From Candidatus Gastranaerophilales bacterium (GTDB lineage Bacteria > Cyanobacteriota > Vampirovibrionia > Gastranaerophilales > Gastranaerophilaceae), in NCBI GenBank assembly GCA_028693235.1, contig JAQUVW010000003.1:1-64000 (forward strand): a stretch of 64,000 bases of DNA, given 5' to 3'. Within the stretch, counting starts at the first letter, position 1, and each line of letters begins with the position of its first letter. The notes under the pieces are model-generated. The model had not been told where the DNA came from and ran no database searches. It saw only the letters and a list, made by a program, of their open reading frames with translations. The position numbers and the translations under genes were made by a program. Below are positions 1 through 64,000 of the stretch, one piece after another.

Positions 1-1
1 C

Positions 2-61
2 AGATATATTGGGATTGAACAAGAGCAAATAAATTATACATATAAAAATTTTATTTTATAG
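2..61 (+). CDS. possible 3' end of an upstream gene (partial)
   Basis: Frame 2 is open from the window edge to a TAG at 59-61 and reads as a plausible protein C-terminus (RYIGIEQEQINY, then YKNFIL). Frames 1 and 3 stop earlier. YIGIE recalls the tail of some nucleotide-modifying or sugar enzymes, but 19 residues cannot identify a family. A palindrome and a new ribosome binding site follow, which fits the end of one gene and the start of another. Confidence 0.35.
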   Translation, partial: RYIGIEQEQINYTYKNFIL

Positions 62-90
62 TAATTTGTGCTAATATTTAATATGTATTA

Positions 91-121
91 CAATGCAACA
101 TTATATTATAATGTTGCATTG
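91..121. repeat. perfect 31-bp palindrome upstream of the FkbM gene
   Basis: Bases 91-105 are the exact reverse complement of 107-121, with a single T at 106. It ends 7 bases before the AAGGAG ribosome binding site (129-134) of the gene at 142. No T-run follows on either strand, so a classical intrinsic terminator is unlikely. It could be an operator, a leader hairpin or a terminator without a U-tract. Confidence 0.8.
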
Positions 122-141
122 ACATTAAAAAGGAGTAATTA

Positions 142-1233
142 ATGCCAATCATAGAAGAAATAATAAAAGAGTATAAAAATTATGAAATAGACGCTCTATC
201 TAAAAAATTAGTCGAACAATTTTTAAAAGCAGATGTCAAATATGCAATTGGCAGAAACGAATATTCTGAAATGCTATGCAATATGTATGGATTAGATTAT
301 ATAGTAGATGATTACACAAATGATGACACTTTTCATAATGCCAAAATTATAAAATTTAATGATATACCTCAAGGCGTATATATTGCAAATTGTGTGTTAA
401 ATGCCCGTTATACAGAAGTCCATGAAAGGCTTGAGGAACAAGGTGCTATACCAATTGATTACTTAGATGTATGCAATGCACTACCGGAAAAAGTTGAGCC
501 TCCTTATTGGATTAAAGATACAAGAAAAGAAGTAATTGAACATCCTGAAAAATTCCAAAATGTTTACGATTTTTTGGCAGATGAAGTTTCAAAAAAGACA
601 TTCGCAGACGTTCTATTATTCAGACTAACAGCAGATAGAAAATATTTAGAAAAATACGAAATTGGTCTGATAAACCAATACTTTGAAAATTTTTCTTTAA
701 AAAATACCGAAATTTTTGTAGATTGTGGTGGGTTTGATGGCGAAACTACAAAACAATATATAAAGAATTGCCCAAATTATAAAAAAATATACTTCTTTGA
801 ACCATCAATCGAAAACTTAAATGTTGCAAAATCGAATTTGAAAACATATAAGAATATTGAATATATAAACAAAGGGACCTCTAATGAAAATAAAATATTG
901 AGATTTAATACTTCATTAGGTTCAAGTTCAAATTTTAGCGAAAACGGCGAAATAACTATAGCAGTAACCCCGATTGATGATTACCTAAATGAACAAAATG
1001 CTTTGATTAAAATGGATATAGAAGGCTCTGAAATGAATGCCCTAAAAGGTGCTGCAAATTCAATTGCAAAATATCTACCAAATTTGGCAATTTGTATATA
1101 CCACAAAGCTAGTGACTTTTATAAAGTATTTGATTTTATAACAGAAATCTCAAATAACGGCTATGAAAAGCCTTATATAAGACATTATTCGCAAGGTTGG
1201 AACGAAACAGTTATCTTTTTTACTAAGAAATAA
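142..1233 (+). CDS. FkbM-family methyltransferase with N-terminal Rossmann-like domain
   Basis: Residues about 190-360 form a SAM-dependent methyltransferase domain of the FkbM type: FVDCGGFDGET (192-202) is the SAM-binding loop and MDIEGSE (near 290) the second conserved motif. Such enzymes commonly O-methylate sugars in surface polysaccharides. Residues 30-115 look like a degenerate version of the nucleotide-binding domain also found at the C-terminus of the glycosyltransferase at 2044-3228; the glycine-rich loop is not intact here. The start has AAGGAG 8 bases upstream. The gene is convergent with the SMP-30-like gene; their stop codons adjoin. It lies at the edge of a polysaccharide cluster, which supports a sugar substrate, but the acceptor is unknown. 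Confidence 0.8.
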   Translation: MPIIEEIIKEYKNYEIDALSKKLVEQFLKADVKYAIGRNEYSEMLCNMYGLDYIVDDYTNDDTFHNAKIIKFNDIPQGVYIANCVLNARYTEVHERLEEQGAIPIDYLDVCNALPEKVEPPYWIKDTRKEVIEHPEKFQNVYDFLADEVSKKTFADVLLFRLTADRKYLEKYEIGLINQYFENFSLKNTEIFVDCGGFDGETTKQYIKNCPNYKKIYFFEPSIENLNVAKSNLKTYKNIEYINKGTSNENKILRFNTSLGSSSNFSENGEITIAVTPIDDYLNEQNALIKMDIEGSEMNALKGAANSIAKYLPNLAICIYHKASDFYKVFDFITEISNNGYEKPYIRHYSQGWNETVIFFTKK

Positions 1234-2037
1234 TTAAGCTTTGTTTAAATCATGTTTATATAACCCACCGGCATGCTGCTCTGCAAGCTCTGACTTTGCT
1301 GTAGTTATATAAAGAACATTATTCAATATATTACATGAGGATACATTTAATACAGGAAGCTTTATCTCGGTTAAAAGCCTCCCTTGTTTTGATATCTGTA
1401 TAACTTTACCGCCCCCCCAAATTGCAATATAAAGGTTATCATTATCATCACAACACATTCCATCAGGGTATCCTTCTGAAACTTCGTATAAATAATCAAT
1501 AAACTTGACATCGCCTGAATGCAAATCGTACGAATAACGTCCGATTTTTTTAGTTGGTGTATCTATAAAATACAAAATTTTGTCATTTTTTGAGAAAGCT
1601 AACCCATTAGAAATAGTGGTATTTTTAACCAAAATTTTTGAATTACAATTTTTGTCTAGAGAATAAAGATTGCCAATACCATCAACATCTTCTATATAAC
1701 CTTTGGTGCCAACAATAAAACGGCCATTGCTGTCTAATTTACCGTCATTATATCGAACTCTATTATCGGAAATAATATGGGTGACAAATTTTCTAGTACC
1801 GTCTTCGGGATTAATCATAAAAATTCCTTGATATTCAGCTGATAGAATCCAACCATTACTTAATGGAGCAACGCAACCGACATTAGATTCTGTTTTTATT
1901 TCAAGAATATTTTTTGTTAATAAATTCATTCGATAAATTTTGTTATCTAAGATTGAAACAAAATATAAGAATTTTCCTTCATTGTCAAAGACAGGACCTT
2001 CGAGCAGTTTATCGTTATTATAAAAAATCAGTTCCAT
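1234..2037 (-). CDS. SMP-30/gluconolactonase-like beta-propeller protein
   Basis: 267 residues, the usual size for the SMP-30/gluconolactonase/regucalcin family of six-bladed propellers, which are metal-dependent lactonases. The four metal ligands of the family can be placed: E13 (LLEGPVFD), N97 (YNDGK), N144 (SNGLAF) and D192 (YPDGM). No signal peptide is seen, so it should act in the cytoplasm. It is the last gene of a minus-strand group with an ATP-grasp enzyme, an SDR and a glycosyltransferase, starting 6 bases after the glycosyltransferase stop. That context suggests a lactone or sugar-acid intermediate in polysaccharide building-block synthesis, but the substrate cannot be read from the sequence. 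Confidence 0.8.
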   Translation of the reverse strand: MELIFYNNDKLLEGPVFDNEGKFLYFVSILDNKIYRMNLLTKNILEIKTESNVGCVAPLSNGWILSAEYQGIFMINPEDGTRKFVTHIISDNRVRYNDGKLDSNGRFIVGTKGYIEDVDGIGNLYSLDKNCNSKILVKNTTISNGLAFSKNDKILYFIDTPTKKIGRYSYDLHSGDVKFIDYLYEVSEGYPDGMCCDDNDNLYIAIWGGGKVIQISKQGRLLTEIKLPVLNVSSCNILNNVLYITTAKSELAEQHAGGLYKHDLNKA

Positions 2038-2043
2038 GTCACC

Positions 2044-3228
2044 TTACAAATTAAATTCTTTTAACATTTCAACAGGGTTTTTAAAATCATAATTTAGCCA
2101 AACAATTTTATTTTCATTGACTCCAAAATTCATTAAAACCTTCTTCATTGCAACAGCATTAGACTCACTTATGTAAGCTATTATAACAGAGTCAAAATCG
2201 GAATTGATGAGCGAATCAATTGAATTTACAGGCAAATTAACTCTACGATATTTAATATAATTTTGGTCAACCCATTTTACAATATTATAATCATCATTTT
2301 CAATAAATCTTTTATATAAATGTTGACCAAACGTACCGGCACCACATATTACTATATTTGTCCCGAGTTCAGCAAAAGGAAAAGCCCCCTTGTTTATACC
2401 ACTTATAAAAACTGTAGCTAAACTTAGTATATACTTTTCAATCTGTGGCAAAACGAGAGATTTGTACCTACTTTTATTTACGGAAGCTTTTAGGTAATCA
2501 TACAAATATGATAACTTTTGCCAATCTTTTTGTAAATTTGTTCTTGATTTCATCATTGAATCGGTATGTTGAACATAATGATATAAGCAAGAGTCGATTA
2601 TGCAAACAGACTTTGCATTTAATATCGCAGGATAAGTAACACAAGCATCTTCGCCAAGTGATATTTTTTCAAAAACATTTAATTGAATATCATAAATAAC
2701 TTCTTTTTTAAACAATTTATTCCAAAGATAGGTAGAAATTCCGAAATTTGAAAATTTTTCATTGAAAATCATTTTTGAATACACATTTTGAACCAGACTA
2801 TCGCCGGTATAAACACCTGAAGGTATAGTATTTTTAAGTATTTCAGAGCTATTTTTATCCAAATCTTCTTTGTAGCCTGAAATTACAATATCAGCATTTG
2901 TATTTTTTTCAGCATCCATCAAAACTTCATACATTTCAGCTTCAATAATATCGTCGTGATCGACATAAGCAATAAAATCACCTTTAGCGGCAATTATACC
3001 TGTTTTTCTGGCATTAACAAGGCCACCATTAATTTTATGAATAACTTTTATTCGACTATCTTGTTTAGAAAAATCATCGCAAATTGCAGGACTTACATCA
3101 GTAGAGCCATCATCTACAAGAATTAATTCAAAATTTTTGTATGTTTGGTCAAGAACACTTTGAATACAATTTCTAAGTCTTTCTCCGGCATTATAAATTG
3201 GAATAATGATACTGATTAAATCATTCAT
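2044..3228 (-). CDS. family 2 glycosyltransferase with C-terminal nucleotide-binding domain
   Basis: The N-terminal 220 residues are a GT-A glycosyltransferase: SIIIPIYNAGERL, then LVDDGSTD, then the DxD-like YVDHDD that binds metal and sugar nucleotide. After a linker, residues about 260-394 carry IVICGAGTFGQHLY, a GxGxxG Rossmann loop, followed by VKWVDQN, like the N-terminal domains of PglD-type sugar-modifying proteins. An upstream in-frame ATG at 3327 would add 33 hydrophobic residues inside the previous gene. I place the start at 3228, two bases from the upstream SDR stop, where the protein begins as family members do. It probably transfers a sugar onto a cytoplasm-facing lipid-linked glycan. 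Confidence 0.8.
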   Translation of the reverse strand: MNDLISIIIPIYNAGERLRNCIQSVLDQTYKNFELILVDDGSTDVSPAICDDFSKQDSRIKVIHKINGGLVNARKTGIIAAKGDFIAYVDHDDIIEAEMYEVLMDAEKNTNADIVISGYKEDLDKNSSEILKNTIPSGVYTGDSLVQNVYSKMIFNEKFSNFGISTYLWNKLFKKEVIYDIQLNVFEKISLGEDACVTYPAILNAKSVCIIDSCLYHYVQHTDSMMKSRTNLQKDWQKLSYLYDYLKASVNKSRYKSLVLPQIEKYILSLATVFISGINKGAFPFAELGTNIVICGAGTFGQHLYKRFIENDDYNIVKWVDQNYIKYRRVNLPVNSIDSLINSDFDSVIIAYISESNAVAMKKVLMNFGVNENKIVWLNYDFKNPVEMLKEFNL

Positions 3229-3229
3229 T

Positions 3230-4000
3230 TTAAATATAAAGCCCTCCGGTAATTCTAAAATTAGAGCCAATAACCATCTCTGAATAATCCGAAAGTAATA
3301 AAATAAGAGTAGGGATATAATCATCAAGTGTGTTCATTCTTCCGAAAGGAATTTTATTGCTTGCGTCTTCTATTAATGTTTCAGGAGAAATATTTTGTGA
3401 AGACCTTAAAGCCAGTTCACCTTCTGTCGGCGTCCACCCCATTGTTAAATAATTACAACGAATGCCATATTTTGCATAATTATGCGAAATATGCTCACTT
3501 AAAGAGAACAATGCCCCTTTTGAAACAGAATAAGCAGCTCTATCTTCATCGCCACCCCAAGCGTGAGGGGAACCGATTAATACAATTGAGCCGTTTTTTT
3601 GGTTCATCATTTGCTGAAGAACATATTTACAAGCAAAAAACGGAGCTTTTAGATTTATATCGAAAACATTGTCGAAAACATCTTCTGATGTTTCTATAAT
3701 AGAATCAACAGGAGTAATACCGGAATAATTAACAAAGCCATCAATGCGTTGGTATTTAGAAATCACATATTGGAAAAAATTCCGAATTTGGTTTACATCA
3801 GATATGTCAGCTTCAAAGAAATCAGTATTTTTGTAATTGGAAACTATATTTTCAGCAACGATTTTATCTCTTGCAGCGAAAACTACATTAGCACCATATT
3901 TTGAACATTCTTTAACTAATGATTTTGCAACCCCCTTAGTTCCGCCAATAATAACGATAACTTTGTTAAGCAAAATATTTTCATTAAAAATGTTATCCAT
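3230..4000 (-). CDS. short-chain dehydrogenase/reductase (SDR)
   Basis: A 256-residue classical SDR. The cofactor loop reads IGGTKGVAKS (18-27), lacking the usual last glycine of TGxxxGxG. The catalytic set is S144 (IGSPHA), Y157 and K161 (YSVSK). NYSG (91-94) replaces the usual NNAG. It should reduce or oxidise a keto/hydroxy group with NAD(P). The start ATG shares one base with the stop of the ATP-grasp gene upstream (TAATG), so the two are translationally coupled. Presumably it makes or modifies a sugar-nucleotide or sugar-acid intermediate; the substrate is unknown. Confidence 0.82.
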   Translation of the reverse strand: MDNIFNENILLNKVIVIIGGTKGVAKSLVKECSKYGANVVFAARDKIVAENIVSNYKNTDFFEADISDVNQIRNFFQYVISKYQRIDGFVNYSGITPVDSIIETSEDVFDNVFDINLKAPFFACKYVLQQMMNQKNGSIVLIGSPHAWGGDEDRAAYSVSKGALFSLSEHISHNYAKYGIRCNYLTMGWTPTEGELALRSSQNISPETLIEDASNKIPFGRMNTLDDYIPTLILLLSDYSEMVIGSNFRITGGLYI

Positions 4001-5262
4001 TACAAAGCCTCATAATCAAAGCCTTTGAGGAGCATATTATTACCGTTTACGTCAAATATTTTTATTGTTTTTTGGATTATACTATCAAATTGTTTAAATT
4101 CATCTTTAGAGTTACAAACGACATACAATCTTGCAAAAACTTGTTTTTCAGTGCCGATAAATTCTTTCTTAACGACATCACCGACATCAAAACGTTGGAC
4201 AATATTAACCACTTCAGAGGAAGCTTTTATTTTTTCGAGTCCTTCAATAGAAGCTATTTCACCTTCTTTTAGAAGGAGCCAAACTGTTGAAGCGAATTTC
4301 CCGTCAAAATTAAAATTACCCAATTTATCCATATTATTGTCGACAAAAGAATTTCCTAAAGCAAAATTAATCAACATTTTACGTTGATCATATCCGTTTA
4401 TTGAAGCAAGCAGAAGATTAGGAGCCTCTCCTTGTAGCCTAAATCCCGGGTCATAAACATACAATGTGTTATTTTCGACAAATGCGGTAATCATAAGAAT
4501 ACCATTTTTGATATCTAAAGCTTTGAACATTTTAACGAAATTGGAATGGGCTGTATTTAAATACAAATCAGTATATTTAGAAGGATAAGTACAACCTAAG
4601 CAGACGGGGCTTAGCTCTCCTTGTTCTTTACAAACATATTTATCAGCAGTAGCAGATAAATAGCATTCTCCATCTTTAAATGTGTAATAAAGAAACATAT
4701 CATCACAAGTCATATATCGTTCAACGAGGAATTTTTTTGAAGGAGAAAAATATAAAGCTTTTTCAACTGCTTGTTCAAGCTCACTCACAGAATAGCAGAT
4801 AGTCATTCCTTTCCCGGAATTACTATCCGCAGGCTTGATAAAAAGAGGAAATTTTAAATTTTTTATATCTGTAGGTTTCAAGCTCTTGTCTAGTGAAAAT
4901 TCAGGTATTCCAAGAATGTTAAATTTTTTACACTCATTTTTAAAAAAATACTTATTTGTGAGTGCTTTTACCGAATTTTCATTTGCATAACAGGGCAATT
5001 GCAGAATCTCACAAACTTTTTGATAGGCAGAAATTAAAGGGTCAGCAGTACCAACAAGCACACCATCAATTTGCTCGTTTTTTGCTAAATTGACAAGTCC
5101 GTCAATATCAAGACCATCCACATCATAACTTTTATCAGCAAACGGTTTAGCATAAGCATTGGGGTCATAATCGGTAACAATAGTATAAACGCCCATTTGT
5201 TTTGCTAAATTGATAAGAGAAACGGTTTCTGGATTAGCACCCAAAATTAGTAGTTTTTTCAT
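4000..5262 (-). CDS. ATP-grasp domain carboxylate-amine/thiol ligase
   Basis: 420 residues with the carbamoyl-phosphate-synthetase-like layout. A pre-ATP-grasp Rossmann domain comes first (KLLILGANPETVSLINLA, TDYDPNAYA). Then comes an ATP-grasp fold at about 115-300, with FIKPADSNSGKGM as the nucleotide-binding loop and FLVERYM after it. Enzymes of this type activate a carboxylate as acyl-phosphate and join it to an amine or another nucleophile. It is the first gene of a minus-strand group with the SDR, GT2 and SMP-30-like genes. In a polysaccharide locus such ligases usually amidate a sugar acid or attach an amino acid; the reaction here is not known. A promoter and an inverted repeat lie upstream. 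Confidence 0.78.
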   Translation of the reverse strand: MKKLLILGANPETVSLINLAKQMGVYTIVTDYDPNAYAKPFADKSYDVDGLDIDGLVNLAKNEQIDGVLVGTADPLISAYQKVCEILQLPCYANENSVKALTNKYFFKNECKKFNILGIPEFSLDKSLKPTDIKNLKFPLFIKPADSNSGKGMTICYSVSELEQAVEKALYFSPSKKFLVERYMTCDDMFLYYTFKDGECYLSATADKYVCKEQGELSPVCLGCTYPSKYTDLYLNTAHSNFVKMFKALDIKNGILMITAFVENNTLYVYDPGFRLQGEAPNLLLASINGYDQRKMLINFALGNSFVDNNMDKLGNFNFDGKFASTVWLLLKEGEIASIEGLEKIKASSEVVNIVQRFDVGDVVKKEFIGTEKQVFARLYVVCNSKDEFKQFDSIIQKTIKIFDVNGNNMLLKGFDYEAL

Positions 5263-5282
5263 AACATAAACCTTTTATCTAC

Positions 5283-5329
5283 TGATTTTTCATATCAATG
5301 ATAACACAAATTATACAAATGAAAAATCA
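5283..5329. repeat. 11-bp inverted repeat spanning the promoter of the ATP-grasp gene
   Basis: TGATTTTTCAT (5283-5293) is repeated as its reverse complement at 5319-5329, 25 bases apart. Between the arms, on the minus strand, lies a TATAAT (5310-5315) suitable as the -10 box for the gene that starts at 5262. The arms could be operator half-sites or pair in the transcript. Confidence 0.5.
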
Positions 5330-5446
5330 AAATAAATATAAAATCATTTTTGTGATAATATTTATTCCCCTGATGAAGTACAAAAAAGACAACCGATTTG
5401 TTAGAGTAAAACGTGAAGCAAACCGAGCAATAAATAAGATAAAAAA

Positions 5447-6673
5447 CTATTCAAATAATATTTTATGTAGACTTAAGGAAAAAACTTTTTCAGAGTAATT
5501 ATCTTCCCAAATACTTCTGGCATTAGTGCCCACGGATTTGATTTTATCAGGATTGTCAATCAAATTCATCATAACGTTTTTGAGTGCATCTACGTCTTCG
5601 ACTGGAACTATAAATCCATTTTCGCCGTTATTGATATATGCTTTTTGTCCAACTTTGTCTGAAATGATAGAAGGCACGCCAATCATGCCGGCTTCTGTAA
5701 CGACAACAGGATCGGGGTCATCTCTGGAAACCGAAACCATTACATCAGTGTTTGAAAGCTCTTGGCGATAAAGGTTGGTATCTTTAATTATGCCTTTCCA
5801 AATTATATTTTCAACAACTTTAGTTTTTTCTTTTAATTTGAGCATAAAATGGTCACCACGCCCGACAATATTGAGAACAGATTTATTTTTATAATTTTCA
5901 GGCATAGAGATAAATGCTTTTATAGCAATATCTTGAGCTTTTCTAGGTTCAACCGAGCCCATTATAGCAAAGACGATTTTGTCAAAATTTTCTGTTCTGG
6001 ACATTTTAGAGAATTCATCTCTATAGTAATTCAATTGGCGAACTTCTTTTTTCCTAAACTTTTGAATATTCTCTTTAACATAATAGGGACCGCAACAAAC
6101 GATATTGGCATTTTGCAAAAGTTTGGGTAGAAATTTACTTCTTGCTTTAACAAATGGAGCAAGCATAGTTGCTTCGTGAATCCACCAAATATTTTTTATA
6201 TCATTATCAAATTGGTTAACAAATTCATAGGAAACAATTGTATTTGATATTGAAAAGTCGAATTGTTTAACAAAAGGCAAAACATCATCTTTGTTAAATT
6301 TACAAATATTAATATAATGAACAGGAATACCAATCGATTCAAATTTTTCCCTCATGGGCCCGTCTTTAAGAGTAAAAACGAAAGGTGCATAACCATTATT
6401 TTTCAAGTGGAGAGCCGCAGAATATAAGACATTCGGAGCACCGGTAAAGGAAAGTTCATGAGATACTAAAAGAACTTTTTTCTTTGCAATATTTTTTTGA
6501 AAAAAGTCAGAATAATCATTTGAGTTAAAAAACAAAGACCCATTAGCGATGGAACGCAAATTTAATTTAAACTCATAATAGCATTTTGAACTAAATATTA
6601 ACGGTAAATATTTAGGTGCAAATAAAACCTTTGCAAATCCAATTAGAAGCAATTTGTTTTTTTTATTTAACAT
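5447..6673 (-). CDS. family 4 glycosyltransferase
   Basis: 408 residues with the GT-B fold of family 4. VSHELSFTGAPNVLY is the N-terminal acceptor-domain signature. NIVGRGD begins the nucleotide-sugar domain. DPVVVTEAGMIGVPSI and ENGFIVPVEDVDAL form the donor-binding E-x7-E region. The ATG at 6673 has GGGAGAG 8 bases upstream. It is separated from the ATP-grasp gene by 184 bases that carry a promoter, so it may be a separate unit. It diverges from the sugar-nucleotide operon starting at 6758, whose products probably supply its donor. Linkage and donor are not predictable. Confidence 0.85.
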   Translation of the reverse strand: MLNKKNKLLLIGFAKVLFAPKYLPLIFSSKCYYEFKLNLRSIANGSLFFNSNDYSDFFQKNIAKKKVLLVSHELSFTGAPNVLYSAALHLKNNGYAPFVFTLKDGPMREKFESIGIPVHYINICKFNKDDVLPFVKQFDFSISNTIVSYEFVNQFDNDIKNIWWIHEATMLAPFVKARSKFLPKLLQNANIVCCGPYYVKENIQKFRKKEVRQLNYYRDEFSKMSRTENFDKIVFAIMGSVEPRKAQDIAIKAFISMPENYKNKSVLNIVGRGDHFMLKLKEKTKVVENIIWKGIIKDTNLYRQELSNTDVMVSVSRDDPDPVVVTEAGMIGVPSIISDKVGQKAYINNGENGFIVPVEDVDALKNVMMNLIDNPDKIKSVGTNARSIWEDNYSEKVFSLSLHKILFE

Positions 6674-6757
6674 TGATTAAGCTCTCTCCCAAATACATAT
6701 TTTGTTATATAATATATAATATAAAATTGTATCATAACATTAGGGCATGAGAATAGA

Positions 6758-7684
6758 ATGCAGAAAAACATTTTAATACTTGGTGGACAAGGTTTTATAG
6801 GATATAATCTCACATTGCGTTGCCTCAAAGATGGAGATAAAGTAACTGTTTTTGAGCGTAAGATTAACCCTGAACGCAAAATAGACGGCGTAAATTATGT
6901 TGAAGGCGATTTCTGCAATATACAAGATTACGCAAATATTTTCGAAAATATCGATATTGTCTATCATCTAATCAGTACATCTAAACCCAATAATGACAGG
7001 GATAAGATTGAATTTGATATATCATCAAATGTAATTGGAACCATCAGAATGTTAAATGTTTGTTTAGATAAAAAAGTCAAAAAAGTAGTTTATATCTCAT
7101 CAGGAGGTACTGTTTACGGGGAATCTAGAGATTTACCATCAACGGAAGAATCTCAAACAAATCCTATTTGTGCTTATGGCATTGATAAACTTGCGATTGA
7201 AAAATATCTGTTTATGTACCGCAAAATTTATGGCTTAGATTACGCAATTATAAGGCTTTCAAATCCATACGGTCCAAACCATACAGGTGCAATCCACGGA
7301 GTTATAAATGTATTTTTAGACAAGATTTCAAAAGGTGAAGATTTAGAAGTTTGGGGCGACGGCGAAATCGCAAGAGATTACATATATATTGATGATGTTA
7401 TAGAGGCACTGATAAAAATCACAGACAATGAACTAAAAATGTGCAATATCTCGTCAGGCAAAGTTGCTTCTATTAATGAAATTATTGATATTTTAAAGGA
7501 AGTCAGCGGAAAGAAATTTAAGGTAGATTATAAAGACTCACGAAATATAGATATACTAATTAATTATTTAGATAATACTTTAGCAAGAAACGGACTGAAT
7601 TGGTCACCTAAAGTAGGATTAAAAGAAGGAATTAAACGTACATACGAAAGTCTTATACAAAAGGAGCCAACAAATGCCTTTTAA
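6758..7684 (+). CDS. NAD-dependent sugar-nucleotide epimerase/dehydratase
   Basis: 308-residue extended SDR: NILILGGQGFIGYNL holds the GxxGxxG NAD loop, YISSGGTVYG the active-site Ser/Thr region, and YGIDK the catalytic YxxxK. RLSNPYGPNH and DYIYIDDV are typical of the UDP-glucose 4-epimerase/NDP-sugar dehydratase subgroup. It is the first gene of a nine-gene sugar-nucleotide operon and its 3' end overlaps rfbC by 11 bases. It most likely epimerises a UDP- or dTDP-hexose; the exact sugar is not defined. Its upstream region (6674-6757) is a short divergent promoter region shared with the GT4 gene. Confidence 0.82.
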   Translation: MQKNILILGGQGFIGYNLTLRCLKDGDKVTVFERKINPERKIDGVNYVEGDFCNIQDYANIFENIDIVYHLISTSKPNNDRDKIEFDISSNVIGTIRMLNVCLDKKVKKVVYISSGGTVYGESRDLPSTEESQTNPICAYGIDKLAIEKYLFMYRKIYGLDYAIIRLSNPYGPNHTGAIHGVINVFLDKISKGEDLEVWGDGEIARDYIYIDDVIEALIKITDNELKMCNISSGKVASINEIIDILKEVSGKKFKVDYKDSRNIDILINYLDNTLARNGLNWSPKVGLKEGIKRTYESLIQKEPTNAF

Positions 7685-8231
7685 TTTTAAAAAGCTGAAA
7701 ATTGAAGATATTGTATTGATTGAGCCAAAGGTTTTCGGCGACAATAGAGGATTTTTTATGGAAACTTATAAAAAGTCTGATTTTGTTGAAAACGGAATTA
7801 AAGATGCCTTTAACCAAGACAATCACTCGAAATCTACTAAAGGCGTTTTGAGAGGGCTTCATTATCAAAAAGGAGCTTTTAGCCAATCAAAGATTATAAG
7901 ATGCGTAAAAGGAGCTATCCTTGACGTTGCAGTTGATTTAAGAAAAGACTCTAAAACATTTACCAAGTGGGTCGCAGAGGAACTTTCAGAAGAAAACAAG
8001 AATATGCTTTATATTCCGCAAGGTTTCGCTCATGGATTTGTTGCCTTAACCGAGGAAGTTGAGATATTATATAAAGCATCAGGCGAATATTCACCTGAAA
8101 ACGACAGGGGAGTAAGATGGAATGACCCTGATATTAATGTTAAATGGGGCATCGAGTTTGAACCTTTAATCAGTGAAAAAGACTCAAAACAACCGTATTT
8201 AAAAGATATAAAAGAGGAGGATTTATTTTGA
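7674..8231 (+). CDS. rfbC: dTDP-4-dehydrorhamnose 3,5-epimerase
   Basis: 185 residues, the normal RmlC length. The cupin fold carries RGLHYQ (60-65) with catalytic H63, and the partner aspartate D84 lies in ILDVAVDLR. GFAHGFVAL is the conserved histidine strand, and RGVRWNDP completes the signature. It converts dTDP-4-keto-6-deoxy-glucose to dTDP-4-keto-rhamnose. It overlaps the preceding epimerase by 11 bases and the TTG start of rfbB by 4 bases (TTGA). The rfbBDA genes are all in the same operon though not adjacent, so a complete dTDP-L-rhamnose pathway is present. Confidence 0.95.
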   Translation: MPFNFKKLKIEDIVLIEPKVFGDNRGFFMETYKKSDFVENGIKDAFNQDNHSKSTKGVLRGLHYQKGAFSQSKIIRCVKGAILDVAVDLRKDSKTFTKWVAEELSEENKNMLYIPQGFAHGFVALTEEVEILYKASGEYSPENDRGVRWNDPDINVKWGIEFEPLISEKDSKQPYLKDIKEEDLF

Positions 8232-9208
8232 ACCTATTAGTTACAGGTGGTGCAGGCTTTATCGGAAGCTGTTTTGTTAGACATATATTAAATAAATACC
8301 CCGATTATAAAGTTATAAATATTGATGCATTGACTTACGCAGGCAATATTGCAAATCTTGATGACGTAAAGAATAATCCGAATTATAAATTTGTCCATGG
8401 CAACATTTGTGACAAAAAACTCGTAAGAGAGCTTGTTGCAGAAGTTGATGCAGTAGTTAATTTCGCTGCAGAAAGCCACGTTGACCGTTCTATTACAGGA
8501 CCTGAAATTTTTATAGAAACAAATGTTCAAGGCACATTGAACCTATTACAAGCAGCTAAAGAAGCAAAAAACGATAGATTTTTACAAGTTGGTACAGATG
8601 AAGTTTATGGCACACTGGGAAAAACAGGTTATTTCTATGAAACTACTCCTATTGCTCCAAATTCACCTTACTCAGCTTCAAAAGCGAGTGCTGATTTGTT
8701 AGTCAGAGCATATTACGAAACCTATAAAATGCCTGTATTAAATACACGCTGTTCAAATAACTATGGACCTTATCAATTCCCTGAAAAGCTTATTCCTTTC
8801 TTTATTTCACAGCTTTTAAAGGGTGAAAAGGTTCCTGTATATGGTGACGGATTGAATGTTCGTGATTGGCTTTATGTTTATGACCATTGTGAGGCAATTG
8901 ATGTTGTACTTCATAAAGGCAGAGTCGGAGAAGTCTATAATATAGGCGGACACAATGAAAAAACGAATATGGAAATAACCAAAATTATTCTTGGTGCAAT
9001 GGGCAAAGATGAAACTTCAATTAAATATGTCCAAGATAGACTGGGTCATGACAGACGTTATGCTATTTCAAACGACAAAATAACATCTGAACTCGGTTGG
9101 AAACCGTCTTTAACCTTTGAAGAAGGAATAGAAAAGACAATTGACTGGTATTTAAGCAACCAAGATTGGATTAAAGCTATAGAAAACAGAGAAACGAGTG
9201 CCGTTTAA
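8228..9208 (+). CDS. rfbB: dTDP-glucose 4,6-dehydratase
   Basis: 326 residues. LLVTGGAGFIGS is the NAD loop, T123-D124-E125 (VGTDEVYG) are the catalytic dehydratase residues, and Y148/K152 (YSASK) the SDR pair. It performs the first committed step from dTDP-glucose to dTDP-rhamnose. It starts with TTG at 8228 rather than ATG. The call rests on the GAGGAGG ribosome binding site at 8214-8220, seven bases before, and on the fit of the first residues to the family. The TTG overlaps the rfbC stop, giving translational coupling. Confidence 0.95.
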   Translation: MNLLVTGGAGFIGSCFVRHILNKYPDYKVINIDALTYAGNIANLDDVKNNPNYKFVHGNICDKKLVRELVAEVDAVVNFAAESHVDRSITGPEIFIETNVQGTLNLLQAAKEAKNDRFLQVGTDEVYGTLGKTGYFYETTPIAPNSPYSASKASADLLVRAYYETYKMPVLNTRCSNNYGPYQFPEKLIPFFISQLLKGEKVPVYGDGLNVRDWLYVYDHCEAIDVVLHKGRVGEVYNIGGHNEKTNMEITKIILGAMGKDETSIKYVQDRLGHDRRYAISNDKITSELGWKPSLTFEEGIEKTIDWYLSNQDWIKAIENRETSAV

Positions 9209-10160
9209 ATGCAAACAATTCTTGTAACAGGGGGAGCTGGCTTTATTGGTTCAAACCTTGTTGACAAATTGTTAAACGAGGGGCACAAAGTTGTAGTTAT
9301 AGATAGTTTTACAGACAATTATCCTGCTGAAATAAAGCGGGATAATTTGACTGTTGCAAATCATTTTAAAGATTTTCATCTTGTTGAAGGTGACACTACA
9401 GATTCAAAAACTATTGAAAAAGTGTTTGAAAGCTACAAAATTGATAAAATCGTGCATCTTGCAGCTGAAGTCGGAGTTAGAGCTTCTATTATAGACCCTC
9501 TTAAATATGTTAAAACGAATATTTATGGAACGACAGTAATTTTAGAAGCAGCAAAGAAATTTGGCGTAAAAAAAAATCATCTTAGCATCATCAAGCTCTG
9601 TCTATGGGAATAATAACAGCAACTTATTTTCAGAAACCACATTAACACTTAACCCGATATCTCCATATGCAGTTACAAAACTTGCTTGCGAAACCTTATG
9701 CAAAAATTATTCAGATTTATTCAATATAAATATAATTTGTCTTAGATTTTTCACAGTTTTCGGCCCAAGGCAACGTCCGGACTTAGCAATACACAAATTT
9801 ATTAATTTAATTAAAACGAACAAACCCGTAACATTCTACGGAAACGGAGAAACGAAAAGGGATTATACGTATATAGATGATGTACTTTTTGGCATAACTT
9901 CAGCATTAGAGTATAATAAATCAAGGTTTGAAATTATAAATATTGGGGGAGGCAACCCTATTAAATTGTCCGAAATGCTTGATATAATAGAAAACTTGTT
10001 ACATAAAAAAGCTCAAATTAATCAATTACCTATGCAAATAGGAGATGTAAACAGCACATCTGCAGACATAACCAAAGCAACAAGATTATTGAATTATATT
10101 CCTAGCACAAACTTTGCTGATGGGCTACAAAAATTTATAGATTGGAAAAAAGCACAATGA
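9209..10160 (+). pseudogene. UDP-glucuronate 4-epimerase-like gene, interrupted by a +1 frameshift at an A9 tract
   Basis: The first 120 codons encode an epimerase (TGGAGFIGSNL; HLAAEVGVRASIIDP as in CapI/UDP-glucuronate epimerases). At 9568-9576 a run of nine A puts the frame out; the original frame stops at about 9613. Removing one A gives ASSSSVYG, then YAVTK (the YxxxK site), TVFGPRQRPD and DYTYIDDV, in the right order through to the TGA at 10158-10160. That stop overlaps the ATG of ugd as ATGA, so the second half keeps its coupling to the next gene. UDP-glucuronate made by ugd would be its substrate. It is either a recent mutation, a sequencing or assembly error, or a slippage-decoded gene; with one base removed it would be about 316 residues and normal. 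Confidence 0.85.
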
Positions 10161-11446
10161 AACTTTGCGTAATAGGAACAGGATATGTAGGTTTAGTTGC
10201 AGGGGCATGTCTGGCAGATATGGGTAATGATGTAACTTGCGTTGATAACAATGAAGAAATTATAATGAAATTAAAAAATGTGGTGCTTCCTATTTATGAA
10301 CCCGGGCTTGAAGATTTGGTTAAATACAATTACAAAGAGGGAAGGCTCAATTTTACAACAGACTTAAAAAAAGCTGTTCGAGAGGCTCAAGTATGTTTTA
10401 TAGCTGTTGGCACTCCACAATCTAACGATGGAAGCGTTGACTTATCGCAAGTGTATAAAGTAGCAGAAGATATTTCGAATGAAATCAAGGAATATAAGGT
10501 TATTGTGGACAAATCAACAGTTCCCGTCGGAACAGCAGAAAAAGTTGCAGAAATAATCAAAAAAAACACGAAATCAGATTTTGACGTTGTTTCAAACCCT
10601 GAATTTTTAAAACAGGGAGCGGCTGTAGACGACTTTTTATACCCTGATAGAGTAATTATAGGCTCCGACTCTCAAAGAGCAACAGAGATAATGCAAGAAA
10701 TTTATTCGCCGTTTTTAAGAACAGCAAATCGAATAATATTAATGGACGTAAAATCTGCTGAAATGACTAAATATACAGCTAACGCATTTTTAGCAATGAA
10801 AATTTCATTCATAAACGAAATAGCTAATCTTTGCGAGGAAGTCGGAGCAGACGCAGAACTTGTCAGAATAGGGATAGCAACAGATTCAAGAATAGGTAAA
10901 AAGTTTTTGTTCCCTGGTCTTGGCTACGGCGGAAGCTGTTTCCCAAAAGATGTAAAGGCATTAGTCGCAACGGCAAAATCATTCAACTCAGATTGCAAAA
11001 TTTTAGAAGCAGTAGACGATGTTAATAAAAAACAACGCTACCGTTTTATAGACAAAATACTCAATAGATTTAATAATGATGTGTCAAATCTCACTTTTGG
11101 AGTGTGGGGATTATCGTTTAAGCCCAAAACTAACGATATGAGAGAGGCCCCGGCTGTCACGATAATAAATGAATTGTTAAAGAATGGAGCAAACATAAAA
11201 GCATATGACCCGCAAGCTATGGCAACTGCAAAAACTATTTTTCAAGACAAAATTGAATATTCGAAATCTGCGTACAAAGCAATTGAAGATGTTGACTGCA
11301 TGATTTTAATGACAGAGTGGAACGAATTCAGACGCCCTGATTTTGATAAAATGAAATCATTGATGAAACAATCAATTGTATTTGACGGCAGGAATATATA
11401 TGACGCAAAACGTTTGACATCAAGGGGAATAGAATATCATAGGTAA
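10157..11446 (+). CDS. ugd: UDP-glucose 6-dehydrogenase
   Basis: 429 residues. GTGYVG (7-12) is the NAD site, DKSTVPVGT and NPEFLKQG are family signatures, and C261 in GYGGSCFPKD is the catalytic cysteine. It oxidises UDP-glucose to UDP-glucuronate using two NAD. An in-frame ATG at 10142 would add five residues, but the ATG at 10157 forms an ATGA overlap with the previous gene and matches family N-termini. The neighbouring (frameshifted) epimerase could convert the product to UDP-galacturonate, so the glycan probably contains uronic acid. Confidence 0.95.
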   Translation: MKLCVIGTGYVGLVAGACLADMGNDVTCVDNNEEIIMKLKNVVLPIYEPGLEDLVKYNYKEGRLNFTTDLKKAVREAQVCFIAVGTPQSNDGSVDLSQVYKVAEDISNEIKEYKVIVDKSTVPVGTAEKVAEIIKKNTKSDFDVVSNPEFLKQGAAVDDFLYPDRVIIGSDSQRATEIMQEIYSPFLRTANRIILMDVKSAEMTKYTANAFLAMKISFINEIANLCEEVGADAELVRIGIATDSRIGKKFLFPGLGYGGSCFPKDVKALVATAKSFNSDCKILEAVDDVNKKQRYRFIDKILNRFNNDVSNLTFGVWGLSFKPKTNDMREAPAVTIINELLKNGANIKAYDPQAMATAKTIFQDKIEYSKSAYKAIEDVDCMILMTEWNEFRRPDFDKMKSLMKQSIVFDGRNIYDAKRLTSRGIEYHR

Positions 11447-11449
11447 GAG

Positions 11450-12460
11450 ATGAGAGTTCAAGATATTATTGATTATATGAGATTTAAAAGAAGATTTGAC
11501 TTAATGGGAATCTTTAGTTTTTTGAAGTTATTAATATGCAAGTTTCAAAAAAAGGAGCTTATATTAATAAATGCAGCTGCAGGACTAGGCGATTATCTGT
11601 GGATAAGGAATTATTTTAAACTTATAAAAGAAAGCCCTCAACACAAGAATTCCGCCATTATACTACTTGCTACAGAAAGATGGCTTCGTCTTTCAAAAAA
11701 AATAGACAATGGATACGTTGATATATTTATGAATTTTCACAATCCGAATATGGCACTTTTCACGGAAACTTTCCTTTTAAGATGCTTTAAATTTGATACT
11801 TATATAAATTTTTTCCCTGAAGGTAACTTACATAAAGAAATAAACAAATACGCAACTTCAAATAACAAAATCACATGTGATATTGTCGACCAAAAAGGTT
11901 ATACAAACGAATTTTATCAAAAAAGAAATGACCTAATTATGTCACAGTTTGTCGATATCCCTCAAAATTTCAAACACGAATTACCGATAATTGATAACGC
12001 ATCAGAAACCTCAAAAGACTATATAGTGCTGGTTCCTGCGGGGTTTGCAATGGGTGAGCTGTCTGATGAACAGCTGAAAACGATAACTGATTTTGTCGAT
12101 GAAAAATTCAGATATGCGGTTTTGCTATTGGGGCTCAAAAATCATAAACCTGTAGCAAAAAGATTAAAAAAAATAGTAAATAATCCCAAAAACCTAATAA
12201 ATGGTTGCGGGAAATTCTATGAATACGAGCTTCCGTCAATTTTAGAAGGGGCTAAACTTGTAATTACGCCAAATACAGCCACCTATCATATGGCTTTAAT
12301 GCTCGATAAAAATATAATTTGCTTTTCAAAAGAAAACCCAATGTCTTTGGACTTTGAAAAAAACAATGTTGAGCATATAATTTCAGATAAAGAAATAAGT
12401 GATATTCCATCACAAAAAATTGTAGATTTAATAAATAAAATGCTTGGAGAGAATAACTAA
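11450..12460 (+). CDS. GT9-like (heptosyltransferase-related) glycosyltransferase
   Basis: 336 residues with a GT-B pattern like ADP-heptose:LPS heptosyltransferases. The N-terminal segment INAAAGLGDYLWIRNYF parallels the usual GxGD...P motif, and the C-terminal half has LVPAGFAMGELSD and ITPNTATYHMAL, where family 9 enzymes have the donor-site D/N-T-G-x-x-H. The His is kept (YHMAL), while the Gly of TGxxH is replaced. It sits between ugd and rfbD in the sugar-nucleotide operon and shares the TAATG overlap with rfbD. I infer transfer of a sugar to a lipid A-core or polysaccharide acceptor; the donor is unknown. Confidence 0.65.
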   Translation: MRVQDIIDYMRFKRRFDLMGIFSFLKLLICKFQKKELILINAAAGLGDYLWIRNYFKLIKESPQHKNSAIILLATERWLRLSKKIDNGYVDIFMNFHNPNMALFTETFLLRCFKFDTYINFFPEGNLHKEINKYATSNNKITCDIVDQKGYTNEFYQKRNDLIMSQFVDIPQNFKHELPIIDNASETSKDYIVLVPAGFAMGELSDEQLKTITDFVDEKFRYAVLLLGLKNHKPVAKRLKKIVNNPKNLINGCGKFYEYELPSILEGAKLVITPNTATYHMALMLDKNIICFSKENPMSLDFEKNNVEHIISDKEISDIPSQKIVDLINKMLGENN

Positions 12461-13308
12461 TGGATAAAATAAAAAAGGTTTTAGTGACAGGAGCCAAAGG
12501 AATGCTGGGGCAAGATTTATGCCCAACTCTTGAAGACGCAGGGTTTGAGGTTATAGAAACAGATGTTCACAACCTTGACATAACAAATGAACTTCAAACT
12601 TTTGATGTAATTAAAACGGCTAAACCTGATTATATTATTCACTGTGCGGCGTACACAAATGTAAATAAGGCGGAAGAAGATGAAGAAAAAGCGTTTCTTC
12701 TAAACGCAAAAGGGGCGGAGAATGTTGCAAAAGCTGCTGAAAAAATATCAGCAACAATGATTTACATTTCGACAGATTATGTATTTGACGGCGAAAAAGC
12801 TTCAGCCTACGAGCCTGATGACAAAACAAATCCAATAAACGCTTATGGCAGAACAAAACTTGCAGGTGAAATTGCGGTTGAAAAGAATTGCTCAAAATAC
12901 TATATAGCAAGAACCAGCTGGCTTTATGGAATTCATGGCAAAAATTTTGTGGAAACAATGATTACTTTAGCTGAAAAGAATTTACCTGAAATTAAAGTGG
13001 TTGATGACCAAATAGGACGTCCGACTTGGGCAGTTGATTTAGCAAACGCACTTGTTGAGCTTATAGAAGATGATATTGAAGAACCGGAATACGGCGTATA
13101 TCACTTAACAGGAGGGGGGAAGCCTGTTTCTTGGTACGGTTTTACCAAAGAAATTTTCAAATTAATGAATTTTGATGTAAACTTAATACCATGCAAATCA
13201 GATGAGTTTCCGAGTCCGGCAATTCGACCAAAATCAAGTTTCTTGGATAATGAGGACAGATGCCCTGATTGGAAAAAATCGCTCAAAGAATATATAGAAT
13301 TGAGGTAA
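12460..13308 (+). CDS. rfbD: dTDP-4-dehydrorhamnose reductase
   Basis: 282 residues. [14 protein letters not shown] gives the NADPH loop, IHCAAYTNV and [10 protein letters not shown] are strongly conserved in RmlD, and YGRTKLAGE contains the catalytic YxxxK. ARTSWLYG and [10 protein letters not shown] complete the signature. It carries out the last step of dTDP-L-rhamnose synthesis. The ATG overlaps the previous stop (TAATG) and the gene ends one base before rfbA. Confidence 0.95.
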
Positions 13309-13309
13309 T

Positions 13310-14173
13310 ATGAAAGGTATAGTTTTAGCAGGCGGTGCCGGTACACGCCTATATCCGACAACAATGGTCGTTTCGAAGCAACTTTTGCCGATTTACGATA
13401 AACCTATGATTTACCACCCTATATCAGTATTAATGCTTGCAGGGATAAAGGATATTTTAATCATTTCAACCCCACAAGATTTACCCAATTTCAAAAAACT
13501 ATTAGGTGACGGCTCTCAATTCGGCGTGAATTTTTCTTATGTCGAACAGCCAAAACCAGAAGGACTAGCCCAAGCTTTTATTCTTGGTGCCGATTTTATT
13601 GGTGATGACCATGTTGCAATGGTTCTGGGCGACAATATATTCTATGGACAAGGTTTCTCTTCTACGTTAAAAAGAGCATCTGAAAGAAAAAACGGTGCAT
13701 CTGTGTTTGCTTATCAGGTCAAAGACCCTGAAAGATTTGGTGTGGTTGAATTTGATTCAACAAATAAAGCTGTTTCAATTGAAGAAAAACCCAAAGAGCC
13801 AAAATCAAATTATGCGGTTACAGGCTTATATTTCTATGATAATAAGGTTGTAGATTATGCAAAAAATCTTAAACCTTCACCACGTGGAGAACTCGAAATT
13901 ACAGATTTGAACAAAAAATACCTTGAAAACGGTAACTTGAATGTAGAAACGCTTGGTAGAGGTTTCGCTTGGCTTGATACAGGGACACAAAAATCTCTTT
14001 TACAAGCAGGTCAATACGTTCAAACAATTGAAGAAAATCAAGGTATAAAAATAGCATGCCTTGAAGAAGTTGCATACAGAATGGGATTTTTGACAAAAGA
14101 ACAAATCAAAAAAAATGTTTCTAAATTCAAAAACAACGACTATTACAAATACGTTTTGAGGTGCATAAAATAA
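13310..14173 (+). CDS. rfbA: glucose-1-phosphate thymidylyltransferase
   Basis: 287 residues, full length. GGAGTRLYP (8-16) with [11 protein letters not shown] binds the nucleotide and phosphate, LGDNIFYG is the metal-binding loop, and EEKP and FAWLDTGT are family motifs. It makes dTDP-glucose from dTTP and glucose-1-phosphate, the entry step to rhamnose; the phosphohexomutase at 50882 could supply the sugar phosphate. It is followed one base later by a GT2 gene that is a likely user of the rhamnose. Confidence 0.96.
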
Positions 14174-14174
14174 C

Positions 14175-15047
14175 ATGCACGATGTTTCAGTTGTCTTGGT
14201 CAGCTACAATACTGCAGAATTGACGAGAAACTGCTTAAAGTCATTGTATGTCCAAACAGTTGGCGTTGATTTTGAGGTGTTTGTCGTTGATAACAACTCA
14301 CACGACGGCAGCTCGGAAATGATTAAAAAAGAATTTCCACAGGTAAATCTTATTTGCAATAGAGAAAATAAAGGCTTTGGAGCTGCAAATAATCTCGCCA
14401 TTGAAGCAGCTGACTCAAAGTATGTTTTTCTTTTGAATACTGATACTGTTTTGATAGACAACCCTATAAAAATATTTTTTGATTATATGGAAAAAACCCC
14501 GAAAGCAGGAGCTTGTGGGGGGAATTTATATAACGCAGATGGTGAAAATGTCCATTCATACGGTTATTTGCCGACGAAAAAAACTAAATTTTTAAGAACA
14601 TTTCAACTTTTACCATTCTTTAAAAACGAGCAAATAAAGGTAAAAGACAAAGGAAACAACGAGAAAAACGAGTTCAAAAAAGTAGATTTGATAATCGGAG
14701 CAGATTTATTTTTGAGGAAATCTGTTTTGGATAGTGTTGGAAGTTTTGACGAAGATTTTTTCTTGTACTTTGAAGAAAGCGAGCTTCAACACAGAATAAA
14801 CCAAGCAGGCTATGAAATTTTCATTTTACCCGAGGCAAAAATAAGCCACTTAGAGGGCAAATCGACAAAAAACAGGGTGAAGACGAGAAGTTATAAGCTG
14901 ATAAGTGAATTTTTGTACTACAAAAAATGTTATGGAGTTTCAAAATACAGCCCGTTTAAACTTGTTATTATGGCATCACATCTGCCGAGATTGCTGGTTC
15001 ATCCCGTTATGATTTCAAAAGCTTGGAGTTTTATTCTCTCAAACTAA
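14175..15047 (+). CDS. family 2 glycosyltransferase, rhamnosyltransferase-like
   Basis: 290 residues. VVLVSYNTAELTRNCLKSL opens the GT-A fold, VDNNSHDGS and LLNTDTV supply the nucleotide and DxD-like sites, and FDEDFFLYFEESEL is the motif seen in WbbL/RfbF-type rhamnosyltransferases. It is the last gene of the rhamnose operon, directly behind rfbA, which supports dTDP-rhamnose as donor. It should act on lipid-linked glycan at the inner face of the cytoplasmic membrane. No transmembrane segment is evident apart from a weakly hydrophobic C-terminus. Confidence 0.82.
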   Translation: MHDVSVVLVSYNTAELTRNCLKSLYVQTVGVDFEVFVVDNNSHDGSSEMIKKEFPQVNLICNRENKGFGAANNLAIEAADSKYVFLLNTDTVLIDNPIKIFFDYMEKTPKAGACGGNLYNADGENVHSYGYLPTKKTKFLRTFQLLPFFKNEQIKVKDKGNNEKNEFKKVDLIIGADLFLRKSVLDSVGSFDEDFFLYFEESELQHRINQAGYEIFILPEAKISHLEGKSTKNRVKTRSYKLISEFLYYKKCYGVSKYSPFKLVIMASHLPRLLVHPVMISKAWSFILSN

Positions 15048-15103
15048 AAACTTTATTTTAACTCCCCACCTCAGGCATGCTTTCGGGTAATGATATTTAG
15101 CAC

Positions 15104-15132
15104 CCCACTTACTAATATTAGATTAAAGTGGG
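15104..15132 (+). promoter_or_regulatory. inverted repeat that covers a ribosome binding site
   Basis: CCCACTT (15104-15110) is the reverse complement of AAGTGGG (15126-15132). The second arm contains part of the purine-rich Shine-Dalgarno (GGGAGAG) of the response regulator starting at 15141. The 15-base loop includes the palindrome CTAATATTAG. Folding would hide the ribosome binding site, so this could be a translational switch. Function is inferred only. Confidence 0.4.
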
Positions 15133-15140
15133 AGAGAGAA

Positions 15141-15809
15141 ATGTCAAAATTGCCAATAAATCTAATGCTGGTTGAAGACCACAAACTCATGAGAGTCGGA
15201 ATGAAAACATTGTTTGAAGAAAGTCCTGATTTTCAAGTTATAGCAGAATCAGGACTCGGGAAAGAGGCGGTAGAAAAAGCAAAAATCCATAAACCCGATG
15301 TAATATTAATGGATATAGGTTTACCTGATATCTCGGGACTTACGGCGACAAAAAGAATACTCGAGGACAATCCTGATGCGAAAATTATAATTTTGACCTC
15401 GCATAATACGGAAGATGAGGTCAATAATGCACTGACGATAGGGGCATTTGCCTATGTTATAAAAGATATAAATACTGACACATTGATGATGATAATAAAA
15501 TCAGTAAATGAAGGGGCGATATGGCTTGACCCCAAAATTGTACCGATTTTAAGACAAAAGAACGGCACAATAATCCCTAAGAAACAGACTACAAGAGCGG
15601 CGTTCCGTTCTCAACACGCAAATTTAACAGAACGAGAATACGAAGTTTTAAAACTTGTAGTCGACGGCAAGTCTAATAACGATATAGCCCATACACTTAG
15701 TATAAGCGAACATACAGCTAAAGCTCACGTTTGCAATATAATACAAAAACTCGTAGTAGATGACAGAACCCAAGCAGCAGTGAAAGCAATAAAAGAAGGG
15801 CTAGTGTAA
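15141..15809 (+). CDS. NarL/FixJ-family response regulator (orphan)
   Basis: 222 residues. The receiver domain starts with NLMLVEDHKLMRVG (acidic pocket E12, D13), has the phosphoacceptor D58 in VILMDIGLPD, then the ILTSHN switch residue and the YVIKD lysine. The C-terminal LuxR-type helix-turn-helix begins with LTEREYEVLKLV and includes SISEHTAKAHV. It is a DNA-binding transcription regulator controlled by phosphorylation. No histidine kinase is in the window. The start is set at 15141 because GGGAGAG precedes it and the receiver begins there; an ATG at 15090 would add 17 unrelated residues. Confidence 0.9.
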   Translation: MSKLPINLMLVEDHKLMRVGMKTLFEESPDFQVIAESGLGKEAVEKAKIHKPDVILMDIGLPDISGLTATKRILEDNPDAKIIILTSHNTEDEVNNALTIGAFAYVIKDINTDTLMMIIKSVNEGAIWLDPKIVPILRQKNGTIIPKKQTTRAAFRSQHANLTEREYEVLKLVVDGKSNNDIAHTLSISEHTAKAHVCNIIQKLVVDDRTQAAVKAIKEGLV

Positions 15810-15900
15810 ATGCAACAAAATAAATCACATAGGTACTTGAATTTAATTTGCAAACGTGATAATATTGTTAGGCTGAAATACTAAAGAGAAGGAGAAAGGC

Positions 15901-16155
15901 ATGCAACTTTCGAAAATTGATGCATTGGCAGGTTGTCAACCACTTAAACAGTCAGTTTCTGCTGTGCCTTTACGAGAAGTCGCTTTTAGAGCAATGGCTC
16001 CTGATACTTTTGAAAATAAAACTGCTCCTAAAAATGATACCTTTCAGTCAAATACTCAAAATATAGACGCAAAATATGATTTCGCTTGCAGATTAGCTGC
16101 ATTTTATAAGCAACAATATGAACAATTATTACAGCAAAAAGCTTGTAATGCTTAA
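15901..16155 (+). CDS. small hypothetical protein with shared N-terminal signature
   Basis: 84 residues, unrecognised. It begins MQLSKIDALAGCQPLK and later has VAFRAM. The opening resembles those of the proteins at 45578, 49914, 50882 and 52670 (M-x-[LVI]-[STN]-x-I, then C-x-P-L-K). The C-terminal third is helical and glutamine-rich (YKQQYEQLLQQ). There is no signal peptide or membrane segment. A good ribosome binding site (GAAGGAGA) lies just before ATG, and a GATAAT preceded by TTGAAT lies further upstream, so the gene is probably expressed. It stands alone between the response regulator and dprA. Confidence 0.6.
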   Translation: MQLSKIDALAGCQPLKQSVSAVPLREVAFRAMAPDTFENKTAPKNDTFQSNTQNIDAKYDFACRLAAFYKQQYEQLLQQKACNA

Positions 16156-16192
16156 TTTTTTATAATATTTTGCTGTTTTCTTTTATATATGA

Positions 16193-16198
16193 TTTAAT
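16193..16198 (+). promoter_or_regulatory. extended -10 box close to the dprA start
   Basis: TTTAAT preceded by TGA (extended -10 pattern) lies 9 bases before the dprA ATG. No Shine-Dalgarno is present in between, so the transcript should have almost no leader. Confidence 0.35.
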
Positions 16199-16207
16199 TA
16201 TTTTGTT

Positions 16208-17317
16208 ATGAATAAAACAGATAAATATTGGCTTGCATTTGCATCAATAGAAAAATTCAGTAGTACATTTATTCAACGCCTTTTTGAACATTTCGGAGGC
16301 GATATTGAGCATGCTTGGAAAGCAGACGTTAAAGAACTTTTAGAAATTGAAGATATTACTAAAAAACAATTCGATGCATTTACGCACGAAAGACAAAAAA
16401 GAAATCCAGATGACTGCTATTCATATATAAAAAATAAGGGAATTGATTATTTTAACTATGACGATGATAAATACCCATCGCTTTTAAAGCAAATATACAA
16501 CCCTCCAATGACACTTTTTATGGCAGGGGATATTGATAGATGCAATCCGAATAGAACTCTCGCTGTAGTAGGTTCCAGACGTGCCAGTAAATATTCAAAA
16601 GATATCCTAACTTCTATATTAGATAAATTCGCAGGTACAGACATTTGTATAGTTTCAGGCTTAGCAACAGGAATTGACACAACAGCACATATTGCGGCTG
16701 TCAAGAACAATTTGGCAACAATCGGAGTAATAGCAGGAGGCTTCGAGCATTTGTATCCGACCTCTAATAAACAACTTTTCGAACAAATAAAAGACACCTA
16801 TGGTGCAGTTTTATCCGAATATTGGCCAACTTCTGAACCTATCGCATGGCGTTTCCCTCATCGGAACAGAATTGTAAGTGGTCTTTCTAAAGGTACACTT
16901 GTAGCAGAAGCAGCTTTAAAAAGCGGAGCTTTGATTACGGCTCATTTGTGCCTTGAACACAATCGTGAACTTATGTGTATCCCGGGCATGATTACAAACC
17001 CAAATACTGCGGGGATTTATAAACTATTAAAAGAAGGAGCAGCCCTTGTTACTTCGGCAGAAGACATACTAACCACAATGGATTGGCAATTTACCAAACA
17101 AACTTTTGAACCAAATAAATTGCAAACAGATTTGACAGATGGGGAGTCTCTTGTTTACAATCTAATTAGCATGGATTCGTTGACGGTCGACGAAATTATA
17201 CTAAAAACCAATTTGACCGTCGGGGATTTAATGGTAATATTAACAAAATTAGAGATAAAAGGTTTAATTCAACAAATCGAGGGGGAAAAGTATTCCGCCC
17301 TTGCAGTTATAGGATAG
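16208..17317 (+). CDS. dprA: DNA processing protein DprA
   Basis: 369 residues: a short N-terminal helix-hairpin-helix-like segment, the Rossmann-like DprA core and a C-terminal winged helix (about 305-365). Core motifs are VVGSRRASKYS, SGLATGIDTTAH, GGFEHLYPTSN, FPHRNRIVSGLS and EAALKSGALITA. DprA binds incoming single-stranded DNA and loads RecA during natural transformation. The gene is followed two bases later by topA, a pairing common in bacteria. No ribosome binding site precedes the ATG. Confidence 0.94.
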   Translation: MNKTDKYWLAFASIEKFSSTFIQRLFEHFGGDIEHAWKADVKELLEIEDITKKQFDAFTHERQKRNPDDCYSYIKNKGIDYFNYDDDKYPSLLKQIYNPPMTLFMAGDIDRCNPNRTLAVVGSRRASKYSKDILTSILDKFAGTDICIVSGLATGIDTTAHIAAVKNNLATIGVIAGGFEHLYPTSNKQLFEQIKDTYGAVLSEYWPTSEPIAWRFPHRNRIVSGLSKGTLVAEAALKSGALITAHLCLEHNRELMCIPGMITNPNTAGIYKLLKEGAALVTSAEDILTTMDWQFTKQTFEPNKLQTDLTDGESLVYNLISMDSLTVDEIILKTNLTVGDLMVILTKLEIKGLIQQIEGEKYSALAVIG

Positions 17318-17319
17318 TT

Positions 17320-19578
17320 ATGGCAAAGAAAAAAACTGAAAAGGCATTAGTAATAGTAGAGTCACCGGCAAAATCTAAAACAATCAAAAAGATTTTAGGC
17401 GACGGATATCAAATAGAAGCAAGTTACGGACACATTAGGGACTTTCCGCCCAAAGTGCTCGGCTTTGACGTCGAAAAAGACTTTACTCCGAGCTTTGTAG
17501 TAATACCGGAAAAAGAAGCTGTCGTTAAAAAATTAAATGATATAGCAAAAAAATCTGATAAAATTTACCTAGCCTCCGACCCAGACCGTGAAGGAGAGGC
17601 TATTGCTTGGCATGTAAGACAAGTTCTTGATGTGCCGGAGGATAAAATTTACAGAATTGAATTTAATGAAATTACACCGAAAGCAATCAAAAATGCTGTC
17701 GAAAATTTTAGAACCATTGACATGCAAAAAGTTAAGGCACAACAAACACGCCAAATTTTGGATAGACTCGTTGGTTATAAAATAAGCCCTGTATTGTGGG
17801 AAAAAATGAAAAATAATCACCTTTCTGCAGGCAGAGTGCAAAGCGTCGCCCTTCGAATGATTTGTGAAAGAGAAGCACTGATTGACGCCTTTAAGCCTGA
17901 AGAATACTGGACTATAAACGCAGATTTGCTAAAAGCTAAAAAAACTTTCGAAGCCGAACTTTCAAAATATAAAAACAAAAAAATTGAAATAAAATCTCAA
18001 AAAGAAGCTGATAAAGTTGTCGCGGACTTAGAAAAAAAAGGGCTTGAATACAAAGTATCAAAAATCACACAAAAAGATACCCAAAGGAAACCATCAGCAC
18101 CTTTCATAACTTCAACTTTGCAAAGAGAAGCCAGCAGCAAACTTGGATATGGTGTATCAAAAACAATGCAAGTGGCACAAAAACTTTATGAGGGTATAGA
18201 TTTAGGTGGCGACGGTCCAGTCGGGCTTATTACATATATGAGAACAGACTCCGTTAGAATATCTGATGACGCTCAAGCTGCTGCCAAAGATTATATTGTT
18301 GACAGTTTTGGCGAAAAATATTATCCGAAATCACCCAACAATTACGTAAAAGCCGGCAAAAAGAATGTTCAAGACGCCCACGAGGCAATCAGACCATCTT
18401 ATGTTGACAAAACACCCGATAGCTTGAAATCCCACTTAACAAATGAACAGTATAAACTCTATAAGCTTATTTGGGACAGATTTATTGCTTCGCAAATGGA
18501 TAACGCAAAAGTCAAAAATACAACCGTTGAAATTAAAGCCGATGATTATACATTACGTCTTGGCTCAAGCAAAATTATGTTTGAAGGATTTTTGAAGGTC
18601 TATAACGACTCGGAAGATGATGTAGAAGAATTGAAAAAAATTCCTGATTTCAAAGAAGGTGAAACTGTTGATTTAAAGAAAGTAAATCCAAAACAACATT
18701 TTACCCAACCACCACCGAGGTTTACAGAAGCATCTCTTGTAAAAGCACTGGAAGAACACGGAATCGGACGTCCGAGTACGTATGCTCCTATTATTTCAAA
18801 AATTCAAACAAAAGGCTATGTTGATAAACAAGAAAAAGCACTTGCCCCTACTCTTTTAGGCAAAGCCGTTTCAGAGCAACTTGTTGCACACTTTACAGAT
18901 ATTATAAATTACGAGTTTACAGCCTCTATGGAAAATAAACTCGATGATATTGCAGAAGACAAAGCCGTTTGGAACAAGGTTATTAAAGACTTTTATGTGC
19001 CCTTTATCGAAACCGTAAATACAGCTAAAGAAAAAATGGAGCAAGTAATTATCGACTCTGGCAAAGTTTGCCCTAACTGCGGAAAGCCAATGGTAGTAAA
19101 GACAAGCCGTTGGGGAAGCCAATTTTTAGGTTGCTCCGGATACCCTGAATGCAAAACGATGATGCCGTTAAATGCTGCCCCTGACGCAGTTTCAGAAATG
19201 AATAAGCCTGTTGAAGAAAAATGTGAAAAATGTGGCGGTGACATGATTCAAAAAATCGGTCCATACGGTCCTTATTTGCAATGCTTAAACGAAGAATGTA
19301 AACACAGAAAACGTATTGTAAAATCAACTGGCGTTAAATGCCCTAAAGACGGGTGTGACGGTGAAATAGTTTTCAAAAAATCAAGATATGGCAGAGTATT
19401 TTTCGGCTGCAACAAATATCCAAAATGCGATTTTGTTTCTTGGAATGAACCTATTGATGCAAAATGCCCTAAATGCGGTAACATTTTAGTTAAAAAAATA
19501 ACAAAAAAATATCAAAGATATGAATGTTTAAGCAAAGAATGCGACTATAATCGCGAAATGGAAGAAACGAATGATTAA
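17320..19578 (+). CDS. topA: DNA topoisomerase I
   Basis: 752 residues, type IA. The TOPRIM domain has LVIVESPAKSKTI and the acidic SDPDREGEAIAWH. The active-site tyrosine is in LITYMRTDSVR; HEAIRPS and EHGIGRPSTYAPI follow. The C-terminus (from about 585) carries four zinc-ribbon units, three of CxxC...C type (CPNCGKP, CEKCGGD, CPKCGNI) and one longer (CPKDGCDG). It relaxes negative supercoils. The ATG comes two bases after dprA, and the 3' end overlaps aroE by 8 bases, so dprA-topA-aroE form one operon. Confidence 0.97.
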   Translation: MAKKKTEKALVIVESPAKSKTIKKILGDGYQIEASYGHIRDFPPKVLGFDVEKDFTPSFVVIPEKEAVVKKLNDIAKKSDKIYLASDPDREGEAIAWHVRQVLDVPEDKIYRIEFNEITPKAIKNAVENFRTIDMQKVKAQQTRQILDRLVGYKISPVLWEKMKNNHLSAGRVQSVALRMICEREALIDAFKPEEYWTINADLLKAKKTFEAELSKYKNKKIEIKSQKEADKVVADLEKKGLEYKVSKITQKDTQRKPSAPFITSTLQREASSKLGYGVSKTMQVAQKLYEGIDLGGDGPVGLITYMRTDSVRISDDAQAAAKDYIVDSFGEKYYPKSPNNYVKAGKKNVQDAHEAIRPSYVDKTPDSLKSHLTNEQYKLYKLIWDRFIASQMDNAKVKNTTVEIKADDYTLRLGSSKIMFEGFLKVYNDSEDDVEELKKIPDFKEGETVDLKKVNPKQHFTQPPPRFTEASLVKALEEHGIGRPSTYAPIISKIQTKGYVDKQEKALAPTLLGKAVSEQLVAHFTDIINYEFTASMENKLDDIAEDKAVWNKVIKDFYVPFIETVNTAKEKMEQVIIDSGKVCPNCGKPMVVKTSRWGSQFLGCSGYPECKTMMPLNAAPDAVSEMNKPVEEKCEKCGGDMIQKIGPYGPYLQCLNEECKHRKRIVKSTGVKCPKDGCDGEIVFKKSRYGRVFFGCNKYPKCDFVSWNEPIDAKCPKCGNILVKKITKKYQRYECLSKECDYNREMEETND

Positions 19579-20422
19579 ACTCGGATTAATCGGGTATCCT
19601 TTGGGGCACTCAATGTCAGCTATAATTCAAAAAGCAGCATTTGAGTCTTGCGGGCTTGATGGTGAATATGAAATTTTAGAAACCGAGCCTGAACTTTTAG
19701 TCGATAGAGTAAAATTTTTAAAATCGAGAGGTTATGCTGGATTTAACGTTACTATTCCACTCAAAGTGCCTATTACATTGTTTCTTGATGAAGTTGACAG
19801 CATCTCAAATCAAGCAGGTTGTGCAAATACAGTAAAAGTCATGCCTAATCTATCTTTATATGGCTACAACACTGATGTCTACGGATTTTCAGCAGCAATT
19901 CCGACAAATGTCAAAAATGAATTAAAAGGTTCAAAAGTAGCTATTTTGGGTAATGGTGGAGCTTCACGTGCAGTTGCGGTTGCTTTGGGAAATATCGGCG
20001 TAAAACAATTGGATTTTTATGTTCGAAATATAATCAACGCTTCAACAATGGTAAATATCGTCAGGGAAAATTTTCCAAATATTAAAATTGAACTAAAACA
20101 AATTCAACACATTTATGATTTATCTGATTATAAAATGCTCGTAAACACTACGCCTCTTGGAATGAGAGGAAAAGCGATGGGGCTTTCACCAGTTGATGAA
20201 AAAGCTATGAAAACATTAAAACCTGATGCTGTTATTTATGATATTGTTTATAACCCAATTAAAACCGAATTTATCAACATTGCTCAAAAGCTCGGCTTGC
20301 AAACAATTGGGGGACTTGATATGTTGGTATATCAAGCTGCCAAAGCGTTTGAGATATGGACTGGCAAATATCCCGATACTCAAAATATGAAAATTGCAGC
20401 TTTAGAGAGCTTGGCTGTATAA
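19571..20422 (+). CDS. aroE: shikimate dehydrogenase
   Basis: 283 residues. GYPLGHSMSAIIQ forms the shikimate-binding start, FNVTIPLK supplies the catalytic lysine, LGNGGASRAVAVALG is the NADP loop, and NTTPLGM and YNPIKTEF are typical of AroE. It reduces 3-dehydroshikimate in aromatic amino acid synthesis; trpB lies elsewhere in the window. Its start overlaps topA by 8 bases, and a terminator follows at 20491. Confidence 0.95.
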   Translation: MIKLGLIGYPLGHSMSAIIQKAAFESCGLDGEYEILETEPELLVDRVKFLKSRGYAGFNVTIPLKVPITLFLDEVDSISNQAGCANTVKVMPNLSLYGYNTDVYGFSAAIPTNVKNELKGSKVAILGNGGASRAVAVALGNIGVKQLDFYVRNIINASTMVNIVRENFPNIKIELKQIQHIYDLSDYKMLVNTTPLGMRGKAMGLSPVDEKAMKTLKPDAVIYDIVYNPIKTEFINIAQKLGLQTIGGLDMLVYQAAKAFEIWTGKYPDTQNMKIAALESLAV

Positions 20423-20490
20423 CGTATAAGCCCTTATAGAAGCTATATACAAGTTTTTTATCAGAGTTGTTTTTTATTTTTTCAGCAGAT

Positions 20491-20520
20491 CCCAACTGTA
20501 ATAAGGCAATTGGGGGTTTT
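20491..20520 (+). terminator. intrinsic terminator after aroE
   Basis: CCCAACTG (20491-20498) pairs with CAATTGGG (20507-20514) apart from one mismatch, and TTTTT follows shortly after. It ends the dprA-topA-aroE operon. Confidence 0.65.
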
Positions 20521-20574
20521 TCAAATAAAAATATTTATGACAACTATCGTCCAATAGGTTGCTATCAAAGGAAG

Positions 20575-22014
20575 CTAAGGCGTATATTTCAAATCCAAAT
20601 GTCTCGCAGCTTGGGTTTCATCTACCTTTTTAACAGGAGTTGAAAAAGGTCTGTTATGGACAATTTCTGAATTTTCTTCAACTTCTTTTGCAATTTTAAG
20701 CATGATTTGAATAAAGTCATCCAACCGTTCTTTTGTTTCAGATTCAGTCGGCTCAATCATAATAGCTTCTGAAACTATTAGAGGAAAATACACTGTTGGG
20801 GGGTGAAAATTATCGTCCATCAGACGTTTTGCAATGTCGATAGTATGAACGCCTTTTTCCTTTTGCAAATCACCAGACAATACAAATTCGTGCATGCAAG
20901 TTGTATCATGGGGCAATAAATACGAATTCTTTAGTTTTTCTTGAAGATAATTAGCATTTAAAACAGCATCTTCAGAAACAGAACGTAAATTTTTGCCCTG
21001 CATAAGAATATAAGCATAAGCCTTTATCATGACTGCAAAATTACCATAAAAAGCTTTCATTTTACCTATTGAATGTTTCAAATCATATTTTCTTGAATAT
21101 TGTTTTCCGTCAAATTCAAGAACAGGAACGGGTAAAAATTCTTTTAAATCTTTGACAACCCCGACAGGTCCGGCACCAGGTCCACCACCACCGTGGGGAG
21201 TTGCAAAAGTTTTATGCAAATTAATGTGAACAATATCAAACCCCATTTTTTTAGGAGTAGTATGTCCCATAATTGCGTTTAAATTAGCACCATCATAATA
21301 TAGCAAACCACCTACTTCGTGAACCAATTTTGAAATTTCAAGGATATTTTCCTCAAAAAGACCAAGAGTATTAGGGTTTGTTAGCATAATTGCCGCCGTA
21401 TTTTCGTCAAGAACAGACTTCAATGCATCAATATCGACTTGCCCGTTTTCTTTTGATTTAATCTCCACAATATTAAATCCGCACATTGAAGCAGACGCAG
21501 GATTGGTTCCGTGAGCAGAATCGGGAACAATTACATTTTTACGATTTTGCCCGATTGTTTCAAAATATTTTTTCACAATCATCATTCCACATAGCTCGCC
21601 ATGAGCTCCTGCTGCAAGTTGCAACGTCAATGCGTCCATTCCTGTGATTTTTTTCAAAGCGTCTGTCAAATTATACATCAATTTCAAAGCACCTTGAGAA
21701 TCTTCATCATTTTGAAGCGGATGAAGATTTGAAAAGCCATCTAACGAAGCTAACAATTCATTTATTTTGGGATTATATTTCATTGTACAAGAGCCTAAAG
21801 GATAAAAACCGGTTTCTATGCAAAAGTTTTTATCTGAAAGTTCTTTGTAATGCCTCATTGCCTCAAGTTCAGTAACTTCGGGCAAGATAGAACTTTTTTC
21901 GCCAAGATAATCTTTATTTATGAAAGAAAAATCTATTTTTTCATCTGTCAAATTGCAGCCAACAGTGTTTTTTTTAGATTTTTCAAAAATCAATTTTGTA
22001 TAATTTGAATCCAT
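20575..22014 (-). CDS. gcvPB: glycine dehydrogenase (decarboxylating) subunit 2
   Basis: 479 residues, the size of the C-terminal-half P-protein subunit in split glycine cleavage systems. Signatures are YPLGSCTMKYNPK near the start, QLAAGAHGE, PDSAHGTNPASA and NLHKTFATPHGGGGPGAGP, where the lysine binds PLP. With GcvPA it decarboxylates glycine and passes the aminomethyl group to GcvH. GcvPA, GcvT and GcvH are not in this window. It is the last gene of a run with lysA, cdaA and eda. Confidence 0.95.
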   Translation of the reverse strand: MDSNYTKLIFEKSKKNTVGCNLTDEKIDFSFINKDYLGEKSSILPEVTELEAMRHYKELSDKNFCIETGFYPLGSCTMKYNPKINELLASLDGFSNLHPLQNDEDSQGALKLMYNLTDALKKITGMDALTLQLAAGAHGELCGMMIVKKYFETIGQNRKNVIVPDSAHGTNPASASMCGFNIVEIKSKENGQVDIDALKSVLDENTAAIMLTNPNTLGLFEENILEISKLVHEVGGLLYYDGANLNAIMGHTTPKKMGFDIVHINLHKTFATPHGGGGPGAGPVGVVKDLKEFLPVPVLEFDGKQYSRKYDLKHSIGKMKAFYGNFAVMIKAYAYILMQGKNLRSVSEDAVLNANYLQEKLKNSYLLPHDTTCMHEFVLSGDLQKEKGVHTIDIAKRLMDDNFHPPTVYFPLIVSEAIMIEPTESETKERLDDFIQIMLKIAKEVEENSEIVHNRPFSTPVKKVDETQAARHLDLKYTP

Positions 22015-22041
22015 TTTATCCCCTTAGTCTATAGCCAAAAT

Positions 22042-22662
22042 TTATTTTGAAATATAAATATTTCTGGTTTCAACAGCTTTCATTGCACGATAAGTAATTT
22101 CTTCCGCAGAAGCTGATTTATAGAATGAACGTCCTATACCTACGGCTTTTGCACCTGCATCTAAATAATCTGTAAAATCATCAATTTCAATATTACCGGT
22201 TGCAATTATATTTAAAAAAGGCATGGGTCTAAGCAAATCTTCAACATATGTAGCACCCCCCATAGGTTTTGTAGGATAAATTTTAATGAGCGGTGTGCGG
22301 GCCTTCCAAGCTGAATATGCTTCATTTGGGGTTGTTGCAGTCATAATCAAAGGTATTTTTTTATTTTGACAAAGTCTGACTAAATTCATTTGGAACACAG
22401 GCGAAACAACGACATCTGCTCCTGATGAAATTGAAATACTTGCTTGGCGTTGAGTAATAATACCTCCTGCAGCTATCAAGGCTTTTGAATTTTTTTTAAG
22501 ATATTTTATCGACTCCAATATTTCGGCATTTTGAACTATTATTTCGATAATATTAATACCACCTTTTATCAAAGCTTCGGAGATTTGGACAGCCTTATCA
22601 GCATCAGTGACTCTAACCACACCAAATATTTTTTGTTTTAAAATTTCATCAATTGCACTCAT
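22042..22662 (-). CDS. eda: KDPG/KHG aldolase
   Basis: 206 residues of the class I aldolase family. Family residues are in the right order: VVRV near the start, IIEIIVQNAE with the catalytic glutamate, and the Schiff-base lysine in LIKIYPTKPMGG. ATGNI and GIGRSFY follow. It splits 2-keto-3-deoxy-6-phosphogluconate, or 4-hydroxy-2-oxoglutarate, to pyruvate and an aldehyde. No edd dehydratase is nearby, so the actual substrate is open. It lies between cdaA and gcvPB. Confidence 0.87.
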   Translation of the reverse strand: MSAIDEILKQKIFGVVRVTDADKAVQISEALIKGGINIIEIIVQNAEILESIKYLKKNSKALIAAGGIITQRQASISISSGADVVVSPVFQMNLVRLCQNKKIPLIMTATTPNEAYSAWKARTPLIKIYPTKPMGGATYVEDLLRPMPFLNIIATGNIEIDDFTDYLDAGAKAVGIGRSFYKSASAEEITYRAMKAVETRNIYISK

Positions 22663-22673
22663 TTGTATTTACC

Positions 22674-23567
22674 TTATTTATTATTCTTCTTCTTTATTTT
22701 TATCAAATTAAACATCAGATTTGTCTCATTGGAATCGGGTTCATCATTGTACCCAAGTATATTTTCTAAATCTGAACGTAAATTTGAAATATCATCATAC
22801 TTTTTCAAAATTCCGTCGATAGCTATAGATACATCGCCGGTTTCTTCAGAAACAACGACGCATGCACTATCAGAAACTTCACTCATACCAATTGCGGCTC
22901 TGTGGCGAGTACCATATCTCCAGCTCAATTTTGGATCTTCTGTCAACGGAAGCAAGACCCCTGCTGCTACAATTTTGTCATCTTGGATTACAACAGCACC
23001 ATCATGAAGCGGAGTATTCGGGTGAAAAATCGTCAAAATCAACTCACAAGAAACATCAGCATTGAGTTTTGTACCAACTTCTGAATACAGTGAATCTTGA
23101 TTTGTTTTTTGAAGGACAAGCAAACACCCGCAACGAGCTTTGCTACAGTATTTGATAGCTTCTACTAATTCTTTTACAACATTTATTCTATTTGTTGGAA
23201 TATTTTTTTTATTATTAAACAAAGAGCGGGACATAAAGCCTGTTTGCCCCAAATATCCCAAGAGTTTTCTGAGTTCTGGTTGAAAAATAACAACCAAACT
23301 GAAAATTACGATGCTCACGATTGTTTTCAAGAACACGCCGACAATTCTAAGGTCAAACATAATCAACAATTCACTAAACGCCCATGTCAAAAGCAAGATA
23401 AAAATGCCTTTTACCAATTTTTCTGATTGCGTGCCTCTTATAAATTTTCTATAAAAATAAAACAAGATTAAAGCGATGAAAAATATTTCACCGATATTAA
23501 GCATATTTAATTTAAAATTCCAAGCCTCAGCAGGAAGCTTAAACAAATTGAAAAGGTCTTCAAACAT
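22674..23567 (-). CDS. cdaA: diadenylate cyclase CdaA (c-di-AMP synthase)
   Basis: 297 residues: three N-terminal membrane helices (within about 25-95), then the DisA_N cyclase domain. HDGAVVIQDDKIVAAG holds the DGA motif and YGTRHRAAIGMSE the RHR motif, both required for joining two ATP into c-di-AMP. It acts at the cytoplasmic face of the membrane and usually controls potassium and turgor. In many Gram-positive bacteria the neighbours are cdaR and glmM; here neither is present and the gene follows lysA by 8 bases. The ribosome binding site overlaps the lysA end. Confidence 0.93.
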   Translation of the reverse strand: MFEDLFNLFKLPAEAWNFKLNMLNIGEIFFIALILFYFYRKFIRGTQSEKLVKGIFILLLTWAFSELLIMFDLRIVGVFLKTIVSIVIFSLVVIFQPELRKLLGYLGQTGFMSRSLFNNKKNIPTNRINVVKELVEAIKYCSKARCGCLLVLQKTNQDSLYSEVGTKLNADVSCELILTIFHPNTPLHDGAVVIQDDKIVAAGVLLPLTEDPKLSWRYGTRHRAAIGMSEVSDSACVVVSEETGDVSIAIDGILKKYDDISNLRSDLENILGYNDEPDSNETNLMFNLIKIKKKNNK

Positions 23568-23575
23568 TGGTAGTC

Positions 23576-24907
23576 CTAAACTGCATCAAATTTATCAGGT
23601 ATTACATCTGACTCACATAATTGAGCGTATGTCTGTCTCTCTATAATGATATCAGATTTTCCGTTATTTACAAGTACGGCTGCGGGTTTTAACACTCTGT
23701 TATAATTGCTAGACATAGAATAGCCGTAAGCACCGGTATTAAAGAAACATAGCGTATCACCTTCGTTTAAATCAGGAAGCATTATGTCTTTTGCTAAAAT
23801 ATCACCTGACTCGCAAAACCTGCCAGCTATGGTTACTTTTTCGACATCGACATCGGTAGCTTTATTTGCAACTTTAACAGTGTATTCAGCTTGATACAAG
23901 CTTGGACGGGCATTGTCAGACATTCCGCCATCAACTGTCACATATTTTCTGCCATGTGGTACTTGTTTTGAGCTTCCTACGGTATAAAGAGTAACTCCTG
24001 ATGTACCTACGACGCTTCTTCCCGGTTCAATATATACATGGGGCATTTTGATACCATATTTCGGTTGATTTATTGCAATCGAGTCGTTGATTGCTTGAGC
24101 CATTTCATAAATCGAAATCGGTTTATCATCTTCAGTATATTTAATACCCAATCCGCCGCCAAGGTTTATATCAGTAAGCTCAATGCCGTATTTTTCTTTA
24201 ATTCTTGCTATTTCTTTAAACAAAACTTCAATTTCGTCAAAATAGACTTTCGGTTCAAAAATCTGAGAGCCGACATGTGAGTGAAGCCCTGCCAAATTAA
24301 GATTTTTATACTCGTCTTGAATAAGTTCAATCGCCTCATCAAGTTGAGTTAAATCAAAACCGAACTTTGAGTCTAAGTGACCTGTTTGGATATATTCGTG
24401 CGTATGGCACTCAATCCCCGGGGTAATTCTTAGCAAGATTTTTACTGTTTTATTTTTTGACTGTGCAACCTGATTTAAAAGTGCAAGTTCTAAAAAATTG
24501 TCAACGGAAAAGGCACCAACACCAACTTCAAGAGCCAAATTCAACTCATCAAATGATTTGTTATTGCCATTAAAAATAGTTTTAGACATATCAAATCCCG
24601 CAGAGTGTGCCGTATAGATTTCGCCACCTGAGCACAAATCCAGCCCAAAGCCAAGCTCACCCATTAGAGAGCACATAGCCTTTGTCATAAAAGCTTTTGC
24701 GGCAAACATCATATTAATATGGTCATACCCTTCAAAAGCCTTTGTATAATCACCTGCAATCGAACGAATTGTAGCCTCATCAAAAACATAAAGCGGTGTT
24801 CCGTATTTATTTGCAAGCTCTATACAATCACATCCTCCGATTTCCAAGTGGCAATCATCATTAATCTTTGCTGTTACAGGCATTATACTTTGGTTTGCAG
24901 TCTGCAT
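23576..24907 (-). CDS. lysA: diaminopimelate decarboxylase
   Basis: 443 residues, fold type III PLP enzyme. The PLP lysine is in MFAAKAF, HSHVGSQIFEP and GGGLGIKY bind the phosphate, EPGRSVVG and RFCESGDILAKD shape the active site. It makes lysine from meso-diaminopimelate. The start at 24907 is preceded by AGGGG; an in-frame ATG 63 bases upstream would add residues not seen in the family. It is the first gene of lysA-cdaA-eda-gcvPB. Confidence 0.95.
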   Translation of the reverse strand: MQTANQSIMPVTAKINDDCHLEIGGCDCIELANKYGTPLYVFDEATIRSIAGDYTKAFEGYDHINMMFAAKAFMTKAMCSLMGELGFGLDLCSGGEIYTAHSAGFDMSKTIFNGNNKSFDELNLALEVGVGAFSVDNFLELALLNQVAQSKNKTVKILLRITPGIECHTHEYIQTGHLDSKFGFDLTQLDEAIELIQDEYKNLNLAGLHSHVGSQIFEPKVYFDEIEVLFKEIARIKEKYGIELTDINLGGGLGIKYTEDDKPISIYEMAQAINDSIAINQPKYGIKMPHVYIEPGRSVVGTSGVTLYTVGSSKQVPHGRKYVTVDGGMSDNARPSLYQAEYTVKVANKATDVDVEKVTIAGRFCESGDILAKDIMLPDLNEGDTLCFFNTGAYGYSMSSNYNRVLKPAAVLVNNGKSDIIIERQTYAQLCESDVIPDKFDAV

Positions 24908-24996
24908 ATTTTCCCCTTTTAATAAAATAACTCGTGAGTCAATCATAACATCAAAATATTCTTTTTTCACTTAAAAATTGATTATTGCAAAAAATG

Positions 24997-25002
24997 TATT
25001 AT
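24997..25002 (+). promoter_or_regulatory. possible -10 box next to the start at 25012
   Basis: TATTAT lies 9 bases before the ATG and a TATAAT directly abuts it (25005-25010). No Shine-Dalgarno is present. A leaderless or near-leaderless transcript is suggested. Confidence 0.3.
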
Positions 25003-25011
25003 TATATAATT

Positions 25012-25587
25012 ATGAAGAATTTTAAATATTTTTTAGCCTTAATAATCGTCACGATAGCCTTTTCGGGATACTCAACTGCAGCCGAAGCTCCAAATTATGA
25101 TGAGTTATATTACAACGCACAGCTTTTTGACACTGAGTTTATGCATGATGTTGACCCCTATCAAGACCAAGAATATATGAAATACACTTGGTCGCCTTAT
25201 CCTTTATTTAGAACCAGTTCAACCTTATATTTCAAAAGCTTGACTATCGAGCCAGGATACTATCTTTTGACACCAAGAAACCTAAAAGACAAAGATTACG
25301 TGCTTTTCAAAGACAACGGCAAAGTAAAATTCATCGTCCCTGTCGTAAAAAAAACTATCACAGATGTCGGTTTCTACCAATATCAAGTTCCGAAACCAAA
25401 ACTTACAAAAAGTAAAACCATTGCTCAAAATTTACAAAAATGTTTTTTTAAAAACAAACGTGATTCCGGCAGAATGCCTCCCCCTGACTCTTATATAGAT
25501 GTTTTGGAAGAAGGTAACTACGTCATTATAAAATTTTATTATTCAAATAGTTGCTATTGGCTTTTATTCAGGAAAAATAAATTTTAA
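25012..25587 (+). CDS. hypothetical secreted protein
   Basis: 191 residues, family not recognised. MKNFKYFLALIIVTIAF begins a signal peptide with likely cleavage after STAAEA or nearby (residues 22-26). The mature part is rich in aromatic residues (YDELYYNAQLF, YTWSPYPLF) and basic near the end, and looks like a beta-rich periplasmic or outer-surface protein. The start at 25012 is chosen because it puts the charged residues directly before the hydrophobic segment. Its stop overlaps that of uvrC on the other strand through TTAA. It has no operon partner. Confidence 0.65.
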   Translation: MKNFKYFLALIIVTIAFSGYSTAAEAPNYDELYYNAQLFDTEFMHDVDPYQDQEYMKYTWSPYPLFRTSSTLYFKSLTIEPGYYLLTPRNLKDKDYVLFKDNGKVKFIVPVVKKTITDVGFYQYQVPKPKLTKSKTIAQNLQKCFFKNKRDSGRMPPPDSYIDVLEEGNYVIIKFYYSNSCYWLLFRKNKF

Positions 25588-27416
25588 TCAGATTTCGATT
25601 TATGAAAATAATCATAAACCTTTTGACCTTGCGATTTTTTCAAAAGCAACATCAACTCTTGCACTGGAAGCTTTTTAATCGCTTTAACATCTTTATATTT
25701 TTCAATTAATAATTTTTTATTTTTTTCAAAAAGCCCTTTGATATTATCAAGCTCTGATTGAACTGCAGCTTTGCCACGCAAGGTCCTATGATATGTAATA
25801 GCAAACCTGTGTGCCTCATCTCTTATTCGCTGAAAAAAGTACAAAGCACCTGAATTTAAAGGAAAAAGTATAGGTTTTGTTTTATTCGGAATAAAAACTT
25901 CTTCAATTCTCTTGGCAAGCGAAACTATATTCTGATTTTCACAGCCAAGTTCATCTAATATCGATTTAGCACTCGATAGTTGCCCTTTCCCGCCATCTAT
26001 TATGATTAAGTCGGGGAATTTATCACTTTGAGCTTTCAGGCGTCCGTATCGCCTGCTGACGACTTCTCGCATCGATTGAAAATCATCAGGTTTATCAACA
26101 GATTTTATCTTAAATCTCTTATACTCTGATTTTTTAGGGAAACCGTTTTCAAATACAACCATTGAAGCAACTGTATTTGTACCTTGAATGTGAGAAATAT
26201 CAAAACATTCAACCTTATAAGGGAAAACGCTCAAATTCAGCTTTTCTTGGACATAAGCACCAACTTCATTATAGTCATTTTGTATTTTTGTTAAAGAATC
26301 AATCTGCAACTTTTTCAAATAATAATCTGCATTCTTTTTTGCTAATTCCAAGATATCGTCATTTCTCTTCGATTTTGAAAAATTAATTCTGACTTTTTTA
26401 CCACTCCGGCGTGAAGATAGCCAAGACTCGTAAAGCTCTTTGTCCTCAGGCGTAAACTCTGGAGCTATAATAATTTCATTCGGAATATCAAAATCACTGA
26501 CCAGCTCGTAATATTCTTTTATAAAAGTCATCAACAGCTCCGCATCGCTGTCATAGTCTGAAACATAAAGCTCGAAATCTTTTTTATCAATCAATCTGCC
26601 ATCCCTAATCTGCACCAGTGAAAGGGCACAAATATTAGACTCCTTTGATATTTCAATAACATCTTGATTAACTGATGTATTTTCATAAACAACACGCTGT
26701 TTTTCAATCGTCCTCTGAACATCAAAATAGCTGTCACGGTACCTCGCTGCTTTTTCAAATTCCTCACGTGATGCGAAATAATCCATTTGTTTTTTGAGTG
26801 CCTCGACAAGCTCTGATTGTTTTCCTGATAAAAACAATTCTACATTTTTTATTAATTTTTGATATTCCTCAGGCGAAATAAGCTTTTGACAAGGAGCCAT
26901 GCACCTTCCGATATTATAATATATGCAAGGTCTATCTCTAAACTTTGGAGTTTTACATTGCTTCAGCGGGAATAATTTTTTTAGCAAATCTAACGTTGCA
27001 TACATAGCTCTGCTATTGGTATAAGGTCCGAAATATTTACCTTTCACAGGATTTCTATTACCTTTTCTCGCAACAACAATCCTCGGGTAATCTTCATTTG
27101 TAACAACAAAATAAGGGAATTTTTTGTCATCTTTTAAAAGCACGTTGTATCTCGGTTTGTATTTTTTTATCAAATGAGATTCTAAAATCAAAGCCTCGAT
27201 TTCGGAATTTGTTATAATAAACTCGATTTTTACAATCTTGGGAACTAAAACCCTCAATTTTTCTGATGTGTGTTTTCGATTCACAAAATAACTCGCAACA
27301 CGCTTTTTTAAATTTTTTGCTTTTCCGACATAAATAACAGTCCCTTCCTTATCAAAATACTGATAAGAACCCGGGGACTCAGGTAAAATCTTTAATTGCT
27401 CTGTCAAGTCTTTCAT
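25584..27416 (-). CDS. uvrC: excinuclease ABC subunit C
   Basis: 610 residues. The N-terminal GIY-YIG nuclease has SPGSYQYF and VIYVGKAKNLKKRV; a UvrB-binding UVR segment lies at about 200-240; the C-terminal RNase H-like nuclease has ECFDISHIQGT and LIIDGGKGQL. A reduced helix-hairpin-helix tail ends the protein. UvrC makes both cuts in nucleotide excision repair. The start at 27416 fits the family; 27 further in-frame residues upstream are not conserved. A TAAAAT lies 7 bases before this ATG with no ribosome binding site. Confidence 0.95.
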   Translation of the reverse strand: MKDLTEQLKILPESPGSYQYFDKEGTVIYVGKAKNLKKRVASYFVNRKHTSEKLRVLVPKIVKIEFIITNSEIEALILESHLIKKYKPRYNVLLKDDKKFPYFVVTNEDYPRIVVARKGNRNPVKGKYFGPYTNSRAMYATLDLLKKLFPLKQCKTPKFRDRPCIYYNIGRCMAPCQKLISPEEYQKLIKNVELFLSGKQSELVEALKKQMDYFASREEFEKAARYRDSYFDVQRTIEKQRVVYENTSVNQDVIEISKESNICALSLVQIRDGRLIDKKDFELYVSDYDSDAELLMTFIKEYYELVSDFDIPNEIIIAPEFTPEDKELYESWLSSRRSGKKVRINFSKSKRNDDILELAKKNADYYLKKLQIDSLTKIQNDYNEVGAYVQEKLNLSVFPYKVECFDISHIQGTNTVASMVVFENGFPKKSEYKRFKIKSVDKPDDFQSMREVVSRRYGRLKAQSDKFPDLIIIDGGKGQLSSAKSILDELGCENQNIVSLAKRIEEVFIPNKTKPILFPLNSGALYFFQRIRDEAHRFAITYHRTLRGKAAVQSELDNIKGLFEKNKKLLIEKYKDVKAIKKLPVQELMLLLKKSQGQKVYDYFHKSKSD

Positions 27417-27423
27417 AACATAC

Positions 27424-27429
27424 ATTTTA
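27424..27429 (-). promoter_or_regulatory. -10 box 7 bases before uvrC ATG
   Basis: TAAAAT on the minus strand, then seven bases, then the ATG at 27416. No Shine-Dalgarno is present. One of several near-leaderless start arrangements in the window. Confidence 0.35.
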
Positions 27430-27593
27430 CACCATTTTTTCGTATTAAGAAAGTTTACATTAATTAATGAACAAATTTTTAAAGGTTTAGAAAGCACAAT
27501 AAGATGGCAATTAAAAAACTGTAAGATTGGCTCTTCTTTGGCTATCGTTTTTCATAAATTAGTTTCTGCAATTAATAACAAAAGGAAATAAAA

Positions 27594-27866
27594 ATGATAC
27601 TTGAGTACAAGGTGAATGAACAGGAAGTTCAGGCGGCATGGCTTAAAACGCTTTATGACATCGTCGAAGAATTGAACTGCAAATGCCAAACTTACATTGA
27701 TGAGGCATACAATAGGGTCAACCGAAATGTCGACAGAACCAGAATTATTGAAGTCTACGGTTCGGACACAATGCTAAGTTGGCTAAAACTAAGAATGGAA
27801 CGCTATCATCACTTTATTTCCAACTACAACGAAAAACCTGAAATTAAAACTCAATTTATTGACTGA
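27594..27866 (+). CDS. small hypothetical protein
   Basis: 90 residues, not recognised. It is charged and probably helical throughout (EQEVQAAWLKTLYDIVEEL, then RVNRNVDRTRIIEVYGSD), without signal peptide, cysteine cluster or membrane segment. A clear AAAGGAAA precedes the ATG, and a strong terminator (27911) follows, so it is a real single-gene unit. It lies between uvrC and the SNF2 helicase. The helical, Trp/Tyr-containing build would suit a small adaptor or regulatory protein, but this is a guess. Confidence 0.65.
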   Translation: MILEYKVNEQEVQAAWLKTLYDIVEELNCKCQTYIDEAYNRVNRNVDRTRIIEVYGSDTMLSWLKLRMERYHHFISNYNEKPEIKTQFID

Positions 27867-27910
27867 TTTTTTGGTCAATACTTCCCGCAAACAAAAACAT
27901 CTACACGTCT

Positions 27911-27942
27911 AAAGACAGTAATCATATCGATTGCTGTCTTTT
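27911..27942 (+). terminator. intrinsic terminator
   Basis: AAAGACAGTAATC (27911-27923) pairs with GATTGCTGTCTTT (13 pairs, one of them G-U), followed by a T-rich tract. It ends the small gene at 27594. Confidence 0.85.
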
Positions 27943-28018
27943 ATTTGCATTTTCTTTAACTCCGTTTTTTTATATTCGCAAATTTTTTACTTTTTTGTTA
28001 TAATCATACACCAGAGAT

Positions 28019-28047
28019 GTGCTTGTAACTGATATCATTCGAAGCAC
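28019..28047 (+). repeat. hairpin in the 5' leader of the SNF2 gene
   Basis: GTGCTT (28019-28024) pairs with AAGCAC (28042-28047); the loop contains the palindrome TGATATCA. A TATAAT at 27999-28004 places the transcript start near 28011, so the hairpin would lie at the 5' end of the mRNA. Confidence 0.4.
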
Positions 28048-28062
28048 TAGAAACCGGTTTAT

Positions 28063-31056
28063 ATGACTAACAATAAAGAAATTAATAAAGACTTTTCGTT
28101 TTCATTTAAAAAAAATAACATTGATGACCTTTTTCAAAACCTAACAGAAAACCCTGTCGGACTAGAGAAAAAAGACTTTCGACTTACTCTCAGCACTCTC
28201 TATCAAATCTTTGAAGATGAATTTGAAGCAACTTTTAACCAAGCTAACACAATTCTAAGAGCTACGGATTTCAAATTTTTACTGGACGGTCCTAAGCCTG
28301 AAGTTTTCGTCTACCCTATGAATAACTTTGATTTCTATTTGAAATCAAAAGGCTCTCTATATCGTTTCAGCTCAACAACTATAAAAATTGAAGAAGACGG
28401 GCAACTCGTAGAAAAAGAAGGCTACAAAGTTCCTATCGATATTATTTGGGAATATTTCACTAACTTTGATACAGTTATAGACAATGATGCCCTAACTGCC
28501 TCTTTTGCCGCTATAAACAAGCTTACTCAATTTATTCTAAAAGCTGTGCAAAAATTGTATTTCTTGCCAAAAGTTATGTTTACAGACAACTTCTTTACTT
28601 TAAAATACGAACTTTTTTCTGTAACAGAAGCACTGCAAGATTCCATGCACGCTATGTATTCCTTGAATTTTGACGCTTACGCTGATAAGAAAAATGCCAT
28701 AGATGCTTTAATTGATAGCTATTTGAACTACATTGTTTTTAAATTTTTACATATCAAAATTTCTAAATTTAAAGAACTTAAAGCCGCTCAATATTTTACA
28801 AAGCCGTTAAATAACAAACGCTACGTTCGCTCAAATGACATCGGAATGGCTATCAGCGAATGGCTTGACGAAATATATATCGGTAAATACGAAATTGCTC
28901 CGCAATTGGATATCAAAAAAATATCAGAAGACAATTTTGAGCTCACTATCTCAATCAAAGCAACCTCTAAAAAAGCAAATTTCGAGCCTATTCAGCTTGC
29001 TGACATGTACAATATGGATACAATCTTCGAGCTCAACGGGGCTTATGTTGTCAGCATGGTTGAAAAACAAATTAATTACGCTTTGAGATACTTCCCCGAA
29101 CTTGAAAAAATGTTTGAAGATGAATCTAATCTCAAAATGAAATTGACTTTAAATGATGTCTACAAAATTATTGCTCACATTTCTTATTACTTAACCAAAG
29201 CAGGCATTGTCGTTAATCTTCCTGATAATCTCGACAACATTATCGTGCCTAGAGCCTCTATAAACGCAAAAATTAAAGCTTCAAGAGAATCTGAAGTCTA
29301 CGAAATTTTGAACGGAACAAACTCAAGCATAAGCCTTTCAAGTATTTTTGACTTCGAATATCAAGTCGCCATTGGGGACGAAAAAATTTCTGTCGAAGAA
29401 TTCGAAAAACTTACAAAAGATGCAAACGGGCTTGTTTGCTACAAAAACGTATATATTCTCGTTGACCCTGCTGAAAATCAAGCCTTGATTGACAAGCTTA
29501 AACACCCAAAAATCGACAAAATCACAAAAATGCAAATGCTCCACTCTGCCTTTTCCGGGCAGCTTAACGAATATGAATTCGATTATGATGAAGCTTTTGC
29601 GAACATTATCAAAGATATTACAAAAGTCAAAGAAGTCACTGTTCCAACTTCTTTAATCGGAACACTAAGACCTTACCAAGAAAATGGGCTAAAATGGCTC
29701 TACACCAACACAACAAAAGGCTTTGGCTCTTGTATGGCTGACGATATGGGACTTGGAAAAACAATTCAAGTTATAACACTAATTTTGAAACTAAAAGAAG
29801 AAAATAAACTTAAACAACCGGCTTTGGTAATTTGTCCTACAACCTTACTCGGCAACTGGAGAAAAGAGCTCGGAATGTTTGCCCCATCTTTAAAAGTCAG
29901 TGTTTACCACGGTTTGGACAGAAAACTCGACACAAAAGCTGACATCATTATTACAACTTTCGCCATCTTGAGAATTGATATCGAAGAAATCAAAAAAACT
30001 AACTGGAGCATGCTTATCGTCGACGAAGCTCAAAATATCAAAAACCCTGATACGTCGCAAACCTTGGCTGTCAAATCGTTAAAATCAGATATCAAAATTG
30101 CAATGACCGGTACTCCTGTTGAAAACAAATTGACAGAATTGTGGAGTATTTTCGACTTCATCAACAAAGGCTATTTAGGCTCAATAAAAGACTTCCAAAA
30201 GAGCTATGCAACGCCAATTGAACGATTTAAGCAGGTTTCAAGAGCTGACAAATTGAAATTATCAATTTCACCTTTCGTTTTGAGAAGATTAAAAACAGAT
30301 AAAACAATCATTAACGATTTGCCTGAAAAAATGGTTATTGATGACTACTGCTATCTATCAAAATCCCAAGCAGCTCTATATGAAAAAACCCTCAACGACC
30401 TGATGGGACAAATTTCAACAATAAAAGGCATAAACCGTCGTGGTATGATTTTCAAACTGATTACCGCCCTAAAACAAATCTGTAATCACCCTTATCAATA
30501 CTTGAAAAACGGTGAAATGACTAAAGATAACTCAGGAAAATGTGAAAAATTCATTTCGTTATTAGGCTCAATAATGGATAACGATGAAAAAACCATTGTA
30601 TTTACTCAATACAAAGAAATGGGCACAATCCTTTGTGATATAATTCAAAAAGAATTGAACACGGAACCACTCTTCTTCCACGGCTCTTTAAATCCGTCTC
30701 AAAGAGAAGCTCTATTGACTCGATTTGACGAAGATGAAGAAGCAAAAGTTATGATTTTATCACTAAAAGCAGGTGGCACAGGGTTAAACTTGACCACTGC
30801 GACAAACGTTATCCACTACGATTTGTGGTGGAACCCTGCTGTAGAAGACCAAGCTACAGACAGAAGCTACCGTATCGGACAGGATAAAAACGTTATGGTT
30901 CACAGATTGGTGACACTCGGCACTTTTGAAGAAAAAATCGACGAAATGATTAAGCAAAAGAAAGAACTTGTAAATCTTGCAGTATTTGAAGGCGAAAAGA
31001 CTATAACAGAACTTACTGATGAAGAAATTTACAAAATATTTACTTTAAGTGCTTAA
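28063..31056 (+). CDS. SNF2-family helicase-like ATPase
   Basis: 997 residues. About 530 N-terminal residues have no motif I recognise. Then comes a complete SNF2 motor: LRPYQENGLKWL, Walker A DDMGLGKT (560-567), Walker B VDEAQNIKN (654-657 DEAQ), MTGTPVENKL, then the second lobe with VFTQYKEMG, KAGGTGLNLT and DRSYRIGQDKNV. Bacterial SNF2 proteins move along double-stranded DNA and can displace stalled RNA polymerase (as RapA does) or serve repair and defence. No nuclease domain or defence partner is nearby, so a housekeeping role is more likely. Start ATG at 28063 has only a weak ribosome binding site. Confidence 0.88.
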   Translation: MTNNKEINKDFSFSFKKNNIDDLFQNLTENPVGLEKKDFRLTLSTLYQIFEDEFEATFNQANTILRATDFKFLLDGPKPEVFVYPMNNFDFYLKSKGSLYRFSSTTIKIEEDGQLVEKEGYKVPIDIIWEYFTNFDTVIDNDALTASFAAINKLTQFILKAVQKLYFLPKVMFTDNFFTLKYELFSVTEALQDSMHAMYSLNFDAYADKKNAIDALIDSYLNYIVFKFLHIKISKFKELKAAQYFTKPLNNKRYVRSNDIGMAISEWLDEIYIGKYEIAPQLDIKKISEDNFELTISIKATSKKANFEPIQLADMYNMDTIFELNGAYVVSMVEKQINYALRYFPELEKMFEDESNLKMKLTLNDVYKIIAHISYYLTKAGIVVNLPDNLDNIIVPRASINAKIKASRESEVYEILNGTNSSISLSSIFDFEYQVAIGDEKISVEEFEKLTKDANGLVCYKNVYILVDPAENQALIDKLKHPKIDKITKMQMLHSAFSGQLNEYEFDYDEAFANIIKDITKVKEVTVPTSLIGTLRPYQENGLKWLYTNTTKGFGSCMADDMGLGKTIQVITLILKLKEENKLKQPALVICPTTLLGNWRKELGMFAPSLKVSVYHGLDRKLDTKADIIITTFAILRIDIEEIKKTNWSMLIVDEAQNIKNPDTSQTLAVKSLKSDIKIAMTGTPVENKLTELWSIFDFINKGYLGSIKDFQKSYATPIERFKQVSRADKLKLSISPFVLRRLKTDKTIINDLPEKMVIDDYCYLSKSQAALYEKTLNDLMGQISTIKGINRRGMIFKLITALKQICNHPYQYLKNGEMTKDNSGKCEKFISLLGSIMDNDEKTIVFTQYKEMGTILCDIIQKELNTEPLFFHGSLNPSQREALLTRFDEDEEAKVMILSLKAGGTGLNLTTATNVIHYDLWWNPAVEDQATDRSYRIGQDKNVMVHRLVTLGTFEEKIDEMIKQKKELVNLAVFEGEKTITELTDEEIYKIFTLSA

Positions 31057-31094
31057 ATAAATATCTGTTTTTAGCTTTTTTTAATATAAAATAA

Positions 31095-31304
31095 CTATTT
31101 GCAATGACAAAGTGCACAACAAGATTCACAACCATCTACTTTGTCATAATAAGTTGATGCCTTTTTAATAGCATCATGACATGATTCGAAACAACCTAAA
31201 AAAAGCATATTATGCGGTAATGGCAAATAATCACATTTTTCAGAATGAACCGAATGAAAGCCAATTTCATTAATCTTTTTACTAACATAATAATTAAGTA
31301 GCAT
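31095..31304 (-). CDS. small Cys/His-rich protein, probably zinc-binding
   Basis: 69 residues. The order VHSEKCDYLP, LFLGCFESCHDAIKKA, then DGCESCCALCHC matches a widespread group of small proteins with a conserved His-Cys start and a Cys-rich end; I know the pattern but no function. The cysteines and histidines would bind one or two zinc ions. The start at 31304 is fixed by AGGAG four bases upstream; an ATG ten codons earlier lacks one. A consensus promoter lies directly upstream, so expression should be high. Confidence 0.72.
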   Translation of the reverse strand: MLLNYYVSKKINEIGFHSVHSEKCDYLPLPHNMLFLGCFESCHDAIKKASTYYDKVDGCESCCALCHCK

Positions 31305-31332
31305 ATTTTCTCCTAGAAAATCTATTACTACC

Positions 31333-31361
31333 ATTATAGTTTTTTATCCCATATATGTCAA
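31333..31361 (-). promoter_or_regulatory. perfect consensus sigma-70 promoter
   Basis: On the minus strand TTGACA (31356-31361) and TATAAT (31333-31338) are separated by exactly 17 bases. The start would fall about 20 bases before the ATG at 31304. This is the only exact consensus promoter I noticed. Confidence 0.85.
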
Positions 31362-31389
31362 TTTTTCAAGATTGTTTCACTAACTTATA

Positions 31390-32835
31390 TTAACAAGTTA
31401 CATCATTATATAGATTTGAATACTCTACTGCACTTTTATCCCAGCTGTATTGGTAGTGCATTGCGGAATTCATCATCGCAGACCATGTATGCTTGTAATG
31501 GAATGTATTTATTGCACATTGAATTGCCTCAAGCATGTCGAAAGCTTCGTAACGCCAAAACTTGAAGCCATTTGAATTATCTAACGGATAGCCGACAATC
31601 GTATCATCAAGACCTCCTGTCGCTCTCACAATAGGAATTGTACCGTATTTGAGGGCAATTAGCTGGCTCAAGCCACAGGGTTCAAACCTTGAGGGCATCA
31701 AAAACATATCTGCACCTGCATAGATTTTTTGCCCAATATCAACCTTGTATTCAAGACAGACTTTTATATTTGAACATTCTGACGCCAGTTTTGCCAAAAA
31801 GTCTTCATATTTTTTATCACCTGTACCCAAAATTACAATATCGGCTTGCACATTTTTTAATTCTGACTCAATTGGTTCAAATAAATCGAAACCTTTTTGC
31901 TCAACCAAACGAGAAACAATTCCGATAAGCGGTCTATCTTCGTTAAAAGGGAGTCCGAAATAATTTAATATCTCCTTTTTATTTTTCAATTTAGCTTGCA
32001 TATTTGATGGCGAATAATGATAATCAACATAGGGGTCAGTTTCCGGATTAAAGACAGAATAATCAACTCCGTTCAAAATCCCAACAACTTTATCTTTATT
32101 CTTTTTCAAAGCCCAATCCAGACCTTCTCCATACTCAGGTGTCATTATTTCCTTAGAATATCTTGGCGAAACAGCAATTATCTTGTCTGTGTAGTTGATA
32201 GCACCTTTGAGCCAGATTACAGAACCAAAGTGTTCAACCCCGTCTGAATTAAAGACATCTTGTTTATCAATACCCGCAAAATCAAGAATATCTTCAAAAT
32301 AACGACCCTGATAAGCCAAATTGTGTATAGACAAAACTGTTTTTGTATTTTTATAGAAATCATCATTTTTAAAAGTCGATTTCAAATACACCGGAATCAT
32401 TGACGTATGCCAGTCATTGCAATGGAGTACAGATGGTTTAAAATTTAAAAGCTTAGCATATTCCAAAACTGCCCTTGAAAATACGATAAAACGTTCTTGC
32501 TCGTATCTGTCATCAATGCAAGAGGGATAAACCTTGTCAAAACAAGAAAAATATTTTTTATTATCTATAAAAAAGATATTAATATTTGTATCTTTTACTT
32601 TTGCCATTTTTAATGTGAAAAAATATTCACTTATACCGAATTTCAGCCTGATTTTAGAATTAGGGACATCAGTAATTTTATACTTTTGGCAATCAATTGA
32701 GCCGATAAAAGGTGCAAATATCGCCACTTGATGACCTAATTTCTCGATAAAAGAAGGCAAACTACCCATTACATCTGCAAGTCCACCGACTTTCATATAA
32801 GGAGCAACCTCAAAAGACGCAAATAATATCTTCAT
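31390..32835 (-). CDS. glgA: glycogen synthase
   Basis: 481 residues, GT5 family. FEVAPYMKVGGLADV near the start contains the KxGG ADP-glucose site, HCNDWHTSMIPVY and SIHNLAYQG are typical, and MPSRFEPCGLSQL plus GTIPIVRATGGL form the C-terminal catalytic region. It extends glycogen or other alpha-1,4-glucan from ADP-glucose. It is the third gene after bioB and ruvA, 9 bases from ruvA. The GH57 gene at the right edge is another alpha-glucan enzyme. Confidence 0.95.
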   Translation of the reverse strand: MKILFASFEVAPYMKVGGLADVMGSLPSFIEKLGHQVAIFAPFIGSIDCQKYKITDVPNSKIRLKFGISEYFFTLKMAKVKDTNINIFFIDNKKYFSCFDKVYPSCIDDRYEQERFIVFSRAVLEYAKLLNFKPSVLHCNDWHTSMIPVYLKSTFKNDDFYKNTKTVLSIHNLAYQGRYFEDILDFAGIDKQDVFNSDGVEHFGSVIWLKGAINYTDKIIAVSPRYSKEIMTPEYGEGLDWALKKNKDKVVGILNGVDYSVFNPETDPYVDYHYSPSNMQAKLKNKKEILNYFGLPFNEDRPLIGIVSRLVEQKGFDLFEPIESELKNVQADIVILGTGDKKYEDFLAKLASECSNIKVCLEYKVDIGQKIYAGADMFLMPSRFEPCGLSQLIALKYGTIPIVRATGGLDDTIVGYPLDNSNGFKFWRYEAFDMLEAIQCAINTFHYKHTWSAMMNSAMHYQYSWDKSAVEYSNLYNDVTC

Positions 32836-32844
32836 ATAAACATC

Positions 32845-33477
32845 CTATTGTTGAGCCAAAAACTCTAAAGCATACCTCAAGACCTCTTCTGAATCCTTTG
32901 GCATTTTTATTGATGAAACAACAGCTTTTATCGCAGCTTTGGCTTCATTTATTGTATAACCCAATGACAAGAGTACACTTTGTGCTTCGGAAATGCAATC
33001 AGCTGAAAGATTGGTATTTTCTGAAACATCATCAACGGGTACTGGGGTGACATTTGACCAATTTATCAGTTTATCTTTGAGCTCAAGAATAATTTTTTGA
33101 GCAAGTTTAGGACCAACGCCCTTAGCCCTTGAAAGCTCTTTGTAATCTGATTTCACAACGACATTTATAAGTTCTGAAACAGGAAACTCATCAAGAAGCA
33201 ACAAGGACAATTTAACTCCAACGCCAGATACTGATTGAAGAATATTAAAAATATCTCTTTCCTCTTTTGTCAAAAATCCACACAAAGACATTGAGTCTTC
33301 CCGATGAATAAGAGAGATGAATATTTTGACATTAGAATCAATATCAGGTAATTTTTGTATGGTTTGAGGAGTAACCAACAAAAGATACCCCACACCATTA
33401 GCCTCAACAACTGCGTTTGAGCCACGGTATGACTGCGTTTGTTTGGATATCAACAATCCTTTTATATAATCATACAT
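32845..33477 (-). CDS. ruvA: Holliday junction DNA helicase subunit RuvA
   Basis: 210 residues. An OB-fold begins with MYDYIKGLL and ends near the sequence LIHREDSMSLCGF. Two helix-hairpin-helix motifs follow (SVSGVGVKLSLLLL and RAKGVGPKLAQKII), and domain III (SEAQSVLLSLGYTINEAKAAI) binds RuvB. It holds the four-way junction during branch migration. Its ATG overlaps the bioB stop by one base (TAATG). ruvB and ruvC are not in the window. Confidence 0.95.
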   Translation of the reverse strand: MYDYIKGLLISKQTQSYRGSNAVVEANGVGYLLLVTPQTIQKLPDIDSNVKIFISLIHREDSMSLCGFLTKEERDIFNILQSVSGVGVKLSLLLLDEFPVSELINVVVKSDYKELSRAKGVGPKLAQKIILELKDKLINWSNVTPVPVDDVSENTNLSADCISEAQSVLLSLGYTINEAKAAIKAVVSSIKMPKDSEEVLRYALEFLAQQ

Positions 33478-34397
33478 TATTTTATATTTTTCCCGAGTTC
33501 TGTAACGGTTTCAATATCTTCATAAGGCTCTATACCGATAGTAGTGAGCATATTGCCCATTATCATTCCTTCTACACAATGTTGTAGAGCAATTTTTTGT
33601 GTTTCAGGAGTCAATCGCAATTTTCTTCCGCCTGCAAATCTTATTATAGCATTAGGAACTGCAATTTTAAATATAGCCATAGTCCTTAAAACATGCTCTT
33701 CGTCGATTTTATCTATATAAGACTCAAACGGGGTATTTTTTATAGGACAAAGAACATTTACAGGAATAGAATCGGGCTCAATTTCCGCAAGCTCCATTGC
33801 CATCTCGATACGTTGAAGAATAGACTCGCCCATTCCCAAAATAACACCACAACAAAGTTCCATGCCATATTTTTTAACAAGTTTTATCGTATCAATTCTG
33901 TCCTGATATGTATGAGTAGTACAAACATCAGAATAATAAGAACGGCAGGTATTTATATTGTGATGGAAACGGTTAAGTCCGGCTTCAGCCAATGCTTTCG
34001 CTTGTTCTTCCGTAATTATACCAATTGACGCACAACTCGTAAGCCCTTCAATAGAATTAATAAGTTTAATCATTTTTAAAATATGAGGAAAATCCTCCTC
34101 GTTTGGACGTTTACCGGATGTTACAACAGCAAATCTTGTCGCTTTATTTTTTCTTGCTTCAACTGCTGTTTTCAAGACATCTTCTTCAGTCACCAACGGA
34201 TTTGTTTCAATATCAGTATTGTAATGTGAACTTTGTGCACAATATTTACAATTTTGCGAGCACTTACCTGTTCTCGCACTAATTAATGAACAAAATTCAA
34301 CGTTATTTGAAAGATGTTCAGCAGCCTTATCAAGTAGCTCATCTAAAGGCAAATAATATAATCTTAATAGCTCATCAGCTGTAAATTTTTCAGACAT
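33477..34397 (-). CDS. bioB: biotin synthase
   Basis: 306 residues, radical SAM. The [4Fe-4S] triad is C46, C50, C53 (GKCSQNCKYC). Motifs typical of BioB are HHNINT, GVILGMGES and IRFAGGRKLRL, the latter with the [2Fe-2S]-linked arginine. It inserts sulfur into dethiobiotin. No other bio gene is visible here; coupling to ruvA is through the TAATG overlap. Confidence 0.92.
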   Translation of the reverse strand: MSEKFTADELLRLYYLPLDELLDKAAEHLSNNVEFCSLISARTGKCSQNCKYCAQSSHYNTDIETNPLVTEEDVLKTAVEARKNKATRFAVVTSGKRPNEEDFPHILKMIKLINSIEGLTSCASIGIITEEQAKALAEAGLNRFHHNINTCRSYYSDVCTTHTYQDRIDTIKLVKKYGMELCCGVILGMGESILQRIEMAMELAEIEPDSIPVNVLCPIKNTPFESYIDKIDEEHVLRTMAIFKIAVPNAIIRFAGGRKLRLTPETQKIALQHCVEGMIMGNMLTTIGIEPYEDIETVTELGKNIK

Positions 34398-34460
34398 TTA
34401 AAAACTTTCTATTCTTGTATTCAAATAGAGGATATAACAAAAATAACTCAAAATAAAGAT

Positions 34461-35060
34461 TTATCCCTTAATCATTGAATTATAAATAGCCAAAGTTTTT
34501 GACGCCTGCTTATTCTTATTCATTTTTTTATAAGTAAGGGCTAAATTATAAAAGAAATCGGGTTCATCATTTTTTAGCTGAATAGCCTTTATAAAATTGG
34601 ATTTCGCAGATTTGAATTCAGAATCTTTGAGATATGCACAACCTAAATTGTAATAACCGTAAGCAAAGTCTTTCTTGTATTTTACAGCCTGCTGAAAATT
34701 TTGAATAGCAGAAACCGTCTTATTGTCCTTCAAGTATATCAAGCCTAAATTGTAATATGCCTTATAAAAAGTAGGTTCCACTTCAATCGCTTTTTGAAGA
34801 AGAAAAACAGAATCCATTTCTTTGTCATAGTCTTGAGTAATATTTGCAAGCAAGAACCACATCTCAGCGTCCCTATCAGATTCAGGGATTGTTGCAATTA
34901 ACTGGTATGCTTCTTGCAATTTATTAGCGTTATAAAGAGCTATAATTGCCTCTCTGTCCACCGGAGTTTGTATAGCTACCTCATTATCTTCTGCAAACGC
35001 AGAATTGCTACAAAATGTTAAACAAACGAAAATATTTAAGATTAACAACAATTTCTTCAT
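34461..35060 (-). CDS. secreted TPR-repeat protein
   Basis: 199 residues. MKKLLLILNIFVCLTF begins a signal peptide, probably cut after NSAFA. At least three tetratricopeptide repeats follow: FYKAYYNLGLIYLKD, FAYGYYNLGCAYLKD and EPDFFYNLALTYKKM. TPR stacks bind other proteins, here probably in the periplasm. The start at 35060 is selected because it gives a normal signal peptide; the preceding 52 in-frame codons are not signal-like. A TATAAT exactly six bases upstream and no ribosome binding site imply a leaderless mRNA. Confidence 0.8.
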   Translation of the reverse strand: MKKLLLILNIFVCLTFCSNSAFAEDNEVAIQTPVDREAIIALYNANKLQEAYQLIATIPESDRDAEMWFLLANITQDYDKEMDSVFLLQKAIEVEPTFYKAYYNLGLIYLKDNKTVSAIQNFQQAVKYKKDFAYGYYNLGCAYLKDSEFKSAKSNFIKAIQLKNDEPDFFYNLALTYKKMNKNKQASKTLAIYNSMIKG

Positions 35061-35066
35061 GGCAAT

Positions 35067-35072
35067 ATTATA
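35067..35072 (-). promoter_or_regulatory. -10 box 6 bases before the TPR gene ATG
   Basis: TATAAT on the minus strand, then ATTGCC, then ATG at 35060. Transcription should start at or within a base or two of the A of ATG. Confidence 0.5.
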
Positions 35073-35214
35073 GCTAAACTCGATTTTAATTGCCACCTTT
35101 GTTTTAAATATGAATGTTATGTAAATATTTATTGCAAAATCGAGAATTTCTTCAATAATCACTGCTAAAATACGTTTATTATTATATATAGCGCTAAGGA
35201 AAAGTATTGGTACC

Positions 35215-36129
35215 ATGATTTATCTCGATATTGATTTGTCATATCTTGCAAAGTACTTTGATGTCGGAACTCAAAGGATAAACCAGTATGGCTTAAAATC
35301 CATCGATGATATTATGGAAGCAGAAGCTGCTAACGGCAACTCTGCAGCTTCTAATTTTGACTTAAAAGTTCTCAAAGACCCTAAAGCTCTTGTAAAAGTG
35401 TTTAAATTGATGAGCCCTAGAAATCGATTTAAAATTTTGAGAAATATGAGTCAAGAAGATTTGAAATATTTAATGCAGTTCATGGACAAAAAAGACCTCG
35501 TAACAGGATTGAACTACTTTACAAAAGATAAACTCGTAAATTTGATGTACGAGCTTCCTAAAGAAAAAATTTCAAAATGTTTATTCTCTAAATTTTCACC
35601 CAAAAAATTCTTAAAAATGATTCCGGAAAGAGAAATAAACTACTTCTTTGAATCATCAAAATTAGATAAAAATGAGATAATTAAAGAGGTCCAAAACCTC
35701 GAGCCTGACGCATTACAAGGTCTTATGGAAAATATAACAGGACAACCTCAAAATCCGAATTCAGCTCCTGATGCTAAAGAAGTCGGAAAAACTTTGCAGT
35801 CATTATCTCCGCAAAAATTTAAAAAAGCTATTCAATCAATGGACAGAAAGCATAAATCTCAAATAATCTTGGCTTTAACCGAAAAACATCCAGATTTATT
35901 CTGCGAATTTTCTAAAGACGCTTTAATGTTCCCGCTTAAACAACTCGAAAAACCTGAACTTGTCAAAACAACATCTGTTCTTGAACAAGAGGACTTGGTT
36001 GAAATGGTAAGCGAATTACCAGAAGACTTGATGGCAGTAGTTGTTACGCAACTTGACCCTGAAAAATTAGCGGAAGTATTATGCGACAGATTCCAAGATG
36101 TGCTCCAAGATATCGGCTCTCTAGGCTAA
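35215..36129 (+). CDS. MgtE N-domain/FliG-like helical repeat protein
   Basis: 304 residues, all helical, soluble. It holds short two-helix units such as MSPRNRFKILRNMSQEDLKYL, then LSPQKFKKAIQSMDRKHKSQIIL and LEQEDLVEMVSELPEDLMAVVVTQLDPEKLAEVL. This last unit looks like the MgtE intracellular N domain (also used by FliG). There is no transporter or flagellar domain, so it would be a free-standing scaffold. ATG at 35215; a purine-rich AAGGAAAA lies about 15 bases upstream, rather far. It diverges from the TPR gene and converges with the solute-binding protein, with a 4-base overlap at the stops. Function unknown. Confidence 0.65.
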   Translation: MIYLDIDLSYLAKYFDVGTQRINQYGLKSIDDIMEAEAANGNSAASNFDLKVLKDPKALVKVFKLMSPRNRFKILRNMSQEDLKYLMQFMDKKDLVTGLNYFTKDKLVNLMYELPKEKISKCLFSKFSPKKFLKMIPEREINYFFESSKLDKNEIIKEVQNLEPDALQGLMENITGQPQNPNSAPDAKEVGKTLQSLSPQKFKKAIQSMDRKHKSQIILALTEKHPDLFCEFSKDALMFPLKQLEKPELVKTTSVLEQEDLVEMVSELPEDLMAVVVTQLDPEKLAEVLCDRFQDVLQDIGSLG

Positions 36130-36914
36130 TTAGGCAAGTTCCATTTATGTTTAATTTTGCTCAATGTACCGTCATGATTCATGTCATTCAAAACTCTATT
36201 AAGATTAGTTTTTAACGCTAATGTGTCTTCTGAATTTTTAAAAGCAATACCGTATGGCTCTTGCGTCATTCTTGATTGTAATATTTTATAATTAGGATTG
36301 TCCATAATAAAACCAACAAGCAATGAATCATCTGTAGTCAACGCATCGCCTTTGCCTGCTTTGAATGCCTTAAAGGCTTCATCATAATTTCTATAGCCTT
36401 GAGCAATTGCAGATGGAGCAAAGAACCTTAAATTTTTCTCGCCTGTTGTTCCCAATATAACGATGACTTTCTTGCCGTTTAAATCTTTAATGGTTGAAAT
36501 TGAACTGTTTTTTGGAACCAATACAGCCTGACCTGCTACATAATAAGGATTAGAAAAATCAACTATCATCTTTCTTTGCGGGGTTATAGACATAGTCGCA
36601 ATAACCACATCAACATCACCTGTTGTAATAGCTTGAATTCTATTAGCCGGCGTAACTTGTCTGAACTCTATCTTTTTTGAACTACCTAGTAATCTTTTTG
36701 CCAGTTCTCTTGCTATATCAACATCAGCACCTTGCAAAGCACCTTTTGGCGTAATATACCCGAAAGGTTTTGCTTCAAACTGCGTGCCAATTATAATCTT
36801 ATCTCTTTGCAAAATATTTTGATAAACATCTGTTTCCTTTTCAAACTTTGAACAACCTGTAACCATAAAGACAATGGCTAAAAATATCATAGCTAATCTA
36901 TTAAACTTAAACAT
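36126..36914 (-). CDS. family 3 solute-binding lipoprotein
   Basis: 262 residues. A lipoprotein signal peptide ends at VTGC (C21). The rest is the periplasmic binding protein type II fold of amino-acid ABC systems: RDKIIIGTQFEAKPFGY, ADVDIARELAKRLLG, VDVVIATMSITPQRK and DFSNPYYVAGQ. It should capture a polar amino acid outside the cytoplasmic membrane. No permease or ATPase gene is adjacent, so it is an orphan that serves a transporter elsewhere or acts as a sensor. AAGGAGAAA lies before the ATG. Confidence 0.87.
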   Translation of the reverse strand: MFKFNRLAMIFLAIVFMVTGCSKFEKETDVYQNILQRDKIIIGTQFEAKPFGYITPKGALQGADVDIARELAKRLLGSSKKIEFRQVTPANRIQAITTGDVDVVIATMSITPQRKMIVDFSNPYYVAGQAVLVPKNSSISTIKDLNGKKVIVILGTTGEKNLRFFAPSAIAQGYRNYDEAFKAFKAGKGDALTTDDSLLVGFIMDNPNYKILQSRMTQEPYGIAFKNSEDTLALKTNLNRVLNDMNHDGTLSKIKHKWNLPN

Positions 36915-37011
36915 AAATTTCTCCTTGATATTGGTATTAAATCACGCTCAAAGAAATAAATAAAGAAAAGAATTTACACGATTTATTTGATGACTTTATT
37001 TTTTAAATAGT

Positions 37012-37017
37012 TATAAT
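37012..37017 (+). promoter_or_regulatory. -10 box 6 bases before ATG 37024
   Basis: TATAAT, then CTTGGT, then ATG. A TTGATG at 36987-36992 could be a -35 box with long spacing. No Shine-Dalgarno is present; transcription should begin at the start codon. Confidence 0.5.
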
Positions 37018-37023
37018 CTTGGT

Positions 37024-37617
37024 ATGAGAAGAATTTTTCCGATTTTATTTATATTAATTTTCACAACAGGTGCAGGATATGTTGGAAATCTACCAAATAT
37101 CGAAGGTGATTTTGAATACAAAAAAACAACCCCTCAAGTATCAAGTCCGCCATTTACTCCACGGGACAATGACACTGATGCAGAACTCAAAAAAATCCCC
37201 AGAGATAACAAATCTTACATTGAGATTATTGTTAAAAAAGATAAATCTTCCCAATATGCAAACGACACCAACGATATTATACAAATACTTGAAAAATTAC
37301 AAAATTGCTTAGAAAACAAGCAAGATATTCAAAAATTCAACGCAATTGTAAGCAATTTAATCGACCATATATCTTTAATGCAAGAAACCTACAAAAATAA
37401 ACCTGAAGCAAATTATATTTCATACAAAACGTTATTGAACCTCTCTGATGAAGCTAGAAACGTTGCAGTACTAAGAACTGAAGGACAAGTCTACAACAAA
37501 TATTTGCCATACTCCTCATCAGGTGCAGTCTATGCACCATCAAATATTCAAAGATACCTTGATAGACTACTCTCATCGGTCAACACCTCTCTTTACGTAT
37601 TAAAGAATATAGATTAA
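37024..37617 (+). CDS. hypothetical secreted protein
   Basis: 197 residues, not recognised. MRRIFPILFILIFTTGAG is a signal peptide. A low-complexity, proline-rich stretch follows (about 35-50), then a helical region with NDTNDIIQILEKLQNCLE and a C-terminal helix NIQRYLDRLLSSVNTSLYVL. It would be exported. The gene lies 70 bases before another exported protein of unknown function and may act with it. It has a typical near-leaderless start. Confidence 0.65.
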   Translation: MRRIFPILFILIFTTGAGYVGNLPNIEGDFEYKKTTPQVSSPPFTPRDNDTDAELKKIPRDNKSYIEIIVKKDKSSQYANDTNDIIQILEKLQNCLENKQDIQKFNAIVSNLIDHISLMQETYKNKPEANYISYKTLLNLSDEARNVAVLRTEGQVYNKYLPYSSSGAVYAPSNIQRYLDRLLSSVNTSLYVLKNID

Positions 37618-37687
37618 TAATCATTTGTCGAATGGTATTTCTTTTAAATTAATTTAATCTGCTTATGAGTAGCAGAGGAATTATATT

Positions 37688-38560
37688 ATGAGAAAATTTA
37701 TTTGTTTAGCATTGACGACACTCCTATTTCAGGGATTTGCAGATTCTAGAGAGGTGAAAACTTTTCAGCCGTTTTCACAAATTCCGCAACAACAAGCACC
37801 ATATTACGGGGATTATTCAGACACCAATGACTCATCTAATGAATACATACAGGATAACGGAAACTACCCTAAAATTGACCAGATTGAAAAAGCTCTTTTT
37901 AATACCTGCTATGCAAATGAAGACATCTATCAACGCCTAAACAGGATTGAATTTAAACTCTACAGAAGAGCTGATACAACTTCAAACTTGTCAGAAAGAA
38001 TGGATAGGATAACCTCACAACTAGACCCATCAATAATGTACAACATTCCGACTCAAAAACTATCTCAAATCGAAATCAAACTATTTGGGAAAACATACCA
38101 AAATGAAGACACAGAATCCCGAATAATCAGAATGGAAAAAGAAATGCTCGGTGCAATACAAGACGGCAACCTTAAAGAAAGGTATGAAACAGTAGCAACT
38201 GCAGCAAAACACTATAACGCCTTCCCCTACGAGGGTAATAACATCAACACAAATGCCTACAGAAACAACAACCCTTACATTCAAACAAGTAACAAAGGCA
38301 GCTTTCTCAGAAACTTATTATCAATAATCTCCCCCGGCGTCATAACTGGCTTCACGCCACAGCTTTATGACGATACATACGGATATTGTTCTTCTCCATA
38401 TTTACCTCAATATTACGGAAATAATTACAATAATTCTTCCGCAAATTTTTGGGCAGGCGGTATCCCCGCAGGTTTCAGCGATTATACCCAATCTAACCGT
38501 GGATACAGGCTATACAACAGAAATACAGGAACAGGAAGTGGAGTTAGAATTTTAAATTAA
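37688..38560 (+). CDS. secreted protein with paired IE-LF-RL-RIE repeats
   Basis: 290 residues. A signal peptide ends near residue 20 (FADS). Two related units follow, at about 64-92 and 127-152, with pattern I-E-x-x-L-F-x(3)-Y-x-x-E-D-x(3)-R-[LI]-x-R-[IM]-E. The second carries KLFGKTY. I associate such LFGKTY/RLxRLE repeats with exported proteins of the cyanobacterial/melainabacterial branch; no function is known to me. The last 100 residues are rich in Tyr, Asn and Gly and probably disordered or surface-adhesive. The gene follows another exported unknown. Confidence 0.7.
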   Translation: MRKFICLALTTLLFQGFADSREVKTFQPFSQIPQQQAPYYGDYSDTNDSSNEYIQDNGNYPKIDQIEKALFNTCYANEDIYQRLNRIEFKLYRRADTTSNLSERMDRITSQLDPSIMYNIPTQKLSQIEIKLFGKTYQNEDTESRIIRMEKEMLGAIQDGNLKERYETVATAAKHYNAFPYEGNNINTNAYRNNNPYIQTSNKGSFLRNLLSIISPGVITGFTPQLYDDTYGYCSSPYLPQYYGNNYNNSSANFWAGGIPAGFSDYTQSNRGYRLYNRNTGTGSGVRILN

Positions 38561-38633
38561 CCTAATGGATAATAGCATTGAATTTGTGCAATCATATATT
38601 ATAATAATTGCATAATTCATGGAGAGAAGTTTG

Positions 38634-39134
38634 GTGATTACAAGAGAAAAGCCACGCACACACATAAGTTTAAGACTAATTTCAAAGAAGTCAAAGAGCA
38701 TGACTTCGTCAATAGACACTGTTTTCTCAATGCTTTCTTTTAGCTTAAAGGCTATGATTGAGGTTAAACTCCTCAAATTTGCAAAAATAGGAGTGCTTAA
38801 TACAATCTTCGGCTACAGCGTTTTTTCCCTATTGATATTTTTGGGTTTGCACTATCAATGTGCAGTAATCCTTGGCACAATCTTATCTGTTATGTTCAAT
38901 TTTAACACCATTGGCAGGTATGTCTTTAATAGGTGCGATACACGTTTAATTCTAAAATTTGCACTTGTATATTCAATTATAGCAACACTAAACATCTGCC
39001 TTATTCACATTGGCGTGACACACCACATTAATGTTTATTTAATGGGTGCAATACTGCTATTGCCTCTTGGCTCTCTTTCTTTCATTCTGAACAAAACAAT
39101 CGTTTTCGGCGAAAAATTATTTGGAATTTATTAA
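38634..39134 (+). CDS. GtrA-family membrane protein
   Basis: 166 residues from the GTG at 38634; an ATG at 38619 would add five. GTG is preferred because GGAGAG (38621-38626) lies seven bases before it, and the TATAAT at 38600-38605 places the transcript start upstream of that site. A basic N-terminal tail of about 45 residues is followed by four membrane helices, including KFAKIGVLNTIFGYSVFSLL and VILGTILSVMFNFNTIGRYVF, typical of GtrA. GtrA proteins are linked to moving or presenting lipid-linked sugars for glycan decoration. No glycosyltransferase partner is adjacent. Confidence 0.82.
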   Translation: MITREKPRTHISLRLISKKSKSMTSSIDTVFSMLSFSLKAMIEVKLLKFAKIGVLNTIFGYSVFSLLIFLGLHYQCAVILGTILSVMFNFNTIGRYVFNRCDTRLILKFALVYSIIATLNICLIHIGVTHHINVYLMGAILLLPLGSLSFILNKTIVFGEKLFGIY

Positions 39135-39162
39135 AAAATGTATTAATATATTATTTCATAAC

Positions 39163-39192
39163 AAAAAGAGAACCAATCAGGTTCTCTTTTTA
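39163..39192. terminator. bidirectional terminator between gtrA-like gene and rpsR
   Basis: AAAAAGAGAACC (39163-39174) and GGTTCTCTTTTT (39180-39191) form a perfect 12-bp stem with a 5-base loop. A-runs and T-runs on both sides let it stop transcription from either direction. Confidence 0.9.
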
Positions 39193-39214
39193 AATATTGT
39201 TAAATCAGCAAGTT

Positions 39215-39448
39215 CTAGTTATCAAAAACGTAGCAAAGCAAAGAAGCTTCTCTTGCTTTTTTAACTGCTCTAGCTAACATTCTTTGATGTTCAGCACAGT
39301 TTCCTGTAATTCTTCTTGGAAGAATTTTACCTGCTTCTGTTAAATATTTTTTTAATTTTTGTGCATCTTTGTAATCAATGATTTCTGCTTTGTCTGCACA
39401 GAAGCTACAATTTTTACGTTTCTTTTTGTCTAGCTGTTCTCTTGCCAT
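39215..39448 (-). CDS. rpsR: 30S ribosomal protein S18
   Basis: 77 residues. [41 protein letters not shown] and [13 protein letters not shown] match S18. It has the cysteine-bearing C+ form, with CxxC and CxxH that could bind zinc. It is last in rpsF-ssb-rpsR. Confidence 0.97.
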
Positions 39449-39494
39449 TATAATTTCCTTTTTCTTTATTTAGTTATTACTCTTAAAATTTAAT

Positions 39495-39890
39495 TTAGAA
39501 TGGAATTTCTTCTTCACCGATTAAGTCATCAGAAAATTCTTCATCAGCAAATTTTACAATTTCATCTTTTGCAGGTTTTGCTTTAGTAGCAGAACCGCCA
39601 CCCACTTTTTCAAAGCTTGATAAGTCTATTTCGACAATTTTTCTTTCGCTACCGTCATCTTGCTGTATTGTAGAGTTTTGAAGTTTGCCGTCAACAACAA
39701 CCTTATCGCCTTTAGCAAGCGTATTTTCAACCAATTCAGCGAGATTACCCTTTGCAAAAACTCTGACCAAAGTTTCATCTTTTTCATCAATATTCAATGT
39801 GAAATACGCAATTGGAATATTGTTTGATGTAAATCTTTTTTCAGGACCTCTAAAAATAATACCTGATAATACAGCTTTTGAAAGTGACAT
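39495..39890 (-). CDS. ssb: single-stranded DNA-binding protein
   Basis: 131 residues. An OB-fold (LSGIIFRGPEKRFTSNNIPIAYFTL, with basic and aromatic DNA-contact positions), a short flexible linker, and the acidic tail ending EEEIPF that recruits other repair proteins. It coats single-stranded DNA in replication and repair, and partners DprA in transformation. It lies between rpsF and rpsR as in many bacteria. Confidence 0.95.
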   Translation of the reverse strand: MSLSKAVLSGIIFRGPEKRFTSNNIPIAYFTLNIDEKDETLVRVFAKGNLAELVENTLAKGDKVVVDGKLQNSTIQQDDGSERKIVEIDLSSFEKVGGGSATKAKPAKDEIVKFADEEFSDDLIGEEEIPF

Positions 39891-39903
39891 TTTGTCTCCT
39901 AAC

Positions 39904-40197
39904 TTATTTTACTTTAGAAACTTCAACGAACATAGTTCTAAGAATATTTTCGTTCAATTTCAAGTTTCTTTTAAAATCAGCGACTTTATCTTCAGGCAAT
40001 TGCATTTTTTGAGTAACAAAATAGCCATCTCTGAAGTTTTGGATATCATAGCTTAATTTTTTTCTACCCATTTTTTCTGTTTCAACAACATTACCTGTAT
40101 AGCCGTTCACTGATTCTTCAATTTTTGCGATAATTTTATCAGCTTCATCAGAATCAATGTTTGGTTTGATAATTGATAATAATTCGTAAGTTTTCAA
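39904..40197 (-). CDS. rpsF: 30S ribosomal protein S6
   Basis: 97 residues: TYELLSIIKPNIDSDEADKII, then KMGRKKLSYDIQNFRDGYFV. S6 pairs with S18 on the small subunit platform. AAGGAGAAAA precedes the ATG. First gene of the operon. Confidence 0.96.
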   Translation of the reverse strand: MKTYELLSIIKPNIDSDEADKIIAKIEESVNGYTGNVVETEKMGRKKLSYDIQNFRDGYFVTQKMQLPEDKVADFKRNLKLNENILRTMFVEVSKVK

Positions 40198-40295
40198 TGT
40201 TTTCTCCTTGAGTTTTAATATATCTGTAAAAAAGATGTTATCACGAACAATATTTTAATACAAACAAAGAAATTTTCATACTTCATAAAATGAAA

Positions 40296-41567
40296 CTATT
40301 TAACTTCGTTTATAACAAAATCGACCGCACCTCTATTTGTATCGAATATATTTGAAGCAGCATTGCATGCTGTTAAATATTTATCTCGATTTTCCAGCAT
40401 TGAAACAAGTTCATCTGCCAATTCTTTTTGAGTGTAGACAATTTTTGCAGCACCCATATTTATTAAAAGTTTATAAACATCTTTAAAATTAAAGACATTA
40501 GGACCTGATATAACAGGTTTTCCCCATATATTTGCTTCCAACGGGTTATGACCACCCGTTTTAGAGAAGCTTCCACCGATAAAAGCGAGATGAGCAAGCG
40601 AGAAGAAATTAGAAAGCTCGCCCATTGTATCAAGCATGATAATATCGCAATCTGAGAACTTGGCGTCTTCAGAACGTTTTCCGTATTTTAAATTTGTATT
40701 TTTTAGCAATTCTTCAACTTGAGCATATCTCTGAGGGTGTCGAGGGGCTATGAGCAATTTAAGGTCTTGATATTTTTCTTTCGCCTTTATGAATGCAGAA
40801 ATAGCGATTTCATCCTCTCCGGAATGGGTACTTGCCGCAACAAAAATACGTTGACCGGAAAGATTAAGCCCATAAGCCAAACGAGTAACTTCAGCAGCCG
40901 ACAAGGTAGGATGGATATCATATTTCAAGTTGCCCATGACTTTTACTTTTGAAGAGTCCGCTCCGATATCAATAATTCGTTGAGCATCAGAAGGCGATTG
41001 CATCAACAATTGAGCATAATTTGACAAAATATTTTTGAACAAAAAACGGAATTTGCGATAACCTTTATATGAATTAGGCGAAATCCTTCCGTTTGCGATA
41101 TATACATTAATACTTTTTTTATGAGCGTTATGAACAAAACATGGCCAGATTTCTGTTTCTGCTATGACTATATTTTTCGGATTATAAGTATTAAAAAAAG
41201 AATTAACACTAAATGAAAAATCGTATGGGAAATATGTGATTTTATCCACAATTTTTTCCAACTTTTTATGTGCAACCTCTTGCCCTGTCTTGGTTGTAGT
41301 TGTCAAAATAATAGTAGAATCAGGGTGTACAACTCGATATTTTTTTACTAATGTTTCAATTGCATTGACTTCTCCAACTGAAACAGCATGAAAAACTATC
41401 GAATTTTCGTTCTTTTGCTTTTCTTCTGAAATACCATACAAGCTATACGCTCCAAGCTTCTTTAAAAAACCTGCCCTAAATTTTGGTTGCACAAAAAATG
41501 CTATCAAAATAATAGGTGAGCAAAGCCCAGCAATAATAGGTAAAATTAAATTGTACAAAAAATACAT
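40296..41567 (-). CDS. waaA: 3-deoxy-D-manno-octulosonic acid transferase
   Basis: 423 residues, GT30. An N-terminal membrane anchor is followed by GISEEKQKNENSIVFHAVSVGEV, IAETEIWPCF, ANGRISPNSY and, in the donor domain, AASTHSGEDE and GGHNPLEAN. It transfers Kdo from CMP-Kdo to lipid A, showing that this organism has, or had, lipopolysaccharide. The start at 41567 is preferred, three bases past the secA stop; an in-frame ATG ten codons earlier lies inside secA. Confidence 0.93.
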   Translation of the reverse strand: MYFLYNLILPIIAGLCSPIILIAFFVQPKFRAGFLKKLGAYSLYGISEEKQKNENSIVFHAVSVGEVNAIETLVKKYRVVHPDSTIILTTTTKTGQEVAHKKLEKIVDKITYFPYDFSFSVNSFFNTYNPKNIVIAETEIWPCFVHNAHKKSINVYIANGRISPNSYKGYRKFRFLFKNILSNYAQLLMQSPSDAQRIIDIGADSSKVKVMGNLKYDIHPTLSAAEVTRLAYGLNLSGQRIFVAASTHSGEDEIAISAFIKAKEKYQDLKLLIAPRHPQRYAQVEELLKNTNLKYGKRSEDAKFSDCDIIMLDTMGELSNFFSLAHLAFIGGSFSKTGGHNPLEANIWGKPVISGPNVFNFKDVYKLLINMGAAKIVYTQKELADELVSMLENRDKYLTACNAASNIFDTNRGAVDFVINEVK

Positions 41568-41569
41568 AA

Positions 41570-44374
41570 CTAATCCTGTTTTTTTAATCCACAACACTTT
41601 TTATATTTTTTTCCACTTCCACATGGACACAAATCGTTTCTTCCAATTTTTTCACGAGTAACAGGAGTATGATTTTCCTCTAGGTCACTATCATCTTCTT
41701 CATTATAAGAAAAACTTTCTGCAGCTCGTGACAAATCTGTTTCTATAACTTCTTCATCATTTTGATTTATTATTTGAACGCCGAATTTTGTTCTGAACAA
41801 ATGTCTTACTGTTTCACTTTGAATTTCAAACATCATTTTATTAAACAAATCATAGGCTTCCTTTTTATATTCAATAAGCGGGTCTTTTTGCCCGTATGCT
41901 CTTAGCCCTATACCATCTCTAAGCATATCAATATTATGCAAGTGATCAATCCATTTATTATCAATAATTCTCAACAACAAATCTCTTTCGACATTACGCA
42001 TAACGTTATCCGTAGAAAAAGCCACTTGTTTTTCATTGTTTGGCTCATATTGAGAAAGGATTTCATTATAAAAATCGACGGTTTTGACTTCTTGTTCACG
42101 ATATGCCTCAATAGCAAATTCTTTGATTTTATCAAAAATATCTTCATATCTTAGACCTTGAACATCTTTTACATCGACATAGGATAACTGAGGCATCATA
42201 GAATGAAGCTCTCTAACCATGCCTTGCATATCTTCAAAGACATATTCTTCCGGATTCATACCTGGAGCTATATAACTTTTTAGAATTCTATCGACTTCAC
42301 ACTCAATCATATAAGCGATATCAACTGAAAGATTTCCTCCGGCTAAAACCTTTCTACGTTGGCTGTAAAATTTTTCACGCTGAACATTCATGACGTCGTC
42401 GTATTCAAGGACATGTTTTCTGATGTCAAAGTGGTAAGTTTCAACTTTCTTTTGAGAGCTTTGAATTTGTCTTGTAATCAAAGGTGATTCTATCGCCATA
42501 TCATCTTCAACATTCAAAGAATCCATAAGACTTATAACATGTTGACCACCAAAAATACGCATCAAATTATCTTCTAAAGACAAGAAAAATCGAGTAGAAC
42601 CCGGGTCTCCTTGACGAGCAGCACGACCACGTAATTGGTTATCAATTCTTCGGGACTCATGCCTTTCAGTACCGATTACGTGCAAACCACCAATCTCAAC
42701 AACTTTTTTATGTTCAGTTTCTGTAATTTTTCTTGCTTCTTCTAACACTTTTTCTTTTATTGCTTCGTAATCAGGATTATCCTGAGAAATTTTCATTTCT
42801 TCAAGCTTTTCCTTAGCCAAAAATTCAGAATTACCACCCAAAAGAATATCTGTACCACGCCCTGCCATATTTGTAGCAATCGTAACAGCACCTACACGCC
42901 CTGCTTGAGCAATAATAGACGCTTCCTTTTCATGGTGTTTTGCATTCAATATATTATGTTTTATGCCTTTTTTTATCAAAAGGTGAGAAATTAACTCAGA
43001 TTTTTCGATACTGACAGTACCAACAAGAACCGGACGTCCAAGCTTATTCATCTCAATTATTTCGTCAACAACAGAGATATATTTTTGTTTTTCTGACTTA
43101 TAAATAACATCAGGAAGATTTTTTCTTATATCTTTTTTATTTGTAGGAATAGTTGTAACTTCCAAATTATAGATTTTGCCGAATTCAGCTTCTTCCGTCA
43201 TCGCTGTACCAGTCATACCGGATAATTTAGGGTACAATCTGAACAAATTTTGGAATGTAATACTAGCCAAGGTTTGAGTTTCATCTTGAATTTGCAGATT
43301 TTCTTTAGCCTCAATAGCTTGATGCAATCCATCAGACCATCTACGCCCTTCCATTATACGTCCTGTAAACTCATCAACTATAAGGACTTCGCCGTTTTTA
43401 ACAACATAATCAGTATCCGGGACATACAATTCCTTTGCCTTTAAAGCTTGCAACAAATGATGTGCGTATTGATTATGTACGTCAAACAAATCTTCAATAT
43501 TTAATAGCTCTTGAGCCTTATCAATACCTTCTTCTGTCAAGATAACGTTTTTGTTTTTCTCATCAACTTCATAGTCCGCATCTTTTTTCAACAACGGAGC
43601 AATTTTTGCCATAGTTCTATATAATTCAGCTGACTTTTCCAAACGCCCACTGATTATCAACGGCGTTCTGGCTTCATCAATTAAGATACTGTCGACTTCA
43701 TCGATTATGGCATAATTAACAGGTCTTTGAACTTGCTGTTCAATACTGCCTGACATATTATCACGCAAATAATCAAAACCGAATTCGTTATTTGTACCAT
43801 ATGTAATATCGCATGCGTATGCTGCTTTTTTCTTTTCAAAATCAAAATCCGACCTGTCAGCCATGACAACTCCGACGGTCAAGCCTAAAAATTTAAAAAT
43901 ACGTCCCATCCACTCCGAGTCACGTTTTGCTAAATAATCATTGACGGTAACGATATGCACACCTTTACCGGTCAAAGCATTCAAATAAGCCGGCAACGTA
44001 GCAACCAATGTTTTACCTTCACCGGTTCTCATCTCTGCAATATGACCTTCGTGCAAGAAAATACCACCAATAAGTTGGACGTCGAAATGCCTCATATTCA
44101 GAACTCTTTTACCTGCCTCTCGGACAGTCGCAAAAGCTTCCGGCAAAATCTTGTCTAAAGCTTCTTTTTCTAATGCTTTATCTTTCTTTTTATCTTCTGA
44201 TGTTTCTCTTTTTGAAAGGATTTCTTTAAATTCTTGTGTTTTAGCTTTTAATTCATCATCTGATAAAACTGAAAACTCAGGCTCTAAAGCATTTATATGG
44301 TCAATTGTAGGCATGACTTTTTTAACTTTTTTCTCATTAGGATCGCCTAGCAATTTAAGTAACAAATTTATCAT
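41570..44374 (-). CDS. secA: preprotein translocase ATPase SecA
   Basis: 934 residues. Motifs in order: MRTGEGKTLVATLPAYLNAL (Walker A), VDSILIDEARTPLIISG, FTGRIMEGRRWSDGLHQAIE, MTGTA, ATNMAGRGTDI and GLHVIGTERHESRRIDNQLRG. The C-terminus ends with a zinc-binding CPCGSGKKYKKCC that contacts SecB or ribosomes. It powers export of the signal-peptide proteins seen in this window. Start at 44374 (MINLLLKLLGDPNEKKV) fits the family better than the ATG at 44416; the ribosome binding site is weak. waaA follows directly. Confidence 0.97.
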   Translation of the reverse strand: MINLLLKLLGDPNEKKVKKVMPTIDHINALEPEFSVLSDDELKAKTQEFKEILSKRETSEDKKKDKALEKEALDKILPEAFATVREAGKRVLNMRHFDVQLIGGIFLHEGHIAEMRTGEGKTLVATLPAYLNALTGKGVHIVTVNDYLAKRDSEWMGRIFKFLGLTVGVVMADRSDFDFEKKKAAYACDITYGTNNEFGFDYLRDNMSGSIEQQVQRPVNYAIIDEVDSILIDEARTPLIISGRLEKSAELYRTMAKIAPLLKKDADYEVDEKNKNVILTEEGIDKAQELLNIEDLFDVHNQYAHHLLQALKAKELYVPDTDYVVKNGEVLIVDEFTGRIMEGRRWSDGLHQAIEAKENLQIQDETQTLASITFQNLFRLYPKLSGMTGTAMTEEAEFGKIYNLEVTTIPTNKKDIRKNLPDVIYKSEKQKYISVVDEIIEMNKLGRPVLVGTVSIEKSELISHLLIKKGIKHNILNAKHHEKEASIIAQAGRVGAVTIATNMAGRGTDILLGGNSEFLAKEKLEEMKISQDNPDYEAIKEKVLEEARKITETEHKKVVEIGGLHVIGTERHESRRIDNQLRGRAARQGDPGSTRFFLSLEDNLMRIFGGQHVISLMDSLNVEDDMAIESPLITRQIQSSQKKVETYHFDIRKHVLEYDDVMNVQREKFYSQRRKVLAGGNLSVDIAYMIECEVDRILKSYIAPGMNPEEYVFEDMQGMVRELHSMMPQLSYVDVKDVQGLRYEDIFDKIKEFAIEAYREQEVKTVDFYNEILSQYEPNNEKQVAFSTDNVMRNVERDLLLRIIDNKWIDHLHNIDMLRDGIGLRAYGQKDPLIEYKKEAYDLFNKMMFEIQSETVRHLFRTKFGVQIINQNDEEVIETDLSRAAESFSYNEEDDSDLEENHTPVTREKIGRNDLCPCGSGKKYKKCCGLKKQD

Positions 44375-44526
44375 AATTGTGTATTTCCCCAGTCTAATAC
44401 CCCAAAAAACGGGCAATAATATTCTCGCACAAATTTTACCACATAAATAAAAAATTAATAATTAATTAACAATTAATCCTTGCAAGCTAAACATGCTTTT
44501 CGCATAATTAAGAAGAAGGAGAAATT

Positions 44527-45414
44527 ATGCAAAATTTTAATTTTATAAATTATTTAACTTCATTTGATTACAAAGCAGTTATTTTTTCACCGCCATCTAT
44601 AATAATAATTAGAGTTATAATATTTTTAGCAATTTTAAAACTTATCCACATCATTGTTGATAAATTTACCAACAAATTGTTATCAAAAACACAAGATATA
44701 GAACATATCAAGCAAATACACACAGTCATGACGATTATAAAATCAATTCTTGATGTTTTCTTATTCATAATGTTTTTTATGGCTCTTTTGACACGACTAG
44801 GCGTTGATATCAGACCTTTTCTTACTGCGGCAGGGATTTTGGGTATCGCAGTAGGCTTCGGTGCTAAAAGATTTATCGAAGACATCATAAGCGGCATGAT
44901 TATATTGTTTGAAGGGCAAATCAGAGTCGGTGACGTAATTGAAATCACTGACAAAATCGGTGTTGTCGAAAAAATGAACCTCAAAATGGTGGTTTTAAGA
45001 GACCTTGAAGGCAAAGTTCACTTCGTAAGAAACGGCATGATTGATATTGTCACCAATCTAACAAGAGATTATTCATACAGCATTGGGGTAATCGGAGTTG
45101 CCTACAAAGAAAAAGTGGATTTTGTCATAGAAACATTACAAAAAACATTTGAAGAAAATCTAATGACAGAACCAGATATAGCTGACAAAATATTAGAGCC
45201 GATTCAAATATTCGGTATTGAATCCTTTGGCGACAACGCCATAAATATCAAATACAGGATAAAAACTAAGCCAATGTTTCAATGGCTAGTCGGTTACGAA
45301 TTTAAACGACTTATAAAAAACAAATTTGATGAAATAGGTATCGAAATTCCATTCCCGCAAAGAAATCTCACAATATCATCAGTGGACATGAGCAAGCTTA
45401 ATAAAAATTCATAA
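44527..45414 (+). CDS. MscS-family mechanosensitive channel
   Basis: 295 residues. Two membrane helices (about 20-85) precede the pore helix GILGIAVGFGAKRFIEDIISG, then the beta domain FEGQIRVGDVIEI and the alpha/beta vestibule, and the C-terminus ends in EIPFPQRNLTI. The channel releases solutes on hypo-osmotic shock. GAAGGAGAAATT precedes the ATG. Its short three-helix form is the usual bacterial minimal type. It stands alone. Confidence 0.92.
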   Translation: MQNFNFINYLTSFDYKAVIFSPPSIIIIRVIIFLAILKLIHIIVDKFTNKLLSKTQDIEHIKQIHTVMTIIKSILDVFLFIMFFMALLTRLGVDIRPFLTAAGILGIAVGFGAKRFIEDIISGMIILFEGQIRVGDVIEITDKIGVVEKMNLKMVVLRDLEGKVHFVRNGMIDIVTNLTRDYSYSIGVIGVAYKEKVDFVIETLQKTFEENLMTEPDIADKILEPIQIFGIESFGDNAINIKYRIKTKPMFQWLVGYEFKRLIKNKFDEIGIEIPFPQRNLTISSVDMSKLNKNS

Positions 45415-45469
45415 ATTGAAGTCCTTAGATGCCCGCATTTTCTAATCTTTAAAATAATTCACAAAACTG

Positions 45470-45485
45470 TTTACATAATTGTAAA
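45470..45485. repeat. TTTACA-taat-TGTAAA inverted repeat
   Basis: A perfect 6-bp inverted repeat 93 bases before the ATG at 45578. TTTACA/TGTAAA-like elements also lie before the genes at 50882 (GTAAACAAT twice) and 56057 (ATTGTTTAC). It may be a regulator site. Confidence 0.35.
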
Positions 45486-45519
45486 TATTTATTAAAATAA
45501 TATCTGTAAATAGCAATTT

Positions 45520-45557
45520 TTTACTTTACGACACTTATTACTATTGCGTAAAGTAAA
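45520..45557. repeat. 11-bp inverted repeat upstream of 45578
   Basis: TTTACTTTACG (45520-45530) is the exact reverse complement of CGTAAAGTAAA (45547-45557), with a 16-base loop. It lies 20 bases before the ATG of the unknown gene at 45578, just upstream of its GTGGGG ribosome binding site. It could be an operator or a leader hairpin. Confidence 0.55.
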
Positions 45558-45577
45558 TTGAAAAGTGGGGTAACACA

Positions 45578-46222
45578 ATGAACGTATCAGGAATTAATAA
45601 TTGCACACCATTAAAACCACAAGCTTTCTGCGGTAACTACTGGGAAGACCAAGAAGGTGCAAAAAACTCTATTAGTCAATTTAAAGACTTTATGGACGTG
45701 GTTCCTCAACAAGAAAATAATGCAGCTAAAAACTTTTTATCAATTGTCGGCATAGGTTTGACAAGTGCTATCACTGCCGGTTTCTTGGCTAAAAAAGGTA
45801 TGAAATTATTCCCCGCTATCGGAGAATCTATAACTAAAACTATAGAAAAAGCAAATTCTAAAGAACATGTCGCTAAAAAAGCTCCTAAATTCATTCAAGA
45901 TATTGCTGCAAAAATTAACCCCGACGGAAAAATCGCTAAAGCAATCGATTTTGCAAAAAAAGGCGTAGGCGATATTAAAAAAGCTGCTTTCTCCGGATAT
46001 GACAAATTTGCTAAATTCGGACTTGGTGACACTGCAAAAACTACTGGCGAAGTTGCCGCTAACGGTATCGTAAACGGTGTTGCCGTTGTTTCTGGTGCTA
46101 CAGCTATGCACTCAGCATTGAAAGATAAAAATGAAAACGGCGTTGCTGACAGATTTGAACAATCTGCTCAACAAGCTATCAAAGCAATTTCTTTAGCTGA
46201 TGTTCAAGATGTTATCGGCTAA
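45578..46222 (+). CDS. unknown protein with shared N-terminal signature and calcium-loop motif
   Basis: 214 residues, not recognised. It starts MNVSGINNCTPLKPQAFCGNY; the GINN[CS]T, CxPLK and FxGNY elements recur in other proteins of this window (49914, 15901, 50882). A hydrophobic stretch at about 50-66 (FLSIVGIGLTSAITAGFLA) could be a membrane helix. Ala/Lys-rich helices follow. Near the end DKNENGVADRFE (183-194) fits the DxNxNGxxDxxE calcium loop of EF-hand and dockerin type. A ribosome binding site GTGGGG lies before the ATG and a strong terminator after, so it is a single-gene unit. Function not known. Confidence 0.68.
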   Translation: MNVSGINNCTPLKPQAFCGNYWEDQEGAKNSISQFKDFMDVVPQQENNAAKNFLSIVGIGLTSAITAGFLAKKGMKLFPAIGESITKTIEKANSKEHVAKKAPKFIQDIAAKINPDGKIAKAIDFAKKGVGDIKKAAFSGYDKFAKFGLGDTAKTTGEVAANGIVNGVAVVSGATAMHSALKDKNENGVADRFEQSAQQAIKAISLADVQDVIG

Positions 46223-46253
46223 ATATTGTTTCTAAAATAATAAGTAATAAGTA

Positions 46254-46282
46254 AAAAAGGACTTCACTAGAAGTCCTTTTTA
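46254..46282 (+). terminator. intrinsic terminator after 45578 gene
   Basis: AAAAAGGACTTC and GAAGTCCTTTTT form a perfect 12-bp stem with a 4-base loop, followed by T-rich sequence. Confidence 0.88.
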
Positions 46283-46306
46283 TTGTTTATAATTATTAAT
46301 AGCACT

Positions 46307-46335
46307 AAAAAAAGAGAGCATTGCCCTCTTTTTTT
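46307..46335. terminator. terminator for rplY (minus strand)
   Basis: AAAAAAAGAG pairs with CTCTTTTTTT, with GC/GC at the loop and one mismatch. It lies 17 bases past the rplY stop on the minus strand, where the A-run becomes the U-tract. Confidence 0.75.
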
Positions 46336-46351
46336 ATATAGATTAAATCAA

Positions 46352-46633
46352 CTATACAGCTTTAAATTCAACATTAAGTTGTTCAGAAGTAGCATAATTC
46401 ATTTGAACATTTGCAACTTCTGTTGCGTATGTTTTTTTATCAACTGCAACTTCAAATTTTGCTGATGGATTTTTTTTGTATGTATTAGCAAAATCTCTTG
46501 CATTAAGTTGGATAGAAACAGATTCCATATCTTTTCCGTAAATAGTACCTGTCAAAAATCCTTCGCTTCTCAATTGTCTAGGGTTTTTATCCATATTTCT
46601 TTTTTCAGCTGTCAATTTAAGTGTATCAGTCAT
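46352..46633 (-). CDS. rplY: 50S ribosomal protein L25 (short form)
   Basis: 93 residues: KLTAEKRNMDKNPRQLRSEGFLTG, TIYGKDMESVSIQL. It is the short 5S-rRNA-binding form without the C-terminal CTC extension. A good GGAGAAC precedes the ATG. It diverges from folP. Confidence 0.9.
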   Translation of the reverse strand: MTDTLKLTAEKRNMDKNPRQLRSEGFLTGTIYGKDMESVSIQLNARDFANTYKKNPSAKFEVAVDKKTYATEVANVQMNYATSEQLNVEFKAV

Positions 46634-46697
46634 ATTGTTCTCCTTTAAATTAATTTTAATCTTATTTATTAATTATAATATAAACACAAAAATATGG

Positions 46698-46703
46698 TAA
46701 AAT
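46698..46703 (+). promoter_or_regulatory. extended -10 box before folP
   Basis: TGG-TAAAAT lies 9 bases before the folP ATG (46713), with no Shine-Dalgarno. Transcription should start two or three bases before the start codon. Confidence 0.45.
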
Positions 46704-46712
46704 AAAATCGTT

Positions 46713-47906
46713 ATGCAAAAAAATATTAACGTAAAAATCGCAAATAAAAATAATATAGCTTCTGAATTGAAATCAATCAATTATGATAAGGAATATCTTG
46801 AGGTTGGAGCTAAAAAGTTTCAAAATCATACTTTTAAAATATTTTCACTAAAACCTGCTGAAGCTAATATCTTAAAACAACTCTGCTTGTCATTAGGGTT
46901 CGATTGTGCAGTGAGCCGAGATACGATAACTTGCAAATGCGAAACGACAGATTGCGTATTGAATGCAACAAAATCTCAATTGGATAAATTGATTAAGAAA
47001 TTAGCACTACAACCTTTTAGGCTAAAAGAATTGTCAATAATTTTAAAAGACAAGCTCACGCAAACTCTTACTCCAATTAGGCTAAAAAGAAGCAGAGAAC
47101 TGTCTTTTTCAGAACCAATTCTTATGGGAATACTGAATGTTACACCTGACTCATTTTCTGATGGTGGCTGCTACAATTCACCACAAAAAGCCTTGGAGCA
47201 TGCTCTAAAACTAATCAAGAATGGGGCTCAAATTATAGATATCGGTGGCGAATCAACCAAACCGGGGGCTATGGAAATAACTCAAGAAGAAGAAACAAAA
47301 CGGGTTATCCCTGCGATAAAAGCAATCAGGACAATAGATAAAGATATCATAATCAGTGTCGATACAAGAAATTTTGAAACAGCTAAAGCGTCTATAGAAG
47401 CAGGTGCAGATATCGTCAACGATGTTTCGGCTCTTGAACATGACCTTAATTTGAAAGATTATGTTTGCCAAAATAATATACCGACTATAATTATGCATTC
47501 AAACAAAGTTCCGGCTCAAAGCAGCATAAAAACCGAAAATGCGACAGTTGATATTGTTGAGGAAATTTATTTTGACCTAAATAAAAAAGTTAACGACTTA
47601 ATAGAAAAAGGTTTAGATAAATCCAATATAATTATTGACCCGGGCATCGGATTTGGTAAATCCATCGATGACAGCTATGAAATCATAAAAAGAATCAATG
47701 AATTTTCGTCAATCGGTTGCCCTATTTTAATGGGAATTTCAAGAAAATCATTCATCTCAAAAAAATTCAATATATCAAACGAAGAACTTGACGAAGCGAC
47801 AATTGCCATTGATATGTTCTTATTCTCGCAAGGAGCAAATATTATAAGAGCTCATGAAATAGCTAAGCATAAGAATTGTTTAAATGTTTTAAAAATGGTT
47901 TTCTGA
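46713..47906 (+). CDS. folP: dihydropteroate synthase with N-terminal extension
   Basis: 397 residues. The catalytic TIM barrel begins near 132: MGILNVTPDSFSDGG, IIDIGGESTKPGA, SVDTRNFETA, NDVSAL and DPGIGFGKS. It joins p-aminobenzoate to dihydropterin pyrophosphate in folate synthesis. About 125 residues precede the barrel and include LKPAEANILKQLC and GFDCAVSRDTI. The same kind of extension occurs in some clostridial-type DHPS proteins; its role is not known to me. The start has no ribosome binding site but a near -10 box. Confidence 0.92.
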   Translation: MQKNINVKIANKNNIASELKSINYDKEYLEVGAKKFQNHTFKIFSLKPAEANILKQLCLSLGFDCAVSRDTITCKCETTDCVLNATKSQLDKLIKKLALQPFRLKELSIILKDKLTQTLTPIRLKRSRELSFSEPILMGILNVTPDSFSDGGCYNSPQKALEHALKLIKNGAQIIDIGGESTKPGAMEITQEEETKRVIPAIKAIRTIDKDIIISVDTRNFETAKASIEAGADIVNDVSALEHDLNLKDYVCQNNIPTIIMHSNKVPAQSSIKTENATVDIVEEIYFDLNKKVNDLIEKGLDKSNIIIDPGIGFGKSIDDSYEIIKRINEFSSIGCPILMGISRKSFISKKFNISNEELDEATIAIDMFLFSQGANIIRAHEIAKHKNCLNVLKMVF

Positions 47907-47907
47907 T

Positions 47908-48369
47908 TTATTTTGAATTATCCGCACTAATAGTCTTTTTATTTTGTTTAGATGCTTTTTTCATAACATTTTCAAAGACTTCATCAAACTCCTCAATCGG
48001 AGAAAATGAATAGCCACACTCTGGGGCTAAAATCGCACCCATTGTAAAAATCTGCTCCGATGGGTATCTTCTGCAAATCCCGGGTCTTTTGTCGTGAATT
48101 GTGCAAATTTTGTTTTCTTTATCAAATTTAGTGCACTCAAAAACCAGACCCAAGTCATCTTCATCAATAATGTTCAAATACGTATAAAACGGGTGAAGAT
48201 GTTTTAGCTTTTCAAATTCTTCTTTTGTATCAATAACAGATTTTTTGTGACGAACATATATTCTTTGGCAGCAAATGCCGCAACATGCACATTTTCCATG
48301 CCTGTAATAGGTTCTTTTTAGTATATATTTATAGATTATTTTTTTGATATTTTTGATAATCGTAAACAT
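47908..48369 (-). CDS. YkgJ-family cysteine-cluster protein
   Basis: 153 residues. The cluster CACCGICCQR near residue 28, then CTKFDKENKICTIHDKRPGICRRYP, fits the CxxCxxCC family (which also includes flagellin lysine methylase FliB). The cysteines probably bind a metal or Fe-S cluster. A basic hydrophobic N-terminus (FTIIKNIKKIIYKYIL) may lie on the membrane. It overlaps the TPR gene upstream by 34 bases. Its neighbours include a FlgM-like gene; a methyl-transfer function cannot be claimed. Confidence 0.75.
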   Translation of the reverse strand: MFTIIKNIKKIIYKYILKRTYYRHGKCACCGICCQRIYVRHKKSVIDTKEEFEKLKHLHPFYTYLNIIDEDDLGLVFECTKFDKENKICTIHDKRPGICRRYPSEQIFTMGAILAPECGYSFSPIEEFDEVFENVMKKASKQNKKTISADNSK

Positions 48370-49567
48370 TCATCTTTTTTTCTTCTGATAACAGCGATAA
48401 TTTGCGTATTATCTTGTGCATATCCCAAAATTTTATCACAAAGATTTATAGCGGCATCATAATTTGAATCTTTCATCAGCTTGGTAACCATTAGTTGCAT
48501 AGAAGATATGACTCTCAATTCAGGATGTAAAAAGTCGTGCATTTTTTTTAAACATGATTCGATTTTTTGTTTATTTGATTTGGTTAAAACCAAGGAGTGC
48601 TGATATTCAATATTTGCCATCAAAAAATTACTCTCTTGTTCATATTTTTTAGCCAGATTAAAATGATAATCAGAATAATTAGAATCTTTTGTATAAACAA
48701 TAACACCGAGGTTTAAAAGCTTCTGTTTAATAATTTCGGGGGACAATGCAGTTTGCGACTGACTAGACATCAAAGTATAATAATAAGCATAAGCATAGCT
48801 TGGTTTGTTAAGTTTTTCATACGCTAAAGGCATCATACCGATATAAACAGGGTTAAAATCCGAAACAATATAAGCATCAGACCAACAATCGATAGAACCT
48901 TGATAATCATTCATCATAAAAAGCATGTTGCCGACAAGATATTGTATTTTGGGCTGCAAAGGATAATTTTTTATTGAAGTTAAATAGCACTCCAAAGCCT
49001 TGTCATAATGCTTAGCATTGTAGTATCTAGTACCTATTTGATTATTTTTAGATGCAATATTTCTAAGTTTTGAAACCATTGAGTGGATTTGTTCATATAT
49101 TGAAAAAGTTTTTTTTGAAGAATAAGTCACTATTTTTTGGTAATATTGAACAGCTTGAATTCGTAATTCTAATTTAGAATAAGCAGATGCAAGATTAAGG
49201 AGCAAAGACGAATCGTCAACGACCAAAGTATTAGCAGCCGTCCAAAGCAAAATTGCTTTATGGACATCACCTTCTTGATAATACATATTCCCCAAAGCAA
49301 TATAAGGGTGGGGCGTAGTTACGGGAAGCTCAATAGCTTTTTCATAATAGACTTTTGCTTTTTGCAAATCGCCCATTTTTTTATAACAATTACCAATACA
49401 AGTAAAAGGCAGAGAGTTTTTAGCGACCTCCACTATTTCTAAAAAAGAAGCTAAAGCTGCAGCATTATCACCATTATCAAAAAGAGCAATTGCCGCTATC
49501 AATTTTTTTTATGTTCAGGAGAAAGAACAATTTGTTCTCCCTGCCTACTATTTTCAGTCTCTTCCAT
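48336..49567 (-). pseudogene. TPR-repeat protein gene with an apparent 1-base deletion in an A8 tract
   Basis: From 49502 inward the frame encodes 388 residues with many TPR units (ALGNMYYQEGDVHKAIL, GTRYYNAKHYDKALECYL). The apparent start there is TTG with no ribosome binding site, directly after an A-run. The real start is more probably the ATG at 49567, which overlaps the previous stop as TAATG. Its frame, MEETENSRQGEQ and so on, ends at a TGA just past a run of eight A (49503-49510, minus strand). With nine A the two frames join as HKKKLIAAIALF and give 410 residues. It may be a real mutation, an assembly error or a slippage site. It overlaps the YkgJ gene downstream. Confidence 0.8.
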
Positions 49568-49914
49568 TATTGTCCGATTAAGTCATTTAAGAATTTATTA
49601 TTATTAAACAAAGAATTGATAATTTCATTGTCATCAAATTGAATATCACCTGATGCAATTTTTTCTGCAACCTGACTGTTATGAGAATTGTTTTCAGGGT
49701 CAGAAATAGCCAACTTTGTAAACTTCTTAATATCCAAGTCTTTTTCGTAGAGCTTGAAAGCATTTTGCGAAATATCAAGCTCATCAACAAGAAGATTCTT
49801 ATCAATTTTCTCAAAAGGATTACTTTTGCCGAGAATACCGGTTTTATCCATCCCGGTTGTTTGAGAAACTTGCTGTTTTTGTAAATCTGTACTATTGTTT
49901 ATACCGTTTAGCAT
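49567..49914 (-). CDS. FlgM-like small protein (possible anti-sigma factor)
   Basis: 115 residues. The second half, ELDISQNAFKLYEK, then VAEKIASGDIQFDDNEIINSLF, has the spacing and residues of FlgM anti-sigma-28 factors (ISxxA, then KIxxGxYxVxxxxIAxxL). The N-terminus MLNGINNSTDLQ resembles that of the protein at 45578 and of FlgM proteins. FlgM binds the flagellar sigma factor and is exported when the hook is finished. No flagellar gene lies in the window, so the call is tentative. It is first in an operon with the TPR and YkgJ-like genes. Confidence 0.5.
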   Translation of the reverse strand: MLNGINNSTDLQKQQVSQTTGMDKTGILGKSNPFEKIDKNLLVDELDISQNAFKLYEKDLDIKKFTKLAISDPENNSHNSQVAEKIASGDIQFDDNEIINSLFNNNKFLNDLIGQ

Positions 49915-50074
49915 CTCTACTCCTCACATATACATTATTACTGATTTTTGCAAGAAATCCATAAACCCAATGATGTATTTAAATAGACCATGTGGTCAAT
50001 TTTCGTCTTTTTAGTGTAGAATTGAATTGAATAGTTTTTATTAAAAAACAAATCGAGAACGAAAGAGGAGAAAA

Positions 50075-50701
50075 ATGGAACATATTAATACAATGCTTGC
50101 TACTTTAGGCATTTTTATAGAACATGTGATAAGTCACTTCGGACCTGCAGGAATTGCGTTTTTAATGGCTATAGAATCTTGCAACATACCACTCCCTAGC
50201 GAAGCAATATTACCTTTTGCGGGTTATTTAGTTTCTAAAGGAATAATGACAATTCATACAGCTGCTTTTGCAGGTGCAATAGGTTGCGTAATTGGTTCCA
50301 TACCCTCATATTATCTCGGATACTTCGGAGGAAGACCTTTTATCGAAAAATACGGCAAATGGTTTTTAATCAGCAAAAAAGACTTGGATATAGCAGACAA
50401 ATGGGCAGACAAATGGGGAGAACCAGCATTTTTCCTCTGCAGAATGCTTCCCGTTATAAGAACTTTTATCTCACTTCCTGCGGGCATTTTAAGAGCAAGA
50501 AAAAGAACATTTTTTACATATACATTCTTAGGTTCATTGGTTTGGAGCTATGTACTTGTTTTTGCAGGATTAAAACTCGGCGAGCACAGCGAAATGCTTA
50601 AAGCTGTTTGGCACAAATTCGATATCGCAATCGTTGTAATATGTGCGGTTCTGTTTGTATTATATATATGGCACCACTTCAAAAACTTGCAAGAGTCATA
50701 A
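50075..50701 (+). CDS. DedA-family membrane protein
   Basis: 208 residues with about five membrane helices. ESCNIPLPSEAILPFAGYL and FLCRMLPVIRTFISLPAG are the conserved DedA (VTT domain) motifs, with the key glutamate and arginines. DedA proteins flip or recycle polyprenyl phosphate or phospholipid in the inner membrane, which would serve the glycan genes. GAGGAGAAAA lies before the ATG. It is a single-gene unit. Confidence 0.9.
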   Translation: MEHINTMLATLGIFIEHVISHFGPAGIAFLMAIESCNIPLPSEAILPFAGYLVSKGIMTIHTAAFAGAIGCVIGSIPSYYLGYFGGRPFIEKYGKWFLISKKDLDIADKWADKWGEPAFFLCRMLPVIRTFISLPAGILRARKRTFFTYTFLGSLVWSYVLVFAGLKLGEHSEMLKAVWHKFDIAIVVICAVLFVLYIWHHFKNLQES

Positions 50702-50799
50702 AAGATATTATTCAAACATTTGTGATAAAGGTTGCAGCGTTATATTAGCGACTTATAACCAATAATTCATCATTAGTTTGGGGAGTCCTCCAATAAAAA

Positions 50800-50818
50800 G
50801 TAAACAATTGTAAACAAT
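50800..50818. repeat. tandem GTAAACAAT sites upstream of 50882
   Basis: The 9-mer GTAAACAAT occurs at 50800-50808 and 50810-50818, one DNA helix turn apart. Its exact reverse complement lies at 55939-55947 before the gene at 56057. Spacing by 10 bp is usual for a protein that binds one face of the DNA. Confidence 0.4.
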
Positions 50819-50881
50819 CTAGCAACAAATTTTTTGTTAGCGTTATTATATCAACGTTGTTTATTATAGGAGAGACTGAAA

Positions 50882-52573
50882 ATGAGAGTAACATCCATTG
50901 GCAGCGTATTTTGTGCACCAAAAACTCAAGGTATCCAAAAAACGCAAAGTAACAATTTACAATTTATTTCAACTGTTTCAAAAGCAGATCAAGTATCCTT
51001 TTCAGGTAATTATCAAGTTAAACCTGTTAATGTCGATATAGATACAGCAGAATTCGTAGCAAACAGTTTATCTACATCAACATCTGGACACAGAGCTCCT
51101 TATGGCTCTGAAAAATTCAGCAAAGATGTTGTCCAACTTTTAACTCTTGGCGTTGCTAAATACGCTAAAGACGTAGCTAAAGAGCAAGACAAGAAACCTG
51201 TTGTACTAATAGGTGGCGACACAAGACAAGCTTCTAAAGAATGCTTGCCAATGGTTAAAGACACTCTATTAGGACAAGGCGTTGACGTATTATATATTGA
51301 CAAGCCCGTTCCGACACCATTACATGCATTAGCAACAAAAGACAACGACATTGATGTTGCCATTCTTATGACAGCAAGTCACAACCCTTGGGCTGACGGC
51401 GGATACAACTTGGTTACTAAAGCAGGTGCAATTGCTCCACCAGAAGTTACAAAAGAAGTAGCTAAAAACATGGTTCAAATTGCTAAAGAAGGCACATTTG
51501 TTGAAAATAAGGCGTCTAAAGCTAAGGCTACAAAAATGTTCCCTTATGAAGAATATAAAAATACTTTAAACAGCTATGGCATTATCGATTGGGACAACAT
51601 AAAAAAATCAAATATTTCAATCCACTATGACCCGCTAAGAGGTACCGGCGAAAACGCTTTGCCTAAACTTTTAGCTGATTACAATATCCCTATGGAAAAA
51701 GTTCACTCAGGCGAAAAAGAAGGTCCAAACCCGACAGGTGCAAACCTTACAGAAATGAAAGCTGATATTTTAAGAGATAAAGCAAATTTGAAAATCGGAA
51801 TAGCAAACGATGGCGATGCTGACAGATTTGGCGTTGTCGATGAAAACGGCAAGTTCATTGAGCCAAATGATGTAATCTTACTAACAGCTCATCACCTTGC
51901 AAATAACAAAGGCAAAAAAGGTGATATTATCAGAAGTCAAGCTACATCTTCTCAACTTGACATTTTCGCAAAAAATAACGGAGTAGACGTAATCGAAACC
52001 CCCGTAGGCTTTAAATATATAGGTGAAGATATCATTGACCTTAGAAAAAAAGGTGGCGATATTTTGGTTGCAGGTGAAGAATCAGGAGGCTTGACAGTCA
52101 ACAAGCATATCCCTGAAAAAGACGGAGTACTAGCTGTTTTAACAATGCTTGACCTTGTAGCAACCGAAGGAAAACCAATATCTCAAATCCTATCAGATGT
52201 AAAAAAAGACCTCGGCGTAAGCTTCCAAGCTGACAGCTTTAGCAAAAAACTTGAAAAAGAAGAAGATAAAGCCGTCATAATGAACAGAATGAATGATATT
52301 TATAATGACGCACTTGATGGCAAAACAAGCTTTGGCGACTATGAAATTGATGTAGATAGAACAAAAGCACATCAAGACAGCATGGAATCATATAAAAAAG
52401 GTGGCGACGGTGTAAAATTATATTTTACAAACGGTGACTCTGTTCTAGTAAGAAAAAGCGGCACTGAACCAAAAGTAAAAGCATATATAGAATGCATTGG
52501 CGACACCGACGAACAAACCTCTAAAGACAAATCCGCACTCAGAAAAGAGCTTGATGAAGTCTTTACAATATAA
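50882..52573 (+). CDS. phosphoglucomutase/phosphomannomutase with N-terminal extension
   Basis: 563 residues of the alpha-D-phosphohexomutase family. The phosphoserine is S166 in LMTASHNPWADGGYN, the metal loop is NDGDADRFG, and the sugar-specificity loop is AGEESGGL; RKSGTEPKVKAY binds phosphate. The first catalytic motif, TSGHRAPYG, is at 67-75 rather than near residue 10-20, so about 55 residues are extra. They begin MRVTSIGSVFCAPK and include VSFSGNYQ (FxGNY also in the protein at 45578). The next in-frame ATG is at residue 124, inside the domain, so the extension must be translated. AGGAGAG precedes the ATG. Supplies hexose-1-phosphate; pgi follows. Confidence 0.9.
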   Translation: MRVTSIGSVFCAPKTQGIQKTQSNNLQFISTVSKADQVSFSGNYQVKPVNVDIDTAEFVANSLSTSTSGHRAPYGSEKFSKDVVQLLTLGVAKYAKDVAKEQDKKPVVLIGGDTRQASKECLPMVKDTLLGQGVDVLYIDKPVPTPLHALATKDNDIDVAILMTASHNPWADGGYNLVTKAGAIAPPEVTKEVAKNMVQIAKEGTFVENKASKAKATKMFPYEEYKNTLNSYGIIDWDNIKKSNISIHYDPLRGTGENALPKLLADYNIPMEKVHSGEKEGPNPTGANLTEMKADILRDKANLKIGIANDGDADRFGVVDENGKFIEPNDVILLTAHHLANNKGKKGDIIRSQATSSQLDIFAKNNGVDVIETPVGFKYIGEDIIDLRKKGGDILVAGEESGGLTVNKHIPEKDGVLAVLTMLDLVATEGKPISQILSDVKKDLGVSFQADSFSKKLEKEEDKAVIMNRMNDIYNDALDGKTSFGDYEIDVDRTKAHQDSMESYKKGGDGVKLYFTNGDSVLVRKSGTEPKVKAYIECIGDTDEQTSKDKSALRKELDEVFTI

Positions 52574-52615
52574 AAAAACTACATAAAACAAACTAAATAA
52601 CTACACCAAAAGTTC

Positions 52616-52647
52616 AACGCTTCAGAGACACTTTTCTTTGAAGCGTT
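52616..52647 (+). terminator. hairpin between the phosphohexomutase gene and pgi
   Basis: AACGCTTCA (52616-52624) pairs exactly with TGAAGCGTT (52639-52647). No T-run follows; the ribosome binding site of pgi comes 10 bases later. It may weaken or set the ratio of transcription between the two genes, or protect RNA ends. Confidence 0.4.
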
Positions 52648-52669
52648 ACTTATTAAAAAAGGAGAAAAA

Positions 52670-54058
52670 ATGTTAAATATCAACTGCATCCATAATATAC
52701 CTACTTCCATACGCCCTCTACCTACTGAAGCAAAAGAACAAACAAATCCTATTGCAAATCAAGCTCGTTCATTGGATAATACAGTTAAGGTTCCAAATTG
52801 GGCATATAGAGGAGTAACATTTATGCAAAACACTATGCAAAACGACGTAACAACTAAAGTCGGTTCAACTAATTTATCAAAATACGCTGAAATGGGCGAA
52901 AATGCGGTTCAAGATGTAAAATCAAGAGCCGGTAAAAAAGGGCAATTTTTGAATTGGATTGGGAAACTTCCTGAAAACCAATTACAAAATATTGACTCTC
53001 TTTATGACTTGGCAAATGAAGCAAAAGAAGGTAAATATACTGATATTGCTGTTCTCGGTATAGGCGGTTCTCGCCATACTACTGAAGCTATGATGAAAAT
53101 GCTTGGTAAAGATTCAAACGTTCACTTCTATTCTTCAGTTGACCCAGAATCTTTCAAAAGATTTGCAAACACTTTGGATTTAGACAAAACTAATTTTTTA
53201 GTAGTTTCTAAATCAGGTGGCACTCTAGAAACGACAACCGCTTACAATGAAGCTAAAAAACTTATGCAAGAACACCTAGGCAAAGAAGATGTTTCTGATA
53301 GATTTATAGCAATGACTGACGTTTCAAGCGAAAAAAGCAACTTAAGAAGAATTGTTGACTCCGGTGAAATCAAACTTTCAGGCTTGGTTCATGACGATGT
53401 CGGCGGTCGTTTCTCAATCTTTGATGACGCTACTATCTTCACAATGGCTTACGCTGGAGTTTCAAAGGAAAACACTATAAAAATGCTAAAATCATCACTT
53501 GAAGCTCAAAAAGAATTTTTAAACCCTGAAATCAACGAAAACCAAGCTCTACAACTTGCAGCTTTCAATGTAAATTCTAAAAATGCAGGCAAAAACAAAC
53601 AATTTGTAGAATATTTCGGTGACGCATTCCAAGGTACAACCTTGTGGGAAAAACAGCTTAAAAATGAATCTTTAAAAGCTAATATTTCAACTGACACAAA
53701 TGTTGGACCAGGATACCTCCACTACAACGCAGAAGCTGACCTTGATGAAGCTAACAAGGATTCTTTCTTCACTTTTGTTTATGCTAAACCGCAAGATAAA
53801 ACAACTAGTGCTGTTTTAGAAGGTGTTTTGGCTGCTTATTCAGCTCAACACCCTGTTTCACAAATAGTTTTGAAAGACTTTAGTCCTGAATCTATAGCAA
53901 GATTTATTGAATTAAAACATTTTGAAACTTTATATACAGGAAATATCCTAAGACAACAAAAAGGTAATGTTACTCCTGCAGAAGAAGCTATGCCTGAAGT
54001 TCTTCAACCAAATGTTGAAAAATACAAAAAAGAAGTAAAAAAAGCTATGCAAAAATAA
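52670..54058 (+). CDS. pgi: glucose-6-phosphate isomerase with N-terminal extension
   Basis: 462 residues. LGIGGSRHTTEAM and VSKSGGTLETT form the phosphate-binding SIS folds; GGRFSIFDDATIFTM is the second PGI signature, and HFETLYTGNI the C-terminal catalytic region. It interconverts glucose-6-phosphate and fructose-6-phosphate in the cytosol. About 50 residues precede the domain and start MLNINCIHNIPTS, with AYRGVTF just before the conserved part. They are not expected in PGI and resemble the openings of four other proteins here. AAGGAGAAAA precedes the ATG. It lies 96 bases after the phosphohexomutase gene. Confidence 0.92.
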   Translation: MLNINCIHNIPTSIRPLPTEAKEQTNPIANQARSLDNTVKVPNWAYRGVTFMQNTMQNDVTTKVGSTNLSKYAEMGENAVQDVKSRAGKKGQFLNWIGKLPENQLQNIDSLYDLANEAKEGKYTDIAVLGIGGSRHTTEAMMKMLGKDSNVHFYSSVDPESFKRFANTLDLDKTNFLVVSKSGGTLETTTAYNEAKKLMQEHLGKEDVSDRFIAMTDVSSEKSNLRRIVDSGEIKLSGLVHDDVGGRFSIFDDATIFTMAYAGVSKENTIKMLKSSLEAQKEFLNPEINENQALQLAAFNVNSKNAGKNKQFVEYFGDAFQGTTLWEKQLKNESLKANISTDTNVGPGYLHYNAEADLDEANKDSFFTFVYAKPQDKTTSAVLEGVLAAYSAQHPVSQIVLKDFSPESIARFIELKHFETLYTGNILRQQKGNVTPAEEAMPEVLQPNVEKYKKEVKKAMQK

Positions 54059-54085
54059 ATAATTTTGAAACTTTTTAACAACTAA

Positions 54086-54121
54086 AACAAACAGGGGCAA
54101 GTAAAATTGCCTCTGTTTGTT
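54086..54121. terminator. 15-bp hairpin after pgi
   Basis: AACAAACAGGGGCAA pairs with TTGCCTCTGTTTGTT (one G-U), loop of 6. A U-tract is missing on the plus strand, so termination strength is uncertain. Confidence 0.55.
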
Positions 54122-54151
54122 GCCATTACTAATTGCCAATATTTAAATGCG

Positions 54152-54268
54152 ATGTCTGTTTCAGCCGCAGGGGCTGCTTCTTGCGTAGTTAATAACAAAG
54201 AAACTTCAAACGGACAAAAAATAGTGCAAATTACTGTATTTAATATTATCAGGAGACTTTTTCATTAA
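54152..54268 (+). CDS. possible 38-codon small ORF
   Basis: ATG at 54152 to TAA at 54268 reads MSVSAAGAASCVVNNK and on to ITVFNIIRRLFH. The first 15 codons are richer in G+C than the surroundings. It overlaps the 3' end of the convergent HNH gene by 20 bases. No ribosome binding site is present. It may be spurious or the remnant of a longer gene. Confidence 0.2.
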   Translation: MSVSAAGAASCVVNNKETSNGQKIVQITVFNIIRRLFH

Positions 54269-54767
54269 AATATTTTTCCCATAAATAAGCCTCTTTTTTA
54301 GAGAATTTTTTACGCTCAAATTCAAAATAATCATTTGGACGATATGGTCTTCGTAAAAGCTTCATGTGGGCTTCTTTCGGTGTTCTATCGGCTTTATGCT
54401 GATTACATTCTTTACAGCAGGCGACAATATTTTCCCAAATATCCGGTCCAAATCTTGATTTTGGAAAAACATGGTCAAGAGTAAGTTCTGACGCAGGAAG
54501 TCTTTTGCCACAATATTGACACGTATAATCATCACGAATAAAAATATTCTCTCTACTAAAAGGCAGTTCCAAACATGGAACCGCCAAATCATAAGTTAAT
54601 CGAATTACTTTTGGGATATAAGTATTGTCTATTTGGATATAGTCATCAATATTATCGAGCAATTTTGAATATTCAGCCTTGCCCTTGATAATCAAGACCA
54701 ATGCCCGCTTCCAGCTCGTAAGATTAAGCGGTTCATCGTCTGAATTTAACAACAATACCTTTGACAT
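54249..54767 (-). CDS. HNH endonuclease family protein
   Basis: 172 residues from ATG at 54767 (an ATG at 54806 would add 13). LLLNSDDEPLNLTSWKRALVL is the family opening. The nuclease part, FIRDDYTCQYCGK, then LTLDHVFPKSRFG (D-H), CCKECNQHK (H and the two-Cys pair), has the HNH fold with zinc knuckles. This stand-alone type is very common in cyanobacteria and other bacteria and is probably not a defence nuclease. The start is chosen to match those family members. It diverges from the chromate transporter gene. Confidence 0.85.
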   Translation of the reverse strand: MSKVLLLNSDDEPLNLTSWKRALVLIIKGKAEYSKLLDNIDDYIQIDNTYIPKVIRLTYDLAVPCLELPFSRENIFIRDDYTCQYCGKRLPASELTLDHVFPKSRFGPDIWENIVACCKECNQHKADRTPKEAHMKLLRRPYRPNDYFEFERKKFSKKEAYLWEKYFNEKVS

Positions 54768-54831
54768 AGCCTGCTCATTTTCTTCTACACTTGTAGTATT
54801 CCACATTTTAATTAGATTTAAACATTCATGC

Positions 54832-54837
54832 TATTAT
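54832..54837 (+). promoter_or_regulatory. extended -10 box 6 bases before ATG 54844
   Basis: TGC-TATTAT, then GACTGT, then ATG. No Shine-Dalgarno is present. The spacing is the same as at 35060 and 37024, and transcription should start at the A of ATG. Confidence 0.5.
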
Positions 54838-54843
54838 GACTGT

Positions 54844-55389
54844 ATGATAAACGTATTTTCTATATATCTCATTTTCTTAAAGTTGGGACTACAGCTTATC
54901 GGAGGCGGGTACGTGATTTTGCCGATGCTGAAAGATGAATTTGTTACACAACATAAAATACTAAAAGAAACTGAAATGATAGATTATGTAACCTTAAGTC
55001 AATGCCTCCCCGGACTAATTTCAATAAATGTTTCTATCTTGATAGGATACAAATTAAAGGGGCTAAAAGGTGCTATTGCTGCAATTTTAGGAGTTATCAC
55101 TTCACCTTTTTTAATAATAATATTTTTAGCAAACATAATTTTATACCACTCAAATAATGTTCTTATTCAAAATATATTTTGGGGCGTTAGGATTTCTGTT
55201 GTTATTTTGCTGTTTATGACAGTTGCGGACTTATTCAAACCAAGTACAAAAGGTGTATTCGGGAAAATAATGTTTTTAGCTGTGACAATCGTAATGCTAA
55301 CCAAAGTTTCACCTGCATTAGTGGTTGTTACTGCAGGGTTAATTGGTTGGCTATATACAAAAAACAGAAGCAAAAAGGCTAATTTATGA
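54844..55389 (+). CDS. chromate transporter, first half-size subunit
   Basis: 181 residues, about five membrane helices. FLKLGLQLIGGGYVILPML and YVTLSQCLPGLISINVSILIGYKLKG match the CHR domain (FxxxGxxxxGGGY...Q..PGP); the second motif has PGL rather than PGP. Half-size CHR proteins work in pairs, and the second is encoded directly downstream with a 4-base overlap. The pair may export chromate or another oxyanion. The start is set at 54844 by the near -10 box; longer in-frame sequence upstream would run through the HNH gene. Confidence 0.87.
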   Translation: MINVFSIYLIFLKLGLQLIGGGYVILPMLKDEFVTQHKILKETEMIDYVTLSQCLPGLISINVSILIGYKLKGLKGAIAAILGVITSPFLIIIFLANIILYHSNNVLIQNIFWGVRISVVILLFMTVADLFKPSTKGVFGKIMFLAVTIVMLTKVSPALVVVTAGLIGWLYTKNRSKKANL

Positions 55390-55934
55390 TAAAAACATGC
55401 TTTTTACTTTTTTTTGAATATTTCAAAATCGGCTTGCTATCTATCGGTGGAGGATACGCAACAATCCCTTTTCTTTATTATTTAGCAGAGCATTATCCTT
55501 GGTTTTCACCGGCAGAGCTAACAAATATGATTGCAGTTGCAAACATAACCCCGGGGCCTATTGGCTTAAACATGGCAACCTACGCAGGCTTCAGCACTGC
55601 CGGTTTTATCGGTAGTTGTATAGCAACACTTGGTCTTGTACTTCCCTCTTTGTTAATAGTAACAACCGTAGCAAAATTAATGAAACAAGATAATATTTGC
55701 GAAAAAATCAATCGCTTGTTCACAGGATTACGACCAACAGCTTGTGCGATGATTACAGCTGTCGGACTAAAAATGTTATACCAATTAATGATAAATACCT
55801 CAACAAAAGAGATTGACACAAAAACACTAGTAGCCTTTATAATTATTTTTATCATCTCTTTTACAAAAGCAAACAAGCCTATTTTTATAATACTTTTCGG
55901 CGGAATATTAGGAATTATAATTAAAAGTTTTTAG
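55386..55934 (+). CDS. chromate transporter, second half-size subunit
   Basis: 182 residues, about five membrane helices. FEYFKIGLLSIGGGYATIPFL and IAVANITPGPIGLNMATYAGF are the canonical CHR motif with intact PGP. It overlaps the first subunit by 4 bases (ATGA). In paired systems the two subunits insert in opposite orientation. Substrate is inferred from family only. Confidence 0.9.
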   Translation: MIKTCFLLFFEYFKIGLLSIGGGYATIPFLYYLAEHYPWFSPAELTNMIAVANITPGPIGLNMATYAGFSTAGFIGSCIATLGLVLPSLLIVTTVAKLMKQDNICEKINRLFTGLRPTACAMITAVGLKMLYQLMINTSTKEIDTKTLVAFIIIFIISFTKANKPIFIILFGGILGIIIKSF

Positions 55935-55938
55935 TTGC

Positions 55939-55947
55939 ATTGTTTAC
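55939..55947 (-). promoter_or_regulatory. GTAAACAAT element upstream of 56057
   Basis: Exact reverse complement of the 9-mer found twice before 50882. It lies 110 bases before the start codon. Confidence 0.3.
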
Positions 55948-56056
55948 AAAACTTCACGAAAAAAGTTTATTTAGTAAATTTCTGATAAGAAAATTTTTTT
56001 ATATAAATACGGTAGGTTAGTTAAAAATCCAAATAGAAATTTGGTGGAGGTTAGTT

Positions 56057-56728
56057 ATGACAACAGCAGTAAATTCTGTAGGCAATTATGCTTACGATTC
56101 AACTCAAGATTACTTTGGTTTGAACTCAGGTACTTCAACAGCAACAAGTACATCATCACTTTACAACAGTTCAAACATCTGGGGCACAAACAGTGCTTAT
56201 GGTTACAATAATCCGTATTTGGCTTATAACAACAAAATGGGTGCACAAAATCTGGCAATTCAAGACCAATGTGCAGCTATAGCAACAGTCGTAGGCGGTG
56301 GACAAGAAGATGAAATTTTAGAAGAATTCAATGAACTTGTCACTACATTGAAATCTCAAGACCAATATTCTCAATGTTCTGACCAAGAATTAAAAGCAGT
56401 AGCAAGAAATATATTCCAAAACACAACTGGTGTATCTCTTAATGAAGCTATTAACAAAAACTGCTCAGGTAGCTTTATGACGGGATTAAAAAATGCAATT
56501 AATCCATTCGGAGATGACAAAACAAGTAAAGACGATTTAATATCTGAAATCAACGGAACTAAGAAGAAAAAAGGTGCTAACGAAGCAAAAGTTGTAGGCT
56601 CAGCAATTGGTATTGCAGGTGCAGCTGCAGCAGGAGCAGGCATAGGATTTGCCGTAGGCGGTCCGATTGGTGCAGCAATCGGCGGTGCAATCGGAGGAGT
56701 CGGCTCTTTCTTGAAATCATTGTTCTAA
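56057..56728 (+). CDS. glycine-zipper protein of unknown function
   Basis: 223 residues. The first 60 residues are low-complexity, rich in Ser, Thr, Asn and Tyr. A helical central part includes EEFNELVTTLKSQDQ and three cysteines. The end, from about 180, is a glycine zipper (IGFAVGGPIGAAIGGAIGG) preceded by a Lys-rich linker. Such zippers insert into membranes or pack as pores; there is no signal peptide. A GGTGGAGG lies before the ATG, and a terminator follows at 56782, so it is a single unit. It could be a surface, membrane-damaging or structural protein; I cannot choose. Confidence 0.6.
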   Translation: MTTAVNSVGNYAYDSTQDYFGLNSGTSTATSTSSLYNSSNIWGTNSAYGYNNPYLAYNNKMGAQNLAIQDQCAAIATVVGGGQEDEILEEFNELVTTLKSQDQYSQCSDQELKAVARNIFQNTTGVSLNEAINKNCSGSFMTGLKNAINPFGDDKTSKDDLISEINGTKKKKGANEAKVVGSAIGIAGAAAAGAGIGFAVGGPIGAAIGGAIGGVGSFLKSLF

Positions 56729-56781
56729 ATCAATTTTAACAACTAACCAAATAACTAACCAAAACTATACCTAGCAAATTT

Positions 56782-56810
56782 AAAATGGGCTTTAACAGCC
56801 CATTTTTTTT
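56782..56810. terminator. terminator between 56057 gene and cysE
   Basis: AAAATGGGCT and AGCCCATTTT form a perfect 10-bp stem with a 5-base loop and eight T after it. It may serve both converging genes. Confidence 0.88.
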
Positions 56811-57462
56811 AATTTTTATTTTTATTTTGAAGTTGCTCTCGTATTTCTTGAATTTCATATTTCATACGGTTTAATTGGCATGTAACAGGGTCAGGAATTC
56901 TGTTGTGCATAAGTTGACCTTGAATAAAGACTTTTTGATGCACAATACGTCCCGGAATACCAACAACAGTGCAATCATCAGGAACATCATCAATAACAAC
57001 AGAGCCTGCACCGATTCTTGAGTTTGAGCCGATAGTTATATTTCCGAGGACTTTTGCTCCCGAGCCTACCACAACATTGTCACAAACCGTCGGGTGACGT
57101 TTTCCGTGTTCTTTGCCTGTACCGCCCAAAGTAGCTCCCTGATACAAAAGAACATCATCACCAATTATAGCAGTTTCACCAATTACAACTCCCATTCCGT
57201 GATCAATAAAAAAACGTCTTCCGATTGTAGCAGCAGGGTGAATTTCAATTCCCGTAAAAAACCTTGAAACAAAAGATATAAAACGTGGAATAAATGGAAT
57301 GTTCCAATAATTCAGTTTATGAGCAATCCTATGAGCAATAAGAGCATGAAGCCCGGGATAGCATAAAATAACCTCTAGTATATTAGTTGCTGCAGGGTCT
57401 TTTTCATAAATAGTCTTAATATCTTCTTTTATTTGGGTAATTGCTTTTTTCAAAAGTCTCAT
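56809..57462 (-). CDS. cysE: serine O-acetyltransferase
   Basis: 217 residues of the short type. [19 protein letters not shown] is the N-terminal helix; [24 protein letters not shown] contains the catalytic His of the left-handed beta-helix with hexapeptide repeats ([13 protein letters not shown]). It acetylates serine for cysteine synthesis and pairs with CysK, whose gene ends two bases before its ATG. Confidence 0.95.
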
Positions 57463-57464
57463 TT

Positions 57465-58385
57465 TTAATCCTTAAATAACGGTGTTGACAAATATCTTTC
57501 GCCAAAATCCGGCAAAATTGCAACGATAAATTTACCTTTATACTCATCCAGTTTTGCAAGTTCAAGTGCAGCATACATTGCAGCACCTGAAGAAATACCA
57601 GTCAAAATGCCTTCTTTTTTTGCAAGATTTTTAGCAGTTTCTATGGCTTTTTCAGTAGGAACATCAAAAATCTCATCTACAAACTCTGATTTATAATTTT
57701 CAGGCACAAAATTTGCACCAATACCTTGAATTCCGTGAGAACCAGCGTGTCCATGGGAAAGAAGAGGACTTTCTTTTGGCTCGACGCCAACTGAATAAAC
57801 ATTTTCCTTGAGCTCTTTTAGACGTTTTGCAGTTCCTGTTATAGTGCCACCAGAGCCTATACCGGCAATCACGACATCAACTTTACCATCTGTATCTTTC
57901 CAAATTTCTTCTGCTGTTGTCAACTCATGAATTTGTGGATTATATTTATTTGTAAATTGCGAAGGAATAAAGCTGTTTTGATATTCTTTCGAAAGTTCAA
58001 TCGCTTTATCAACAGCACCCTGCATGCCTGCCGTAGCTGGCGTCAAAACGAGCTCCGCACCATAACCTTTAAGCATTTTTTTTCTTTCTTCGCTCATGCT
58101 TTCGGGCATGGTCAAAATCATTTTGAGTCCTTTTTGAGCTGCACACATTGCAAGCCCGATACCAGTGTTTCCGCTTGTAGGTTCGATAACGACTGTATCT
58201 TTATTGACAAGACCTTCTTTTTGAGCCATCTCTAGCATATATTTTGCAGCTCTATCTTTTAGAGAATTCGAGGGGTTAAAATACTCCAATTTCGCTAAGA
58301 TTGTGGCGTTGCCATGATTTATATTATTAATCTTAACAAGTGGTGTATTACCGACTAATTCAGTAATATTTTCGTATATTTTCAC
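57465..58385 (-). CDS. cysK: cysteine synthase A
   Basis: 306 residues, fold type II PLP. The PLP lysine is K43 ([11 protein letters not shown]), [11 protein letters not shown] binds the substrate, [10 protein letters not shown] the phosphate. It makes cysteine from O-acetylserine and sulfide. tyrS ends directly before, cysE starts directly after, in the operon trpB-tyrS-cysK-cysE. Confidence 0.96.
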
Positions 58386-59624
58386 TTATTGCACAGCTTT
58401 CATATATTTTCTTTTACCTACTTGAACGACAACAGGAAGCTTGTCCAAAGTCAAAACGTGTTTGACATCAGTACATTTTTCGCCGTCTAATTTTATTGCA
58501 TTTGAAGCAAATAATCTCTTTGCCTCACCTCTGCTTGGTGCCAAATTATTATCTGAAATAAAATCCAAAAGCGGTATATCTTGAGTCAATTTAATTTCAG
58601 GGATATCTTCGGGGATACCTTTATTTTGGACCACATTTACGAACTCATTTTGAGCGTTATCAGCAGCTACATCATCATGATACATTGATGTAATCAAATG
58701 TGCCAGTTTCATTTTTATATCACGAGGATTTTGCGTTTTTAAATTTTCTTCAACTATACGTAAATCAGAATTTGAGATATCAGTTAAAAGGGCATAATAT
58801 TTAGCAATCAACTCATCAGGAATAGACATAAGCTTTCCGTACATATTTTTTGCATCATCAGTCAAGCTTATGCAATGTTCAGGATAAGATTTTGACATTT
58901 TCTTTTCGCCGTCTGTACCTTCGAGCAATGGTAACAAAATTACCATTTGAGGGTCTTTTTTGCCGTATGCATATTGAATTTCACGACCCAAAAGTACGTT
59001 AAATCTTTGGTCAGTACCACCAAGCTCAATATCTGCATCAATCGCAACTGAATCATAAGCCTGCATTAAAGGATAGAAAAATTCATGGATTGATATAGGT
59101 CGCCCCTCTGCATATCTTTTGGCAAAGTCATCACGTGCCATAATTTGAGCAACCGTAACTTTTGACGATAGTTGAATAATATCTAACAAATTCAATTTAT
59201 GTAGCCAATCAGCATTGTTTACGACCTCTGATTTTGAGATATCAACAACTTTTGACATTTGATCAAAATAAGTTTTAGAATTGACTTCAACTTCCTCTTT
59301 TGACAAACTCGGTCTTGTATCAGATTTCCCAGACGGGTCACCAATCATAGCAGTAGCACCACCAACGAGTAAAACGACCTTGTGTCCCATTTCTTGGAAC
59401 TGTTTAATTTTTCTCATAACCACGGTATGTCCCAAATGCAAATCCGGTCTTGACGGGTCCATACCCAGTTTTATTCTTAAAGGTCGATTTTCATCGTGTG
59501 CTTTTTGTAATTTCATAGCAAGCTCGTTCACGCCACCGGGCAATACTTCAGCACCACGAGCCAAACGCACGGCTTGGTCTAAAAATTCTTCTCTTATAAC
59601 AATTTTTTCTTCTGTTTCAGTCAT
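58386..59624 (-). CDS. tyrS: tyrosyl-tRNA synthetase
   Basis: 412 residues. HLGH at 63-66 (DPSRPDLHLGH) and KMSKS (GEKKMSKSYPE) are the class I ATP motifs. The C-terminus is an S4 RNA-binding domain (PSRGEAKRLFASNAIKLDG). AAGGAATT precedes the ATG. It charges tRNA-Tyr. It follows trpB by 10 bases. Confidence 0.96.
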   Translation of the reverse strand: MTETEEKIVIREEFLDQAVRLARGAEVLPGGVNELAMKLQKAHDENRPLRIKLGMDPSRPDLHLGHTVVMRKIKQFQEMGHKVVLLVGGATAMIGDPSGKSDTRPSLSKEEVEVNSKTYFDQMSKVVDISKSEVVNNADWLHKLNLLDIIQLSSKVTVAQIMARDDFAKRYAEGRPISIHEFFYPLMQAYDSVAIDADIELGGTDQRFNVLLGREIQYAYGKKDPQMVILLPLLEGTDGEKKMSKSYPEHCISLTDDAKNMYGKLMSIPDELIAKYYALLTDISNSDLRIVEENLKTQNPRDIKMKLAHLITSMYHDDVAADNAQNEFVNVVQNKGIPEDIPEIKLTQDIPLLDFISDNNLAPSRGEAKRLFASNAIKLDGEKCTDVKHVLTLDKLPVVVQVGKRKYMKAVQ

Positions 59625-59634
59625 TTTAATTCCT

Positions 59635-60837
59635 TTATACTAACATCTGCAAAAGTCGTTCTGTGTCTTTGTCACCACGACCTGAAATATTTACAACAAT
59701 AATATCATCTTTAGACGTATTCGGCATTAATTTTTCCAAATACGCAACGGCATGTGAAGATTCAATCGCGGGGATTATACCTTCTAATCGAGAAAGACGG
59801 GCAAAAGCCTCGACAGCCTCATCATCATTTATAGGACAATACTGAGCCCTACCGATGTCATGCAAATAGCAATGTTCGGGTCCGCATCCGGGGTAATCAA
59901 GTCCTGCTGAAATACTATATGACTCTTTGACATTCCCAGCGTCATCTACTAAAACATATTGACGTTTGCCGTGCAAAATCATCTTTTTACCTGCTGTAAT
60001 ACTTGCAGCTGTTTTACCTGTTTCAACGCCTTCGCCACCTGCTTCAAGACCTATCAGCTTAACATTCTCATCTTCTAAAAAGGCATAGAAAGCACCAATT
60101 GCATTGGAGCCACCGCCGATACAAGCCAAGACATAGTCAGGAAGTCTATTTTCTTTTTCGAGAATTTGACTTTTGATTTCAGCACCAACAATTGATTGAA
60201 AATTTCTTACAATTTTCGGATACGGGTGAGGCCCGACAGCAGAGCCAAGGATATAAAAAACTTCATCAGCATGTCTTAACCAATAATCGATAGCAGCGTC
60301 ACAAGCATCGGACAATGTTTTCGCCCCTGTATCAACTGAATGAACTTTTGCACCTAATAATTTCATTCTTTCGACATTTAAGTATTGACGTTTAATATCA
60401 GTTTCGCCCATAAAAATTATGCACTCAAGCCCCAATAAAGCAGCTATTGTAGCAGTAGCAACACCATGTTGCCCTGCACCTGTTTCAGCGATAACTTTCT
60501 TAGCTCCCATACGTTTAGCCAACAAGCCTTGTCCGATAACATTATTTATTTTATGGGCACCTGTATGATTGAGATCCTCACGTTTTAAATATATTTTGCC
60601 TTTACCATAATGGTCAGAAAGACGTTTCGCATAATAAAGAGGAGTTGGTCTACCTGAATAATCTTGCATCATTGCATATACTTCGCTCATGAAAGATTCA
60701 TCAGCCCATGCCTTCTCGAACTCATCATTCAATTTTGTAAGAACAGGTTTGAAATTGTCAGGAACAAACGCTCCTCCAAATTCACCAAAAAATCCGTCTT
60801 TATCGGGAAGATTGTAATTCTTGTGTTGAACAAACAT
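59635..60837 (-). CDS. trpB: tryptophan synthase beta subunit
   Basis: 400 residues. [15 protein letters not shown] and [16 protein letters not shown], with PLP lysine K96, define TrpB1. [21 protein letters not shown] and [15 protein letters not shown] follow. It joins indole and serine to tryptophan. trpA is not adjacent; the gene heads an operon with tyrS, cysK and cysE. Serine is the shared substrate of TrpB and CysE. Confidence 0.96.
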
Positions 60838-60888
60838 ATTTTTCTCTTTCTATTACTTTTATTTTTATTTCTATAACATTTTTATACG

Positions 60889-60917
60889 AAAAAAGAGCCG
60901 ACCCACAAGCCGACTCT
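60889..60917 (-). terminator. intrinsic terminator of the winged-helix gene
   Basis: On the minus strand AGAGTCGGC pairs with GTCGGCTCT (G-U wobbles included), loop of 6, then six T. It ends the unit at 60941-61138 before trpB. Confidence 0.78.
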
Positions 60918-60940
60918 CTAAAATTAATTTTTATCAACAG

Positions 60941-61138
60941 TTATACTAATTTAACTTTTGTTGCAGTACCTTTTTTAGAAATATCGACTTTGCCTTCTCT
61001 AGCTAGCCAACCAAGACCCATTTCAGCAAAGTTTGCCTTTAAGTCAAGATCCTTTTTCATTTTTGCCAAAGAAACTTCACCGTTTGAGCTTAAATATTCC
61101 CAAATTTGTCCTGCAGATTGTCCTATCATTTCCATCAT
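60941..61138 (-). CDS. winged-helix domain protein (DUF2582-like)
   Basis: 65 residues. AGQIWEYLSSNGEVSLAKMKKDL and MGLGWLAREGKVDI form one small winged-helix, matching the DUF2582 type of stand-alone DNA-binding proteins. The start at 61138 follows AGGAGG by four bases; an in-frame ATG seven codons earlier lacks it. It may be a transcription or nucleoid regulator. It diverges from leuD. Confidence 0.78.
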   Translation of the reverse strand: MMEMIGQSAGQIWEYLSSNGEVSLAKMKKDLDLKANFAEMGLGWLAREGKVDISKKGTATKVKLV

Positions 61139-61243
61139 AATGCCTCCTTCGTGTATCAAAATAAGTCTAGTTAAAATTAAAATTTGTATTTAGTTTATAA
61201 TTTAATATATAATACAAATTGACTAAATTGTAAAGGGGGCTAT

Positions 61244-61744
61244 ATGGCTAAAACACTAAAAGGACAGGCATGGGTTTATAAAGACAACGTTGACACTGAT
61301 GTAATTATTCCCGCAAGATACCTTAACACTTCGGATGCAAAGGAACTTGCTAAATACTGTATGGAAGATATAGACAAAACGTTTGCACAAAACGTAAAAC
61401 AAGGCGACATTATGGTTGCAGGCGAAAATTTTGGTTGCGGAAGCTCAAGAGAGCATGCCCCGATTTCAATTAAGACAGCCGGCATCTCTGTTATTATCGC
61501 TAAAACATTTGCCAGAATCTTTTTCAGAAATGCAATAAACATAGGTTTACCAATTTTAGAGCATCCTACATTACCTGATGAAGTTAAAAAAGGTGACGAG
61601 ATAGAAGTGGATTTATCTCAAGGTATCGTTAAAAACCTTTCCAGCGGAAAAGAATATACATGTGCTAAATTTCCACCTGCTATCCAAGATTTAATCAACA
61701 AAGGCGGACTTATAAACTACACTAAAGACAAAATGGGAGTTTAA
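61244..61744 (+). CDS. leuD: 3-isopropylmalate dehydratase small subunit
   Basis: 166 residues, short (archaeal/bacterial type 2) form. [16 protein letters not shown] and [32 protein letters not shown] are the swivel-domain signatures. With LeuC it isomerises isopropylmalate in leucine synthesis; leuC is not in the window. AAGGGGGC precedes the ATG. leuB follows after 5 bases. Confidence 0.95.
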
Positions 61745-61749
61745 ATATA

Positions 61750-62832
61750 ATGAAAGAATATAAAATCGCTCTATTACCGGGTGACGGCATTGGTCCTGAA
61801 ATTATGGACGAAGCAGTTAAAGTTTTAGCAGCTATAGAAAAAAAATTCGACTATAAATTTGAATACAAAAAAGCTTTAATCGGTGGCTGTGCATACGAAA
61901 AATACGGAAATCCTTTGCCGACAGAAACTTTAGACATAGCAAAAGATTCTGATGCGGTATTTTTAGGTGCAGTAGGAGACTGGAAATATGACACATTACC
62001 TCCTGAAGTTCGACCGGAAAAAGCTCTTTTGGGCATAAGAAAAGGCTTGAACTTGTTTGCAAATCTTCGTCCGGCAACCGTGTATCCTGAGCTGGTTTCA
62101 TCATCACCTTTGAAGCCTGCCATAGTTTCAGGCGTTGACATCATGATTGTTAGAGAATTAACCGGCGATGTCTATTTTGGAGAACCCAAAGGTGTCGAGG
62201 TTATTAACGGCGAAAAAACAGGCTACAACAACATGATTTACAAAGAATCTGAAGTCAGAAGAATTGCCAAAATCGCATTTGAGACAGCAATGAAAAGAAA
62301 CAAAAAATTGTGCTCAGTAGACAAAGCAAACGTCCTTGATGTATCAAGATTGTGGAGAGAAATAGTTCTTGAAGTTGCTAAAGACTACCCCGAAGTCGAA
62401 CTATCACACATGTACGTAGATAACGCTGCAATGCAATTAATCAGAGACCCAAAACAATTTGATGTTATTGTAACAGGTAACATTTTTGGCGATATTCTAT
62501 CAGATGAAGCTTCTATGCTATCAGGCTCTTTAGGGCTTTTACCAAGTGCTTCTTTAGCAGAAGAAGGTCCGGGCATGTACGAACCTATCCACGGTTCAGC
62601 ACCTGATTTAAGAGGGCAAGATGTTGTAAACCCGATTGCAACAATACTCTCAGCAGCCATGATGCTAAAATACAGTTTCAACGACGATAAAGCCCATGAC
62701 ACAATCGTAAAAGCTGTAAAGACAACCCTTCAAGAAGGTTACAGAACAAAAGACATTTTCTCTGAAGGCATGACGTTAGTCGGGACAAAAGAAATGGGTG
62801 ACATCATTGCAGCACATACACTCGAAGCCTAA
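61750..62832 (+). CDS. leuB: 3-isopropylmalate dehydrogenase
   Basis: 360 residues. [12 protein letters not shown] begins the fold; [23 protein letters not shown] and [14 protein letters not shown] are LeuB-specific (the last with Lys and Asp for metal and substrate). [15 protein letters not shown] and PIHGSAPDL bind metal and NAD. It oxidises and decarboxylates 3-isopropylmalate. The gene is 5 bases past leuD. Confidence 0.96.
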
Positions 62833-62936
62833 TTAATAACTCTAAAGAATTAGCAAAAAATAGCTATAAACTATACTCTATAACCATTCTTTAGACCAGT
62901 GAAAACATCTTAAAAATACTTTAATATATGAATGTA

Positions 62937-63095
62937 GATCGATAGACAATAGTCCAAACACTTATTCGGGGTTGCGATAAAGATTTATTCTTTTTCAAGG
63001 TTTGGTGAGACTATCGGTCTATTTCTTTGTTTATACATATTTTTATAAAAGTCGAATAGCATTTCACCTCGCTTATTCGGCTTATTAATTTTTTG
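62937..63095 (+). ncRNA. candidate structured RNA with a terminator
   Basis: In the 314-base gap after leuB three helices nest: ATAGAC (62942-62947) with GTCTAT (63017-63022); ATAGTC (62949-62954) with GACTAT (63009-63014); CAAAC (62955-62959) with GTTTG (63000-63004). They are followed by a terminator (63051). A TAATAT stands 5-10 bases before 62937 as a possible -10 box. Further upstream TCTAAAGAAT (62841-62850) pairs with ATTCTTTAGA (62886-62895). Not SRP, tmRNA or 6S by any motif I know. It could also be the leader of the gene at 63147. Confidence 0.4.
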
Positions 63096-63096
63096 T
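63051..63096 (+). terminator. intrinsic terminator
   Basis: GTCGAATAGC (63051-63060) pairs with GCTTATTCGGC (63071-63081), ten pairs and one bulge; TTATTAATTTTTT follows. No protein gene ends just before, so it probably ends the RNA candidate or acts as an attenuator. Confidence 0.7.
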
Positions 63097-63146
63097 CTTT
63101 TATATGGTAATATATAGAGTGAAAAATATTATTTACAGAGGTTAAT

Positions 63147-63659
63147 ATGAAAAAAAAGTTTGATATACGTTTTTTAATCGTCAGTTTTATCATTACAGCA
63201 GGGGCAGCATTTGCTATCAGTTATGCACCGTTAAACGCTTCTACGCCTGCGACTAAAGCACCTGTTGAAGTAACCGCTACTCAGCAAAATCAAATAATTG
63301 CAGTAAGTCCACTCGAAATTGTAGCTTCACCAAACAAATACCTAAACAAAAATGTTAAGTTTGAGGCAACTTTTGATAAATTTTCAACACTTGGTTTAGA
63401 CTACAAAAAAGCAATGCGTTCTTCTCAAAATTATATAGGTATGCTAATAAAACGTGACAACATAACTGACCATACAGTGCCTCTTTCTGAAATGAAATTG
63501 TTTATGAAACGCACTGACGCTGAAAAATATATTGACCTTGAATCAGGTGACAAAGTATCTATTACAGCAAAAGTTTTTTCATCAGCTTTGGGCGACCCTT
63601 GGTTGGAAATCAATCAATTTACTGTTTTAACACAAAAAGCAAAAAAAGATAAAAAATAA
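63147..63659 (+). CDS. secreted OB-fold-like protein
   Basis: 170 residues. A signal peptide or membrane anchor is formed by KKKFDIRFLIVSFIITAGAA; a Thr/Ala/Pro linker follows (30-50). The domain, VSPLEIVASPNKYLNKNVKFEAT, then GDKVSITAKVFSS and DPWLEINQFTVL, is like OB-folds of periplasmic proteins where a 'component pathway' of ligand binding is unknown. It ends in a Lys-rich tail. AGAGGTTA precedes the ATG. It may be cotranscribed with the GH57 gene 30 bases later. Confidence 0.7.
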   Translation: MKKKFDIRFLIVSFIITAGAAFAISYAPLNASTPATKAPVEVTATQQNQIIAVSPLEIVASPNKYLNKNVKFEATFDKFSTLGLDYKKAMRSSQNYIGMLIKRDNITDHTVPLSEMKLFMKRTDAEKYIDLESGDKVSITAKVFSSALGDPWLEINQFTVLTQKAKKDKK

Positions 63660-63689
63660 TTAAATTTATTGACTGTTTAGGAGTTGAAG

Positions 63690-64000
63690 ATGGGATCTAA
63701 TAAAAAATACTTAACAATACACGGGCACTTTTATCAACCACCAAGAGAAAATCCTTGGCTTGAAACTATCGAAATGCAAGATAGTGCTCAACCTTTTCAC
63801 GACTGGAATTCAAGAATAGCGTGCGAATGCTATACTCCAAATTCGGTTTCAAAAATTGTCGATTACAAAAACCAGATATTAGATATTGTCAACAATTATT
63901 CATTAATGAGCTTCAACTTCGGACCTACATTAATGTCATGGCTTGAGAAATACACACCGTACACATATGAAAGAATTATTCAGGCTGATGTCCAAAGCAG
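63690..64000 (+). CDS. GH57 family glycoside hydrolase, DUF3536 type (partial)
   Basis: Runs past the right edge; 103 residues are visible. LTIHGHFYQPPRENPWLE, then DWNSRIACECYTPN and FNFGPTLMSWLE, match the N-terminus of GH57 enzymes with a DUF3536 domain, which act on alpha-glucans. TAGGAG lies 6 bases before ATG at 63690. It may degrade or branch the glycogen made by GlgA. Confidence 0.88.
   Translation, partial: MGSNKKYLTIHGHFYQPPRENPWLETIEMQDSAQPFHDWNSRIACECYTPNSVSKIVDYKNQILDIVNNYSLMSFNFGPTLMSWLEKYTPYTYERIIQADVQS

Follow-up and report, generated by a model that had tools for sequence, protein, structure and literature searches.

Leaderless bacterial genes that carry a promoter -10 box a short distance upstream of the start codon and have no Shine-Dalgarno (SD) site are already well described (PMC3160421, PMC3898074, PMC9031893). 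Zheng et al. 2011 (PMC3160421) surveyed such genes, termed TA-led genes, in 953 bacterial genomes; Cyanobacteria are absent from the phyla listed. For leaderless mRNAs of other bacteria, 70S ribosomes have been described to bind directly to the 5'-terminal AUG (PMC9031893). A search of an available collection of papers for leaderless mRNA in combination with Gastranaerophilales found no report, which is weak evidence of absence. The window analyzed here, i.e., a stretch of 64,000 nucleotides (C3:1-64000) from a Candidatus Gastranaerophilales genome of 2.10 Mb in 7 contigs, has a GC content of 34%. A sequence-only reading of the window had proposed that three genes have a -10 box exactly six bases before the ATG and no SD site, and the letters at 35060 (- strand), 37024 (+ strand) and 54844 (+ strand) are as claimed.

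The frequency of this arrangement was assessed in the window plus forty 20 kb tiles of the same genome (864 kb, approx. 40% of the genome). Gene calling relied on a simple script based on codon usage in place of a standard gene finder and yielded 708 genes, including 664 with an ATG start. Spacing was defined as the number of bases between the -10 hexamer and the ATG, and the plateau as the mean over spacings 13 to 45; a looser motif allowed one mismatch in the middle three bases of TATAAT. Raw-genome counts of TATAAT-N6-ATG alone are misleading, because codon periodicity shifts the background with spacing, and they were thus replaced by gene-level tiles and a reversed-pattern control. An Rfam scan of the 64-kb window gave no match; therefore no known riboswitch or leader RNA accounts for the upstream regions.

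The count of -10-to-ATG distances that the sequence-only reading had suggested revealed a sharp peak at six bases. Exact TATAAT boxes at spacing 6 were found for 17 of 663 called ATG starts, as compared to a plateau of 2.7 (P = 6 × 10-9), with 0 boxes at spacing 5, 1 at spacing 7 and no more than 7 starts at any other single spacing. With the looser motif, 24 starts showed a box at spacing 6, as compared to a plateau of 12.2 (only a two-fold excess, P = 0.002) and to 5.1 at the immediately neighboring spacings (P = 1 × 10-9). Relatives of the same family showed higher peaks (25 of 337 starts in genome G001 and 11 of 81 starts in genome G083). When all three genomes were pooled, 90 of 1377 starts had a loose match at spacing 6 (plateau approx. 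26; 4 at spacing 5), and exact boxes numbered 54 at spacing 6 against 5.7 expected (P = 1 × 10-33), with 0 at spacing 5 and 12 at spacing 7.

As an AT-rich genome (34% GC) places TATAAT near many ATGs, one might hypothesize that striking cases were simply picked from a chance background, and TATAAT-N6-ATG does occur inside genes. Internal in-frame ATGs, before which an equal frequency had been named as evidence against the leaderless reading, nevertheless showed no peak at spacing 6 and only 17 loose matches among 4222 (4 per 1000, as compared to 36 per 1000 at called starts). Similarly, no peak at spacing 6 was observed for intergenic ATGs that are not starts (42 of 4536) or for six control hexamers of like composition. 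Together with the single-spacing distribution of exact boxes and the conservation among orthologues described below, these data make chance exceedingly improbable as an explanation, and for the class as a whole it was rejected on the basis of the internal-ATG and neighboring-spacing controls. Some individual spacing-6 genes, perhaps a quarter of the loose matches, match by chance. Overall, a box at six bases precedes approx. 3.6% of the ATG starts in our genome, 8.7% in G001 (55 of 633) and 13% in G083 (a small sample); spacing-6 genes are missed where the caller picked another start, as happened for 35060, 54844 and 25012.

The peak was specific for ATG. Starts other than ATG showed no spacing-6 peak (34 boxes for ATG, as compared to 4 for GTG and 6 for TTG). 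Of the 90 pooled spacing-6 starts, 78 have a T immediately before the ATG, 8 a C, 4 an A and none a G; T was far less frequent before internal look-alikes (21 of 56, 37%; P = 1 × 10-9) and preceded 576 of 1288 other starts. T or C at this position was counted in favor of the leaderless reading, because a pyrimidine-purine initiator predicts such a base. In addition, the best TTGACA-like match 16 to 18 bases above the box averaged 3.3 of 6 positions, as compared to 2.6 in shuffled sequences, and a TGn (extended -10) preceded the box in 32 of the 90 starts. The spacing, the T at -1 and the above-chance -35 and extended -10 elements are three independent marks, each of which points to the A of the ATG as the first transcribed base.

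These marks also bear on the possibility that the box is not a promoter element, but an AU-rich ribosome-binding or unstructured element within a leadered mRNA, bound for example by protein S1. S1-domain proteins are encoded in the genome, and AU-rich upstream regions have been proposed to help genes without SD sites (PMC5397173). Such an element would not, however, be expected to give a peak that is one base wide and specific for TATAAT, with none for the control hexamers, and the extended -10 TG, the -35-like element at a distance of 17 bases from the box and the T at -1 characterize promoters rather than ribosome-binding sites; we thus regard this explanation as very unlikely.

The proposal that two initiation modes exist side by side agrees with the data, as an SD site was found at 36% of called starts, as compared to 4% of internal ATGs, and the 16S-like anti-SD tail GGATCACCTCCTTT is kept, occurring once in the assembly. 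The spacing-6 starts lack an SD site, an absence that is partly forced by geometry because the box takes the position of the SD; no SD-like pentamer was found within reach of starts 35060, 37024, 54844 and 25012.

The genes of the six-base class are thus very probably leaderless and driven by ordinary promoters of the housekeeping sigma factor; we infer their 5' ends and the mode of ribosome binding from sequence. This interpretation, put forward in the sequence-only reading for a few genes, gains support from the one-base-wide peak, the restriction to ATG, the pyrimidine at -1 and the conservation across divergent genomes. RNA polymerase with the housekeeping sigma factor would bind the TATAAT box and, with six bases in between, initiate transcription at an A preceded by T or C, this A being the first base of the AUG. 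The resulting mRNA would have neither a 5' leader nor an SD site, and the ribosome would bind its 5'-terminal AUG directly, while on the remaining genes translation would begin in the usual SD-led way, with a normal anti-SD. For any single gene, a second promoter further upstream could add a leadered transcript.

Several predicted leaderless promoters are associated with other sequence features. A predicted leaderless lexA gene (L041:17335-17376) shows a consensus promoter, TTGACA-N17-TATAAT, which is overlapped by the inverted repeat TTATAGACA-TT-TGTCTATAA, likely a LexA operator over the -10 box. For a predicted leaderless TetR-type regulator gene (L044:12415-12445), the palindrome CGAACGTTCG just above the -10 box suggests autoregulation. 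The starts of comEC and a divergently oriented gene are 22 bases apart (L033:6599, - strand, and L033:6622, + strand), and a -10-like box lies six bases before each ATG, so that their leaderless promoters would overlap in back-to-back orientation; similar divergent pairs were observed in G001.

Gene 35060 (34461..35060, - strand; 199 aa) is predicted to encode a secreted TPR-repeat protein (translation; Pfam TPR), and its putative leaderless promoter has the -10 box TATAAT at 35067..35072 on the - strand (hexamer 35072..35067, read directly as TATAAT-ATTGCC-ATG). The closest homologues of the protein are found mostly in Candidatus Gastranaerophilales or Melainabacteria genomes from animal guts. 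A longer open reading frame starting at 35216 was ruled out, as the orthologous proteins begin at 35060 with a signal peptide. This mechanically defined frame (34461-35216, - strand) would overlap the start of a divergent gene for an MgtE_N-domain protein (35215-36129, + strand), an overlap that is resolved if the predicted leaderless start at 35060 is used.

A total of 109 loci homologous to 35060 yielded 63 non-redundant upstream sequences, with the starts picked by signal peptide only. The box was located at spacing 6 in 51 of these 63 (45 with exact TATAAT), at spacing 7 in 7 and at spacing 5 in 0; an SD site took the place of the box in 2, and 3 showed another arrangement, including one (L066) in which an in-frame ATG located three codons upstream is preceded by a box at spacing 6. 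At a protein identity of 40 to 52%, these orthologues keep a -35-like TTGGAA, the 17-base spacer to the box and the T at -1, while most other upstream positions are not kept. The tetramer TTTA at -19 to -16, four bases above the -10 box, was also strongly conserved (L066-L094, L203-L282).

Polymerases can start 6 to 9 bases below a -10 box (general knowledge), and a box at spacing 7 in some 35060 orthologues could likewise indicate that the promoters are real but that transcription starts 1 to 3 bases to either side of the ATG, giving a leader of 1 to 3 bases or a truncated AUG, with translation proceeding downstream or by a mixed route. The sharp preference for exactly six bases and for T at -1 is what transcription from the A would predict, and the orthologous protein alignment begins at the same methionine, i.e., at the MKK of the 35060 start, with a signal peptide; an offset start therefore seems very improbable, and a start on the A remains our preferred reading.

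For gene 37024 (37024..37617, + strand), predicted to be leaderless and to encode a 197 aa protein with a signal-like N-terminus (translation), the putative promoter has its -10 box TATAAT at 37012..37017 on the + strand (read directly as TATAAT-CTTGGT-ATG). A Pfam search found no family for this protein, and 57 of the 60 genomes in the bacterial family encode a homologue; two syntenic homologues at other loci have the box at spacing 6 and 7. Gene 54844 (54844..55389, + strand) is the first gene of a pair and encodes a chromate-transporter family half protein of 181 aa (Pfam PF02417, E = 5.5 × 10-38). The -10 box of its predicted leaderless promoter, TATTAT with an extended TGC, is located at 54832..54837 on the + strand (TGC-TATTAT-GACTGT-ATG), and its start is corrected to the ATG at 54844 in place of the TTG at 54679. 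Spacing 6 was found in 13 of 30 orthologues, with several more at 7 (by eye) and two with SD sites.

The sequence-only reading had also grouped 25012, uvrC, folP and dprA as close cases. Candidate leaderless gene 25012 (25012..25587, + strand; translation of 191 aa with a signal-like N-terminus, no family found by Pfam search) belongs at spacing 6 itself, with the candidate box TATTAT at 25000..25005 on the + strand (TATTAT-ATAATT-ATG). This is a weaker case; a single gene such as this one could still be a chance match. In G001, the ATG of the orthologous gene is preceded by TAAAAT at spacing 7. In uvrC (ATG at 27416), TAAAAT is located seven bases before the start, with a competing in-frame ATG 9 bases upstream, while folP (46713) has TGG-TAAAAT nine bases before its start and dprA (16208) only TTTAAT, a weak box, at the same distance. 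Among the pooled genomes, 27, 7, 25 and 25 boxes were found at spacings 7, 8, 9 and 11, respectively, so that the counts at 7 and 9 do not exceed the plateau of approx. 26 by more than a single box and the count at 8 falls below it; grouping spacings of 7 to 9 bases with the six-base class thus finds no support in these genome-wide counts. Only spacing 7 has support from orthologues; as it recurs in orthologues of spacing-6 genes, it may represent a tolerated variant.

Among 222 reciprocal best hits between our genome and G001 (median identity 52%), predicted leaderless status was shared significantly more often than expected (odds ratio 6.8, P = 0.002). Genes with a box in both genomes include, among others, ruvC, hemW, proB, purD and the N-acetylmannosamine-6-phosphate epimerase gene, while for several other pairs one genome has a box where the other has an SD site.

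We also compared TATAAT-N6-ATGA with the reversed control across families, using labels f1 to f8 of our own. The motif was approx. six-fold overrepresented in family f1 (919 as compared to 149 for the reversed control; first 15 genomes), and its spacing-seven counterpart was much weaker in raw-genome counts. Within the order, the signal was present in f7, weakly in f6 and in some f3 genomes, and absent in f2 and f4. Family f8 of the same class showed no excess over the reversed control, and neither did 51 genomes of the same phylum outside the class, which we infer from kinship and size to be photosynthetic cyanobacteria (752 as compared to 827, near-zero counts left out). In gene-level tiles, 4 of 142 starts in G013 of f7 were at spacing 6 (P = 0.003), while 2 of 110 in G002 of f2 and 2 of 124 in the same-phylum genome G200 were not significant. 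In genome G174 of f8 (L050-L054, L165-L174), only 18% of starts carry an SD site, and -10-like boxes show a diffuse enrichment over spacings 6 to 8, unlike the sharp f1 peak.

As judged from these motif counts, what is new is the place of the signature among lineages, i.e., strong in Gastranaerophilales f1, present in f7, and apparently absent from f2, f4 and photosynthetic cyanobacteria. On balance, and with some reserve, we favor the hypothesis that strict zero-leader initiation within Cyanobacteriota is limited to certain Gastranaerophilales families, that its gain or amplification postdates the divergence from photosynthetic cyanobacteria, that the sister families f2 and f4 lost or never gained it, and that for individual core genes (ruvC, hemW, proB, purD and the TPR protein) selection maintains it to the exact base. 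If this is true, the lineage represents a natural test of turnover in initiation mode. Closely related genomes also offer leaderless and SD-led versions of one gene for comparison. Box spacing may further serve as a sequence-only marker of leaderless initiation that is good to one base and corrects start codons (e.g., 35060 over 35216), and these data add a gut-bacterial lineage in a phylum without entries in the earlier survey.

Compared to described systems, the genes studied here resemble TA-led genes (PMC3160421) in having TAnnnT or TATAAT approx. 12 bases above the start codon and no SD site, with SD-led genes alongside, in slow switching between leaderless and SD-led states, and in TG before the box, which in that survey occurs in low-GC genomes; the survey gives a range of distances, whereas we observed essentially one value. 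Mycobacterium tuberculosis (PMC3898074) likewise combines a start codon that is the transcription start (here predicted), a pyrimidine at -1 and a purine at +1 with SD-led genes alongside and common divergent promoters. However, 26% of its genes with a mapped start are leaderless, as compared to approx. 3 to 13% by signature here, and it uses both ATG and GTG, while we found no sign of GTG. A preference for AUG only is shared with the leaderless mRNAs of E. coli and its phages (PMC9031893), and this preference, together with the need for an AUG at the 5' terminus, would account for the one-base-wide spacing. While E. coli has few leaderless genes (PMC9031893), the Gastranaerophilales genomes appear to maintain a standing set, with genes of core metabolism and repair among them.
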